Shown: one piece after another, positions 1 to 64,000 of the stretch
How the letters are laid out: the number at the start of each line of letters is the position of its first letter
How positions within the stretch are numbered: position 1 is the stretch's first letter
Assembly (NCBI GenBank): GCA_021014945.1
Contig: MU266345.1
Span: 153,051-217,050 of the forward strand
Length of the DNA: 64,000 nucleotides
Direction of reading: 5' to 3'
DNA from: Leucogyrophana mollusca
Lineage: Eukaryota; Basidiomycota; Agaricomycetes; Boletales
The notes under the pieces: generated by a model
Seen by the model: only the letters and a program-made list of their open reading frames with translations
Told to the model about the DNA's origin: nothing
Database searches by the model: none
Program-made: the position numbers and the translations under genes

Positions 1-60
1 TAGCGCATGGCTTACCTGAACTAACTCCTCCAGGTAGTCGTTTTATATGTTGTACGTATC

Positions 61-1238
61 AATCCCCGACTCGGGCGGAACTGCAGCTCACAAAATTATT
101 CCCGACTGCAGACCGTCGTCTACGCTGTCGTGATATTTGGGATCTGGAATATCCCAGGAGTGAGGACTCTCATCAATCCTCTCAAACTCTTCACCATCGG
201 TTGGCATGAATTTTGCCACATCGTCGCTGTGCGTGCATGATCGCCGCTTTTCTCGTGAACTGTGGCTGAGAAACGCTTCCTGGTGCTTCGCAGGCTGTAC
301 TCACAGGAGGAACGATAATAACCGTCACGATCGATCCGAACCTGGGCGGTGCAACTGTAGTAGAGGGAGGACATCCCCCAATAATACTGTCTGCTGGATA
401 CGTTGGGTCCACCATCTTCGGAGGTGTATTCATCCTCGGTGGTTTCGACTCGCTGGTCGCCAAGATCCTTAGTTTCGTTCTTGGACTCGGACTTATCACA
501 CCTCTGGTTCTGGTTCGGGATAAACTGTGAGCGCAACTTATTGTACCTTATGCACCTGCTGACCTTCATAGGACGATATTACTGACGATCATATATGAGG
601 GATTGCTCGTTGGATTTTGGTTCGTTGGGCATGCGTAAGTTCGCATCGCTTTTGCTTTGTACCGCCATGACGGCTGATCTCCCTCATTCAGCCAGGCGCT
701 GCGGTGGTACTGCCTGTTCATCGGTGTAATGAAGTGAGTATATGTACGCCAGTGCTCTCCACCTGATACTCAAAGTTGATTGCAGTGTCTTCTACGTTGT
801 TTGTGAGTATATTCTGTGCTATTCCACGTTCCAGTTGCCTTCACTTACCTGGGGCAACATAGGGGACTTGGCAGACGACAAGTTTTTCCGCAAAGCGAAC
901 GATTCAGACTGCACGCAGTTCTTCATCATGTTTCCACGCTTCTCCGCTCACTGTAAGACTCGCACCGTCCCCCTCCTCGCGTGACTGAACTCACACGCGC
1001 GCACATAGTTTGGGCATTTGTGTGGATATTATTCGAGATTGGCGTGTGCATATCATTCATCTTCCTTGGTTTAGCTGCATTCAAGGTATGGTGACCGCCT
1101 TCCTGTTAAGCCGGAAACTGATGGGTTGCCCTAGCTGTCGCCTCAAGACATGAACACTCAGGCTGGTAAGTCGCTTCTGCTCCAACTAACAAAGACCCGA
1201 AGCTTAACCATTCTGCAGGTAACTTCCTCCCGACGTGA
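61..1238 (+). CDS. M50B-like membrane zinc peptidase (5' end uncertain)
   Basis: Predicted multi-pass membrane protein of the fungal M50B-like peptidase family (site-2-protease related). About seven exons join in one frame. The HExxH zinc motif is visible as WHEFCHIVA near 211-237, just before the first clear intron. Next come the family-typical glycine-rich block (GGATVVEGGHPP), a hydrophobic stretch ending LVLVRDK, EGLLVGFWFVGHA, then ADDKFFRKANDSDC near 875-920, and a last membrane segment ending GLAAFK. The final two small exons (about 1135-1165 and 1217-1238) give a QAGNFLPT tail and a TGA stop, which fits the family ending as I remember it. The N-terminus is unclear: the sequence before about 106 reads well in two different frames, so an exon, a frameshift or a missed intron lies there, and the true start may be outside the window. 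Substrate unknown. Confidence 0.75.
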
Positions 1239-1781
1239 CTTAGGAACTGCGTCGCTACGAAAGACGCACCGGTACTGTTTCCGCATTGGCATTCCGTTTC
1301 TCGTCCGTGGACCTGTACGATTGGAGAAGGATTTTTTCGCTGTAATTATACCACCCATCGTAATATACTGCACAGTCGCATCATCCTACTTTTATATCGT
1401 CTGAGACGATCTTGCATTTTTAGTTATTCCGTTGCTTTCATGTAGTATTCTCCATAGACCGGGACAAACGCTGTAATTATGGTCCGCTGCCCTTCCGGGT
1501 GACTTTCGGTGACGAAGCACAGCAGGGGAACTGAAGACGGCTTGTATTGGCATCAGGACAATTCACATATTGTTCAAGGAGTTGGCCTATTGGTATACAA
1601 CACGTCCATGAATATAGTCCACAGATTTCATTGCGGAAGAGGGGATAATGTGAGATATAGAATAAGTCAAGGACGTAGTATAACATGTGGGACCAGAGCG
1701 ATAAACGGGACGTGCGTAGCGAAATTTCGATGCGTGATGCGGGGGCGGAGCAAATCGACGTTAGTGCAAAATTGATGTGAA
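1239..1781. other. Convergent intergenic region, no gene seen
   Basis: About 540 bp between the M50B-like stop and the FIS1 stop. ORFs here (for example 1509-1775 plus) show no recognisable domain and no splice-consistent extension. It probably holds the two 3' untranslated regions. Confidence 0.5.
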
Positions 1782-2456
1782 TCATTTGCGGGTTGCTCGC
1801 CGTATGAGACCTGCGACAAGGAGCGTGCCAAGTGCGGCCACACCTCCGGCGAGCGCCATACCCACATATCCTTCTGTTGTACAAGAGGTGAGCGTTGTAC
1901 GCTAGGCAAAAGTTGTCACATAACCGACCTCGTGCGACAGCTTTCTCTATCAACGAAGCTAAACTCTGGGCCTGAAGATTTGTTGGTTCCTTTTGGAGGA
2001 GGAGGTCTATGATGGCATCAAGACACGTCGAGGGTATGGGGCTTAAGACGGACTCACCGTTGAACCTTCTGGCTTCCTCAAAGTTTCCCATCTTGTAGTG
2101 CCCGAGTGCGAGATAGTAGAGGCATTCACGACGTCTCGTCGGCTCTGTCCGGAATATTTCTGGTCGGGCATCAGCAACAAGCCGCACCATGTTGATTTCA
2201 AAACATACCTTGAAGTAGTCGGACGCCTTCTACTTGGTGAGTTCTTATTGGGCTTTTAACCAGGCCCCAACCGTAGTTGAATGTAGTTTGTACAGTGACA
2301 TGCGATTGGGCGAGCTCTTTCTGGTACTGGAGTCTCAGCACCTATGCGCCAACAATGAGCGTCATGATATGTTACAGAAATAGAGAAAATTACCTCGAGC
2401 TCATCGTAAGAAAGTGAAACTTCAGCGTCAGCAGCGTATGGGAGATCTGTAGGCAT
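1782..2456 (-). CDS. FIS1: Mitochondrial fission protein Fis1
   Basis: Tail-anchored adaptor of the outer mitochondrial and peroxisomal membrane that recruits the dynamin-type fission machinery. Five exons splice to about 155 residues, the usual family length. The start at 2456 gives [20 protein letters not shown]. The next exons give a TPR-like bundle: [19 protein letters not shown], then [18 protein letters not shown] and [11 protein letters not shown]. The last exon encodes a glycine/alanine-rich transmembrane anchor ([19 protein letters not shown]) followed by the basic tail RRATRK, the classic Fis1 ending that directs mitochondrial insertion. Intron phases agree at every join. It is transcribed away from the U2AF gene, with only 160 bp between the start codons. 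Confidence 0.95.
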
Positions 2457-2616
2457 GGCAGGATGATCGAGGAGGCCAAGAAACTGCGGCTTAGAGCAGG
2501 CACTGTAAAGGAAGCCAGGAGTGTCCGGGGTCATCCGGGGTCCTGTCGGGCATGGGCATTTGGCGCAGTTGCCAGCGTCTCTTCACTCCTCCCACAAAGT
2601 ACCGCAAAAGCAAACC
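2457..2616. promoter_or_regulatory. Shared divergent promoter of FIS1 and U2AF2
   Basis: Only 160 bp separate the two start codons, so both promoters and 5' untranslated regions must lie or overlap here. I see no clear TATA box. The right end is pyrimidine-rich, then purine-rich just before the U2AF start. Confidence 0.6.
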
Positions 2617-4797
<2,181 letters not shown>

Positions 4798-5402
4798 TTG
4801 CTTGGCTAGGATGCGCACAGTATTGTATATAGCTGATTGTTTGCTTTGGCATGTCTATACAGTGTGATGTATTTGCTGTTATTCTTGATGCGCTGATCCG
4901 AGCAATCGCATGGTTGGAGAGCTTGAAATTTGCAGTGCCATAAATCCCCTTGACGTTGTTCAATTGTATATTTCCCTTGACATTCTCAGTTGCGGTCGAG
5001 GCTTTGTACAGGCTTTAGCTTCAGTGGGTGTTCGACGTATAGCGCGGCACAGCCTCGATGCACCTTCTACCGAACAGCGAACTTTCTGGAGCCCCACGTT
5101 GGGTCTATTTGTGAACTGGATAGACAATGAACCTGACCCCGAGTCCGCCCGTGCTTACCATGCGGGGAAAAGCAATGAAGGTACGCGCCGATCGCAAAAT
5201 CTTTCACAGCGTCTCTGCATGTTATCAGAACTCCTTACCACAGCATTTTCACAGCATTTTATGATGACTTCAGGACTCAAGAGCGAGTCAGAGTCCTTGT
5301 TACCTCTTCTAATATCATCACCAGGAAAGCATCACGCCGTCAGTGGACATATCGTTTGAGTATGTCTGCTCTGAAGGTGCCGATATTCGTTCCCTCTGAA
5401 CT
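4798..5402. other. Intergenic region with an unassigned plus-strand ORF
   Basis: An open frame at 4910-5359 on the plus strand contains a plausible stretch (FWSPTLGLFVNWIDNEPDPE) followed by a GT donor at about 5179, so it could be an upstream exon of the mini-exon gene that begins at 5403. No family is recognised and there is no clear start signal. The first 100 bp are likely the U2AF 3' untranslated region. Confidence 0.3.
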
Positions 5403-8171
5403 ATGGCAATTGGAACTCATTTTGAATCTGCCCAGGCCAACACGGGCAAACGTGCCGAAGCCAAGAACGACAGTGGACCATCCCCTCCCAAGGCGCGAGC
5501 GTCTCTGATTGTTCCACGAACCCGCGTTGACTTAGAATCCGTTCAGGCTACGAAATCGCCAAAGGCGCCGCTAGACAAGCAGTATCATGACATTGACGTA
5601 GGTCCCAATGTTCCTTTTCGAGGATCATGGCTCCCAGTCTCAGTGTTGAAACAATGTTACGTAGGCCCCGAAAGTGCCAAAGACTTTGGAGGCCAGGGAT
5701 GTTGCTACACCACGTAACTCGGAGGTTTGAGCTCTCTTTTCTAAAATTGAATCGGCACTCAATCGACTCCTCTCAGACCAAGAAGCCCACGGGGAAATCA
5801 GAGGAAAAAACTGATGCGCCTATGCCTACTCCAAAGGTGCGAGTATCTCGCGCACCAAGCAGCCGTTTCGTCATCTTATTCCGCCCTTTCACCTACACAG
5901 GCCAAGAAAGCACCCAAGATAGCGATACCTACCAGTGAAACCGGTGACGCGGATGTGTCTCCAGGGGCTCCAAAGATGAAGGTGGGTGTGCTCCTTTCTT
6001 AATTGAGTCATGGAATATGTTCTGACCCTTCACGTAGGCTGCGCAGCCAAATCAGACGAAAGATGACCATGATTCGCCCGCTTCCAAGGTGCGATCTTCG
6101 TTTATCAAGGAGTGTTCCAATTCAGTGCTGATATGCCACTCGCACCCAGTCGACGAAACCAGTCAAAGGTAAAAATGGCAAGGCGTCCACTCCAAAGGTG
6201 CGACTTTTATTTTGTTTCTGGCAGTCGTGACAATCTCACACAATTGCCTCAACATAGGTCCCGAAAGCACCATCAGTAAAGGAGACCAAGAGTGGTGGCG
6301 ACTCGTCCCCTTCAAAGGTACGTGGAACCGTTGGTTAAAAGTATCAAGGTGCCGGTCTTTACATGCTTTCCTCCAGGCTGAAAAGTTGTCAAAAGTACCC
6401 GAGGATAAAACAAATGGTGGTACCCCTCCAAAAGTACAGTCGTTTGCTGACCTCGACGAGGAGTCCTTGCTCATATCGTATCGCTTCTCCCAGGCAGAGG
6501 AACTGTCGAAGGCGGAACGAAAGAAGCCTTCCGGCCCCTCATCTTCGAAGGTATTGGTCTGCGCTCTTCTTGACAGAAGCTCGCTTCCGACGTTCTTCCA
6601 CTCAGGCTGCGAAACCATCAAAGCCACTAGATGGCGATAATCCCTCAGGAGTGTCCCTTCCAGATGTACGAGTTTCTCGAACCTTGGTATTCAGTGCTGA
6701 CATACCATTGCCTTGTGCTCACGACACACAGTTAAAGGTGTCGCCTCCATCAGAGGGCGATAACTGCGCGGTCACAATTCCTTCAAAGGTTTGTAGTCCT
6801 ATTAGTTATGGACCTTTTGTCGGAACTAATTTTGATACGGGACTCGAAGACACCACCCGAATCAGCTCCAGATAAGCTGACAGATGTAAGGGTCTTCGTT
6901 CTTTTATCAACCACCGGCGGTAGACATTTAAATATTCCACTCAGGACCAAGAATCGTCAAAGGCACTGCAGGTTTATAACGGACCCGAAATTACTCCTCA
7001 TCCAAAGGTCCGATCCATCACCATTCTCGAGATGGTGACAATTAGTGACTTGTCTTGCCCTCACATCACCACAGGCGCCGGAAACCAAAAACCACGCCGG
7101 CACCGCGCTAGTCGTTGCCATTGAAGTCCTAGATACCACCCGAAAACTAGCCCCACACTCCGCTGTACAGGCGCTTTTATCAGTTTGTCACGGGATCCTG
7201 GTTCTCGTTCAAGTACGTGAGGTCGGAGTATCTTGAATGTATCCCATTCTTATTGGACGCGATGGCAGGGCGCGATCAAGAATCAAGATGACTTTGTGGA
7301 TGTTGCACAGCAGTGTCACGACATAGGAGTGATGGTCTGGCGGAGAACCTCCAAGCTATCTGGTGGAAATATTGATCCTGACGTCGCAGAGGTTCTCCGT
7401 GCGTTCACAAGGTCGTTTTGGGTCTCCACAACTCGTTGCTCGGTTTCGCTTAACTAACATGTCTAACAGAGCCGTTGGCAATGTCAAAAATAGCATCGAT
7501 GCCGCGATAAAGGAGAACGAGGGGCGTATTTTTCCCGTTAGGATGTTTTTTGCTTCGGTAGACCACAAGAAGATAGCTGCCTGGAAACACGACCTCGAGC
7601 GCCGCCGACAGGACTTCATTGCGAGTGCCCTTGTTCGCTCTAGTTACATTGATGTTAACGATTTTAACCACCAACCATGACAGATCGAGCTCAGTTTACT
7701 CGCTCTCATGAAGAGGAACCAAATCATTACTGTTATCAAGCCGACAGCGAAGGCAGTTCAGAACAGGAAGATGATTACAAATGGGCGAGTACCTCACCTA
7801 CCGGCATGTGTGTAGCTAATTGCTAATGAATTATGCAGAAAGGAAGCCGGAAATCCTGGAAGTCCAGCGACGGCTAAGGGCAGCCCCTGTCCCGAAGGTA
7901 AAGGCAAGGGCAAAGGCAAAGATAAAGCTACGGGTATGAAGTATCCCAGTGGCAACGAGGGCAAGCCATCCCGAGTCCAGCCCTCGGACTCGAAAAAAGG
8001 ACAGCCTTCGGGGAGTAATGAAAGTGCGCACAAGGGCAAGCACCGGCCGAGTGTATGTCGCCCACCCTTTGTCTTGATATGATTGAAACTAAACATATAA
8101 TAAAGGATACACCACCCCCTCCATTGCAGGCGGCATCGACCAGCAAAGGATGGGCACGCAAGGTCAAGTAG
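5403..8171 (+). CDS. Mini-exon repeat protein with NLR/MLKL-type helical bundle
   Basis: Fourteen short exons (36-81 nt, mostly 48-63) at 5436-5492, 5547-5597, 5665-5724, 5777-5836, 5901-5981, 6038-6088, 6150-6197, 6258-6317, 6377-6433, 6494-6550, 6606-6665, 6732-6788, 6850-6885 and 6945-7007. Each is a multiple of three and encodes a Lys/Pro/Ser/Asp-rich unit usually ending SK or PK before the donor (typical donor AAG|GTGCGA). Longer exons from 7075 give a helical region: ALVVAIEVLDTTRKLAPHS, then DDFVDVAQQCHDIGVMVW, DPDVAEVLRAFTRAVGNVK and HKKIAAWKHDLERRRQDF. This pattern resembles the MLKL-like four-helix bundle at the N-terminus of many basidiomycete NLR proteins. No NACHT or NB-ARC domain follows; the protein ends in a Gly/Lys-rich tail (EGKGKGKGKDKATG) and a small last exon with the stop at 8169-8171. 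The start at 5403 (MAIGTHFESAQ) is in frame but upstream exons are possible. The exon chain is strong, the domain call moderate, the function inferred. Confidence 0.65.
5436..7007 (+). repeat. Tandem array of 14 exon-intron units, period about 115 bp
   Basis: Exon starts recur every 95-137 bp, with introns of 52-67 bp. Exon lengths are 57, 51, 60, 60, 81, 51, 48, 60, 57, 57, 60, 57, 36 and 63 nt, all divisible by three, and every intron is phase 0. Similar donors (GTGCGA or GTACG after AAG) and CAG acceptors followed by GC recur, as does the unit pattern K-x-K near the start and SPSK/TPK at the end. This fits tandem duplication of a whole exon-intron cassette followed by divergence. Confidence 0.8.
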
Positions 8172-8558
8172 TTTTCTGAGGGTGGGTGAAATCTTGTCCT
8201 TTCTCTATGCAGCTCACTCCTCTCGTTTCGTTCACATAATCCAGGACATCAACTTGTGAATCTGCGTCACACGAAACGTTCTCCGCCAGGCTCGGCACTC
8301 TTAGAGCCAGCAGATGCTTTGGCCTGCGGGCGGCAGTGCATCCTGCACATGCTGTGATGCCCAAACGCCGCAACCGCGTTTCACGCCATACTGCGCGTAT
8401 ACAAAAGGACCAGAGTTGTCGTGAGCGAAGGCACGCGGTGAAGCGATATTTAGAAACCTCTCGAAACTCCGAAGTTGGTAGAGGCAGTGCAATACCAGGA
8501 GGGGCCGCCCTCTCGTCGACATCCTCTCGCTGACGGGTTACCATCTCCACCCTGAAGG
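8172..8558. other. Intergenic region, no convincing gene
   Basis: About 390 bp between the mini-exon gene stop and the HET relic. Overlapping ORFs on both strands show no domain. The minus-strand ORF at 8164-8667 is not supported by splice sites or composition. Confidence 0.4.
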
Positions 8559-10180
8559 TTGCTGTGTGTGAATGGACTTGAAGCATTTTCGCGTCAGAAT
8601 TCAGAGGGTGACGAAACAGATTCTGATGATGGCGGGAAGCACCGCGCAACTTGGTACTCAACCACACTCAACGCAAACCACCGCCGATATGGAGTCTCGG
8701 AGCGCGTCAGCGTCTCGTCCTTGGTCATTGTCTCGTGCTATTGTATCCCACAAAGCTGGTCAGATACCTGAGGAGCCATCCACGATTAGTCCTGAGGCTC
8801 AAGGTATCTCCAACGAATATGTCTCCAACCAGCTCCCCACGCATCTGCTATATGTACCATACATGAAGCTCATGAGCGCTTGAGCCGAAGCGAGGTAGCG
8901 AGGTGAAAAGACACTTTTTAGCATATCTCCGAGGGGGATCGAGCAAACATGTGACAGCATGTGACCGTGTACATCCCAGACCTGCGCTGAAACGCGACTA
9001 CATCCTGGGTTTGGGAAAACAATGATTGAATACGCCATCCTCTCTCATACATGTCTTTGACGAAGGGGAACCGACATTCAAGAACGCATCAAAGAGAAGG
9101 GGGAGGGGGAGATGGAGAAAGTTTTGGGGAGGCGTGGGATACCAGAACCTGAGGGAGTTCTGACGGTAAGAAGGGAAAGGAGTATGGGTGCGATCTCGTC
9201 TGGTCGGATACGCGTTGCATCAACAAGGCTAGCAGCGCAGAGACGGACGAGGCCATCCGATCGATGTTCAACCTTTCAGGTGGTATCGGAACGCCGATTT
9301 ATGCATCGCCTACCTAGCCAACTCGTTCACTGTCTCCGATTTCGAGAAAGGGTCATGGTTTGGGAGGGGATGGACGTTCCAGGAAATGCTGGCTCCGAAG
9401 AGAATGAGGTGCTATGGCAAGGGATGGATCCCTTCCAACGGAGACGACAACGACAAAGAGCGACGGAGTAATATCATGCACACGATATCGAGGATGACGA
9501 AGATCCCCATCAGTGGCTTGATATGCTTCGAGTCTGGAACGAAGAGAGTGACAGATACGATGTCGTGAGCGTCGAACAGACGTACAACTAGGGTCGAGGA
9601 CTTCGCGTATTCTCTCTTCGGGATATTCAATGTGAGCCTCACAATTGCGTATGGGGAAGAAGCCAGAGCTTTCTTTAGGCTGCTGAGCGCAATCATGCAG
9701 GAATCCAATGGACTCGACGTCTTCTACTGGATAGGCACACCCTCTCCGTACAACGCTGCTTTGCCGGATTCTCCTGATTGCTATCCCTTGCTCGACAACG
9801 ACCTCGTCCATCCTAACACACCAGAGTGCCGGGCCCTTGACCGCCCGGCGCATGAGCATGATGTTTCGTATCCAGTTGGTGACCAATCACGGTTTATGTC
9901 TGAATGTCCTGCTGGTGGTTGTCGGTTCGGTAGCCTCCCACTGGGGGCCTCGCTGTAGTGGGCGAAAACAGACATTTTCCCGTATGTCCATTACGTGCTG
10001 GGGATGACCGACTACAAGGACTCGGGCGTGGATGTGTTTGTGGACACCTGCATAACGCACACAGCCTTTCTGCTCAAGATAAAGGAGAAAGAAGCTGGGC
10101 GTTCTGAATCATGGCTCTCGCAGAGCGTTTTCAAGATTTGCCCCGTGAAGGTCTTGCGCGGACAACCTACCACCCTATAA
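8559..10180 (+). pseudogene. HET-domain (heterokaryon incompatibility) pseudogene
   Basis: HET proteins trigger cell death after non-self recognition in filamentous fungi. The pre-HET motif SNQLPTHLLYVPYMKLMS (about 8812-8875) is followed by IEYAILSHTCL (about 9027-9059), matching the usual HET start 'YAILSHTW'. Further HET landmarks are LVWSDTRCIN near 9195, WFGRGWTFQEMLAPKRM near 9360-9410, and VEDFAYSLFGIFNVSL with TIAYGEEARAFFRLL near 9595-9680. The reading frame is broken by a likely one-base insertion after the SHT motif, another frame change near 9280, and an in-frame TGA at 9566-9568 where relatives have Trp (TMS-stop-ASNRRTTRVEDF). More stops lie between the pre-HET motif and the HET start. 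The 3' part (9632-9958 and 9995-10180) stays open but has no recognised effector domain. Confidence 0.75.
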
Positions 10181-11235
10181 TTATAGGCCATACGTACGAA
10201 GGCACCGTACTCAAGACACCCAGGTTCACGATGTACATGTACTAACTGTGCGATTCCTGCCTTGTCCTGGTCGCGACATCCCTATCAGCGTCTGTGAGTC
10301 GTAACTTTGCTATCTCTGCTCACTGGAGGCGCCACACCTAATCATAACAGAGCAACTGGCGCTTTCAGTAGCACGTCTGCAAAGGGGATTAACACCCCCC
10401 CCCTCCTGGTTATTGGTTGCTATCGCATCGCATCTCGTTGATCCATGTAGCTGGTATTCAGTGATCCCTCATTGTTAGCGTGCTTAGGACTTCTGGCCCA
10501 ATCTCTCCAGCACACACTCGTCATCGCCCGTGTTGCAGGTCAACCCGGGTGGCCATCCTGTCGTTGCTTTAACGCCCGCAGCTCCTAATGCAAGCTTATT
10601 TGCTGCTGGTGTTCCATATCGCTACATCATCGATTCTCTACGCAGTACCAGTGAGGGGAAGCGTGTGGGTTATGTTCGTCTGGGCTTCCCTCTAATGCAC
10701 CTGCAGCGACGAATACTATCTGTGCCCTGGTTACCCACACTGACTGTTGACCTGTTGACAGTTGCTCAGAGTAACTGATATGCCATGATCCATGATCGGC
10801 GTCCACACGGCCGTGAGCAGGGTGCTCAAACAAAAGCTCCAATCGCTGCGATATGTGATTGATTTCTTCCACGATACCCATAAAAATATCGGGTGCTATG
10901 TATGTAGCTGATCTTGATGCTTCAGCGGGTATACTCACACATTTGTTGACGTTCAGGTGGTTCATCATTCTATCATTCTATCCCATGGCATCGTTTCACA
11001 TGCAGCTTAGCCGTGATGGGCGCGTACGTTGGGGCAAGTATGCATAACCCTGTTTTTGCGATCGTTACCGGAATAGCCTGCTTCAGACGACTCGGAGTCG
11101 GGCGTGGTCGCCATGGGGGACAAGGACCTGGAACAGATCCAAAAGCCATGTTCTGTGGATGCTGCCTAGGGCGGTGATTGCAAGCAGGTATTCTTGCTTA
11201 TCTGTGGCTATTATACTGAGCCGCTGTCACTGACG
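10181..11235. other. Accessory intergenic DNA, no gene recognised
   Basis: About 1 kb after the HET relic. ORFs at 10530-10778 (plus) and 10627-10968 (minus) overlap each other and match no family I know. The motif GACTCGGAGTC, seen elsewhere in the window, occurs near 11090. Confidence 0.4.
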
Positions 11236-11244
11236 GTATAAAGC
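11236..11244 (+). promoter_or_regulatory. Possible TATA box for the small secreted peptide
   Basis: The sequence GGTATAAAG lies about 40 bp upstream of the ATG at 11283, a normal distance for a fungal TATA box with a short leader. Confidence 0.4.
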
Positions 11245-11282
11245 TGGACGTCGAGGTTCGTAACTAATCACCTTCCAACACA

Positions 11283-11426
11283 ATGCAATTCTCCAGCCTA
11301 TTCAAATACCTGATTGTTCTCGCATCCACTACGGTTATTGCGGCAGCTCCATCCCCTGAGCCTGCTGTTGATATCGCTTGCGACAATCCTATCGTGTCCG
11401 AGTGCCCCCATGGTAGTTGGCCGTAA
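11283..11426 (+). CDS. Small putative secreted peptide (47 aa)
   Basis: A short ORF with a typical signal peptide: MQFSSLFKYLIVLASTT, then VIAAAPSPEP with a likely cleavage after Ala, leaving a tiny acidic, two-cysteine tail (ACDNPIVSECPHGSWP). A TATA-like element lies just upstream. An alternative reading splices out GTAGTT..CTACAG (about 11413-11441) and continues to a stop near 11474, which would change the C-terminus. Such peptides are common in basidiomycete secretomes. It could also be the first exon of a larger decayed secreted protein, since no long frame follows. Confidence 0.4.
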   Translation: MQFSSLFKYLIVLASTTVIAAAPSPEPAVDIACDNPIVSECPHGSWP

Positions 11427-12012
11427 TCATCCATCTACTACAGCCGACGTGGCCTCTGCCATACGCGGGGCACGGTAGCATGATGGCCTGCATGTTGTAT
11501 GTGATTTTCATCCCTTCGTCTGCGAGCCATTTGCTAATCAATAAGAAAGATTACCATTCTGTTGTTTTCGTGAGCTGTGGATATTTGGACTGGGATTTAT
11601 ATTGTGAGATGGGACACATCGTGGCTTGGAGAATGAAGAAGGTTTTCTTGGACAGAATATAATGTGGGCTTTGGACAATGTATGCGAGACGGGGAAGTAG
11701 AAGACATCTCCTACATTGCACGCAGCGGTAAATTGTACACTTTGGGCCGTTTCATACCTCGTGGGGTCGCGGATTCGGTTGCAGGTCACGTCTCCGACCC
11801 ACCGGGCAAAGTGGCCCTCAGGAAGGCACGCGCAAACCAGAGCGAAGATGACCGCCCTCTGCTGACACGCCGTAATGAAAGTTGAAGGAGCCTCGACATG
11901 CATGGTCTCCGGCTTCTGTGGTCTTCCCCTGATTTCGAACATCCCTTTGTATGGAAGTCAGCCATTCTTGTTATCCTTAACCCAAGATAGATATATCAGC
12001 ACAAGCCACCAA

Positions 12013-12150
12013 CAAGCCGCTGCCAACGTTCTCTCGTAGTCCATGCACTGACATTTTTCAAGCTCCTTCCAAGCTCTAGATAAACTTGGAGTCCTCTCCC
12101 TCCAACGGGCTGCCGCCCAATGTTATCTCGCAGTCCATCAACTGACGCTT
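12013..12150 (+). repeat. Short imperfect tandem duplication before the HET fragment
   Basis: The sequence around 12021-12055 (CTCTCGTAGTCCATGCACTG) recurs diverged at about 12123-12150 (TATCTCGCAGTCCATCAACTG), each preceded by a GCTGCC tract. It looks like a duplication of roughly 95-100 bp at the 5' end of the HET fragment. Confidence 0.45.
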
Positions 12151-12400
12151 CCCAAATTCCTTCGGAAGTTCAAAACATCCTCGACATGTTTATCTTCAAC
12201 GAACTCCCCACGCACCTGCTTTATGTGCCGCGCTTGAAGATAACGAAACACAGCGAGGTCAAACGTCATTTTAGGCTGGTCGTACCGAGCGTAGGTGGAA
12301 ACGCGCTATATCCTGTAGTATTTTGCGCCTGCACCGCGAGTTAATTCGGGAGTTGGTGCAAAACAAGGTCAGATACGCCATCCTCTCACATGTGATATCG
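12120..12400 (+). pseudogene. Truncated HET-domain gene fragment
   Basis: An open frame from 12120 gives NELPTHLLYVPRLKITKHS and EVKRHFRLVV, the same pre-HET module as the relic at 8.8 kb. The frame then shifts, and ELIRELVQNKVRYAILSH (about 12335-12390) reads in another frame. Nothing of the HET core (the GRGWT..QE block) follows, so only the 5' end of a HET gene is present. Its similarity to the 8.8-kb relic suggests local duplication of HET genes. Confidence 0.6.
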
Positions 12401-12540
12401 ATGGTTGTGATATCGTTCTCTGCTTTGCTATCCCGCATCGGGGCTTCGCGACTCGGAGCCGGACTCGGGCGTTACCTCGGAGTCGGGTTCACGCTCGGAT
12501 ATGCCATATTTTTACGACTCGTACCCGCTCGGAGGTTAGT

Positions 12541-12918
12541 AGGGAGAGGATGATGGGATCGTCAGGGGGTCCAGAACTTTGTGGGATGGCTTGTAAAGTT
12601 GTAGCGACCAGACTGGTATCGGGGGTGGCAACGGAGTCCGGCTCCCACGTGCAGCGGCATACCGGCGCAGATGGGGGGTGTTGATAGTGTCGGTGGGTGG
12701 GGTGAAGAGGCGATTTTGCTCAAACGAATGAGAACGGAGGGAGACCTGTAGTCAAAACGATGGGAGATTGCAAGAGTCAGATACCTGCCGATTACTCTTA
12801 GGGTCTGTTCAGTTGCACTTCGGGATACACATCCGTCAAGGGAAGCGACGGCGTTCATTTTCTGCGTAGCAAAGTTGCTGTTACCGGTGCATACGTCCAT
12901 ACACCATGCATAACCACA
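12541..12918. other. Intergenic region downstream of IPI3
   Basis: About 380 bp; it probably includes the IPI3 3' untranslated region. The minus-strand ORF at 12562-12900 has no recognised domain. Confidence 0.4.
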
Positions 12919-14852
12919 TCATCTCCGCTCCTTCTTCCGCGTTCTCCCAGAATCGCGTTCCGCCTCCTCGGCCTCCATCCCGAAGTTACTTGCCTCATTT
13001 TGCGTCCCATTTGTGCCCTGGGGCAGTTTTAGTTTCTCCTTTTCCTTCCCTTGGGAGATAACACGCTGCACGACCGTCTCCCACATCATGTCGTTCACGC
13101 CCTTCGCCTTCCCGAGCTGTTCTCGGAGCTCCTGCACTTCCGCCTCGAGCTCTGCCACTCGTGCGGTGTTCGACGGCTTCCCGCTGCTGTCGGAGAGAGT
13201 AGGCTGTACAAAGTATGCGTGATCCCGGATGAGCTCGGATTGGGGATAGGTGTATGACGTTGCTGTATAACTATCATCCTAGGTGTACACATTAGTCCCG
13301 AAGTCAAATCCGCCTGCAAGAGGGCAGGGGGAGACATACGTTTTCGTGCTGTTGGACGGGTAATATCATTGCGACCTCGTGTGCCTCTCGCGCCTTTGCG
13401 TCACGCATCCTTTGGAAAGGTGCAACAGGCCTCACGGGGATAAGATCGGCGCTGTTGAGTGAGACCGAGGGAGAGAGATTGAGGGAGATGTGTCCAAATA
13501 GGTCCGGGGGCTTGAGCAAGGTCGCGAGGTGTGTTATTGGGACCCCCTTGTGCGTCGAGATGGTGCGAAGGAGTTGGTGCGAGGCAACGTCATGAACAAG
13601 GATGAGTCCCGTCGCTGTGCCAACCAAGAGGAGGGAGGTGGTGAGCGATAGTGCGAGCGTCGTGATTGGCTGCCTGATTTCACCGTAGTGAGTTTACGTT
13701 TATCTCTAGGTGTTGTGAACATTGATTACCCCACTGAAATAAGCCTCTTCCTCCGCCCCTGCTCGTCTTCGTCCCCAATGCGAATGACATCAGTAGCACC
13801 GGCACCACCAACAGCTTCGATAACCTGGCCCCCGACGTTGCTTGCGCGCTGGCGGAAGAGGTTGACTTGGTGTATCGATCCCTGCACAGAGGCGGCGAAG
13901 AAGAGACGTTCGGTGACGTCCCATGCGATGCAAGAGATGGGTTGGGGGAAGTGGAAGGTCGTGAGGAGGGAATGCGATGTTATGTCCCAGAGCTGTTTTT
14001 ACACCATTGTATATGGATGAATGAGCATCTTAAAGAAAGACGAAAAAGGCGTACCTTGACAGTATGATCCACTGAAGCGGTAAGAATGCGACAGGTGGGG
14101 AAAGCACCGAAGCCACAAATTATGTCTGTTACAGGTAACGTGTGGTCTGATAACGTGCAATACGGCGTCACTAGTTCATTTTGAAGGTCGTCGTCGACTA
14201 ATCTGTTATTTAGAAGATTTAGTCTGGTCGGGTCAAAAAATTCGCAGGTTGTGATTAACCTCGACACAGACCAGACGCCCACGCCAGAGTCCTCGCTGCC
14301 CGAAACAAGTGCAGCGCCGTCGTGGGTAAATTTTAGCACGTTTACTTGGCGGTAGTGTGCATCCCATGAGTTGTACAAGATACCTGAAGCGACCTACTGA
14401 GTCGAGAATGTCAGATCAGGGTGGAGAGCGAAGTAGAAAGGCGCAACGTGCCTCCCAAAGGTATATTCGCCCTTGCGATGTACCGCCAGCGCAATACCCG
14501 CCTCGTCTGTCAACAGCAATACACGAAAGTCTCTCTGGCAAGATGATCTTGAGCGTAAGTTGATCCTATCGCACAATCTATAAATCTATCGTAACCGACA
14601 AGCACAATGACTGAGGGCCCCCACTTTTTGAAAGTTGTAGACATTTAGCACGGACTTGTCTGCTTGTGCAGCGAGCAGGAATCCGCCATGGCCATCCCGT
14701 GTCTCGACAAAAGCAGTCGACTGGGTCGACGAGGTTGTTTGCTTGAAGGATGCAAGAGATGAGCCTGTGTGGATATCGTGGAGGGTTATTGCTCCGGGGC
14801 CTGAGCTTGAGCTCGAGCCCGTAGCACAGAGGATAGTTTCTTGGAGGTGCAT
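12919..14852 (-). CDS. IPI3: WD40 protein of the Rix1 complex, Ipi3/WDR18
   Basis: Nucleolar WD-repeat subunit of the Rix1 complex used in ITS2 processing and pre-60S ribosome maturation. The chosen start at 14852 gives MHLQETILCATGSSSSSGPG. WD-type blades follow across several exons: AITLHDIHTGSSLASF, LLAAQADKSVLNVYNFQK, YNSWDAHYRQVNVLKFTHD, ALVSGSEDSGVGVWSVSRL, CRILTASVDHTVK, SCIAWDVTERLFFAASVQGS and LLLVGTATGLILVHDVAS. The C-terminus is a coiled coil (MAELEAEVQELREQLGKAKG) ending in KKERR, which fits Ipi3 proteins. The stop is at 12919-12921. Spacing to the divergent VMA12 start is only 115 bp. Confidence 0.85.
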
Positions 14853-14967
14853 TTTCAGACTCGGGTTCAGCCACACCGAAATGTGTCACAGCTTGCCACG
14901 AAAGACAGCACGTCGTTCTGAACGCTTTTGATTCTTTTTCTGGTGCGAGCCAGCAACACTGCAAAAT
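14853..14967. promoter_or_regulatory. Shared divergent promoter of IPI3 and VMA12
   Basis: Just 115 bp separate the two opposing start codons. No TATA box is evident. Confidence 0.55.
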
Positions 14968-15742
14968 ATGTCCACTACACAGGACTTGAACATTTCACTG
15001 GAACCCCACTTACGGAAAGCCCTAACTGAACTTCCCAGTGTCCTACCAATCGAGCTTTTGGACGAGCTAGCGTCGTATCTCAATCGACCAGAAGGACCAT
15101 CGAACACGATACCCTATGGCGTCCTTCACAAGGTATCCTTGTGGTCTCGGACATCCTCAGGCCAAGATGCCTTACAAAATTGCACTCCACCGCTCGACCC
15201 ACGTTCATATTCGATGGTTGCGCTCCTCGCCGGCACGCGCACGTCACCCGAGAAGAAATTCCCGGCGTACGCCGCAAAAGATCCAGAGGCTGAGAGACGA
15301 AGAGCAGCCGATGACCGGAAAGCAGTTTCAACCGTCATTAATGCTGTACTAAGCGTCGCTGGCACCGGATTCGCCACATGGTGGGCGAGCGAAAGGACTG
15401 GACTTAGGGTTGAGTGGGTATGTACGTTTCCGCCGTGCCCGCCCGGAATTTGTTCAAATCGACATTGGCGTTTGTTTTTAGAGGGCATTGTTGGCGGTAT
15501 CCGCTGCATTGCTTGTTGCCCTCGCAGAGATCATCCTCTATGTCATCTGGGACTCGAGAAGAAACGCAACAACCCAGAAACCGAAACAGCGAGCTTCTCC
15601 AGTAGTCGCTGAGACTAAACGTGACAGCGATGAGGGAGACGATGTGGTGTCCGCTGCTCTAACATCCAGTACGCGCCACGAAGCCTCACTCTTGCGGCAG
15701 CGAGTTGGGGCTTCGGCAGTTTCGCCTGGAGAGTCATTATGA
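14968..15742 (+). CDS. VMA12: V-ATPase assembly factor Vma12 (TMEM199-like)
   Basis: Endoplasmic-reticulum membrane factor that assembles the Vo sector of the vacuolar H+-ATPase. Two exons: 14968 to about 15418, then about 15481-15742. Exon 1 starts MSTTQDLNISLEPHLRKAL and carries SYSMVALLAGTRTSPEKKF and RRAADDRKAVSTVINAVLSV, the typical Vma12 region before the first membrane helix. A GTATGT donor near 15419 and a TTTTTAG acceptor restore the second helix (ALLAVSAALLVALAEIILYV, then IWDSRR). The cytosolic tail is Ser/Thr/Lys-rich. Two hydrophobic helices near the C-terminus and a length of about 240 residues agree with the family. Confidence 0.85.
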
Positions 15743-16199
15743 ACGATTGCTTCAGTTGTCACCGTCGGCATCGACTTCAAAGGCGGTGAGGGCTACTAGA
15801 TAAATACTTATACCCTGCGTTCAGGTACAATGTCTGAAGGATTCGCTCAAGCACACTCGTCTACGGGGGCATTGGTGTCAGAGACAAGGATTTCAACAGG
15901 TTATATATGCGTCCGTTGACCCAGAATACTTGCATGTCCAAAGGACAGGGGAAGCACTATGCTGTCCAACTTGTATTAGTCCCCCGAATGGTATCATAAC
16001 ACATAACATATCGAAGAATACCTAGGTCTTCGCGACTCCAGACCGTATCCGATCACCATAAACCTGACCCGCCCAGATGTTGCAGAGCCCGATGTCGACA
16101 GTGCGAAAGATTCCAGCGGTGGTGTCCAATGCTTAAGGTTTGGGGCGCGATATACGGGCTGCTTCAATCAGCGGATAACGGACAGCAACAGAAACCCAG
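15743..16199. other. Convergent intergenic region, no gene seen
   Basis: About 460 bp between the VMA12 stop and the BRAP2-like stop. No supported ORF; presumably two 3' untranslated regions. Confidence 0.5.
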
Positions 16200-18287
16200 C
16201 TACCCCTTCTTGCTTTTCTTCTTCCTGTTGGTGGTTCCAATTGCCGGGGGAACAACAGGTAGCTCGACGGACCCTCCTGCAGCTTCCGCCTCGGCGCCAC
16301 CACCTTGCTCGATCTTCGTCCTGGCCTCCAAGAAGATCATCACGTCCCTGACCTGGTCCTGCAACTCCGATATTTGCGCACTGAACTCTCCCTTCTGCCT
16401 CTCCGCCTGCTCAGCACGTTCTTTCATGTTTCCCAAGTTCTTCAAAAGACTCTCACTGACCGCCTTTTCCTCCTTGAGCTCCTTCTCGAACTTACGAGCC
16501 AAGTCCGCCAGCTTTTCGGCCTTCTTCTCAGCTTTGATTTTATCTCGATAGGTTTCGTTGATCTTCTCTTCCTCTTCCTTCCTTCGCAGCATTTCTTGTT
16601 CTCTCGCCTCCGCACGTTCTTTTTCCGCGTCTTTGCTCAGCCTTTCCACCAGATTTCGCAGCTCTTCAACCTGTGTCTTCAGCTCCGCAGTCTGCTCCTC
16701 GTAGAATGATCGCTGCGAGTCCAACTGCGACGTGAGGAGATAGGAGTACTCAATCCCAATCGCCTCGATCTTCTCCGCGCTGAGGCTATCCGCATGGCTA
16801 GGTCCAAGTGCCCCATCATCTCGTGAATTCATGCCCATGGACGAAGCGGCCGACGGCAGCTCGACCAACTTGCCATCGGCCTTATTCTGAATGAGGCGGT
16901 GTACATACCCGTCCCCAGCATAGTCCCACACCCGCTGCGTCTCAAGCTCGAGCGCGTATAGATGAGTCGTGCGTTCGTAGTGCGCATGTGCATGTGCACG
17001 ACCGTATCGGCCGCAGCCGATGTTCCCGCAAATGAGGCAGATCCAGAGGTTGGTTATGGAGGAACAGTCAGCGCAGGTGGAGAGCGCTGGGGTTGTGTTA
17101 TGCGAGAATGGGATGGGGCGCGAACGGGATGTGGAGGAGGGCGGATGGGATGAGAGAAGAGTCTGAGAGTATCGGCATACAGGACATCTGGAAAGCAGAT
17201 TTTAGTGACTTTTGTGATTTCTGAAAAATAGGACGCTACCTGCTGTCGCCCCATTTGCTCAAACACATGCAATGGAAGGTATGTGAGCATGGGACAGTAA
17301 TGAGGCCCGTCACTGCGGAATCCATCCTCTCGAGACAGACGGGACACGTAGGGAGCTCGTACATCGAAGACTGCGGAGACCCTAGATGTGATATAGCAGT
17401 CGAAACGGCGTCGTCAGTGTCGATCTGTACTGACAGCACGTGGACAACATGACATGTCTCGGGCTAGATGATCAGATAGTGTTAGGCAACGCTATTTTCG
17501 AGTGCTTTCATTCGGTGACTTACGTCCATCGAATTGAAAGGCTTTCCGTTATATGCTTCTGCAAACTCGTTGGCTTCGTCAGCTTGTCTGAATTTGATGA
17601 TGGCGACGGAACGGTTGGGAGCAGAATCCCTGAATGGCACGCTGTGAGGGATGATACATCATGTGAAGCATCAAGACAAACCGGATGAGTCGGAGATGCG
17701 CCATACCCTCTGCAGCTGGTGCCACGAACGCCAGGAAGTCTGAAGGCGTCATCCACGAAGGTACAGCAAGAACACCTAGCATTATCCCGTCTTCATAGAC
17801 CGTTTCTCTTGCCGAAGCGATAGCAGTAGAGGTAGATGGTGAACTGTCTGCATCGTCAAGGCGCCGACCGTTACAGTCGCGATACAGATGGACAGTTCCT
17901 TCCGGCAAGTTCGTAGAGCCCGACTTTGTTCGTACATTGGGAACGAACTCTGCCACGACAGGTCCTAACAACGAAAAGCGTCGGTCGTCTTGTGAACTAC
18001 AAAGATCAAAGCAACTCACCTTTCCTTGACTCTTTCTCTTTTCCCGTGTATACTGCGGTATTCATGTCTTCGAAATCAATCCAGTCAAGTCGAATAGGCC
18101 CGTATCTGTAGTCCTTATGAGCTGGGTTGAACAAGGCGTTTCTCCGAGCTGTTGGTTTGGGAGGATGAGAAGGGAGATGTTGGAATAGGTTCTTTGGGAT
18201 AAAAGTATCGACTGAGCTCGAGTGCGGATGGGATTGGGATATCTCGGCCTTCCTATGAACGACAACTCGTATGTGGTACCCTCGCAT
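16200..18287 (-). CDS. BRAP2/Etp1-like RING-H2 and ZnF-UBP E3 ligase
   Basis: Cytosolic RING protein related to human BRAP2 and yeast Etp1. The start at 18287 gives MRGYHIRVVVHRKAE. The N-terminal BRAP2 (RRM-like) domain includes GIMLGVLAVPSWMTPSDFL and, after introns, RSVAIIKFRQADEANEF and AYNGKPFNS. The RING-H2 finger follows (ELPTCPVCLERMDSAVTG, CSHTFHCMCLSKW, CPVCR). Next is a UBP zinc finger: CADCSSITNLWICLICGN, GCGRYGRAHAHAH, THLYALELETQRVWDYAGDG. The last exon (16200-16931) is a long Glu/Lys coiled coil, ending in the basic tail NRKKKSKKG. This order (RRM-like, RING, UBP, coiled coil) is diagnostic. It diverges from the ataxin-10 gene 170 bp away. Confidence 0.9.
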
Positions 18288-18458
18288 TATTCTTGTCCTT
18301 CCGCCACTGGCATGTCCGCCAAGATCGCAGTGGTAGAGCTGTGTAGAGTTTTATGTAAGGGCAGATCAATGATCAATTTGAGGCACTGCCTATGCACAGT
18401 GACGCTGAATCTCGCTGATGCCCTAGCGGAGTGTCACGGAGCTCCTCAAAAATCATAC
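18288..18458. promoter_or_regulatory. Shared divergent promoter of BRAP2-like and ataxin-10 genes
   Basis: About 170 bp between the BRAP2-like start and the chosen ataxin-10 start. The plus-strand frame is open through part of it, so the ataxin-10 start could be a little further upstream. Confidence 0.45.
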
Positions 18459-20621
18459 ATGGAACGGCTTTCTCCTCTGGGCTCCAAGACGACCGATCCA
18501 GGTATGCCAGAGCTTGATTCTCCAAATGCTCGCTTCTGTGAAGCTTTTGCCGGGTTCACCAGCAAAAGTGGAAAAGAAAGCGCTACCGCATTGATAAGAG
18601 TGCTCGATGGGATCGCGAGTGATTTGGCTAGAGATGAGGGCCTTCGGTATGTTTTGTGTACTTCCTTGAAGGGGGAGAGGGGAATAACAGACCTGCTCAC
18701 TCGTGTAGACAGAAGATAGGTTCTGAGGAACCATCTATCTGGTCCAGCTTACGACAACTTTGGAACTTGTTCATCGGTCCCACCTCAGATGAAGAGAGCG
18801 CTGAGATGGGTATCCTCATTACGAGCGTAGCGAGGTTCACAAGAAACCTTGTCGCCGGGGTACCGATAAACCAGAAGCTAGCGTAGTCAGTAATTCATCT
18901 CCCACATCTCGCAACTACACTAATCAGAGTGGCTTCTAGCGATAACGAGCCTGCTCTGCGCCGGATCTTGCACAAGTACAGCTCATGGTCTGTTTACCAG
19001 GACACTGACTGTGAGTGCCAATCGGCAAGGAGACTCGTGAGTTTGAGCGTAGCCCGCTCAGAAGTCTTACATCACAGCCTTCGTCGTCACTCGCATGGCC
19101 GTCCAGACGCTCTCCAATATTGTCACCAGCAACGAGGAGCTCATGTCACGCTTTTGGAAGACTTACATGAGCCTCCCTGAGGAGCAAGTAATCCTTATGT
19201 GAGATCTGCTGCTCGGTAACGATACGACAACTCGCTCACGCCTTCCCTCATATGAGTCGGCTGCTCACTTCTCCTGACACGCGGACCGTCCTTTCAACTA
19301 TGGTCCTCGTCGTAAATTGCGTACACGAAAATAAAGAACGTTGGTACGTAAACCGTGCTCTAGAACTCTGCGTGGTATTCTTGTGATTTGACAAAAAGGA
19401 CCTCTGAAGTTCCATGCTCACAAAAGCACCCGCAGGTATACGAATTTGTATAACCTTACTGGACCGCATGGTGTCCCTTTACGATGCCGAGGAATCTAGC
19501 GACGGGGGGAAAGCTTTTGACTACGGGTACTTAATGAGTCCCCAAATCTACTTTGTGGTAAATTTACTCTGGTCAGGTACCATCTCTTCGCACATCTCTT
19601 CGATGGAGGATTCACCGCTGATCTATACGCACATTTATCAGTGTAAGTAAGGCCAATACTCAGTGTTCTCAGAAACCAGATACTGATGCTATCCGAATAG
19701 GCCCGGGGAGGTTATCACGCCGCACCAGACAACTCTTTTGAAGCTCCTGGACTCGCATCTACAGTCCTCGCATTCCAATTCCATCCATCGCCAATTATGT
19801 CCAATGACATCCGGATGCTTCTTCGAACTTTCGACGTACGCACAGTCCGCAATTAAACAAGCCATAGCGTCCGAAATCCCGGACAACGCGGACGGCCGTG
19901 ATGCTCATTTAGTGCCCAAGGAGCTCGATTTACTCTTGCCCAAAGTGTGCGAGGCACTTGTGCTCGTGACACAGTGCATCGTAACAATAACGTTATCCTC
20001 CGCAAGTGTGAGAGTGGATGACTTGATAACGGGTCAGGATCTCCGATCCGTCTTCAATAACGCACGCTCGGAGCATGGTCAGAGCACCGTCGATAGCGCT
20101 GTAGGCGAGTGGGTTTTCCTGAGCCTCTGGCGTTACGATTTCCATTTAATACACCTGAATTCAGAATTGCTGCGGCTTTTGGACAGGTTTCTTCCACGAA
20201 TCAATTTTGGAAAGGCCGTTCCGCCACCATCAGCGGACAATCGCCAATCTTCTGTCGCGGTGACAGATCCCGCTGGCTTTTTTTATGTGAAACGCGATCT
20301 TGTCCGCTTGCTAGGTATACTTTGTCATCGAGACAAGGGGGTCCAGGACCGTATCCGAGATATCAATGGTATCCCAGTGATTATGAATATGTGCGTCGTG
20401 GATGAAAGAAATCCCTGTGCGTGTCGACATCTGTGTCGTTGACAGTTGGAACTCATCATTGCCCCTCGTAACCAGATCTTCGGGAACATGCTATCCTTAC
20501 ACTACGAAATCTTTTAGAAGGAAACAAAGAAAATCAAGCGGTTGTCGACAGCATCCAGCCTTCTGGAAGATGGGATGATGAAGGAGTGCTGCGTGAGACA
20601 CCTGGTGCTACACGCAAGTAG
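18459..20621 (+). CDS. Ataxin-10 homologue (Ctr86 family)
   Basis: Armadillo-like repeat protein of the ataxin-10/Ctr86 family. The exact cellular role in fungi is not settled. Exons join as: ALIRVLDGIASDLARDEGLR, IWSSLRQLWNLFIGP, VARFTRNLVAGVPINQK, RRILHKYSSWSVYQDTD, VVTRMAVQTLSNIVTSNEEL (helical repeats), then a long exon at about 19702-20385. The C-terminal ataxin-10 signature is clear: VKRDLVRLLGILCHRDKG, VQDRIRDINGIPVIMNMCVV, DERNP, then after an intron LRNLLEGNKENQAVVDSIQP. The stop TAG is at 20619-20621. The start at 18459 (MERLSPLGSK) is a guess, since the frame is open further up. The C-terminus converges with LEO1 at a distance of 81 bp. Confidence 0.85.
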
Positions 20622-20702
20622 TCGATATCGGTAGCGAGACGACGGACAGATACATAGATAGAATGTCATGTTCACACACACAATGAAATGACGTGTGCTA
20701 TT

Positions 20703-22520
20703 TCAATCTTCCTCCTCGTCTTCAAAGTCAATTGCCCTCTTCTTCCGTGCTCCGGATCCAGCCTTTCGGACCCTGTGCTCCTCTTCCTCCTCTTCTTCGC
20801 TTTCCACGTCCATATCCTGATCTCCATCTTGGTTACGCTCGGGGCCTTTTTCTTTATGCTCCCCTGGGTCTCGCTTCCGGTTGCGCTCGTGCATCTGCTT
20901 GCCAATTGCGGCATCCATTCGATCCAGCGGGTCCTCCTCTTGCTCCTCGCGATTCCGCTTCTTCTTATTACCCCTCGAGGTCCCATCATATTCAGCGTCG
21001 TCGTCTGACTCATCGGCGACCACGAAATCGTCCTCTTGGTATTCACCGGGGCCCTTCTTCTGGTCTGCCTCCTTTCGCTTAGCACTGCGCGAGCCGCCCG
21101 CGTCATCCTCATCCTCCGAGGCCTCGTACTCTGGCTCTTCATCATCAGACCAGACATCATGTCCTGTTCTCTTCTTCGGATAATTTGTTCTCTTTCTCCG
21201 TACGCCAAATCCAGCATCCTCCGCCTTCTTTTTGGACTTCTTCGCTGATTGCTTTATCAACTCCATCTTCTCGCGTTCAGGGTCCATTGTCGGATCAGCC
21301 ACCATCCGCAGACGCGCAACCTTGTTGTGCTTCTGTCCGACAGCACGCACAAGCATGCGGTGGGTTTCCGACTGCATGCCGGTTGGCCGAAGAGTCATGT
21401 AGCCAGTAATTGCGGCTTCGGCTTGGAGTACCTCGGACCGTTTGTGCTGCGCGACGAGATAAGTTAAACCTTGCATTTTTGAACCAGAGGCTGGTTGTTG
21501 GGACCCTGAGGGTTGGGATTGAGAGGCCTGAGATGGTTGCGAACCGCCCAGTGATTGGCGTGCGACACCTCCTGACGTGTCGATGGTCTGGTTGATATCA
21601 AATAGTTCTTTGCCTAATCGCAGACTAAGGGTACCATCGGACCAACGGATCACGCGACTATTGGATTGTCGTTTCTGAAAGAGGGTGCTTAGTAGCGTCA
21701 CGGTAGAATTCGGCGGATAACATACATCTTGCCCAAACTCATCCTTGATCCACCTCCACCGTACAGTGTTTTCTACTTTGAGCTTGATGGTCATGCTTTT
21801 CTCGCGGACGTTCTCGGTTTGGTGAGTATCGTCGTCGTCATGCTCTGGCCCAATGTATGTATCAGGGTGGTATGGTTTAGAGTCCACTTTGACAAAGTTT
21901 GGCATTCGAATCACCCAATGCTGCACAAGTATGCAAGCCTGAGTGTGTGCGGATAAAGATGGTAGTGCGCGGCTTACTTCACCATTTGAGCTTCTCGGTA
22001 CAGGGATATTGGGTATCCGTACGTCAGCTTCCTGGATTTGTTCTACCACGGGTTGAGGTTCCTCCGGCTCAAGGTATTCCATTGCTTTTCGCCGGTCTTT
22101 CTCTGTTTGGGATAAGTCGTCAGACTCGAACCCGGATTCACCTGGGGTTGCATCAGGAGCACTAGGACGTAAAAGTCAGACGGGTTCGAGAATAGCTGGA
22201 CATACAGGTACTATGGGGCTTCACCTATCCGATTTGACATCCACGTCGTTTGCTCTCATTTCATCCAAATCGGCGTCGTTTCCAAAGAGATCTTCCATCT
22301 CTTCGTCAGCGTTCCCATCGTCACGCGAATGAGCGGCCTGTTCTTGCTTGGGAGCTACGACCTCCTCCAACAGTGGTATGACATCGGCGCTTGGAGGCTT
22401 CATATCCACATCGTTGTCAAGAACTTCTTGTTTAGTGTGCTGGGGCAGTCCACGGGAGTCGGAAGAGAAGTTGTAAATAGCATTGTCTGGCTGGGCCAAA
22501 GCGCCGGCCAAGGATGACAT
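20703..22520 (-). CDS. LEO1: Paf1 complex subunit Leo1
   Basis: Nuclear subunit of the Paf1 complex, which travels with RNA polymerase II and supports co-transcriptional histone modification. The start at 22520 gives MSSLAGALAQPDNAIYNFSS, followed by an acidic region (DEEMEDLFGNDADLDEM). After short introns comes the Leo1 core: RIPNIPVPRSSNGE, HWVIRMPNFVKVDSKPYHPD, TVRWRWIKDEFGQ, SNSRVIRWSDGTLSLRLGKE and AQHKRSEVLQAEAAITGYMT. The C-terminal third is a highly charged Lys/Glu/Asp tract (SEEEEEEEHRVRKAG) ending FEDEEED, as in other Leo1 proteins. Plus-strand ORFs over this exon are low-complexity shadows. Confidence 0.95.
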
Positions 22521-23375
22521 GGCTTTCCTTGACAGAGTTACAGCCGCGATAGCAGATGACTTTGGCTTTGTATGGCCGTCACAACCAAGGCTGAGCAGGT
22601 GTTCCAACCTTCCTTCGCCAAATATGGAAAATTTGTGGCAAGATTACACGCACAGCGGCCATGTATCGCCAAACAAACCTGGAACTTTGTTGATTCTTAG
22701 CAGGGCGTACTCATCTGGTCATATTTTCCTGATCTTATCCCGGACCCCCGTGCCTGTTTACAGTACAGAAATGAATACGCCGTTGACAGCTTTGGGGCGT
22801 CCCACGGGACACAACGACGATTCGTGGCTTGGAAATCGAGACGAGCTGCTGTCTCACCCCATGGCACTTTCTGGGGAGGCCTCAAATCTGTGGCTTGAGC
22901 ACTAGCTAGATCGGAAGTGCTGTAGAAGATCTTCCGCGGCGAACGTACAGCTTCCCAGGATCGACTCAGATCTCGCCACGGAATTGCACCACAGAGCAAC
23001 GGCGGTCTGAACGCCACGACAGAGTACTGATCTCTGCCATCATGACATACCGCCACTTGGTAGCCCACATGTGATAGCGGCATTCGCAAGGTTCGGTTGC
23101 CCCTTCGAAAAGCGTAGTCTGGCAGGTGCCTGGGTAGGGCTATATCCTAGAATAACTGTACTCGCAGTCTGAGGGACATGCATTACTTGGATTTTGTTGG
23201 ATTGCCGGAACCTCCAAATGGGCACATAGCTACAACCCTCGAGGCCAATGTTACGCGATCCCGCCAACACGCTTGGTCGCATATAACCCAGTGCATTCCA
23301 TGTTCCACGGCGAAAATTCCTGGCTGGAACCCTTCACAGCAAGTTGCTGTACCTTCCGCCTCAGCCCCAACGTCC
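22521..23375. other. Intergenic region between LEO1 and family copy A
   Basis: About 850 bp with no recognised gene. It must contain the LEO1 promoter on the left and the copy A promoter on the right. Confidence 0.45.
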
Positions 23376-23383
23376 TATAAAAA
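23376..23383 (+). promoter_or_regulatory. TATA box of family copy A
   Basis: The sequence CCTATAAAAAGG, about 95 bp before the ATG at 23476, is a strong TATA element. Confidence 0.55.
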
Positions 23384-23475
23384 GGACATCGCTGTGACGC
23401 TGTTCCCCTCTCCTTTCGTATTTCACTCCTGCGACGTTGGTCCCCGCCTCCCTTTGTCCTTTCACTACCACCAAC

Positions 23476-24944
23476 ATGTCCAGCGAGCCTCAAGATATCT
23501 CCGCTTTCATCCACTGGCCCGGAGATGAGTTATTCACGGACGGCAACAACAACGATTATTATTGTGGTTTCATGTCTGGTCCTCAGCAGACCATCTCACC
23601 ATCTCAATACGTGGGTGTTTTCTTCACGGTCAACGTGCCTTCGCCAGTTTAACGAAAACATGTCAGCAGCACCCGGACCCCACGTTCCCTTACAATCCAT
23701 CTTCGAGCTCTGTTACAAGGACCTACAGTCCTACCCTTGTTCCTGCTGTGGGGCGATACGTCGACCAAGCTCCTGTGACAGGGGGGTACAGCAATCCCAG
23801 CGACAACCCGTGTCGTCCCGACCTCCATCGCATTAAAACTCACTTTTCCTACACGCCGATATACGACGTTGGGATGTCTTCGTCTCCGCCGAGCACTGCC
23901 CCAGTACCGACACCAGACATGTCTGGAGCACATCTATTTCCTCCAGTGCAATTCCGCGCAACGCCGCCATTATCCGCGACCGGTGGAATTCGGCAAATTA
24001 TGGGAAGAATTGTATGTGTCCCATCAGATACATACCATATTAAGTGACCGATATTCTTCCCGTAGGACCTCGGTACTTACGAACCGATGTATCAAAAGGA
24101 GTCGTCTATGCTGTCACCATACTCATCCACCCCTTCCGTCTCCAGGGAGCCCAGCACGTCCGTTGAGGTCAGTCCCCGATCTGTTGTTGATGACCAGGTA
24201 ATTTGGATATTTCCTCTTTGCCTCCTTTCGGTTGACCCTGGTTCAGGACGATATTCGCCCCACACCCAGGGAACATGTTGAGATCTGGAAACGCACCCGC
24301 GATGACGCTATTATAACCACTGGAACGGGTATATTCATCCCTCAGACAATATACCAACCGCATACTCTCGCCGATCGTGAACGCTACATAAAAAAGGCTA
24401 GCCTATCCCATCCGATCATCTTCTTTGCAGATGACCCTCACGAGTGGGGTATCCCACTCGAGGATGCCCTTCGAGCCCGGATGAAGCGCCTCATGGGCAA
24501 AGACGATCATATGTTCGAGGACTGCGGACCTAGCGTGTCCATTCGTATTCAGGTAATTTCTGACATGTCGTACTTTTATAGCATGCTCATGTTCATCCCC
24601 CTACAGTGGCCAGGTTATGATGCATGGACCAGGCAAATCCCTACGAAAGACTTTCGCGTTCCCAAAGGACCAATTACTAAGGGTAAACTCGCGAAGAATA
24701 TAGCGAATTGTGTGAAACGTTTCATCGAGGTGGGTAGCTTGATCAGAATAAGGACCGCGAGTATTTCTCACTGACCGAGAATTTCTAGAAAATGGAGAAA
24801 GAGCCAATGCACGAAGACGCCGACAAAAGGTGGAGGGTAGGCCCTCGCCACATCAAAATTGAAGACCTTATCCTTGTCAGCCTTCACCATATCTCGCAAG
24901 GCTCTTGGCAGCCACAATTACGCCTACGAAGGCAAATCCTTTGA
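23476..24944 (+). CDS. Uncharacterised local family, copy A (intact)
   Basis: I do not recognise a named domain. Exons join with phase-0 introns. Exon 1 (23476-23610) starts MSSEPQDISAFIHWPGDE. The next exon begins at CACCCG (about 23671) and is Pro/Ser-rich, with the block CRPDLHRIKTHF shared with copy F. A small exon follows, then the conserved core: GTGIFIPQTIYQPHTLADRE, FADDPHEWGIPLEDALRAR, FEDCGPSVSIRIQ, an intron, WPGYDAWTRQIPTKDFRVPK, GPITKGKLAKNIANCVKRF, an intron, RWRVGPRHIKIEDLILVSLH and GSWQPQLRLRRQIL-stop. The N-terminal half looks disordered and is the least conserved part; the core is strongly conserved between copies. No signal peptide or membrane helix is seen. A close relative of copy F (type 1). 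Confidence 0.7.
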
Positions 24945-25734
24945 ACCCTAGGAATGACCACCGGATTCCAATCGAACATCGCCCCGAGAAACGGAAGGAA
25001 AGGAAGATAAGAAGACTCGACGCCCATCGTTTACCCGGTCCATGGCTTTATACTCAACCCTCCCAAACTTTGTCCTCATTCTGGTCATGTGCCCTGACGC
25101 GATGACCTAGTCGAGGCCCTCTTCCCCACTCAGCTGTTTCCTTCAACTCGACTTAGAGCCGTCTCTCCCGTAACGGAGACCTAATATCCTGGCATAATCT
25201 TGGCCATATCGCGTCCGGCCGACGACGACTTTCCTCCCGCAGCAAGGCGCTATCTTACGAGCATCGTGCTTCCAATAATACCGTCTGCTCGTCGTCGTAC
25301 TCGTGTTTGTTTGATCCTTTCTTGGGAATCGCTAGCAAATCTTCGCTTTCTTGCTGTCGATTTTACTTGGTTATAGTTTTGATGGACTCCGTAACCCTCC
25401 TCTAAAGAGCGCGTTCGACCCTTCGCATCGTTCGTTTTGTGTCTGTGCCCAGTCTAGATAGGTCAGCAGATCCCCATCGTTAGCCTTGGCTCCTCGAGTC
25501 CTCTTTGTTGGAGTTCTGGTTTGTTTCGCTCTTATTGTTTTCAACAGCTGTCTTGCACAAATAGAATGGTGTTCTCCAGATACAGTATTGCCTGGTGCTC
25601 AAGAGCCAATGTTGAGATGATGAGATGGTCGATCTTGCCGATTTCAGACTGACGCCAGCGCAACACTTGGCTTTCACGTCTTTTCAGTTTACAGCGATCC
25701 TGTACGCCGTTTCAGGCATATTTGTTCATGCCAA
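24945..25734. other. Intergenic region, no gene recognised
   Basis: About 790 bp between copy A and the next plus-strand gene. Short ORFs on both strands have no recognisable content. The right end presumably carries the promoter of the 25735 gene. Confidence 0.45.
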
Positions 25735-28491
25735 ATGGATAATCCTTGGGCTGCTGAAAGCCGGGAAGATCTAAAGGAACGAGAAGCAGACATAACTAAA
25801 CTACCATCGTGGAACAGTGAAGCTCAATGGGCATCCACGGACAATACTGACTGGTCTCCGCCGATAAACGATGCTGCCTCCAAGGCAGAATCTCCAGCCC
25901 TCGCTTCCCCGGTCAAATCGACGGCAACGCCAGAACTTACATCTCCGGCAGTCGAGTACGCACCCGAAGGCTCCGATGCTTTCGGCGGGTTCGAGAGCGC
26001 GATGCCAGACCGTGACGAGACTACTGCTACAGCGCCAGATCCATGGACGAATACGACTGAAGACGGTGAATGGGGCTCGGCCTGGACGCCAGATACGGTC
26101 GCGGAGCCCTCAAATGAGCAAGAACCAGAGGACGAATGGGAAGCAGCTCGTCACGAGAAGGAAAAGATGGATCGTGCAGTTGTATGTGCACTACCTCTGT
26201 TCCTGACGCCCTTGGTGTTCTCATTGCATTCGTAGCCCCCCCAGTTTCTCGCGGACCTGCTCAAGCAATGCCATGAGCTATGGCCAGATCCTGAGCCCAC
26301 CACGGGTGCGGACAATTGGAGGGCTGATGTGGACGGCTTGCAGGGCGTGTAGGTTTCCCTACTCTATTACACCATATTCCATACTGATGACCGAACCAGA
26401 CTGGATATACTTAACTCCTTAGTTCCCGAACACTCAACGCTTCCTCCATCCACTCCCTTCGCCCAGACAGCCACCTCCAAATCTATGCACGACGCCCTCC
26501 GCCTAACGCGACACATGCCCCTCGCACAGAACAGCCCCCTCGCTCGCTTCCTCGCTTCCAAGGGCTCGTCGGAGTGGGAGGCGTCTATCAAAGCGCAGAA
26601 AGAGATTGTACAAGACGAGGTAGCAGTCCCCGTTGGATGGCGCATCTTAGAGAAAGACAAGGAAGCGACGGAGGAGAGTACGACAAAACCGACAAAACCT
26701 TCTGCTGGTACTGGTTTGCTATCTTTTTGGACCCGCCGCGCGTCGTCTGTGAATGTGCCACGCGAGCGCTCACAATCGCCTGCCCCAACTGCGCGCTCAA
26801 GTGCAGATAGCGTCAGGTCCGTGCATCCTCCCCCTGTTCCACCAGAAAAGACGGACACGAATTCATCAAAGTTGCCTGCGTATTCTGCGTCTGCGGTGTC
26901 CTCCCCTCTACCCACTCCGAACACATCCACACCAGAAATATCCCTACCCGCACTTGCAGCCCCACCAGCACCATCTGCAGTCTCCCGCTTCCTTAATCGG
27001 TTCTCGCGTACTAAATCTGGAGCTTCTCAGCTCGCGTTATCGAGTGACGACCTCGAGTTCCTCTCCACCGTACCCAGTGCGCACGATCCAGACAACGACG
27101 GGGACGATGGGGACGGTTTCGGGCTTGGTAGAGTGATGAAAGCGGCACCCGTGCCTCTCCCCGCGAAACTCCCTCCACCAATCGCACCTCCTCCGAAACC
27201 ACCCACCTCCCGCCCCACGTCAGGCATCGGCGTTCGTTCAAGCTCATCGAATGTGAACCTCAACGTTACACCACCGCCTGGAGCGAGTTCGTCCCATGTC
27301 CCATCATCTCTAGCCCAACCCCTCTCACCTACAATATCCCGACCGCACACCCCAGCGTCGATCGCTCCACCATCATTCTCAGTCCCCAGGCTTTCTTCTC
27401 CTCCACCGCCGCCTTCTAGAGTTCGTACTCCCTTCACACTCTCCCCACCTCTCCTCCCGCCCCCACCACCCCCAATATCACCGCCACAAACCCCCAGGCC
27501 AGGTACCTCATGGGCTGGACCGTTCAAAAGCTCCGAAGACGAATTCTCTGATTTTTATTCCCCAGAGCAAGTCAGAAGAGAGCCGTACATGGATTCGCCT
27601 GGAAGCTCGATCCACAGCCCTTCCTCCGCTCACCGGCTCACCTCGCCAGGACTGGGACTACCCCCACTCCTCCCCCCACCCCCCGCTTCTACGTCCAAAT
27701 TTGTCTCTCCGCCACATACACCACGTCCCACGACCCCTCCACGACTCTCGTCACTCGAAGACGATAGAGAACACGACGACTTCCTCCGCGACTTCACCCA
27801 CCGCAAAAGCTCTTCCATCGCCCAGTCCGAATCAGGCAGTTCGATTCGGAGCCCATCCTCCCTCCATCGACTCACCACCTCGCGCCCCTCGCTATCATTC
27901 GACGACTTTGACGACTTCGTGTCTTCTGGGATACGCACACCTTCACCTCCGCCGCTTCCCGCAAAGGTACTCTCGCCTCCCCAGGCGCCTCTATCCCCAC
28001 ATACACAGAGCGTGACCCAGACTCAAGCGAAGGGCCCATCCTTTGTCTCCCAAAGCCCGTCGTTTGTGGCGCAAAGCCAGCATCAGCGCACGCAGAGCCT
28101 CGTTCAGCAGGCGGCTAGCCTCGGCGGTCAGTGGCCCGCCTCTCCACCACCTCAGGCTCCGTCGCAGTTTGGAGTGGACCTTATCGATACGGGAGCTCCT
28201 TACTCTGGAACTAGCGGGGGAGGTGGTAATGGTGGCATGATGTCCTGGGCATCATCGCCTGTCCTGATGCACCCTCAGAGCCGACCGATCCAGAAGCCGC
28301 TTCAACTGGGCCAGAAACCACCAGTAGAGCCGAGCTTGATGCGGCCCATGGTGGCCCCGCCACCTTTCCCGGGAACACCCAATTCGCTATCCTTTTCATC
28401 CTTGCAGTCAAGTTCGGCAAGTGCTGCGCAGCCTCGTACAGGAACAGGAGGTCTTTCAGCACAGGACTTATCTTTCTTCGAGGGACTATGA
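25735..28491 (+). CDS. Proline-rich protein with acidic-phenylalanine (AP-1 accessory-like) motifs
   Basis: Three exons: 25735-26181, 26236 to about 26350, and about 26399-28491. The N-terminal part is acidic and Trp-rich (DNPWAAESREDLKEREADIT, EDEWEAARHEKEKMD) and contains DAFGGFESAM. The middle has PPQFLADLLKQCHELWPDPE and a helical block around RHMPLAQNSPLARFLASKGS. The long C-terminal part is disordered, Pro/Ser-rich and dotted with short Asp-Phe motifs: EDEFSDFYSPE, HDDFLRDFTH, FDDFDDFVSSG and the very end QDLSFFEGL. Such motifs bind adaptin gamma-ear domains in clathrin accessory proteins (aftiphilin, yeast Laa2), so a role in AP-1/clathrin traffic is my inference. I cannot name an orthologue with certainty. 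The stop is at 28489-28491. Confidence 0.6.
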
Positions 28492-29047
28492 CTGGTTTCT
28501 TCCATTGAGGGACTACGACTCGACTCGACCGAAGAACTATGATTTGTGAGACAGCATGTTCATACCATACATATCTGATAATCTGCATGGTTTGTTTGAA
28601 CAAGCACGAGCCTGAACTATTCATGATAAGGTGCATCGATCTGATTATAGTACTCTACGAGCCCCAATTGAGCGAGACTCCCCTGATGCTGGAATCCCAA
28701 TGGCGGGGTCATTCGACCGGACGGGTGGTCATGGCTAATACTATATCTTGGAACGGATTGGGTTGCAAGAATATATCAGAGTCTCATGTTCATTGTTACT
28801 GGATCCCGGACGTGGCGCGTGCTACTGGCCACCGTTCATGTCGGTGGACAAAATCGATACAATTGGGATAAGTATGAGCACCGGTGATTGTAATTGTAGG
28901 TGTCCAACAAATATATAAGGTGTGCTACATCATCAATCAGAGAGGCTAGACTAGGCATACAAAACGCATGAAAACAGAGCAGAATAGAACACAGAGCAAG
29001 GGCAACACGTTTCAAAACCGCCACACGCACTTCCGTACAAAACAAGC
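28492..29047. other. Convergent intergenic region, no gene seen
   Basis: About 555 bp between two convergent stops. The ORFs present are short and unsupported. Confidence 0.5.
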
Positions 29048-30782
29048 TTATCTTCGCCAGACCTTCCACGATGGCTTGTCATCCCTGGAGCGGTCCTTCC
29101 CATGGGCTTTGCCGTATTCGCTGTGGTGGCTGTTAACACGTTCACCACCTTGTGTGCCAACTAAATGACCCTCAGGGTATGCTGCGGCACGCCCGTCGTC
29201 ATAGGCTCCAGCACGCCCATCGGTGTAAGATCGGTCACGCTCATCTGGGTATGATCTTGCATGGCCGCTGTCATGTGCTGAGCCATGCCTAGCAGGGTAT
29301 GCTTCAGCACGCCTTTCGTTGTAGGCTCCAGCGTATTCTGGAGCACGGCGTTCGTTGTGCATTCTGGCTCGCTCGTCATCATACGGCCTAGCATGCCCGT
29401 CATCATATGGCCTAGCATGCCCGTCATTATATGGCCTGGCATGTCCGTTGTCGTACGCTTGGGCACGTTCGGCGTCACGTGCCCTACGCCGTTCGCGTCG
29501 ATGATCCGATGCGGATCGTAGCACTTCAAGTCCAGCGATTGCAAGGTTAAGAACAGAAACGTGTTGCGGGTAGGAAAGGGGACTTACGGCGTTGGGATGA
29601 ATGGTGAACACCAGGCTGGCCTGAGCCGACAATCGGAGGCTGTGGGACCGGGCCTGCGTCATATGGGCTTGGTGGCGCAGGTGGGATGAACCTTTCGTTC
29701 CTTTGAGGCTGTGGGACCGAGCCTGCGCCATACGGGCTTTGAGGCGCAGGTGGGATGAACCTCTCGTTGCTTCGGGGCTGTTCGATTCCGTTGACAGTAG
29801 CCCGCTCAGTGCCGTCGGGGTATGTGTATGTTACATGTTCGTTGCCCTAATGCATATAATGCCAAGCGTAGCGTGAGTGCCGAGGACGAAGGCTTCATGT
29901 AGACTTGGGTTTGTACTTACGCTAGAGTCCCTCCGGGTCCACTTACTCTCTGTGACTCCATTAACGGTGCGAGACGTCCTGGACTCTGAAACCCACCTCC
30001 CCCCATTCCCACCACCACCCGATATGGAGGCGTGGTGCGTTGCGCTCCAATGATTCGCATTTCTGGGTCCAAACCCAAACAAGGGCCCAGTGAGCACAGG
30101 CATAGACCTCATAGGTGAGGGGAAACCTCCGCCACCAAATCCACGGTCAGTGAAGAAGGGATCGCGGAATGCCCGATCGAGGTCCCCGAATATAGAATCG
30201 AACAGCACGAATGGGTCTGTGAAACCCCACGCAGGCTGCTGGCGGTGCTGGCGGAACGGACCGCCACCGAACCCAAAGCCCCATCCGAAGCCTGCAAATG
30301 GGTCTTGGAAGAACGGGTCAGAGAAGGTGTCTTGTTGACGATCCGAGCGATGTCTGCTACGAGGTGTGTCTTGTTCTTGGGTCGCAGGAGGGAAGACGCC
30401 ATGCTGGTCATACACCTGTATTCCCCAGGAGCTCAGGAATGGTGCAAGGAAAACTTGAAGGGGGAAAAACGCACCCTGCGCTTCTGAGGGTCGCTGAGGA
30501 CCTCGTATGCGTTATTGACCTGAATTCAGACGTCATCACTGACTGGTGACACCAATGCGCGCATAATAACTACCTTCCGGAAGAGCTCTTCTGATGCAGA
30601 CTTTTCAGCCGCGGAAGCCCCAGGTGGGAGTCGGTCGGGGTGTGTCTCGAGGGCTTTCTTCTTGTAGGCTTTACGAACTGCACCGAGTGTAAGCCGCTTT
30701 TCGGGGTGATTATGGTAGACTTGCCTTGCTCAGTGGATGCGTCTGGGTTCAGACCCAGTGTCTCATAGAGATGCGTGGCCAT
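29048..30782 (-). CDS. J-domain (DnaJ/Hsp40) protein with repeat-rich tail
   Basis: Hsp70 co-chaperone. Exon 1 (30725-30782) gives MATHLYETLGLNPDASTEQ. A 47-nt intron with a GC donor (30678-30724) joins it to VRKAYKKKALETHPDRLPPG, so the HPD motif that stimulates Hsp70 ATPase is present. Another intron leads to NNAYEVLSDPQKRRVYDQHG. The middle is Gly/Phe-rich (FAGFGWGFGFGGGPFRQHRQ), typical of class B J-proteins. Further exons give YTYPDGTERATVNGIEQP and a duplicated block NERFIPPAPQSPYGAG / NERFIPPAPPSPYDAG. The last exon is charged and repetitive (DNGHARPYNDGHARPYDDGH) and ends in WKVWRR. No zinc finger and no clear signal peptide. The final acceptor is inferred from phase. Confidence 0.85.
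29190..29470 (-). repeat. Tandem octapeptide-coding repeats in the J-protein tail
   Basis: Units of about 24 nt encode GHARPYDD-like octapeptides (three near-identical in a row around 29390-29450), followed by degenerate units with ERAR, ERRA, GHARSYPD, GRAGAYDD and GRAAAYPE. Confidence 0.7.
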
Positions 30783-32401
30783 CGTTAGACGTTACAAGAA
30801 TAACTACAACGATGTAAGTGAAAGTACAAAGACAAGAATGAAACTACAGTGAAGGGACCTACATAACAGGCGGAGGGCGCAAGAACGTTCTGGATAACAT
30901 CATGCATGCCAAATGCATGCTGTGGCACATTCTGGTGTGGCTCTGGTTCTAAACTTCTTGTTCTGAACCTGAAGCACAGCTCTTCCTCTGCACTACACGC
31001 GCAAGCTCAAGCTCAGGCCCTGGAGCGATAGCCTCCTATGATATTCGCGTAGCTCTTCCCTCGAAATCTAACGTTGAGCATTTTTGGATCCCTTGTCCTC
31101 TGGCCAATCCACCCGAAATGGCGCTGCCAGCCCGGAAGGACTCCAGTCCATGTATTATAACACGATTTACGGCGATAACTAAGGAGTCAATATACAAGAA
31201 CAACGTTGGGAAACTTTCAATTTCGTAACAGCAACAGGGATCGTCGGGTATCGTCAACTTACACTTTGCGTAATTCGCTGGTTGAAATTTCTGATCCTTG
31301 TAAAAACAACGAAATACATGTTAGGTGTGACAAGGCATCGTCGTGGTCGGGAACCAGGTGAGAGAAAACTCTGGATTCAAGCGGTATGCTCCCACTCGAC
31401 TGTCTTCATTGCTATATTTCGCTAAATAGATCACTTAATCCCGTGGAGGCCTTGAGCCTCTGTACAGTGGAGCTGTTGCGGCAGGAACTGCCTGTAACTT
31501 GGAACAGCGTTTCCTTCCCGCGTTTCGTGTATCTGGACGCGTGGGAGGATATAAATGTCCAGATTGGATCAGGTGGAGGAGCAGATTGGTGGACTGGAGG
31601 TGTCCCGGAGCTGGTTACCAGCCTTATCTTTTTCCTCGCTGCGGCGTTCAACCCCTTCCCTAGTACGACCGCACCCCGCACCCCGCACCCCGACCTCTAC
31701 TCTCACTTTTGTCAGCGTCCCCGAAAAAGACTTCGCCATTGCGAGGAATGTTCTCATTTCCCGGGTGCAAAATCTTTCCTGGACTTGAATATGTTCGTCT
31801 CCCTTCGCAGTTCCCGCCCCGACGTCGCCTCTTGATCTTGCAGGCCCCCTAGTGTTTCCCACGTAAGCGGCTGACCCTGATGTTGCGTTTGCTGACTTTG
31901 GGGCTTCGCCGCGGTCTAAGGCTCAAGAACGAACGATACCGCCTTGCTTGTAGACGAATATCTCTCTCCTATATCCCATAAGGCCAGCTACTGGAGACTA
32001 CCACCTTGCTGGCGTCCGACCGATATATCATACCACCGCACTGTTTCAACTGGTGTTTGTCGTTGTCCAAGATTACTTTCACCTCCAGCTTGATATATTC
32101 CCAGTGGTGATAGATTTGAATTTTGGGAGTAGGGTCAACTTCTTTGCTGCTGTCAGTCACCTTGACACTCTTTCGGGCACCGACCACAGCAATCATCCAC
32201 CAAACAGTAAGAGTCTGCTGCCTTCTGCCAATACCTACCAGCGCTATCATTGCACCCAGTGTCAGTTCCAGTGCAAAAGACAGGCACTGTTAGTCGAGTT
32301 TTAAGAGGTACTATACAGTGTACATTACAAGTGACAGCTTCCTCAATCACCCACCTCCTCATCAAACCAAACGACCGTCCAATTAATATTAACACGTTGG
32401 T
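30783..32401. other. Intergenic region with one weak plus-strand candidate
   Basis: About 1.6 kb between the J-protein start and the Nudix stop. A plus-strand ORF at 31555 (MSRLDQVEEQIGGLE, then FVSVPEKDFAIARNVLISR) could splice at about 31767 to a short last exon ending near 31850, but I recognise no family. The rest holds nothing I can support. Confidence 0.3.
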
Positions 32402-33424
32402 CTATCTATAAACTCGCAATACCGTCATAAGCAAGGACAAATACCATCCCGTCAGCCCCCACACCTCCAGCCTCCCGTCGCGCCCACCCCCAATCTCCGG
32501 ATGATTATCGGGATTAGGTGCCCATTCGACGCCTTGAACTAGATCGGATACTTCAACTGCCCAGTAGGGCTTCTGGCCGCGGAATAGATCGGTTTTAAGC
32601 CGCGCGGGTGAGGCGAGCGCGGAGAGGGGGAGGTGGAATACGCAGGCTACTTCAGGGTGGGAGATCGTTAACGAGGTCAGAGGGAGGGAGGGGAGTGGGG
32701 TATCTGGGTCTGGGTCGTTTTGTGGGCCGAGTCTGGGGCTGCCGGGGGGGTGGACGAAGCCCTGAAATGTTGGCAGGTTTGTGAGATACGTAGTAGTCGG
32801 AGAATAGAAGCATTCTACGTACCACGTATGGCCAGACTCGCAATCCTCGTAGGCTTTGTTCGGGGGGACCAATTGATCCAAGGATATCTATCTGTCCCGG
32901 GTGCACGCCGACTTCTTCGTGTGTTTCACGCAGGGCAGTGTCCAGAAATGACGCATCCGTCTGGAGTTCAAGTCAGAGTCCGTTTCGCATCGCGGGGTGA
33001 GATTCTGACCTCGTCTACTCTCCCACCCGGAAAGCTATTCGGGTTATGGTTCGCATTCGCGATAATACGATGCAAGCTGGATGGATACGTACCTGACTTC
33101 TCCCGAGTGAGTTCTCAGCTTCCCTCTAACTTCCAAGAGTACCCCAGGTATACCGTCGACGTTGCAGAACGGAACTAAGACAGCCGCGTGAACCTCTTTC
33201 GGGTCCACGCCCGGTAATGGTGGTTTCAAACTCGACGCGTGTGTTGAAAGGGCATCCCTGATCCTGCGTAGGGTATTCTGGGTGAGAGGCGCTGTCAGAG
33301 ATATAGTTGACAATGCTGCAGGTAGGACGTTCATATTATGGGTAAGAGTCTGAGTCGAAGGCTTGACTCGACTCGGAGTCAAGGCCGCAGAGATGAACGT
33401 TCTGGAGAACTTGAAGTTGAACAT
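32402..33424 (-). CDS. Nudix hydrolase, CoA diphosphatase-like (Pcd1/NUDT7-8)
   Basis: Predicted Mg-dependent diphosphatase acting on CoA or related nucleotides, in peroxisome or mitochondrion. The start at 33424 (MFNFKFSRTFISAAL) looks like a mitochondrial leader; a second Met (MNVLPAALST) could start a cytosolic or peroxisomal form. Exon 1 continues with AAVLVPFCNVDGIPGVLLEV. Splicing gives SFPGGRVDETDASFLDTALR followed by ETHEEVGV, the Nudix box in the form used by the CoA diphosphatase group (GG, RE, EE residues present). Then GQIDILGSIGPPEQSLRGLR, an intron, GFVHPPGSPRLGP and WGLTGWYLSLLMTVLR near the C-terminus, which fits the family. No clear PTS1 tail (it ends RVYR). Confidence 0.85.
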
Positions 33425-34176
33425 CTCCCCACTGGCAAGAGCATAGCATGGTCCTTGGACAAGTAAGAACGTACAATTATAAGTACAATGTGGGATGGAA
33501 GACGGTCTCCCGATGATGAGGATCAGGGTAAGGGTAGGATAATGATATCCAGCCTCGTTTGTGGAGTGCTCTTCTCGGCAGTGACTCGCGCCTTTTCTGG
33601 TCTCCCTGATAGCATCAGCTGCCGCTAGAGTCTGTCGTGACCACTACTGCTCCGACACGGAATGCCTTCTGAGGCCTGCCGCATTCTTTAGAATCCACTC
33701 CGCGCCTGCGACCAGCATTCTCCAAGTCCAAGGTCAAGTGACCATCGCGGGATGAATCTCAGTTCTTAAATCCTCCACGTGTCTGTGGCTTCGTTCTTCT
33801 GTCAGTGAAGCATCTCGATTCTTGACATGACACCATAAGCTTTCGCATGACCCTTGCAAGCCAAATTCACACAACAATTTACTAGGACGATGTTCAACTC
33901 CTCTGATCACGGCGACAGGCCCTTTGACTTGCGACGCTCCCCCAACCTTGCTAGACTGACGGGAAAGTCTCCGCCGGATTGCTTGCTCAAGCATTGTGTG
34001 GAAGTTTTAAACGAGTTACTCGCGGGCTCGTTCCCAAGGTGGCTGCCAGAGCCTGTCCCTGTGCTGAGTTGCCGGGGGAAGATCTTGTGCCCACTATACA
34101 TCTTTGTTTCTTGAACATCAGCACCTGTTATCTTTTGTTTCAATGATGTTAATACACCCAAAGCAAATCACGAGTT
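33425..34176. other. Intergenic region, no gene recognised
   Basis: About 750 bp upstream of the Nudix gene and downstream of copy B. The GACTCGGAGTC motif near 33371 lies just inside the Nudix exon. No supported ORF. Confidence 0.45.
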
Positions 34177-35579
34177 TTAATGCGTGGGTTGTTGTTCCAC
34201 CCTTGGCGTGTTGATTTCCCGCCGCAAACGCAATTGTGGTTGCCAGCTCCCTTGGGACACGTGATGAAGACTGACCAGGATTAGATCTTCAAACCTGATA
34301 TGCCGTGTTCCCACCCTCCATGTTGGGTTGGCATCCTCGTCCATGGCCTGCTTTGCCATGTCCTACATTTCGGGTCGGATGAGCCAACGAAAACTCGCTC
34401 TTTGGTGTTTGAACTTACGTCCATGAAACGGCGCAGGAGTCTTGCGATGTTTTTCGCAAGTTTGGCTTTGGTGATCGGAGTCGGGGGACTACGATAATCC
34501 CTCGTAGGGATACTTTCGTGTCGAGGGAAGTACCCGGGCCACTTTTTCGATCATAAGTATGACTTTCACCGTTTCGGATTTGATGTAGATACGAACCTGG
34601 AGACGGATAGAGACGGATGGTCCACAACGTTCAAGGACGGAGTCATCTCTGTCTTTGAGGCAATTAATTCGACGCTCCAGGGCGGCCTCAAGCGGTATGC
34701 CCCATTCATGTGTACCCTCAGCAAAGAAAATTATAGGCGGAGAAAGTGTTGCATCCCTGACGTATCTCTGCCGATCGGTACGGCTGTTGGGCTGGTAGAT
34801 AAGCTGTGGGACAAAGGTATTTGTTCCGGTCACCACGACGGCCTGAGCGGAGACTCCCTTCCAGGTGTGAATGTGTGCTCCCGGGGACTGGTGATGCATC
34901 CACATTTAAATAACGACGCAAGGCAACGAGTGGGTACTATGATATACTCACCTGGGACCCGGAAGAGGATGATAACTCATTGGAGTCCGCGTCAGTCATA
35001 CGGCTGCTCCGAATGGAGGGCAAAGGTGGTTTGTTGAAATTGAATGGGGCAGACTAAAGCATGCAACAAGGAGTGAGTAATTGGATTAAGTTTCTGGGAA
35101 GTTCAGCATAAAATATGCACCAGCTTTGCTAATTTTGATTGCATAATAGCGGACTGAGTGGGTGACTGAAATGGGTGGTCCCAAGGTGTCAATTGACCGT
35201 CACTATAGGACGTGTATGAAGGGACACAGGCCCTGGCATCAGGGGTATGCTTCATGTGGAGATTTAGATGGTCTCGCTGGAGACCATTAAAGCCACCAAC
35301 CCATCCTTCGCTTGGAAGTGGCCAAGCAACATCCTTTTGGAACTGAGCAGGGCGGCAGGCGCCCCGGTCGCCAGTCTACTCGACATCTCGTGAGGCTTCC
35401 AGGTGCTCGATAATTGACGACAGACTCACCTCAGCTTGAGCGACTGCCAACATGTGCGTTGACGGTTGTAAGGCATGCGGCAGCGCTCCGGCGCCGTTGG
35501 TTGCGGCCATCCGAGAGAATCCTTGGTGGCCAATGGGAAGGGTTTGAAGATCTATGAAGTCTTGGGGATACCTGAACAT
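34177..35579 (-). CDS. Uncharacterised local family, copy B (intact, minus strand)
   Basis: Exon 1 from 35579 gives MFRYPQDFIDLQTLPIGHQG and ends before GTGAGT near 35429. The next exon (about 35370 to 35125) is fully open: TGDRGACRPAQFQKDVAWPL, then NLHMKHTPDARACVPSYTSY. A third gives APFNFNKPPLPSIRSSRMTD. The conserved core follows: VVVTGTNTFVPQLIYQPN, FFAEGTHEWGIPLEAALER, ERCGPSVSIRLQ, an intron, WPGYFPRHESIPTRDYRS, PITKAKLAKNIARLLRRFMD, an intron, WRVGTRHIRFEDLILVSLHH and GSWQPQLRLRREI with a short tail. All introns are phase 0. Type 2 copy, most like copy C. A TATAAAAC box lies about 52 bp before the start codon. Function unknown; no domain recognised. Confidence 0.7.
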
Positions 35580-35630
35580 GTTCAGGAGACAAATTAATGA
35601 CGGGAGAAAATGGTCGGACTTGATTTGCTC

Positions 35631-35638
35631 GTTTTATA
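35631..35638 (-). promoter_or_regulatory. TATA box of family copy B
   Basis: On the minus strand the sequence reads GCTATAAAACGAG, about 52 bp upstream of the start codon. The core TATAAAACGAG is identical to the one before copy C. Confidence 0.6.
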
Positions 35639-35798
35639 GCAGAGGTACACCACCGACTGAGAGGTATCGACATACTCGTCTCCGGCAGCGGAAAACCAAA
35701 GGCACCGGATAACTGGAGACGAGAGTCGACCTGATTCGGTCCGTCGCGAAAAACGAACCTCTCAATTGTCAGGAATTCCAGCAAACTTCTCATCAAAC

Positions 35799-35938
35799 CG
35801 GAGCCAGTCTGCAGTTCAGGGAACCACAAAATACTCTTCAAGAACATCTTTCTCATCCCGCGCAGTAAACTGTTATGGACAAACCGGAGCCAGTCTGCAG
35901 TTAAGGGGACCACAAGATGTTCTTCAAGAACATCTTTA
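35799..35938. repeat. Two direct repeats with palindrome, upstream of copy B
   Basis: A segment of about 58 bp starting AAACCGGAGCCAGTCTGCAG occurs at about 35800 and again at 35881, differing at a few positions. Each ends CTTCAAGAACATCTTT. The second copy contains a perfect 23-bp palindrome at 35914-35936 (arms AAGATGTTCTT and AAGAACATCTT). It lies 160-360 bp upstream of the copy B TATA box. Confidence 0.75.
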
Positions 35939-36782
35939 CAGCATGAGTTCACAGCACAGGTGGGAGGCGCCCAAGTGGGAACTCCCTATTTGTGTTCTCG
36001 TGAAAGACAACAAGTTCGTCACGCCCGTGGTGCTGCGGCAAAATCGATGTGAAGAAGGCCACCTGTGCAGGTGTCAGTCGCGATCGAGAACTTGATCGGC
36101 GAACTCCTTTGGCTTTAAACCAGTGAGTAGAGGCGGCGGGTATCTCGGGCCCCGCCAGGGTAGCCACGGAGGTAAAGGAGATGAAGGGAACCCACTGTGC
36201 CGCAGAAGATCGAAGAGCAGGTCGTGCGGGTTCCCACTGTGCATCGGGGATCCTGTAAGAGCCGGTGTTGACAATGCTTAGTGCCAGTACTGTGGACTGT
36301 GACATTCGCGTCCGACCTGTGCTAAGTGCCGTCCGAAAACGACCAAGGATCCGAGTCCCAGACGCGATCAACCGCGGGAAGATGGACAAGGACGACTTTA
36401 CGACATTTCTCCACCCCACCGATCAAGCGATCGCTACAACCACCAGGTAGGTTAAAGCAGTTAAAGCGAACGGGACCGTTAGCAAAAAAGTCCAGCCGGT
36501 CAGGATAGTGAAGCAAAAAACAGTGATATATATACATTACATGTATTCGATATCATGATGGCCCACAGAAAAGTAGTCCGTGCAAGTTGCATTATAAGTA
36601 AGAGACGAGCAACAATAATGAGAGAAGTCAAATATCCACGAGAAAGACACAATGCACAAGGCAATATAGCATACTTAGAAATACAGCAGCCTTCTTTACC
36701 GCCCCCCTTTCGCCCCTTGAAAGCGTTTCACTCTATCTCTCTCACCCGGCACCTCTGTACCGATCACTACACCACAGCCCAG
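35939..36782. other. Intergenic region, no gene recognised
   Basis: About 840 bp between the copy B upstream repeats and the Ubc2 stop. The minus ORF at 35949-36419 has no recognised domain and no splice support. Confidence 0.4.
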
Positions 36783-39742
36783 TTACAGTGTCCGCCCCAA
36801 TGGGAACGCACTCGACATTGGCGATACTTGGTCAAGTGAGACGGATACCACATTCGGGAGAGCAGGCGTCGGCGGTGCGGCACCTGGAGTGGGGACCTTG
36901 CCAATGAACCAGGACTGTTTTTAAGTTGAATAAGAGATAGCGATAGTGTGTGGCGAGGATAAGATTTGAATGTGAGTCGATAATAACACGTCACGAAAAG
37001 GAAAGACACCCACAGGAACCCAGCCGCGATCTCCGCCTTCTTCTTTGACTGCCTGTGGAAGAAGGGTGGTGCATTAGTACAAATCCCGATCCGCCCATCC
37101 GCAACCTTTTCCGAATAAATAAATAAAACCTCTCCCAAACCGGGGGTGGGGATAAAAGGGCAACAAAAAACACGTACATAACTCCAATGGTTATACCTCT
37201 TGAACACCCTTAACGCATCGTCCTTCGCCAGATCCAGCTCCTCCTCGCCCTTCTTCTTATACTCCATTAGCGCAATGCCAGGGAAGCTCGTCGAGATGAT
37301 GCTAAGCGGCAGGATCGGAGTCTTCTTCTGCGTCCCAGGTGATGCATCTGTAGAGCCTGCTTCTGCGGACGACGAGGGGCCGACGGAGGTCGAGGACGAT
37401 GCGGCGGTGGCTTCGGCGATAGCGGACGCAACGGGGACGTTGGTCTCGAGGAGACAACCGGCGGGGACCCAGCCCTGTTTGGAAGTGTCGGTGTCGACAA
37501 CTCCAGAACCTGTTGGGTCCCGCTGGACGACCCACCATCCGCGCGCTCGCGAGAGGATCACGAAGGTATCTCCGCTATTGAGGAAGAAAACATCGCCGTC
37601 GGTCAGCACAACACAAACACAAACCCTAAACACGTGCCCGGAAAAATGCAAAAGAAAACGGGACTCACACCACAACATCGAACTCGTCTTCTTGCTCTGC
37701 CATATATGGGTATATAGCCACCGCATATGACACCCCCGCCATGGGGGGCGGCATCTCCCGCTTCGTGCCTTCCCCATCGCCTGCACGCGATTTCACGCTC
37801 CCTCCAGTCCCACCATTCTCGGTTGATCCGTGGACGAGCGTACTGGTAGACCTCATGCTCCCGGTGTCTTGGACGAGTGTACTGGTAGATGCATGGGAGA
37901 GTGTGCTCGTTGACCCGTGCGCCAGTGGGTTGCTCGACGCAGATCCCTCCCTCTCGAGTGTAGGAGACATGACCTCAGGCCAGCCAGCTTGTGGCGTCGT
38001 ACCCGTCAGCGGTTGCTGCGTGTCGAGTCTCGGGGAGCTTACGTCCAACTTCGGCGGGCGGGCGTTGGGGTGGGACGACGAGTTGGGGTGTAAGTTAGCA
38101 TGCGACTGGGACGAACTGGGGTGGTGTGCGTTAGAGTGTGAGTAGGAGGCGCTGGGGTGGTGAGATTGTGTCGAGTGGGACTGGCTTGGGTGGCCTTGAG
38201 ATGCAGAAGACTGGTTCGACACAGATGCCTTTCTTAGCGCGTGCTTCTGTTGCGCGACAGCGATGGGGGAGCGTATGTCCTTGATGTGCTTGAGCATGAA
38301 GACGGGGTTTTTCTTGGCATCTTTGAGCTTTTGGAATAGAAGGAGGGGCTTTTCGTCATAGGAGAGGCAGCGTTCTATGCGGTTTCCTGGATGAGGTGGC
38401 GGGGCGTGAGTGAGAGAAAGTTAGGGTTGTTAGAAAGAGCGAGAGATTGGCGCGAGGTCAACGACAAAGCATACCAGAGACATGGTGAAGGGTAGGGAAA
38501 GAACGCTACAAAAACGTACCAGGCGATCCATAACATATGAACATGGCATAATTCTGCCAATTGTCATTATTGATCTTATATTTCTTGAGTGCTGCGGGGA
38601 GGACTTTCCACGTCGGGTCCTCGAGGCTGACTTTGAAGCTCTTGAGATTGTCGGTGGAGTCGGTCCGCGTGGGTTTCGAGGTGGATGTCGAACCTGAATT
38701 TGGAGTAGAAGAGGAGAGTGGGGCGGAGGAGGAAGTTGCAGAGTTGGGGGGGATGGAGGCGGAGGAAGGTGGGTTAGACCCAGGTGAGTCACGTGGGTGC
38801 CGCTCGGTGGGCGTGGAGGAGGGCTGGATCTGGATTTGTGGCGGGGGTTGGGCGCGTCCCGTTTGGGGCTGGATCTGGGACGGGTCGTGCTCTGCCTGTT
38901 GTGGCGAGAGGTGGGGGGATTCGGCGTCGGGCTTAGTGGGTGACTTGGCAGGGTATTGAGCCCATTTGTAGGAGTGTTGGCGGCGGAGAGGTGGTTCGTC
39001 CTGCGGAGTGGGGTATGAGTGGTGAGTATTCAAAGGGATAGTTGCATGTATAAGAAGATAAACGAGATGAAATTGCAGTGTGTATTAATATGTACAAGGA
39101 CGAATGAAAAGGAACGAGATAACGCACCGACGGCCTATTCCGTGCGGCGTTGTACTCGTCGAGAAGGAACCGGATGTGGTCATGGAGTTGTTTGTTATCT
39201 TCTTCGAGAAGATGCACGCGCTGAGCTGATAAGCCGGGTAGCCAATCAATGAGCGTGGACAGAGAGCGCCGCACCCAGACAATGCACACTGACCTTGTTC
39301 CTTCACGAGATCGAAGAGTTTCTCAACTGAGACATTCCGCTCCTGGACTTCCGCTGTGCGCCGATTCAGCCGGTGCTAGCAGTGACAGTGGCAGTGTAGT
39401 GATGCTTACACGGGGGTATATAGTGGTCGGGCTCGACGGGAATGCGATGTGCGAGCTTTGCTTGGTAGACGGCCTTGAGAATTGAGAGGCGCTGGCCTAC
39501 TGTTGCTATTCCTACGGCTTTGAGGCCCTCGGGGTCAAGAAGACAAAGAGCGTCGCCGGATATTTTGTGCTCTGCGCAGCTTGCAGCGTTAGGTAGGCAA
39601 GGGAGACGAGGGGAAGAGACCAACCTTTAATCTGGCTCTGGTACTGTGGATACCCAAGAGAGGTGAGCCACTGATGTACTTGGTCTTCGTCCCAGTCTAG
39701 TATTGTGCGCTCTTTCTCGTCTTGGGTTATCTCCATCGCCAT
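36783..39742 (-). CDS. ubc2: Ubc2/Ste50-type MAPK adaptor (SAM, RA, two SH3)
   Basis: Adaptor linking pheromone and filamentation signals to a MAP kinase cascade. The chosen start at 39742 gives MAMEITQDEKERTILDWDED; an in-frame Met at 39760 is possible. The SAM domain follows (VHQWLTSLGYPQYQSQIK, ISGDALCLLDPEGLKAVGI), then a coiled coil (RVHLLEEDNKQLHDHIRFLL). A disordered linker leads to the RA domain (FKVSLEDPTWKVLPAALKKY, NWQNYAMFICYG, LSYDEKPLLLFQKLKD). After a Ser/His-rich linker come SH3-1 (AVAIYPYMAEQEDEFDVVV, GDTFVILSRARGWWVVQRD, GWVPAGCLLE) and SH3-2 (IALMEYKKKGEEELDL, VKEEGGDRGWVP, then after an intron SWFIGKVPTPGA). The two C-terminal SH3 domains mark the basidiomycete Ubc2 form, since yeast Ste50 lacks them. 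The stop TAA is at 36783-36785. Confidence 0.9.
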
Positions 39743-39862
39743 CGTCGACGCACAGGTCACAGAGAGGAAGAGGTGAATCCAGGTCCTGCACGTGATTGGA
39801 CGAGTTTATTGTACATTATTGGTTTATTTATTTATGGTAACTATTTCACACGTGCCACCATT

Positions 39863-40504
39863 TTACACACCCGCTTCAGGGGGGTCATCCAGCCCAACCA
39901 CCTTGCCCAACCCCTCGGCAAAATCCCCGATTACACTTCCTTCCTCGTGTTCATCCTCTTGACCCAAGAGCACATTCACAGAACCGCCTGTCTCCTTTGC
40001 GGCCACGCTCGATAAGCTCGCAGGGGGCACGAATTCCCGCACAGCACTTGCGATTGCCGACGCAAGCTCGCGCGAGGGCATCCCAAGCGCATCTGCCAGC
40101 TCATTTATCCTGCGTTCCACTTCGTTTTCGCCCCCTCTTTCCTTGTTGTGCAGCGGTTCTGTCCTTCCACCCCACCACCCTGTCCTCCCATTGGCCCTCT
40201 CATCCCCTTTTTTCAACTGCGGCGGCCTCCTCCCCAGCGCTAAATTCCACCACCCACCCGCCTCTCTTTCCCATAACACAGCCTGATATGCGTACCACGC
40301 AGTCATAAGTGTCAGGAGGCCGACAAGGCCGTAGATGAAGCGGCTCCATGGAGCGCGCTGCAGCGGGGGGCGGACTCGGACCATACCTTTGCGCTGGCGT
40401 GGCGGGGGGAGGTCGGCTGGGGACTGGACGTGGTTGGTGGACATGGTGTCTGTAGATGATGATGTGGTGCGCCGATTTCGTTTGCGGGTTGATGTATTGG
40501 GCAT
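39863..40504 (-). CDS. Predicted single-pass membrane protein, conserved-looking
   Basis: A single 213-codon exon from 40504. A basic, Ser/Thr-rich N-terminus (NTSTRKRNRRTTSSSTD) is followed by one membrane helix (WSRFIYGLVGLLTLMTAWYA). The rest is soluble, with a helical segment ERRINELADALGMPSRELAS and an acidic tail. N-terminal basic residues before the helix suggest an in-cytosol N-terminus. I think similar proteins are found in other Agaricomycetes (possibly peroxisomal or ER membrane), but I cannot name the family. Same strand as Ubc2, 120 bp upstream of its start. Confidence 0.6.
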   Translation of the reverse strand: MPNTSTRKRNRRTTSSSTDTMSTNHVQSPADLPPPRQRKGMVRVRPPLQRAPWSRFIYGLVGLLTLMTAWYAYQAVLWEREAGGWWNLALGRRPPQLKKGDERANGRTGWWGGRTEPLHNKERGGENEVERRINELADALGMPSRELASAIASAVREFVPPASLSSVAAKETGGSVNVLLGQEDEHEEGSVIGDFAEGLGKVVGLDDPPEAGV

Positions 40505-42520
40505 TGGTGATTGTTCCTGTTAGGTTTCGGTCGAGGTGCTGGCGGTTATAAGGCGAGACGTTACCCGTGACGTCATTTCATGTGACGACACCATTCAGTT
40601 CAAATGGGGTGGCGTCTTCATGCCCTACGCCCGACTGGCGCTGTCAGCCTCAGATCACGGATGCTCATCACTCTTGACACCGCAGACTGAAGTTCAGGCC
40701 AGGTGACAAGGGTCGAGCACTTTAATGCTGCACCGCGCGGAGAAAGGTCTATGAGACTGGAGGCCGGATAGGGAATGCTATACTGAGCTCACACGGGCGC
40801 GAGCGATTAATCTCTTCCGCGTGTCAGGTTCTCGATGTTTATGCTGGCAGAGCCCTCAATATCTGTTCGAGACTTCACCTAAGGGTCCCTCCCACGCAGT
40901 GTTCAGGTATATCCCACCATATAATTATTCGAGAAAGTTTCCAACAGAGTAGGTGTTCAATCGGCACGACCGCGACAATGCTTACGAGGGTTACGAGGCA
41001 GCTACCTACATACCCATGAGGCCTACGGTCCCAACGGATGTAGCGCGCTGGCCGATCAACACAGATGGATAGGCGTGATTGGCGGGCCGTAGAGTTCATT
41101 TTGGAGCCCCCCTTCGGTAAATGGAAAGTATCGAGCTGTATTCTCTCCTTCGTCATGCTGGTTGGTCCTTGGAACGTAGTTTTCATTTTCCCTCATCAAA
41201 TCGACCATCCCAGAAACCCGGTGCTTTCCTATCAGTCGATTTGAAACGCCTCCAAGTTGCGGGGTCGCGATGATGCTCACTGTACCCCGCAGCTAGGAAT
41301 AGGTCCCGGTGGCGAAGATCTGTGAAGATGAGCCTATTGGAGTATCGCACAGGCGAAGTATTCGAGTCGCTGATCAGCCGTTCATTGATTGGCCTTGCCG
41401 TCGACTCGGAGACGATTGATAGATCCACAGGCCCAATTAGGCCCTCAGCCCGTAGGCCTCAGGCGCCATATATGAACAACAAGCATAGCTATTCAGCAAA
41501 CCCTCGCCTATCTCCGAATCCATCCGCACCGATCAGGTCGCAGAATCACTAGACGATCGCAGAGCCATATAAGGGAGTGGTAGTATGTACCGTCGACTGA
41601 ATCACTGCTCTCAATACATCGACTAATCTCCCGTAGGCAGACCAAAGTTTTGAATTTTCTTCTCAACAATTACATCGACAGATTTGTACATGATCTAGTG
41701 GGGGATTCTGTATTTGATTTTCTTGTTAGTCACTGTCTCCCTCTCAGACTACGCTCCGATGCCAGCTCGGTATGGGACTCCCCTTCAAGGCATCCACGTT
41801 CGTGTGTTTTGGCCTCGGCACTCTGGCCAGAGGCGGTCGCACGTAATAGAACAAAGGCCACGATTGGAGAGCGTCTACACCATACAAAGCTAAATATTTC
41901 TATGTCTCTTGTCTCTCTAGCCTCCAGGGAGCTCAAACGCCAATCCCTGAGTCCAGTTGCTATAGTTTCTCATAACCATCGTGGACAATTCCATGGCAAG
42001 GATTGCATTTGCTACGATTTTGTTGACCCCAATGCGCAGGTGGCATCAAGGCTTTTGTATACGCTACACCAGGGGACCATTTGATTCGGTTATTTTTTCA
42101 GGAAATGTATCGATGGCTGGCCTGACAATATCCTAGGTGTGCATATACAATTTTGTGCTACATATCTATCCTCAAAGTTACAACTCTCCAATAGCGTCTG
42201 CTGGAAAGTGAGTAGACGAATTTGTATCGGTCAGTCCTTGAGCTATGGGCGTTTTGAAGTCTGGATACGAGAGTCTGATCTCACCCGGCTGTGTCGATAT
42301 GTGTCAAGGAGTACGCTGGCGAATTCGAGGGCAGGAAGGTGCTATTATGACAACAACGAGATGGGACACGACTATACGCGGATGGTCATAGTGTGAACGT
42401 TCCGACAAAGCAGCGCGGCACTTAGTTCGGCGCCATCGATCGAGTGACTGGCAGTCGTGCAGAGTTGAGGTGGAAGTACGACCAATAAAATTTCTTCGGG
42501 GCGGTTACTGATGCATAAAT
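40505..42520. other. Accessory intergenic DNA, no gene recognised
   Basis: About 2 kb with many short ORFs on both strands, none with recognisable domain or splice continuity. It contains a GACTCGGAGAC motif near 41404. Confidence 0.4.
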
Positions 42521-42895
42521 TTGGCTGGGGGGTATTCAGGTCAATGTGGCACAAGCCAAGTAACTCTCAAGTGCTTCGAAAACACTACCAGAGTTGTGTC
42601 GGGGGAGTGCGCGGAACCACCGGGTGGCTCGACAGCGTCATATAATAGTACAGCGGCATCATGCGTGATTACCGACGCATACCGGAAACAGGAGGGCGCA
42701 ACTCCAAACGAGTGTCCTATTCGAACTGATTGTGGAGGGCTGCTTGGGCAGGGGGAGGGGGGAGGGGGAGGGGAATGCGTCCCATTTGGAGGAATGGATG
42801 GGTCGCCCCTGTGCTACGAAATGATCCCAGACATTGACAGAGCCGACTGCGTACGGGTCTTATCCACTAGCACTTGGTACATGAGTCACACTTGA
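42521..42895 (+). CDS. Cysteine-rich secreted-type fragment (low confidence)
   Basis: A plus-strand frame rich in Cys with potential N-glycosylation sites: SGQCGTSQVTLKCFENTT, GECAEPPGGSTASYNST, CPIRTDCGGLLGQ and a Gly run made of GGGGGA repeats (about 42750-42772), then CVPFGGMDGSPLCYEMIPD. The composition suggests an extracellular protein, but there is no signal peptide in this frame and no clear upstream exon. It may be an internal exon or a decayed gene. Confidence 0.3.
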   Translation: MAGGYSGQCGTSQVTLKCFENTTRVVSGECAEPPGGSTASYNSTAASCVITDAYRKQEGATPNECPIRTDCGGLLGQGEGGGGGECVPFGGMDGSPLCYEMIPDIDRADCVRVLSTSTWYMSHT

Positions 42896-43858
42896 CATAG
42901 CCATAGTATCCGCGCCAAATCCGACCGTGAGCCTGTGTAAGGATGGAGATTTGCCAGCAGGAAGATCCGCAGGTAGTAACCCTTGATGTACAATCATGCC
43001 AGGGACAGTGGGCTTGTACGGGGTACGGTCGGAAATGGTTGTAATGACTGATTTCCAGTTTGAAACACACATTGACTCTTAATGGCCTGCGTGCATCAAC
43101 AGGCATCAACTGCGGGGCAGTATGTCTTCGTTCGCTTTCTTTGGGTTGTGATCCGAAAGAATGGAACCATTGCGCCATTTTGCGGGGCTCACAGGACGCC
43201 AGCTCTCACCGGGAGATAGTAAGCGGAGGCCCTAGATTGGGAGGAGGCTGGGATTGTGGGCGCGAGAAACCCTTCTTCTGAGGCATGAGCACTGATGATC
43301 TGATGAACTGCTGCTTCTTTGAGTGAGTTATGATTAGCTAGTAAGTGGTGTACTTACGTCACATTATTGGCAATCAGTGATTAGGGTATAGATTTCGGCG
43401 CTCGCCACACCCTTGGGGTCGTTTAGACTGTTGCACCAAGGAGCCAACTGCTGGGGAGAATCATCTTTTCTCCTTCAGTACCCTGTCGAACGATCGTCGT
43501 GGGCAGTCAAGTTGTTATATGTACGTCAAGACTACGTTGGTCTCCAAACAATGGCTTTGTCTTTATTGTATCAAGTCCAGTGCAACTGCTCTGCCAACTC
43601 TAAAACAGCTTGCGATAAGTCTGTCATTAAATGCTGAACTTGTTACATACAAGCGTCGCTGTGGCTGTACATACTAGGTGGTGTCGGCACCCACCTTTTT
43701 TGTTTCCCGACCTTCCGTTTGTTCTCGCGGCTGATCTCTCTCGGAGCCCTCTCGTCTGCAAATATCGACCCAATTCTACGGAGCTTCATCACGAATATCA
43801 GCCGCCCAGCCAGTGCTCTGATCGCAGTCGGAGTAGAGCAGCGACCTTTCTGATCAGA

Positions 43859-44258
43859 TTGATGTTTCACAAGCACAGTCTGCTGTTCAAGGTGTGGACC
43901 CTCATTCCGCACTCGGATTACTCACCCTACCACGGCGATCACGATAACGGGAGAGTTTTTTGCAGTCACGTCGGAATGCCCCCAAGGCTTGACTTGCTTC
44001 AGTTCGATGTCTCTGCCCGGGGCTGCACATGCGAACGGACATGGTTCCAGCACGTTCAATTTCCCAGGTGCCCCAGTGCATCTCATCGATTCAGTTGGTC
44101 GCAATGCACCCATGGTAGGTTTTATACCATCTCTCAACGTGGCCGACGGAGTATTGGAGCCTGGAGAAACTGTCAACTATCATATGGGTCTCGTGACTCG
44201 AAAGAACCCTCAGCAACACTTCCCATGTACTCATTGTCAAGCTCCGCTGCATTCCTGA
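43859..44258 (+). CDS. Possible exon of an unknown protein (low confidence)
   Basis: The frame running through 43859-44258 contains TAITITGEFFAVTSECPQGL, SMSLPGAAHANGHGSSTF and EPGETVNYHMGLVTRKNP, which reads more like a real (perhaps secreted) protein than the overlapping 272-codon frame. It begins after in-frame stops, so any start must come from an upstream exon that I could not find. It might be a relic. Confidence 0.3.
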
Positions 44259-44548
44259 CAGGTCCAGACCACACTATGTCCGAGGATCGCCGAAATATTA
44301 ACGGGAAGTCTATTTTTGACACAGTTTTGGATATCGGATGGGCGCTCAACTGCTTATCTCCTGTGAAGCCGCCCACCTGCCCCGTTGTGGCGTCTTGGGT
44401 TGTGCGGACTGTCGCGATATGGGCGAGGCGCGGTGGGACGAAGGCCTAATCGGGTACGATTGTCATCCGCTGCACTTCCAATGCTAGGCGGTACGCGTAC
44501 ATGGAAACCCTGGACACAGGAATATTACGGTGCTTATCCCCTGCTGCC

Positions 44549-44556
44549 TATAAAAC
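44549..44556 (+). promoter_or_regulatory. TATA box of family copy C
   Basis: The sequence GCCTATAAAACGAGG lies about 50 bp before the ATG at 44606, with the same TATAAAACGAG core and spacing as copy B. Confidence 0.6.
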
Positions 44557-44605
44557 GAGGCTCCATGCCTTTTTTCAAAAATCGCCTTGTCGCCTCCATC
44601 CCTCG

Positions 44606-45970
44606 ATGTTTAATGATTTTTCTGCCTACGCGGGCACTCAGAGCCCTTACTCCCCGCTTCAGTCCTCTGGCCGTGTTGTACAGGTCACCGAGGGTGTGAG
44701 TGATCATCGGTCCCGTAAACCATTTTGTGTAATTGTCAACCCACAGATGTATGCCGGTAACAATGGCTATTCCAGTGCCCCTTGCGCTGTTCTACTGCAA
44801 CAAGATGTCGCTGGCCACGGATGGCCGATCTCAAACGCAGACTTGTACGGTGACCACACCGCTTATAGGCTTCAAGAGGCTCTCCAGCGTCTTGATGGCC
44901 AAATGAGTGTCTACGAGGACGATACTCGGGCCTTGACTGGACTGCGCTGCATGACGGCTGCCAGTGACGCCCTAGCCCCAACTCGTGGACATACGCCCTT
45001 GTTCCCCGCACGTGTGCCTACACGGACGAACCTGACGCAGTCGGTATGCATTTTTATTTGCCGCTTGATAGATCAAATAACACGATGGTCTGTTTTTCAG
45101 CCCACTTCATCTAGTGAATCCCTTCTGTCTCCACTCGCTCGTAGAAACCAGACATCCGACTCAAACCGTGGCCGGTCGTTGTCTCTGATTGAACACCGGG
45201 TAAGCTGAGTTTTGCAGCCGACTTGCATCAGGCATTGAATCTCCATCCATCAATAGTTTCCAAGAACACATGTTAGCGACTGGAGGGACATCCGTGCTCG
45301 GGCTGTAGTGGTGAGCGGAACAAGGACCTTTGTTCCGCAGGCCCTCTATCGACCCAACACCAACGCCGACCGGGAGAGATATGTTCACAGAGCAGTACTT
45401 TCACCACCCATAATTTTTATCGCAGAGGGTACTCTCGAATGGGGAATACCGCTAGAGAGCGCCGTTGGGCGTCGCATCGACTGCCTCAGAGACAAGGATG
45501 AGCCCGTCTTTGAAGGCTGTGGACCATCGGTCTCTATCCGCCTCGGGGTTTGTATCCACGTCACCTCTGCAACAGTGGACTCCTATTAACGCATTCGATA
45601 AGTGGCCTGGTTACTTCCCTCGCCATAAGCAGATTCCTACAATGGATTACCGCAAGCCAAAAGGCCCGATCACCAAAGCGAAGCTTGCAAAGAACATTGC
45701 GAGTCTCTTGCGCCGTTTCATGAATGTAAGTGTTCTTCTAGCACCGAAGAAATTTATCTGGCCCTCACCTTGTTCGAATCGCAGGAGATGGAAAAGCAGG
45801 CTATGGATGAAGATGCTGACCCAGCGTGGAGGGTAGGAGGTCAACACATCAGATTCGAGGATCTAATTCTGGTCAGCCTGCACCATGTGTCTCAGGGCAG
45901 CTGGCAGCCCCAATTGCGTCTGCGGCGAGAACTAAATGGTACCTCAGAGATAGCGCATTCCATCCCTTAG
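44606..45970 (+). CDS. Uncharacterised local family, copy C (intact)
   Basis: Start MFNDFSAYAGTQSPYSPLQS at 44606, followed by a short intron ending before ATGTATGCCGG (about 44747). The second exon includes GHGWPISNADLYGDHTAYRL and is mostly disordered. Small exons follow, then the core: VVVSGTRTFVPQALYRPNT, AEGTLEWGIPLESAVGRR, FEGCGPSVSIRLG, an intron, WPGYFPRHKQIPTMDYRKP, PITKAKLAKNIASLLRRFMN, an intron, RVGGQHIRFEDLILVSLHHV and GSWQPQLRLRREL, with a tail ending SIP and stop at 45970. Introns are phase 0. Type 2 copy, closest to B and to the broken copy E. Function unknown. Confidence 0.7.
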
Positions 45971-46550
45971 GTCTTAACCCCCACGACTGTGATCACGCGC
46001 TTCGCTGTCGTCCGTCGATCGCAAAGATACCCTTCTTTGTGGAGCATACATTATTTATGTTCACGGACTTCTGTCGTTTAGGGTGAGCTTCTTTCCTCCG
46101 TTCCCCCCAGATCTATCGCTCCTTTCGCTTCCTCGTCGGCTTGATGTGACGCCAACCAACCTTCTTCTTTCTACCTGCTTTCGAGTTACCTCTCCAGCTC
46201 AATCCTTTTAAGAGATTTCCTTCTGCTATCTGTATGCTCTGAATTTGTTCTAACGGCTTTCGGATACTTTCGATACTGTTGGTTAGTATGTCCTCGCATA
46301 GGCCCCACCGGATGAACCATGCACGTTGCAACTGTGTATTTTTATTCGTGGACGCAAATGTATCATTAAACAGTACATTATTTCCCATGGCAATTTTGGA
46401 CTGGAACCCTTTGGATTGAATCCTTGTCAAGTGTGTTCTACGATATCGTGTGTCTTACCCTGTACGGAAACTCAACCCATCTGCTTGTGTGATATTATTT
46501 GTTTTCAAGCCTATCTCATGGAGGGACTCCCTCCTTTCCCATTCGTTGCA
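45971..46550. other. Intergenic region, no gene recognised
   Basis: About 580 bp between copy C and relic D. The minus-strand ORF at 46113-46430 has no recognised domain. Confidence 0.4.
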
Positions 46551-46900
46551 GTGGAACAACCGACAATTTGCTGCCGTCGGAACACCAGGTAAACGCGCTA
46601 TCTCTTAGTCGATTTTTACCGTCGGGGGATAAAATGTGTTTCGCCAGTCTCCAAGAGTGCATTCTGTTAGCTGGAATAATATGTGCAATCAGGGCGAACG
46701 GAACAAGGGCGTTTCCCGCAAGCCCTCCATCAGCCCAACACCCACGCTGACTGGGAGAGATGCGTTAAATGAGCGGTTTTTTCACCACTGATCACTTTCG
46801 CTGCGGAGGATACCCACGAATGAGGAATACCACTGGAGAGCACTCTTGGGCGTCCCATCGACTGCCTTAGAGACAGAGATGAGCCCCTGAGTTTGTTCGT
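46551..46900 (+). pseudogene. Uncharacterised local family, relic D
   Basis: DNA similar to the copy C core survives in pieces: an end of one exon (GGAACACCAG before a GTAAAC donor at about 46590), GAACGGAACAAGGGCGTTTC matching the copy C segment encoding SGTRTFVP, CCAACACCCACGCTGACTGG matching RPNTNAD, and GACTGCCTTAGAGACAGAGA matching DCLRD(K/R)DE. Stops and small indels break every frame, and the 3' half is missing. Confidence 0.6.
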
Positions 46901-48089
46901 TCATCCTTGTGTGACGGATTGCGCGCAACACGAGTGGACGCGTGGGGCACACTACAACACAGTGATGGCTTACTAGCAAGCTCGCAGGGTTACTCCAGAG
47001 TTCACAGTGAAGACTTTGGACGAAATTGGCTACAGTGGACGTCAATGTCTCTATAATAAAATTGTCATCCCGGGCCATCTTCATGAGCGACGGGAGTAAT
47101 GGCCTGCTACAAAGGGATACTTCATCAGCCATGAGCATGCAGGAATTGTACTGTGTCCTGTACTGCAGACGGCATGGAAAATGATTAGATGGTGAAATCC
47201 AGTGAATTGGTGACTGGTCCTTAAATCGTGATTAACGGATTATTTCAGTTAATAATTAATTAGTTACAGGTTCCTGTGAGCATTTTCTGAGTCGCCATCT
47301 CGCTTGTGGGTCAGCCGCAGATTGTCATTGCTTTCCTTACTATTGGCTTTCGAGTTTGCGAATGACGGACAAAGAATCAAGATATACGCGCAATGGCTAC
47401 ATCTTGAACCAGCGGCAGAAGCCAGACCGCAGACTGACGACTCTGCCCACTTTCTACAACTCCAAAATGATCTTCCATTGTCTCTTGTAAAGGCTCAGCA
47501 CATCTGCTTGTGCTGTATCATCTAGAAGACTTCATAGGCTCTCCAGGATCTCAAACGCCCTGTCATGTGGCCCTTCATAGAGTTTTAGTGCCTCGGCTGA
47601 TTTCGTGAGTGGAGCTTATCCCTGACAAGTCTGCAGGCAATCAGCGCCGCGGGCGAAGTACGCAGCTTGAGGTGAAACATCCGAGGACGTGCATTTAGCG
47701 AGGTCGACTGCTGGTCTCTGTTTGCATGGGTCACACAAGACCGGCGACAGGGACTTCAGTAAGCGGCTTGTCAACGATACAGGTAACTGAGCGCTAGAAA
47801 CTGACAAGAAACTGATGGAAAATTGGCACCAGGAAAGTTTCGAGGCCCGCGGAGCGCTCTGTGCTCGTACTCCGACTGATCATGCTTGTTGTTCATGACC
47901 CTTTTCTCTCCCCATATGGTTTGTCAGGAGGCATCAACATACTGGGAGCTGTGTGGCGCCACATAGCAAAAAAAAGGCCATCTGATCACCTTATGACGTG
48001 TGGACATGTGGTAGGTCTTGCGCTTGTTGTCCGTCTTCTCCTGTGGAAGCTCAAATGACAGTCCTCATACTTTGCGATAGATAGTGATG
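46901..48089. other. Accessory intergenic DNA, no gene recognised
   Basis: About 1.2 kb without a supported gene. An AT-rich stretch occurs near 47225-47270. Confidence 0.4.
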
Positions 48090-48712
48090 GCTCTTATCTT
48101 GAACAGCCCTCAAGGCGGTGGCCTGGAGCGCGACTTGGACATACATGCGCCTCTCCGCAAGAGATATGTTTTTACCCCATCCCTTTGTGTATAAAATCCG
48201 GCGTCACATCGATTGCCTCAGAGACAGGGACGAGCCTGTCTTCGAAGGCTGTGGGCCGTCAGTCTCCATCCGTGTCGGTGTTCGTGTCCATGCCATTTCT
48301 AAAACACTCGAGTCGTGTTAAAACGTTCGATCAGTAGCCTGGATACCTCCCTCATCATAAGCAGATTCGTACAATGAATTACCGCAAGCCCAAAGGCCCA
48401 ATCACGAAAGGGAAGCTCGCAAAGAACATTGCGAGTCTCCTCCGCCGTTTCATGGGTGTAAGTGTTTATTTTATTTAGTAGTAAAAAAATTTGCTTGGCG
48501 GCTCACCTTGCTTGGACCGCAGGAAATGGCAGCCTGCAGGGCAGACAATGGATGAGGACGCCAACCTGGCATGGAGGGTGGGGGCGCAGCACATCAGATT
48601 TGAAGATTTAATTCTGGTCAGCCTGCACCATGTCTCGCAGGGCAGTTGGCAGCCCCAATTGCGTCTGCGGTGGGAAATCGGTACACCAGGAATAAACCAC
48701 TATACGCCTTGA
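48090..48712 (+). pseudogene. Uncharacterised local family, copy E (broken)
   Basis: A type 2 copy lacking its 5' half. Recognisable from about 48206: HIDCLRDRDEPVFEGCGPSV, SIRVG, then an intron-like gap. The exon that should begin with Trp (WPGY in other copies) begins TAG CCT GGA, so the invariant Trp is a stop (48335-48337). Downstream, YRKPKGPITKGKLAKNIASL and LRRFMG remain, then a frame disturbance at the next exon start (about 48522-48545). The final block is preserved: WRVGAQHIRFEDLILVSLHH, GSWQPQLRLRWEI, stop at 48710-48712. Upstream sequence is unrelated to copies A-C, indicating truncation. Probably non-functional. Confidence 0.7.
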
Positions 48713-50393
48713 TACCCTGTGGCCTTTCAGGTACATGCGTACTTTATGTTCACGGCTAGTGACAAACTCCATTATTTATTTACCCCAAGATTACTATGCC
48801 CGACACCTCGTGCTTTCAGCTCAGTTTTCTTTGTTTCTCACCTTTCGAGTTATTTCACCGGCACAGTATCTCTGTCGCTCTTTGCCAATATCGAAGCATT
48901 TGGACTTGCTGTCGTACCGTATTGTTACAGCCGCGACGATTGTCACAGCTACGGTGATTTCGAACATGAAAACCGTACCCTGCCCCACTTACGACAGTGT
49001 ACAAACGACTGGTATGATCACATACAACCTGACAATTCCCACCTGGGGCCTATGGGATGAAATCTGCCGCCCTTTGGGGTTCTCGATGGAAGCGGGAACT
49101 AACTCTGGCGGCTGAAGCACCTTAAGGTATACCAAGCAGTAGTTATTCACACCATTGCCGGAAGATCGCCCACATGCACCCACCGCATATCAGTGCCCCC
49201 TGCACGTAACAGTAGAGCGCCGAGGCATGAGTTATAGCTCTGAAAGGATCAAGTGCCATGAGGTGCGGTTACCAGATTACTTACCTCCTGTGACAGGTCC
49301 AGGTCTGGAGTTCATTTCGGCAAGTGTTTCCTTTGGGTGCGATGCGGCACGACGCATCGCACCCCGGCCAAATATAGCCTTCGTCTGTAGCTTTTTCTTT
49401 GCGTAGGTGATAACTTTCAAACCAATCTCATCTCTAGAAGCTGGTACTGGGGCAGGAAGAACTTAATTGCACTGGAAAAGACTGGTGAGTGCCAGCAGGA
49501 GACTACCTTGGGTCTGTCACAACATAATTTCATTAGCTTCCTCAGTTAAGGAACGGCTGAACGTCATACCGTGCGTTACATATACTGGTATAGTATCCGG
49601 TCCACTGTGCCCCTGCGAACAGCTCACTTGTGAACCCGAAGGCATATCCCCATTTCAAGGCTCGGGGATTAAGCCTCGCACTCCGAGCAAATTTTCTTTG
49701 ATACTCAGCTGATAAGCACGTCAACGTCGGTGAGCACTTCATAGATGTACCGTCGCGACCAAAGATTACCCGTCCCACGGGAATTCAGCTTCCTTACGGA
49801 TGCTTTGTTCGTTTCGTCGACGAATCACAGGCTCTTGTGGTGTAAAGCAATGTTGGCGTCAACCCAGGCTGATTTATGCCCCGACAAAAGATATCGGGCG
49901 TCTTCAGGGCACTGCGGGTGTAACCAGAAGCAGAGCATCAGCAGCATGATCAAATCAGCTCTGCTTCCACGTTCGCCTGATGCGTCAGACATCTGATGTT
50001 CTTGATCAGATCTGGCGCTTTCGAGAAGTGTGAGCGTCTGTTCGTCGAACCAGCGTGGGCCTGAAGGGCTGTTCAGGCCACGGGATAAGGACGACCCAGC
50101 GCATATTCTACGAGGGACGGGCAATTGCCTGTGCGACGAGAGAGGTAGTGCAAGGTCCCCAGCATCGACGTCAGTGCGGCCTTTGGTGGAGTTGCCCTGC
50201 TAACATGTATGGCCCTAGAGTATGTGATCACCGATCATGTTGTTATAATGGCACAGCTCCACAATGATGATGAGCAGAGCTTAGGATAAAGCGGTGTAGA
50301 TTGGATGAAGGCATTAAAGCTATTGCTTACCACTACACCCTCCGCAACACCTTGATTTCCCCACAACACACTTTGTCTCGCTGCGGACCCCCG
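48713..50393. other. Accessory region with unassigned ORFs
   Basis: About 1.7 kb. Frames at 48735-49115 (DSVQTTGMITYNLTIPTWGL, WDEICRPLGFS) and 49155-49406 look partly protein-like but have no recognised domain and no confident exon chain. They could be relics of secreted-protein genes. The copy F promoter should lie at the right end. Confidence 0.3.
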
Positions 50394-51598
50394 ATGACAG
50401 TCTCACCGACGTCGTTTACCGACATCTCTCTAAAGTTGAGGATCGACTCCGAGTCGCCCGACGAACCCAATCCTTCTGCCCGTGATGCCACGTCTCGCCC
50501 CGACCTCCATCGCATCAACACGCAATTGAATTGCGTGCCTCTGTATGGCCTGGCTCCAACATCTTCATCAATACCTCCGCCACCAATGGCGACCCCAAAC
50601 ACGCCTGGGGTGTTTTCCGGATACCTGCAGGAGCTACAATCGCCCACTAGCGCTATCCAGAGGATTTTGAGACGCATCGTAGGTGTCGCTGACGGGTATC
50701 CACTGTAGCGAGATTCGACTGATGGAAATTCTTCCTGCAGGACCTCGATGGCCCCGGGGCGGTGGATGGAGACGTGTCGTCCTCGTTTTCTCTTTTGTCA
50801 GCCATAGAGGATGAGGTAAACCGCTCATTTCCGCGTCAGTTCTGCCCTGAAACCCGACTGACCGTGGACTCTGGCGCAGCACCTACACGCACCGAAGGAG
50901 CATGTCGAGATATGGAAGCGCACTCGTGAGGAGGCCATCATCGCCACCGGAACGAGGATGTTCGTCCCGCAGACGGTCTACCAGCCACACACCCGCATTG
51001 ATCGCGAGCGCTACACCAACAGAGCCAGTCTCTCTCCTCCAATCATATTCTTTGCGGAAGATCCGTACGAGTGGGGCGTCCCACTTGAGGACGCATTGCG
51101 GGGACACTTGAAGCGGGTTATCGGGAGGGAGGAGCCAATGTTCGAGGATTGCGGACCGAGCGTGTCTATCCGCATGCAGGTGAGTTCATATTGTGGTGGT
51201 TATTCGACGCCGTGGTATTGCAGTGTTCATGTGTGGAATTGTCCTGAACCTCAAGTGGCCTGGTTATGATGCGTGGACGAGACAAATCCCCACAAAAGAT
51301 TTCCGTGTCCCCAAGGGGCCAATTACGAAAGCTAAGCTCGCAAAGGACATCGCAGGCTGTGTGCGCCGATTTATCGACGTAGGTCACTAGCTTCATGAAG
51401 GAACACAAGGATTTGACTGACTCTGACCGGGGTGTCTTTCAGCAAATGGCGGGGGAACCTATCCACGAGGGCGCTGACAAGAGGTGGAGGGTTGGGCCGA
51501 GGTATATCAGGGTGGAAGACCTCATTCTCGTCAGTCTGCACCATATTTCGAGTGGTTCGTGGCAGCCGCAGCTTCGTCTTCGAAGGCAGATACTCTGA
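50394..51598 (+). CDS. Uncharacterised local family, copy F (intact core)
   Basis: The frame from ATG 50394 (MTVSPTSFTDISLKLRIDSE) includes TSRPDLHRINTQLNCVPLYG, resembling copy A's RPDLHRIKT block, and ends at 50678. A short exon (DLDGPGAVDGDVSSSFSLLS) follows, then the core: VEIWKRTREEAIIATGTRMF, VPQTVYQPHTRIDRERY, FFAEDPYEWGVPLEDALRGH, FEDCGPSVSIRMQ, an intron, WPGYDAWTRQIPTKDFRVPK, GPITKAKLAKDIAGCVRRFI, an intron, RWRVGPRYIRVEDLILVSLH and GSWQPQLRLRRQIL-stop. Type 1, closest to copy A. An in-frame Met at 50301 exists and an upstream first exon like that of copy A may be missing, so the 5' end is uncertain. No TATAAAA box was found. Confidence 0.65.
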
Positions 51599-52695
51599 GA
51601 TTAGCTTAACAATGACAAGAGGGATGGACATATGTAGTTACATATGGGATGGGACCGGTACAGCTGGCCTCTGGAACTACCAATCAAGGAGATCCGTGCG
51701 CATTGCATGCAGTATTGACCATTTTCAGTACACATAATACAAGGGACGCACTGAACTCCGGGGGTTTACACCCCGCCCACCGCACAAGTACTGCCAGACT
51801 GAATTTGCACGCCCGCAATATCGTGCCTGCTGCGAAGCCTTCTGGTTTGGAATTATCGCGCTACATCCGTACCAGCAAAGTATCGCGACTGCGGCAACAT
51901 AACTGCGAGATGCGTTACAAGGGGAGGCCCTTATTTAACCATCTCAGAGCCTCTAGACGAGAATCCGATACGATGATATGTTGTTAAATGGGTTATAACC
52001 AATATGAACAGGCGGGTCCTTGAATCTGCTTGTCAAGGTGTGACGACCTTGTTGACATGTACGACGGAAGTCTGTCTACTAACCTTGTGCTATCCTGCCC
52101 TTGTAAACGCGGGCCCGGCGATCCACGCAGACAAGACATTGTCGTTGAAAATAGCAGAGCGTACAATGAGCATATTGTACAATGTATAGTCCCAGTATGA
52201 GGGAGTGTTTGTGTTAGTTGCTTCCTCGACTCGACCAAAAGCGGATTTCTTATTGTACTCCCTTGACGTGGCATGGTCCATGGGAGTGAAAATTGAAAAT
52301 TCCTCTTCGCCTGACGGTTCCGGTGTCCTTCTTCTCGTTTTGTTCGCAATGTGCTTTTGGGCAGGCGATTATAGGCGATTATACTATAGTCAGCCGTTCT
52401 GCCGTATTCGGGCACTAGCTTATTGTCCCTCCTCCTCGAGGTCCGCACGCTCCCCAGGCCTAACCCAAGGCTCTTATTCTCCTCTTTGCGAGAACAATAG
52501 CACGCCAGCCGCCAGGCCTCATAAAGCCATCGTTAATCGAAAGCTTGGACCATCGCCTCTACGCACTCGGTTCTCAGCTCTTGGGTGAACGTCCCCGTCC
52601 CTTCGCTCTTTTCTTCTGTTTATCTTTCGCTTTATCTGCTGTATCCATCACCAACGTAACTGTATCAACCACCAATTTCTGAATTTATACACATC
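51599..52695. other. Intergenic region, no gene recognised
   Basis: About 1.1 kb between copy F and the small gene at 52696. Overlapping ORFs on both strands have no recognised domain. Confidence 0.4.
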
Positions 52696-53073
52696 ATGCA
52701 TCACGGATCAGTCGCTATTGCTGTTGTTCAGCACCAGGTCATGGTGATCCAAGGTACGCAGTCGACCGGGCTCGTTATCTCACCAACCCTCGCTAATGGC
52801 TACCCCGCAGCCGCACGCTCGCACAATCGCCGCGATCGCTGGCTGGACGTGTACACTTATACCCCCTTCGGTGACCGCCTGTTTCTGGCATCCTCGGTCC
52901 CCCAAGCGCGCATTGCGACATCGGACTTGCTCGCTATATTCCCTTTCCGCACGTCCACCACAGATATGATAGAGCTCCCCGCACAGGCATACCAGGAGTT
53001 CCTTGACCTCAGCGACAAGCACCAGAAAAAGCAGGAGAGCCTGTGGAGGGGCTGGAAGGCTAGGCTGCGCTAG
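52696..53073 (+). CDS. Small protein of unknown function, with a probable 57-nt intron
   Basis: Start MHHGSVAIAVVQHQVMVIQ. A GTACGC donor (52755) and CCCCGCAG acceptor (52811) enclose 57 nt with a CTAAT branch-like site; removing it gives MVIQAARSHNRRDRWLDVYT. Because 57 is divisible by three and has no stop, the unspliced frame is also open. The rest reads TPFGDRLFLASSVPQARIAT, SDLLAIFPFRTSTTDMIELP and ends in a Lys/Gln/Trp-rich helix (HQKKQESLWRGWKARLR). Spliced length is 106 residues. It looks like a genuine conserved protein by codon use and composition, but I do not recognise the family. No signal peptide. Confidence 0.55.
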   Translation: MHHGSVAIAVVQHQVMVIQGTQSTGLVISPTLANGYPAAARSHNRRDRWLDVYTYTPFGDRLFLASSVPQARIATSDLLAIFPFRTSTTDMIELPAQAYQEFLDLSDKHQKKQESLWRGWKARLR

Positions 53074-53409
53074 ATTGGCGGAGTGTGCTCGTTTCGTTCG
53101 GTTTTGGAGATCCGTTCTGGGCTCGTTCATGGATCACTGTATTTCTATTACTCTCTCTTTTTGTCTCTCTTTCTTTAGGATACGGTCTGGATCTGTATTC
53201 CCATATACACTGTAGCTCTAGTTTCCCTTTTTTCTACCGGCCTTCGCACTTCATGTCAGAATACGTTTTTGTTCAAATGTTTTGTGCCAATCGCGTGTGA
53301 CAATCAGCGTGACCGTGTGAAGCGTGACAACGTGACAAGACGCGTCGCGGGATATGTCACGTGGGATGCCCTTTGTTGAGGACTTTCACGATTTACAGGT
53401 CAACAAGAA
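53074..53409. other. Intergenic region before the CAP-H gene
   Basis: About 335 bp with a pyrimidine-rich stretch (53145-53180). It contains a run of CGTGACA-type short repeats at about 53300-53350, just upstream of the condensin start. No gene seen. Confidence 0.5.
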
Positions 53410-56400
53410 ATGCCAAAGCACGTCCGACTCGAAGACGACAACTCTGACGCTGGTGGGGACACAGAACCAGACACACCGAAACCGAATCCAAGACACGGTA
53501 GCAAAAAGCGAATCAGTGAACGGTTCAGTGATGTCTACGGGAACGATAACGATGCCAGCTTCACCTCAGATCCTGGACGCGTCCCGCTCAGAGCCGTCAA
53601 CATTAACGACGATGCTGCAGAGAAACGAAGGCGGAGGAAGAGCACGAAGATTGCTGTCATTGAGAATGCCCAGGCTGGTCCTTCGTCAGAAGGGAATGCA
53701 GAACACGCCGAATCATCGAGGGCTGCTCAGGCGAAGCAGAAACAGCAGCAGCTTAACTCTGTAGCTCCTCCCCCAGTAATAAACGTCCCCCTGGATGTTA
53801 TGAGCTCCAACTTTGAGGAGTGGATGAAGATGGCGACAGATAATGTACGCCCACGCCCCCCTTAAATCGACTGACACTTCACCACTCACATGCGAAACAG
53901 AAAATCAACGCAGCAAACTCATGGAACTTTGCCCTCATAGACTACTTCCACGACATGTCTCTGCTTCGAAACAATGACGATAATTCTATCAATTTTCAAC
54001 GTGCATCATGTACCCTCGACGGCTGCGTCAAGATCTGGACAAGTCGCGTCGACAGCGTCGGCACTGAAACCGGAAAACTTCTCAGCAACCTCGCCAACGA
54101 AGGCAGAGCAGCAGATTCGGACGATGAGGCGGGATCGGATAACCCTGACGGACAAGACCCCTCTCAGGGCCGCCAGCGCAAGAAAGCGCATCGGCCCGAG
54201 TCAACACTCGCAAAGGACGCCTCCCAGCTTCGAAGCAAAAAACTCGACCTCGAATTCCGTGTTGACCCGCTGTTCAGAAAGACATGCGCGGATTTCGACG
54301 AGGGTGGCGCACAGGGGCTGCTCATGAACCATCTAAGTCTCGGAGTCGGCACAGATGGTGGCATGCGTGTCGTTTTCGACGCTAGCGACTCTATGGGGAG
54401 GGTCGCTGACGACGACGAAGACGAAGAAGAGCCCCAGGAGGATGTAGACCTTAGTTATCTGCGGAGTACGATGTCTCCATCAGCCTCTTAGACACGTCTG
54501 ACTGACTCGGGTTGACTGCAGACGAGTTCCTACCGGACTTGGACATCCTCGAAGACAAAGCCATCTCGCATTCGCTGGCTGCGTTTTCCTTTGCAAAGGA
54601 CAGTTTCACCTTTGATGACACTACTTTTTTCCGCGATGACACCAAGCGCGAGGATAACGACGACGAAGATGACGGAAACGATCCATTCATGGATTTCGGT
54701 GGGAACGACGTACCCATGGACGGGGGAGAGGCTCCAGCGGAAGAAGACTTCTTCCAAGGCGACCAGGCGGCTGGAGACGAATACGGCGGCGGCGGGGACG
54801 ATTACGGCGGCGAAGATAACTACGGTGGCGGCGGAGAGAATGCCTCCGTAGGCGCAGAAGCCGAACAACATGGACCGACACGCCCTGGCGTGTTCGTCCC
54901 CTTCGACCCGCGCCGCGCCCCGAACGAGCGTGATCTCATCATGGCGATGACGGATGCGGATGGGGAGAACGGGATGATGGGATATTTTGACCAGAACTTC
55001 CTCAAGAACTGGGCGGGCCCGGAACATTGGAAGTTGAGGAAGGTTGTGAGGAAACGTGAGTTTTCTGCTTTCTCTTCCGTCTTGTCCTTGGGGAGACATT
55101 GTGCTGATGGTAGTGCTGGGGTATAGCGGACGCAGCTGAAGCGGCTGCTGTCAAGCCTCGACGGGAAAAGAAAGACCCGTTCAAAATCGACTTCCTCACG
55201 CCCGCTGAGAAGGACATCAAAGAAACTGCAAAGGCCCTCTTCGCGCCCGTCACTCGCGGCGCAGGAATAACGCTCCCGAGCTACACTTCTGCATCCTCCA
55301 AAACCATGGGCAAGAAACGCAGCGCCCGGAAAACGAAGGACAAGGAGGAAAAAAGGGATGACCATACCCTCCCCGACGATATGCACTTCACAAGCAGACA
55401 GCTAGTCACTCTATTCCTTAAGCCGAAGTTCTCGGTGCGTAAAATTCGCCTCAAAAAAGGTTTTGAGACTGACGAGGCGTGGGGGGTGCTTGGGATATGT
55501 ATAGCTGAAGATGCGAGGACAGCGAGTGAGGTATAACGAGAATGGAGACGGCGAAGTTGATGAGAACTTTTGGGCACAGGCGGCTGCAGACCAAGCAGCC
55601 GGACGAGTGGCCCAAGAAGAGGCCGATGAGAGTAAGCTGCCCTTTATCTTCCTTCTCCCTCCCTTTCCACCCTATTCCCGATCCCGCAACTCGACTCACC
55701 ACCTACTCCCCATCCAGGTGGCGAAGGTGTCAACATCCCCTTCAACACCCAGTTCTTCCACGACGACTACGACGACGGTCCCGGGTTTGACGACGCGGGC
55801 GAGTTCGATGGTGAGGGTGCCGGCGAGGGTGCTGGGGGAGACACCGGAGACCAGGACCTATTGGCTGCGACGCAGGGCCAAAAACGCCGCGTTCGGCCAG
55901 AGTTCGTGAACTATGCCAAGCGCGCGAAGAGGGTCGATGTGAGAAAGCTGAAAGAAAATATATGGAGGGGGCTGGGTATTCGTGTGGGGAAGGCAAAGGA
56001 GGAGGCGGATGAGGAGGGGGGCGAGGAGATGGTGCGTGTGCTTTCACCCCCACGACCTTTCATTTACTTGGCTCGCTCGTTGAGTTTTCGTGTTGCTGAC
56101 TGCATGTTACATTGGGCGGGCAGGACGTGGACGACCCCTCCCTAACTGACCCCACGGAAGCACGCGTGTTCAGCTCCGTCATCTCCGGTCTGCAGCGGTC
56201 GTACCCGAAGGAGAAGATGGAAGAGATTAGCACGAGTTTCTGCTTCATTTGCTTGTTACATCTCGCCAACGAGCAGGGGCTGAAGCTGCACTCAGAGTCT
56301 GCAAATAAGTCCGAGGACATGGACGCAGAGATGGTCGACGACAGGGATGGGGATAGGGAAAGGGAAGACGGAATAGATAAAGTGGGTGATATATGGAGCT

Positions 56401-56500
56401 TGAAGGTACGTCTGGCGAGGCCGGGTTTGTACGCGGTGATGAATGCTGATGCTCGGTGGTGTAGGTCTTCAGAGACCCGAATGCAACGCCTGCAGCATAA
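53410..56500 (+). CDS. BRN1: Condensin complex subunit 2 (CAP-H/Brn1, kleisin)
   Basis: Kleisin that bridges the SMC2-SMC4 heads in condensin for mitotic chromosome compaction. The start at 53410 gives MPKHVRLEDDNSDAGGDTEP, then the conserved NDDAAEKRRRRKSTKIAVIE. After an intron: KINAANSWNFALIDYFHDMS and NFQRASCTLDGCVKIWTSRV, the barren N-terminal signature. LDLEFRVDPLFRKTCADFDE and GGAQGLLMNHLSLG follow, then acidic regions and a Gly/Tyr/Asp-rich stretch (YGGGGDDYGGEDNYGGG). Later exons give NFLKNWAGPEHWKLRKVV, KKDPFKIDFLTPAEKDIKET, YDDGPGFDDAGEF, VNYAKRAKRVDVRKLKENIW and, at the C-terminal winged helix, FSSVISGLQRSYPKEKMEEI and STSFCFICLLHLANEQGLKL. The last exon (VFRDPNATPAA-stop) ends at 56500. 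About ten exons. Confidence 0.95.
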
Positions 56501-56881
56501 ATTATTGCGGTTTTCTTCGTATATTCAATGTCTCACTTCTTATTTCATTCCTTGCAGTTGGTTTTGCGTATCGTTCTTGCTTTTAAGTACGCTAAGTATT
56601 GGTATATAATCTGTTGTATACCGCTCCATGGACTCCGACAGGGACCTACCTGTCTAGCAACCCCAGCCAGATGCCAGCCCCCCCTCCAACAGGTTGTCTT
56701 TTTTTTCAAAGTCTCGCATTGCCAAACCCCGAATGAAGATGATAACCAGGTATTATTACTGTGCTGATGAGATATGTTTATGATCATGGGTAGAACGTAC
56801 AGGCATGCGATCCAAGCGACGAGAGAAATTTTTAAGAGACAATATGTGTGGCCCTGGCAGTTCAAAATCGAAACGCCAACT

Positions 56882-59800
56882 CTACCAAAGGTCCCCATCA
56901 AACCGATCCAACACGGCATTCGCATCCTCCACGTCCTTCTGCGCCTTCTTTCGCATATAAAAGATCGGGCAGTCCTTACTCGAGCACAGGACGTCCTGTC
57001 AACGCCAACATCAGTCATTTCATGCACGCAAAACGAAGGAAGTACGCGTACCTGATGCAGCGATCCTTGACACCGCTGACATTGCGTCCACAGCCGCGAG
57101 AAGCGTACCTGCATCTCCGACGCGGCCGTGATCTGCTTTTGGTACAGCTCTCCCATCTTCGGGCGGCAGTTGTTGCACACGGCGCCGTCTGCAGAAGGGT
57201 GCGGTCGGGTCAAGATGCGACAGAAGAGCGCCGATGACGGAGACAATAAAACGTACCCTTGACGCTGTTATTCGCCCGCAGCGGAGTCTTGCATCCGAGA
57301 CACGTTACAGTTTTCACTGCGAACTTCATCAGGCCGCCGACAGTCGGCGTGGCGATTTGGATAGTCCTTGTGTGCCCGCCCGATACTGTCGAAGGAATTA
57401 GGCACGTGTCACGCACTGCACGCGTCCGTGCAACGAGAACTCACGCAGCGAAGACGCTTTCTCCCCCAGGATGGGCTCGAAGATTCGCATGAGGGGCTTT
57501 GAGAGCTGGTTCTCCAGGTAATACTTCGTGTCGATGGGGATGTTGTTTTCTAGGACGTAGAGGGGATCCTCGGATTTTTCGTAGGCGGCGGCACCTGGAG
57601 AGTTATCCTGTCAACGCGACTGCACTTTGGACCCATCATCATAGCAACCTACCTTTCATGCCTTTGACAATCACATACGCCACACGATCTCCCAAAGCCG
57701 GTGCGGAGCCTAACCAACATAGTTGTTATCACCTGATCGACATCGCACTTTCCACAGGACACTCACCAGCATCGCGCTGCCTCATTCGCTCCGCAAGCTC
57801 CACGTGCGCTTGCTTTCCCGCATAATCTACAACGCCAACGCCGATGACGGTCAACCCAGAACCAACACCGCGAAGAAAGCGCCCTCACCAGCTTTCGAAA
57901 GCGCCTTCGTAATCACAAGTTGCGACATGTCGACTTTGTTCTGCAGTAGATCCGATATCATGCCCTTCGTATAGCTGTTCAGCCAGATGCCATATCAGCA
58001 AGAGAGGGGGTCTACGGAAGGGAGGGACACGCACTCCTCGGCACCCCTGACGTCCCGGTCGATGAGCATCTTGTGTAGGCAGGTCTCGATGACGGTTGAC
58101 ACCAGCCGGCAATTATCACGTCGCACAGTCTGCACCACAGAGACCGCATCAGCCCTTGCTCCAACCCCAATATACAAGCGACTAAAGCGAAGGGAAAAAG
58201 CATGCCGACTGACCTCAATACCCTTCGAATCCATCTTATCATACTTTTCTGGCCTCGTCCAATACAGCCCCGCGTACCTCTTCTTGCTGATCAGCAAATA
58301 CGGGAAATAGACCTTTTCGAATTCGAGCTTGATGGGCTTGACGAACTTGGCAGTGACGAAGTCCGCCGCTTCGCTCCCTGTGCGCAGGGGTTAGCACACG
58401 CACGCGTGCATGAGGCGTGCGGGGGGCAGGGGGAGGAGCGAAATCTCACCGAGTTTCATCACCTCCGCGAGCTCTGATGGCCCAAACTTCACCATCACGG
58501 AATCAGTGTCCCCATAGATAACCTCCGCATTATGCAAGTGCCCGTTCGCAATCGAAAACTCCGCCTCGACTTCCTGGAAGAAAGTCAAAAGTCAGGAATG
58601 TGTTCCTATTGAGAGACAGATTCATGCTTTCGTCGGAAGACAAATGCATGTGGTTGTAAGACAAACACGCGTGCTCTCCGAAAGACGAACAAAAAACAAC
58701 AACACAACGAACAAACCAACCTGCTTCGTCTTCTCGATCATCTGCCGTCCATACGACGTCACACTCGACGAAATAGGAAGACACGGCAGCTTGCCAATCG
58801 TCGCACCCGTGAACCCATACACCGAATTCGCGCTGATCTGAAAAAAGAAAAAATGCGTGCAATCAGCGTCTGGTACAGAGCCGGCGAGCGTAGGGCGGGT
58901 GCAAAGCCGGGAGTGCACGATGGGTACAAAACCGGAAAGGACAACAGCGTGGGTGCAAAGCCAGCAAGGACAGCAGTGAGGGTGGAAATCCGGCGCCTAC
59001 CTTCAACGCAAGCTGCCGCCCATCGAGCACAGCGCGCTTGAACGGGTCCGTCTCCTTCTTCAGATCCGCCTTCGCGCGCTTCCGCGCCGAGATGAGGTCC
59101 TCCAGGACGGTAGGCAGCAGCCCCTTCCTCCGCGCACTCGTCGCAAAAAAATCTGCAAGCCCCATCAGCCCCGGTCAATGGAGAGCGGCCCCGGTCCACG
59201 GAAAAACAGCACGACACCACGCACCGTTATTCGGCGTCTGTATGTAATCCACGTCCCTCACGAGCCCCATGCGGTCGATCGTGCCCTTGTCGAGGAGCGT
59301 CGTGTAGCAGAGGTTGTGCGCCATCATGATCGACGGGTAGAGCGAGCTAAAGTCGAGCGTCGCGATCGGCGAGTCGTAGTACCCCTTTTTGGGCTCGATG
59401 ACGGTCGCGCCTTCGTATTGCTCGTCGGAGCCTGGGGGGGGTGAGGGAATTTGGTGAGGATAGGGGAGCGAGGGGAAGTAGGATGGATGGGGAGCGAGGG
59501 GAGGGGAGCGGGACGGCGAAAACTCACCTTCGCCTTTCAGCGCCGGTACGACGTATCCCTCCTCATTCGCCTTCCGGAACAGCTGCGAGAGCACCTTGAT
59601 CGACTGGCCACGCGAGAGGAGGTAGTTGAACGGCACGCCCGTCACACGTGCCATCTCGATGTAGTTCACGAAGCACATCAGCTTGTCGAGGAGGCGCTGC
59701 GGGAGGTACGCGTCCTGGAGGGCGTCCGTCAGTCATCAGCCACACCAATTCCCATTCGCAAGCTCTCCTTCGCCCCCTTCCGCTCCCCCTCACACCCACC

Positions 59801-62144
59801 GCAGAGCCCAATTCCCAGACGGGTAAGCTCACGCACCTTGAGACAATAAACAGCCAGCCGCCGCCTCGACTCCGCGCTCCCGTTCTGCAGCTCCGTGATC
59901 ACCGAGTGGTGCACGTCCTCCTTCTGCTCGCCCAAAAACTGCGCACACACCGCGTTGAGCGTGTAGCTCCGCAGCTTGTGCTCGCGTTGCATGAACTGCA
60001 GGACGTCGAGCTGGAGGCGCCCGTCGAGGACGGTCTCCTTCGAGTCGCGCTGCCCGTAGGCTTTGGAGGAGAAGTGCGTGTCTTTGATTTGCGTTTTGAT
60101 GTCTGGGGGGCGGGGTTAGGTTCGTTATGCGGTCGTGCGCGCGGGGGGAGGGGGGAAGCGAATGAATGAATGCGAGAGACTCACTCTTGAGGCGCCCCAA
60201 ATACGGGAAGGCACCCACCCCAAGGCATGCCGCGCGATCGAGGAGGTACGGAAAGTCAAAGTTCGAGATGTTGTACCCGATGACGACGTCCGGGTCTACC
60301 TCCGCGACGAACGCGCGCCACGCGGCGAGCAGCGCGGTCTCGGAGCCGAAGGAGAGCACCTGCGAGCCGACGATGGGCGCGCAGGTGTTGAGCGTGAATA
60401 CGTTGCGGATGAAGGGCTTTGGGTCGCCTGTGGGGAGGGGGTCAGCGTCGGCGACAACAAGGGTATGAGTGGGGAGCACGACAAAGCGGGGAGAAGGGAG
60501 GAGGGAGGCCAGACCCACCTTGCCGTGTCACCATATTTGCGATCTGTATCACTGGGTCGACCTGCGCCTCGGGGAATATGCCCTTCCGACCCGCACACTC
60601 GATATCGAAACTCAGGATGCGCAGTGGGGCGACCTTGGACCAGGGTCCCTCGGGCGCGTGCGAGATGAATGCGTCCCATCTGGGGTGGGAAGGGGGATGT
60701 GAGAGATGAGCGCGGGAGGGAGGGGGAGATGGATGGGAGGTACGGCGGTGTGGATGTGGTCGGTAAACCAGACACGAATTGATGAGTCATTTAGCGCAAC
60801 ACCGCGAGACGCAAGAAGGCGCACCTAACATGCAACTCAATCTGGCACGCAGATTGCTTGTTCTCCTCCGAGATGAGTTTGTACTTTCCTGCGGGGACCT
60901 CGATCCAGTTCATGCCGACCACCTGCGCACAAGCATAAGCGCAATGTAGGTGCCAACGATCCGCAAACAAAGCCACGACGATGCAACCCAGTAAAGCAAA
61001 CACAAACCCACCTTTGCATCGATCATAAACCGCAGCGTATACACGATATTGCTCTCAAACGTGGCAACCGGCTGGCCGAGGGCGTACAGGTCACGGAACG
61101 CGCACTCGCCGCGCTCGAATAAGCGTGATCACACAGCGTTAGTTAGTACGCGCGATACGGGAGGGGTTATAAAGTGATAAAGTGGTGAAGCAATAGGGAG
61201 GCGGGGTGGAATAGCAGCACACCACAGCAAAAACAAAACAAAGGCAAAAACACTCATCTCGGATTTTTGGGAGGGACTTTGGTTCGGATATGGTGAGCTT
61301 GAGGAAGGGAATCCAGTCGTCGCCGCGGTATCCCCAGAGGCTGCGCTTCTGCACGATCTCGATAGCGCGGACGTAGGTGCCGCCGGCTTGTTTCTGTGGG
61401 TGTGTAAGTGGGTGCAAGAGCGAGAAGGGAAGAGTGAAGGGGGCGCGTGGGCAGGGGCAGGGGATGTGTGACTAGTGGTGAATGCACGCACGTTGAGGTA
61501 GTCCGCGAATGCGCTGATATCGGACTCGTCGAATCCGCGGGGGACGGCAACGTAGAAGTAGGGCGCAAAGCCGTTGACGATGGCGAGGACGCTGTGGCCC
61601 GCCTGTTTATGTCGAATCGAAATCAACCAGAATCAAAAGTAACGCGTGACGTACCTCGGTGACGCCGAACATGCGGAGCCCTACCGAGCCTGAGTTGTAC
61701 TCAATCGCGTGCTCGACGTCGATCTGCTGGAAGACTGGGTGGGTGGCGCTGAGTATACTCTCACCTCACGGGTGCAATGCACAACACGCACCGACCGTGT
61801 CCCTCTTCTCGTCCAGCGGCGGAAGTGCCGGACGCGCCCAGCAGTCCGCGCCACCCTCCGCGGCTAGAGCGGTTCGACGCGTTCAGCATTCAGCAGCTGC
61901 ACCAAAGATCGAGGAGACGCACCGACGCCGCCCTTTGACTCGATATTGAGGCGCTCGAGGACATCTGCGAAGGAGTTGGCCGCCGCAGGCTGGACGAGCT
62001 TGCGGCGCTTGGCTACGGGCCCCGCGTCGACATCGGGCTTCGTGCTGGGCGGTGTAAGCGCGGTGTGGACGCGCAGAGGGACGGAACTTACCGGGTGCGC
62101 GTGAGCGACTGGTTTTGTTTTGAGGAGCGTGTTGGGGCAGGCAT
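56882..62144 (-). CDS. POL3: DNA polymerase delta catalytic subunit
   Basis: Replicative B-family polymerase with 3'-5' exonuclease. The start at 62144 gives [18 protein letters not shown], then [20 protein letters not shown]. The N-terminal domain includes [20 protein letters not shown]. Exo [20 protein letters not shown]; Exo [20 protein letters not shown]; Exo [19 protein letters not shown]. Polymerase motif [21 protein letters not shown]; motif B region: [18 protein letters not shown]; motif [15 protein letters not shown]. The C-terminus has CysA ([16 protein letters not shown]) and CysB, the iron-sulfur binding motif ([16 protein letters not shown]). It ends [12 protein letters not shown] at 56882. 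Around 16-17 exons with short introns; many GC-rich plus-strand ORFs over it are shadows. The PMM gene lies 165 bp upstream on the same strand. Confidence 0.95.
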
Positions 62145-62309
62145 CGTCGCGTCTCTGAGCTCACCGTCTTTTGCGAGAACTGGCTCAATGTATTATCTAA
62201 TTTATGCAGCACGTGTACGTAACGCGTATGGCTTTGTTTGTACAACACTAGGTCTCCTTTTCGAATCACTGCACACGCAATATTTTACAACTAGTCTCAT
62301 CTATGCTCA

Positions 62310-63548
62310 TCAAGAGAGGAAGAGCTCCGTGCAGATCCGTATCGTGTCCGCAGACGTCTTCACCACGTGCCCCACAGTCCGCGCATGGCTGAAGAGCTCA
62401 TAGTCGTTTCCGCCCTACATCCCACTCGTCAGCACTCCATCACATTGCATCACCACCTCAGCTTACCGGCTCAGTTTTGTCCCCAAAGAAATGTATTTCC
62501 TCAAACTCCCCCTCCGGGATGTGCCGCAGGCAGTACGTCTTGTCCCACCCCTGCGGGAACACATCGAACGAGATCTGCCCCCCGATCGAGTACGTCAGCC
62601 CGAGGTGCGCGAACTTCGCCTTGAGCGCGCTGACGAACGCCGCGCGCACTTGGTGTTCCTGCCGGCAGGCGGGGGAGGTTACGGGTGGAGGCCGTGGGTG
62701 AGATCGCGGGTACGCGCAGGGCGGACCGCGCAGCTCACCTTGTCGTATGCTTGGAATTCATTGCGTTCCGCGATACTTTAAATACGGATGAGTCGACGTG
62801 TACCTACAGTGATTAGATACCTACCTTGCGTTACGCCCGATCGGGCTCACATTGATCATCCCATTGCGGAATTCCAGAAACGTGCCCCTGCAACGTCCAA
62901 CGAGATGAATGACAGCGCGCAACCCCCCACACCGCACACAGTGCACACAACCCTAACGCAACGTGGCGCCACCCCCGTCACCCTGAAAACGCGCAACTCA
63001 CCGTTTGATCGGGATATCCAGATCCGCTACGTAGTGCAGCACGAACTTTACAAGTTCTTTATACTGCGCTTCACCGACGTGCTTGATGAACGACTGAGAC
63101 GCGAGCGGAACGCCCGCTCTGTACGCCGTGAGGCCATTCTCGGCGAACGCGAAATCGAATGTCTCGAGCGCTGTCGGGGTGAAGGAGTCAGTACCAGTAG
63201 TTATCCACTTGCGCACAGCGCCAGGCCACATCATCGAGCGCCAACACCCAAGCGGCAACAGAAAACACAAACGGCCCACGCACCATCCTGCCCATGCACT
63301 GACAACTGCTCCGTGATCTTTCCCAGATCCGATCCCCCCACGAAGCCGATCGCGAGGCGCTCCTTGAGGCGCAGGAGGAAGTCAATGACTTCCGGACTCG
63401 CTTTCTGTCTGTGTTATTATTTGCACCTTTATTTTCGTCAGCGGTACGGAGACAGAGTGTGGGGCACGTGCCGGGCGAGGGTGAGCGGGCCGTCGACGTC
63501 GAAGAGGACGAGCTTTTTGAGCGGGCGCGCGGCGAGGTCGGGGGCCAT
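62310..63548 (-). CDS. SEC53: Phosphomannomutase (Sec53/PMM)
   Basis: Cytosolic HAD-family enzyme that converts mannose-6-phosphate to mannose-1-phosphate for GDP-mannose, needed for glycosylation and GPI anchors. The start at 63548 gives [20 protein letters not shown]. Exons continue [70 protein letters not shown] and [40 protein letters not shown] and HFFGDKTEP (metal/substrate loop) follow, then [19 protein letters not shown] and [15 protein letters not shown] at 62310. Catalytic motif I reads [10 protein letters not shown] where DVDGTLTPAR is usual: the two aspartates are kept, but Thr is replaced by Pro. Confidence 0.93.
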
Positions 63549-64000
63549 GGATTAAGTGTTGAAGTTTGAAGTTTGGTCACGTTTGGGCGTATCGGTGTAA
63601 TCAGTGTCGGATCTGAGGCGATACTCGGTTCGGTTTGTAGATAATAAGTACAGTATAGGACCAGTCCTAAGGCTCCAACCATTTTGTTTACTCTTTTAAA
63701 CGGTTAATACCATTTATCGTTTATGTTTAATTTACCTTGGGGGTCAAACTTCCAGTAAGCATTTTATAAACGGTAAACGGTTGATTACACGGTTGTCAAT
63801 TTGGTACTACCGAACAATGGGAGCACATTTACCATATCCAGACAGAACTCCAAAGTATGTTGTGGGCATCGACACACTGGAGCTTGTGGGGGGATAATAC
63901 TGTCAAAACCCATTAACTCCGAGTCATTCCGACGCTCAGGAGTCATGGTCCGACCAACTCCGGAGTTAGGAGTTGCGCTCCTACTCCGGACCGTCCGGAG
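63549..64000. other. Intergenic end region with short AAACGGT and CTCCGGAG repeats
   Basis: About 450 bp upstream of PMM; the left part should hold its promoter. An AT-rich part (63690-63800) repeats AAACGGT several times. The last 100 bp repeat ACTCCGGA/CCGGAGT-like words, partly inverted. No ORF is supported. Confidence 0.5.

What the first reader, a model, noticed from the sequence alone, without database searches (positions are those of the whole stretch)
5403..8171. A 14-unit array of mini-exons, all divisible by three, fused to an NLR-style helical domain
Fourteen exons of 36-81 nt recur about every 115 bp, each followed by a phase-0 intron of 52-67 nt. The peptides are similar Lys/Pro/Ser/Asp units, and donors share AAG|GTGCGA. 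After the array come helices that resemble the MLKL-like N-terminal bundle of basidiomycete NLRs, but no nucleotide-binding domain follows. This suggests growth by duplicating whole exon-intron cassettes. Any exon can be skipped or gained without breaking the frame, so repeat number and splicing could both vary between strains, a feature expected for an allorecognition or immune gene beside HET genes. The domain assignment and role are inference.
Basis: partly seen in the sequence, partly recalled or inferred. Interest (0 to 1): 0.85.

Follow-up and report, generated by a model that had tools for sequence, protein, structure and literature searches.

The report
Fungal immune-domain gene with mini-exon array
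A wood-decay fungus carries a gene in which fourteen tiny, related exons, all multiples of three bases, encode a probably flexible tail joined to a helical domain related to the fungus's own immune receptors; the structure is real and unusual, but the idea that it varies between strains or by splicing is untested.

Summary
The array is real. A splice-chain score of 232 compares with at most 11 in 50 randomised windows. The units are homologous: 0 of 300 codon-shuffled sets are as alike. The following helical domain is homologous to N-termini of NB-ARC/TPR receptors of the same genome (87 bits), so the NLR link holds; the MLKL name has only weak support. No nucleotide-binding domain was found. 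Weak or unsupported: recent growth by cassette duplication (introns no more alike than chance as a set; no tandem repeat detected), strain variation, and exon skipping (1% of coding-region splicing events in another mushroom, PMC5034255). The 'HET neighbour' is a decayed fragment. Most likely: a receptor-derived helical protein with a disordered Lys/Pro/Ser arm built from old duplicated exons. No second copy of the array was seen in the genome. Its role is inferred.

The parts
4910..5376 (+). Deposited 5' exons (4910-5180, 5255-5376) of BV22DRAFT_155255; start doubtful. A candidate start that looks like that of NLR paralogs is ATG 5160-5180 (MRGKAMK|GTACGC)
   Evidence: unresolved
5362..5376 (+). 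MSALK, last 15 nt before the array, in frame with it; another possible start
5436..5492 (+). mini-exon 1, ANTGKRAEAKNDSGPSPPK; followed by a GC-AG intron (5493-5546)
5547..5597 (+). mini-exon 2, ATKSPKAPLDKQYHDID
5665..5724 (+). mini-exon 3, APKVPKTLEARDVATPRNSE
5777..5836 (+). mini-exon 4, TKKPTGKSEEKTDAPMPTPK
5901..5981 (+). mini-exon 5, AKKAPKIAIPTSETGDADVSPGAPKMK
6038..6088 (+). mini-exon 6, AAQPNQTKDDHDSPASK
6150..6197 (+). mini-exon 7, STKPVKGKNGKASTPK
6258..6317 (+). mini-exon 8, VPKAPSVKETKSGGDSSPSK
6377..6433 (+). mini-exon 9, AEKLSKVPEDKTNGGTPPK
6494..6550 (+). mini-exon 10, AEELSKAERKKPSGPSSSK
6606..6665 (+). mini-exon 11, AAKPSKPLDGDNPSGVSLPD
6732..6788 (+). mini-exon 12, LKVSPPSEGDNCAVTIPSK
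6850..6885 (+). mini-exon 13, TPPESAPDKLTD
6945..7007 (+). mini-exon 14, DQESSKALQVYNGPEITPHPK
7075..7784 (+). exons 7075-7212, 7269-7411, 7470-7620, 7684-7784: NLR-type N-terminal helical domain (P0001 residues 398-564 match the NLR profile); the introns at 7621 and 7785 have GC donors
7839..8171 (+). exons for the Lys/Gly/Pro/Ser-rich C-terminal tail and stop; the deposited model uses the acceptor at 8105, mine the one at 8129

Best explanation
This is one gene with an open spliced frame for a stand-alone protein related to the N-terminal helical domain of the fungus's own NB-ARC/TPR receptors (shown: homology, no NB domain found). In front of that domain it carries a Lys/Pro/Ser-rich arm of about 270 residues, encoded by 14 homologous phase-0 mini-exons (shown: exons in two models, unit homology; disorder is a low-confidence structure prediction). 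The array arose by repeated duplication of a phase-0 exon with its flanking intron (inferred) long ago, and the units have since diverged; as a rule all exons are probably included in the mRNA (inferred). The protein most likely works as an accessory or regulator of the receptors: the helical domain associates with the same domain on NLRs or acts as a separate effector, while the charged, flexible arm and the basic C-terminal tail serve as tether, spacer, docking or phosphorylation region whose length was set by exon number (inferred, no direct evidence).
For: Same 14 exons in the deposited model, with three GC-AG introns in the gene; array score far above controls; unit homology z 14.0 (DNA) and 10.6 (protein) against codon shuffles, 9.6 and 6.5 with the two end codons held, 0 of 300 reached each time; domain matched by a profile of 33 NLR N-termini that excludes it, 87.4 bits; 34 relatives in L. 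mollusca, Hygrophoropsis and Rhizopogon, nearly all of NLR length, NB-ARC and TPR seen in P0002, P0019, P0035 and P0028; several NLR paralogs begin with a tiny phase-0 exon ending GK| and a short Ser/Lys/Pro-rich stretch before the bundle; the array has no predicted secondary structure after residue 134, block pLDDT 34-51.
Against: No RNA, expression or functional data. The array may be neutral. Introns show no similarity as a set, so cassette duplication is not demonstrated. Unit starts are no more like the NLR N-terminal linkers than shuffles are (p 0.49 and 0.18), so an origin from that linker is not shown. The function is guessed from homology.
Confidence: 0.5

Rival explanations
1. Diversity generator: exon number and exon skipping vary between strains or transcripts and create variants in an allorecognition or immune gene.
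For: All 14 exons are symmetric, so any subset stays in frame; Tuber melanosporum NACHT-ANK genes are said to diversify through alternatively spliced codon-sized exons (passages in PMC4986451 and PMC9815663); three array introns (5493, 6434, 6666) are multiples of 3 without stops, so retention also keeps the frame.
Against: No strain or RNA data. No tandem repeat detected; no recent duplicates; exon skipping is 1% of coding-region events in Schizophyllum commune; a disordered Lys/Pro/Ser arm is an unlikely recognition surface (inference).
Confidence: 0.15
2. Relict: an NLR that lost its NB-ARC/TPR part, with an N-terminal low-complexity extension that gathers units and introns neutrally; no selected function.
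For: No relative bearing the array was found; the domain is only 21-33% identical to the 34 NLR N-termini, while P0002's is 38-91% identical to the others found with it; three GC donors in one gene; a decayed HET-like remnant lies nearby.
Against: An open frame across about 20 exons and conserved domain positions (for example L409, I413, N448, D451, F452, C459 invariant in the 20-row alignment) are hard to keep without selection.
Confidence: 0.25
3. The repeated protein region came first, without introns, and introns were then inserted in parallel at the AAG|G sites of each repeat (introner-like gain).
For: Units are homologous but introns are not as a set; the unit ends match splice consensus.
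Against: Identical phase and position in every unit, and one intron pair that shares 17 of 19 bases, fit duplication of exon plus intron better.
Confidence: 0.1

Closest known systems
N-terminal MLKL-like (BaMLKL / HeLo / Goodbye-like) domains of Basidiomycota NLRs (PMC9815663: abstract, outline and passages seen)
   Same: Homologous to N-termini of NB-ARC/TPR NLRs of the same genome; an intron at the matching place near the end of the second helix in 13 of 13 paralog loci spliced; in several paralogs a short Ser/Lys/Pro-rich stretch before it
   Different: No NB-ARC or TPR; a 14-unit array in front; basic tail behind. That these NLR N-termini are the paper's BaMLKL class was not tested directly
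Tuber melanosporum NACHT-ANK (nank) genes with codon-sized mini-exons (Iotti et al. 2012, seen only as cited in PMC4986451 and PMC9815663)
   Same: Fungal NLR-related gene with many tiny symmetric exons
   Different: There 3-nt exons tied to C-terminal recognition domains, with alternative splicing reported; here 36-81-nt exons at the N-terminus, no NB domain, no splicing data
Schistosoma micro-exon genes (PMC10526429: start of abstract and passages seen)
   Same: 10-20 short exons, mostly multiples of three, up to 81 bp
   Different: Long introns (100 to almost 5000 bp), secreted proteins, other kingdom; here array introns are 52-67 nt
Titin PEVK exons (recalled; only a paper listing seen)
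   Same: Many in-frame exons for a Pro/Lys-rich disordered spring
   Different: Muscle protein with regulated skipping; no homology claimed

Membership tests
N-terminal helical domain family of L. mollusca NB-ARC/TPR NLRs | Sequence homology to those N-termini | tested here: met
   87.4 bits with a profile of 33 N-termini that excludes P0001; tblastn E 2.9e-6 and weaker to paralogs
N-terminal helical domain family of L. mollusca NB-ARC/TPR NLRs | Helical bundle of that size | tested here: met
   Predicted helices 404-422, 426-445, 449-472, 480-508, 523-573, block pLDDT 61-79 apart from 511-520 (42); paralog model P0036 also five helices, mean pLDDT 58.5
MLKL N-terminal domain (PF22215 / cd21037) | Reaches Pfam PF22215 gathering score (27 bits) | tested here: not met
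   P0001: no Pfam match at E<=1; P0002: 18.0 bits, E 0.0022; P0037: 14.1 bits, E 0.035
MLKL N-terminal domain (PF22215 / cd21037) | Profile similarity to solved MLKL structures | tested here: inconclusive
   Profile A2: 6 of 25 rows are MLKL, E 0.21-1.3, below designed helical proteins (best E 0.00072); profile A4: 0 of 10 rows
MLKL N-terminal domain (PF22215 / cd21037) | Fold match to MLKL/RPW8/CC bundles | tested here: inconclusive
MLKL N-terminal domain (PF22215 / cd21037) | CDD cd21037 annotation | not testable with these tools
   No CDD library at hand
NLR receptor | NB-ARC or NACHT domain | tested here: not met
   0 Pfam families at E<=1 in P0001
Schistosoma-type micro-exon gene | Many short exons divisible by three | tested here: met
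   14 of 14
Schistosoma-type micro-exon gene | Long introns | tested here: not met
   Array introns 52-67 nt
Tuber nank mini-exon genes | Codon-sized exons in a NACHT-ANK gene | tested here: not met
   Exons 36-81 nt; no NACHT or ankyrin match
Tuber nank mini-exon genes | Alternative splicing of the mini-exons | not testable with these tools
   No RNA data

The most novel reading that the evidence does not exclude
A fungal immune-receptor helical domain was freed from its receptor and given an exon-built, length-adjustable disordered arm; exon number and splicing tune the arm, as with titin's PEVK exons, and thereby the threshold or partner choice of NLR-driven cell death.
Probability: 0.1. 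Interest if true: 0.8.

Novelty: new variant of a known kind. Interest (0 to 1): 0.5.

Why it matters
A symmetric mini-exon array of this regularity is known to me mainly from animals (schistosome MEGs, titin; partly recalled). Here it sits in a compact fungal gene, next to an immune-receptor domain. It offers a natural case to test how exon duplication builds disordered protein, whether fungal splicing can cope with or exploit such arrays, and whether NLR N-terminal domains circulate as separate proteins in basidiomycetes.

Tried and rejected
A first chain scorer with generic splice weights was too strict and missed even the array; replaced by the model, which is trained on the array itself. 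Of 51 loci scanned on both strands (102 rows, best 40 printed), six loci that overlap the array scored 106.9-232.5; next came L046 (28.8), which lies in a continuous Pro-rich reading frame, then 16.0 and less. So no array was seen within about 1.5 kb of the paralog matches held as L012-L037 or in the 14 stretches L038-L051; the rest of the genome was not scanned this way. Origin of the units from the NLR linker: not supported. Block duplication: no lag stands out for exons, protein or introns (family-wise p 0.54, 0.71, 0.54); the cassette comparison gives lag 3 with p 0.044, not taken as proof. Weak Pfam rows for my 533-aa model and the domain piece (SLATT_5 E 0.33 and 0.052, Flu_M1_C 0.045, Tfb2_C 0.14, all below cut-off) are taken as noise. 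Foldseek of the P0001 model against PDB: no match at E<=0.001, MLKL not among the 50 rows shown; Foldseek of the P0036 model against viral structures: nothing at E<=0.001; phage records: no match. Literature: no paper on this gene or a comparable basidiomycete array was seen in the ten searches (open-licence PMC only; capped listings and abstract starts seen; passages seen in PMC9815663, PMC4986451, PMC5034255 and PMC10526429; no paper read whole).

Full report
What is there. The window is contig C19:153051-217050 of a 32.3-Mb assembly. A protein search with the domain region of my spliced model returned one protein at E<=1 among 1330 candidates: BV22DRAFT_155255 of Leucogyrophana mollusca (Boletales), 667 aa, 100% identical over the query, on a contig of 217,050 bases, the length of C19. 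Mapping the deposited protein back gave the same 14 mini-exons and the same domain exons, including three GC-AG introns at 5493, 7621 and 7785. The two models differ at the 5' end (deposited exons 4910-5180 and 5255-5376, against my 5362-5376) and in the last acceptor (8105 against 8129). That the deposited model uses GC donors may mean transcript support, but this is inference; no reads were available.

The array. Exons are 36-81 nt, all phase 0, introns 52-67 nt, period about 116 bp. A chain model scores 232.5 here, at most 11.1 in 50 Markov windows and 10.2 in the rest of the + strand; with half the units as training the other half is still found. The reading frame has no stop in 266 codons, against 7 and 16 in the other two forward frames. 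The units are homologous, not just similar in composition: z 14.0 for DNA and 10.6 for protein against codon shuffles, 9.6 and 6.5 when the first and last two codons are held, 0 of 300 shuffles reaching the observed value in each case. Common features: Ala first in 8 of 14, Lys third in 8, Lys sixth in 8, [PS]K at the end in 9. Part of the end pattern is also what splice sites demand.

Age and growth. Introns as a set are no more alike than shuffles (z 1.3, p 0.14); one pair, the introns after units 6 and 11, shares 17 of 19 bases, a score reached in 43 of 2000 shuffles. Similarity shows no clear trend with distance in the array. Tandem Repeats Finder reports nothing here. I read the array as old and diverged. 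Because every unit has the same phase, duplication of exon plus intron remains the simplest origin, but it is inferred. The DNA has no second copy in the genome, and translated search finds only the array itself, 13 of 13 matches at E<=1; both searches are limited in sensitivity.

How it may work. The predicted structure, of low mean confidence (pLDDT 48.5), shows five helices from 404 to 573 and almost no structure in the array, residues 132-397. The array has 48 Lys/Arg and 36 Asp/Glu in 266 residues and 12 Ser/Thr-Pro pairs; the C-terminal tail has 19 basic to 7 acidic in 94. I read this as a receptor-derived domain with a flexible charged arm, acting with or on the NLRs that carry the same domain. 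These functional steps are inferred. In HeLo/MLKL-type proteins an N-terminal helix is expelled to form a pore (PMC9815663 background passage); an arm of about 270 residues in front of the bundle makes direct pore formation less obvious, which favours a regulatory role (inference).

Skipping and variation. All exons are symmetric, so skipping keeps the frame. But in Schizophyllum commune exon skipping is 1% of coding-region events and intron retention the main mode (PMC5034255, passages). Three array introns could be retained in frame, near what chance gives by my own rough estimate of about two (no call). There is no evidence for or against strain variation.

Surroundings. Upstream lie a Fis1-like gene and an RRM protein that I take for U2AF large subunit (that name is recalled; RRM found). 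Downstream a decayed HET-like stretch with an in-frame stop matches only the last 21 positions of PF06985 at E 0.02, below cut-off; then Vma12-like (below cut-off), zf-UBP, Atx10, Leo1, SH3, Cnd2 and DNA polymerase B matches. In the 20 reading frames tested with Pfam (10 with a match at E<=0.01 and 66 taken together not counted further) no immune gene other than this one was recognised.

Noticed in passing
window 3771-4797 (+): The gene directly upstream is an RRM protein, probably the splicing factor U2AF large subunit (name recalled); its stop lies only about 110 bp before the deposited start of the array gene, which makes that start doubtful.
   Followed up: partly
window 9290-9960 (+): Decayed HET-like gene: fragments with HET-type motifs, an in-frame stop, weak PF06985 match (E 0.02, below cut-off).
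   Followed up: partly
introns 5493-5546, 7621-7683, 7785-7838: Three GC-AG introns in one gene, all used in the deposited model; an unusually high share (general rate recalled).
   Followed up: partly
G000 contigs C151, C277, C304, C389, C390, C481, C482, C532 and others: Expanded family of receptors with this N-terminal domain plus NB-ARC plus TPR in L. mollusca, many on short contigs.
   Followed up: partly
window 36767-38420: Long open frames on both strands overlap near an SH3 match on the minus strand; GC skew is strong just after, at 38-40 kb (0.257).
   Followed up: no
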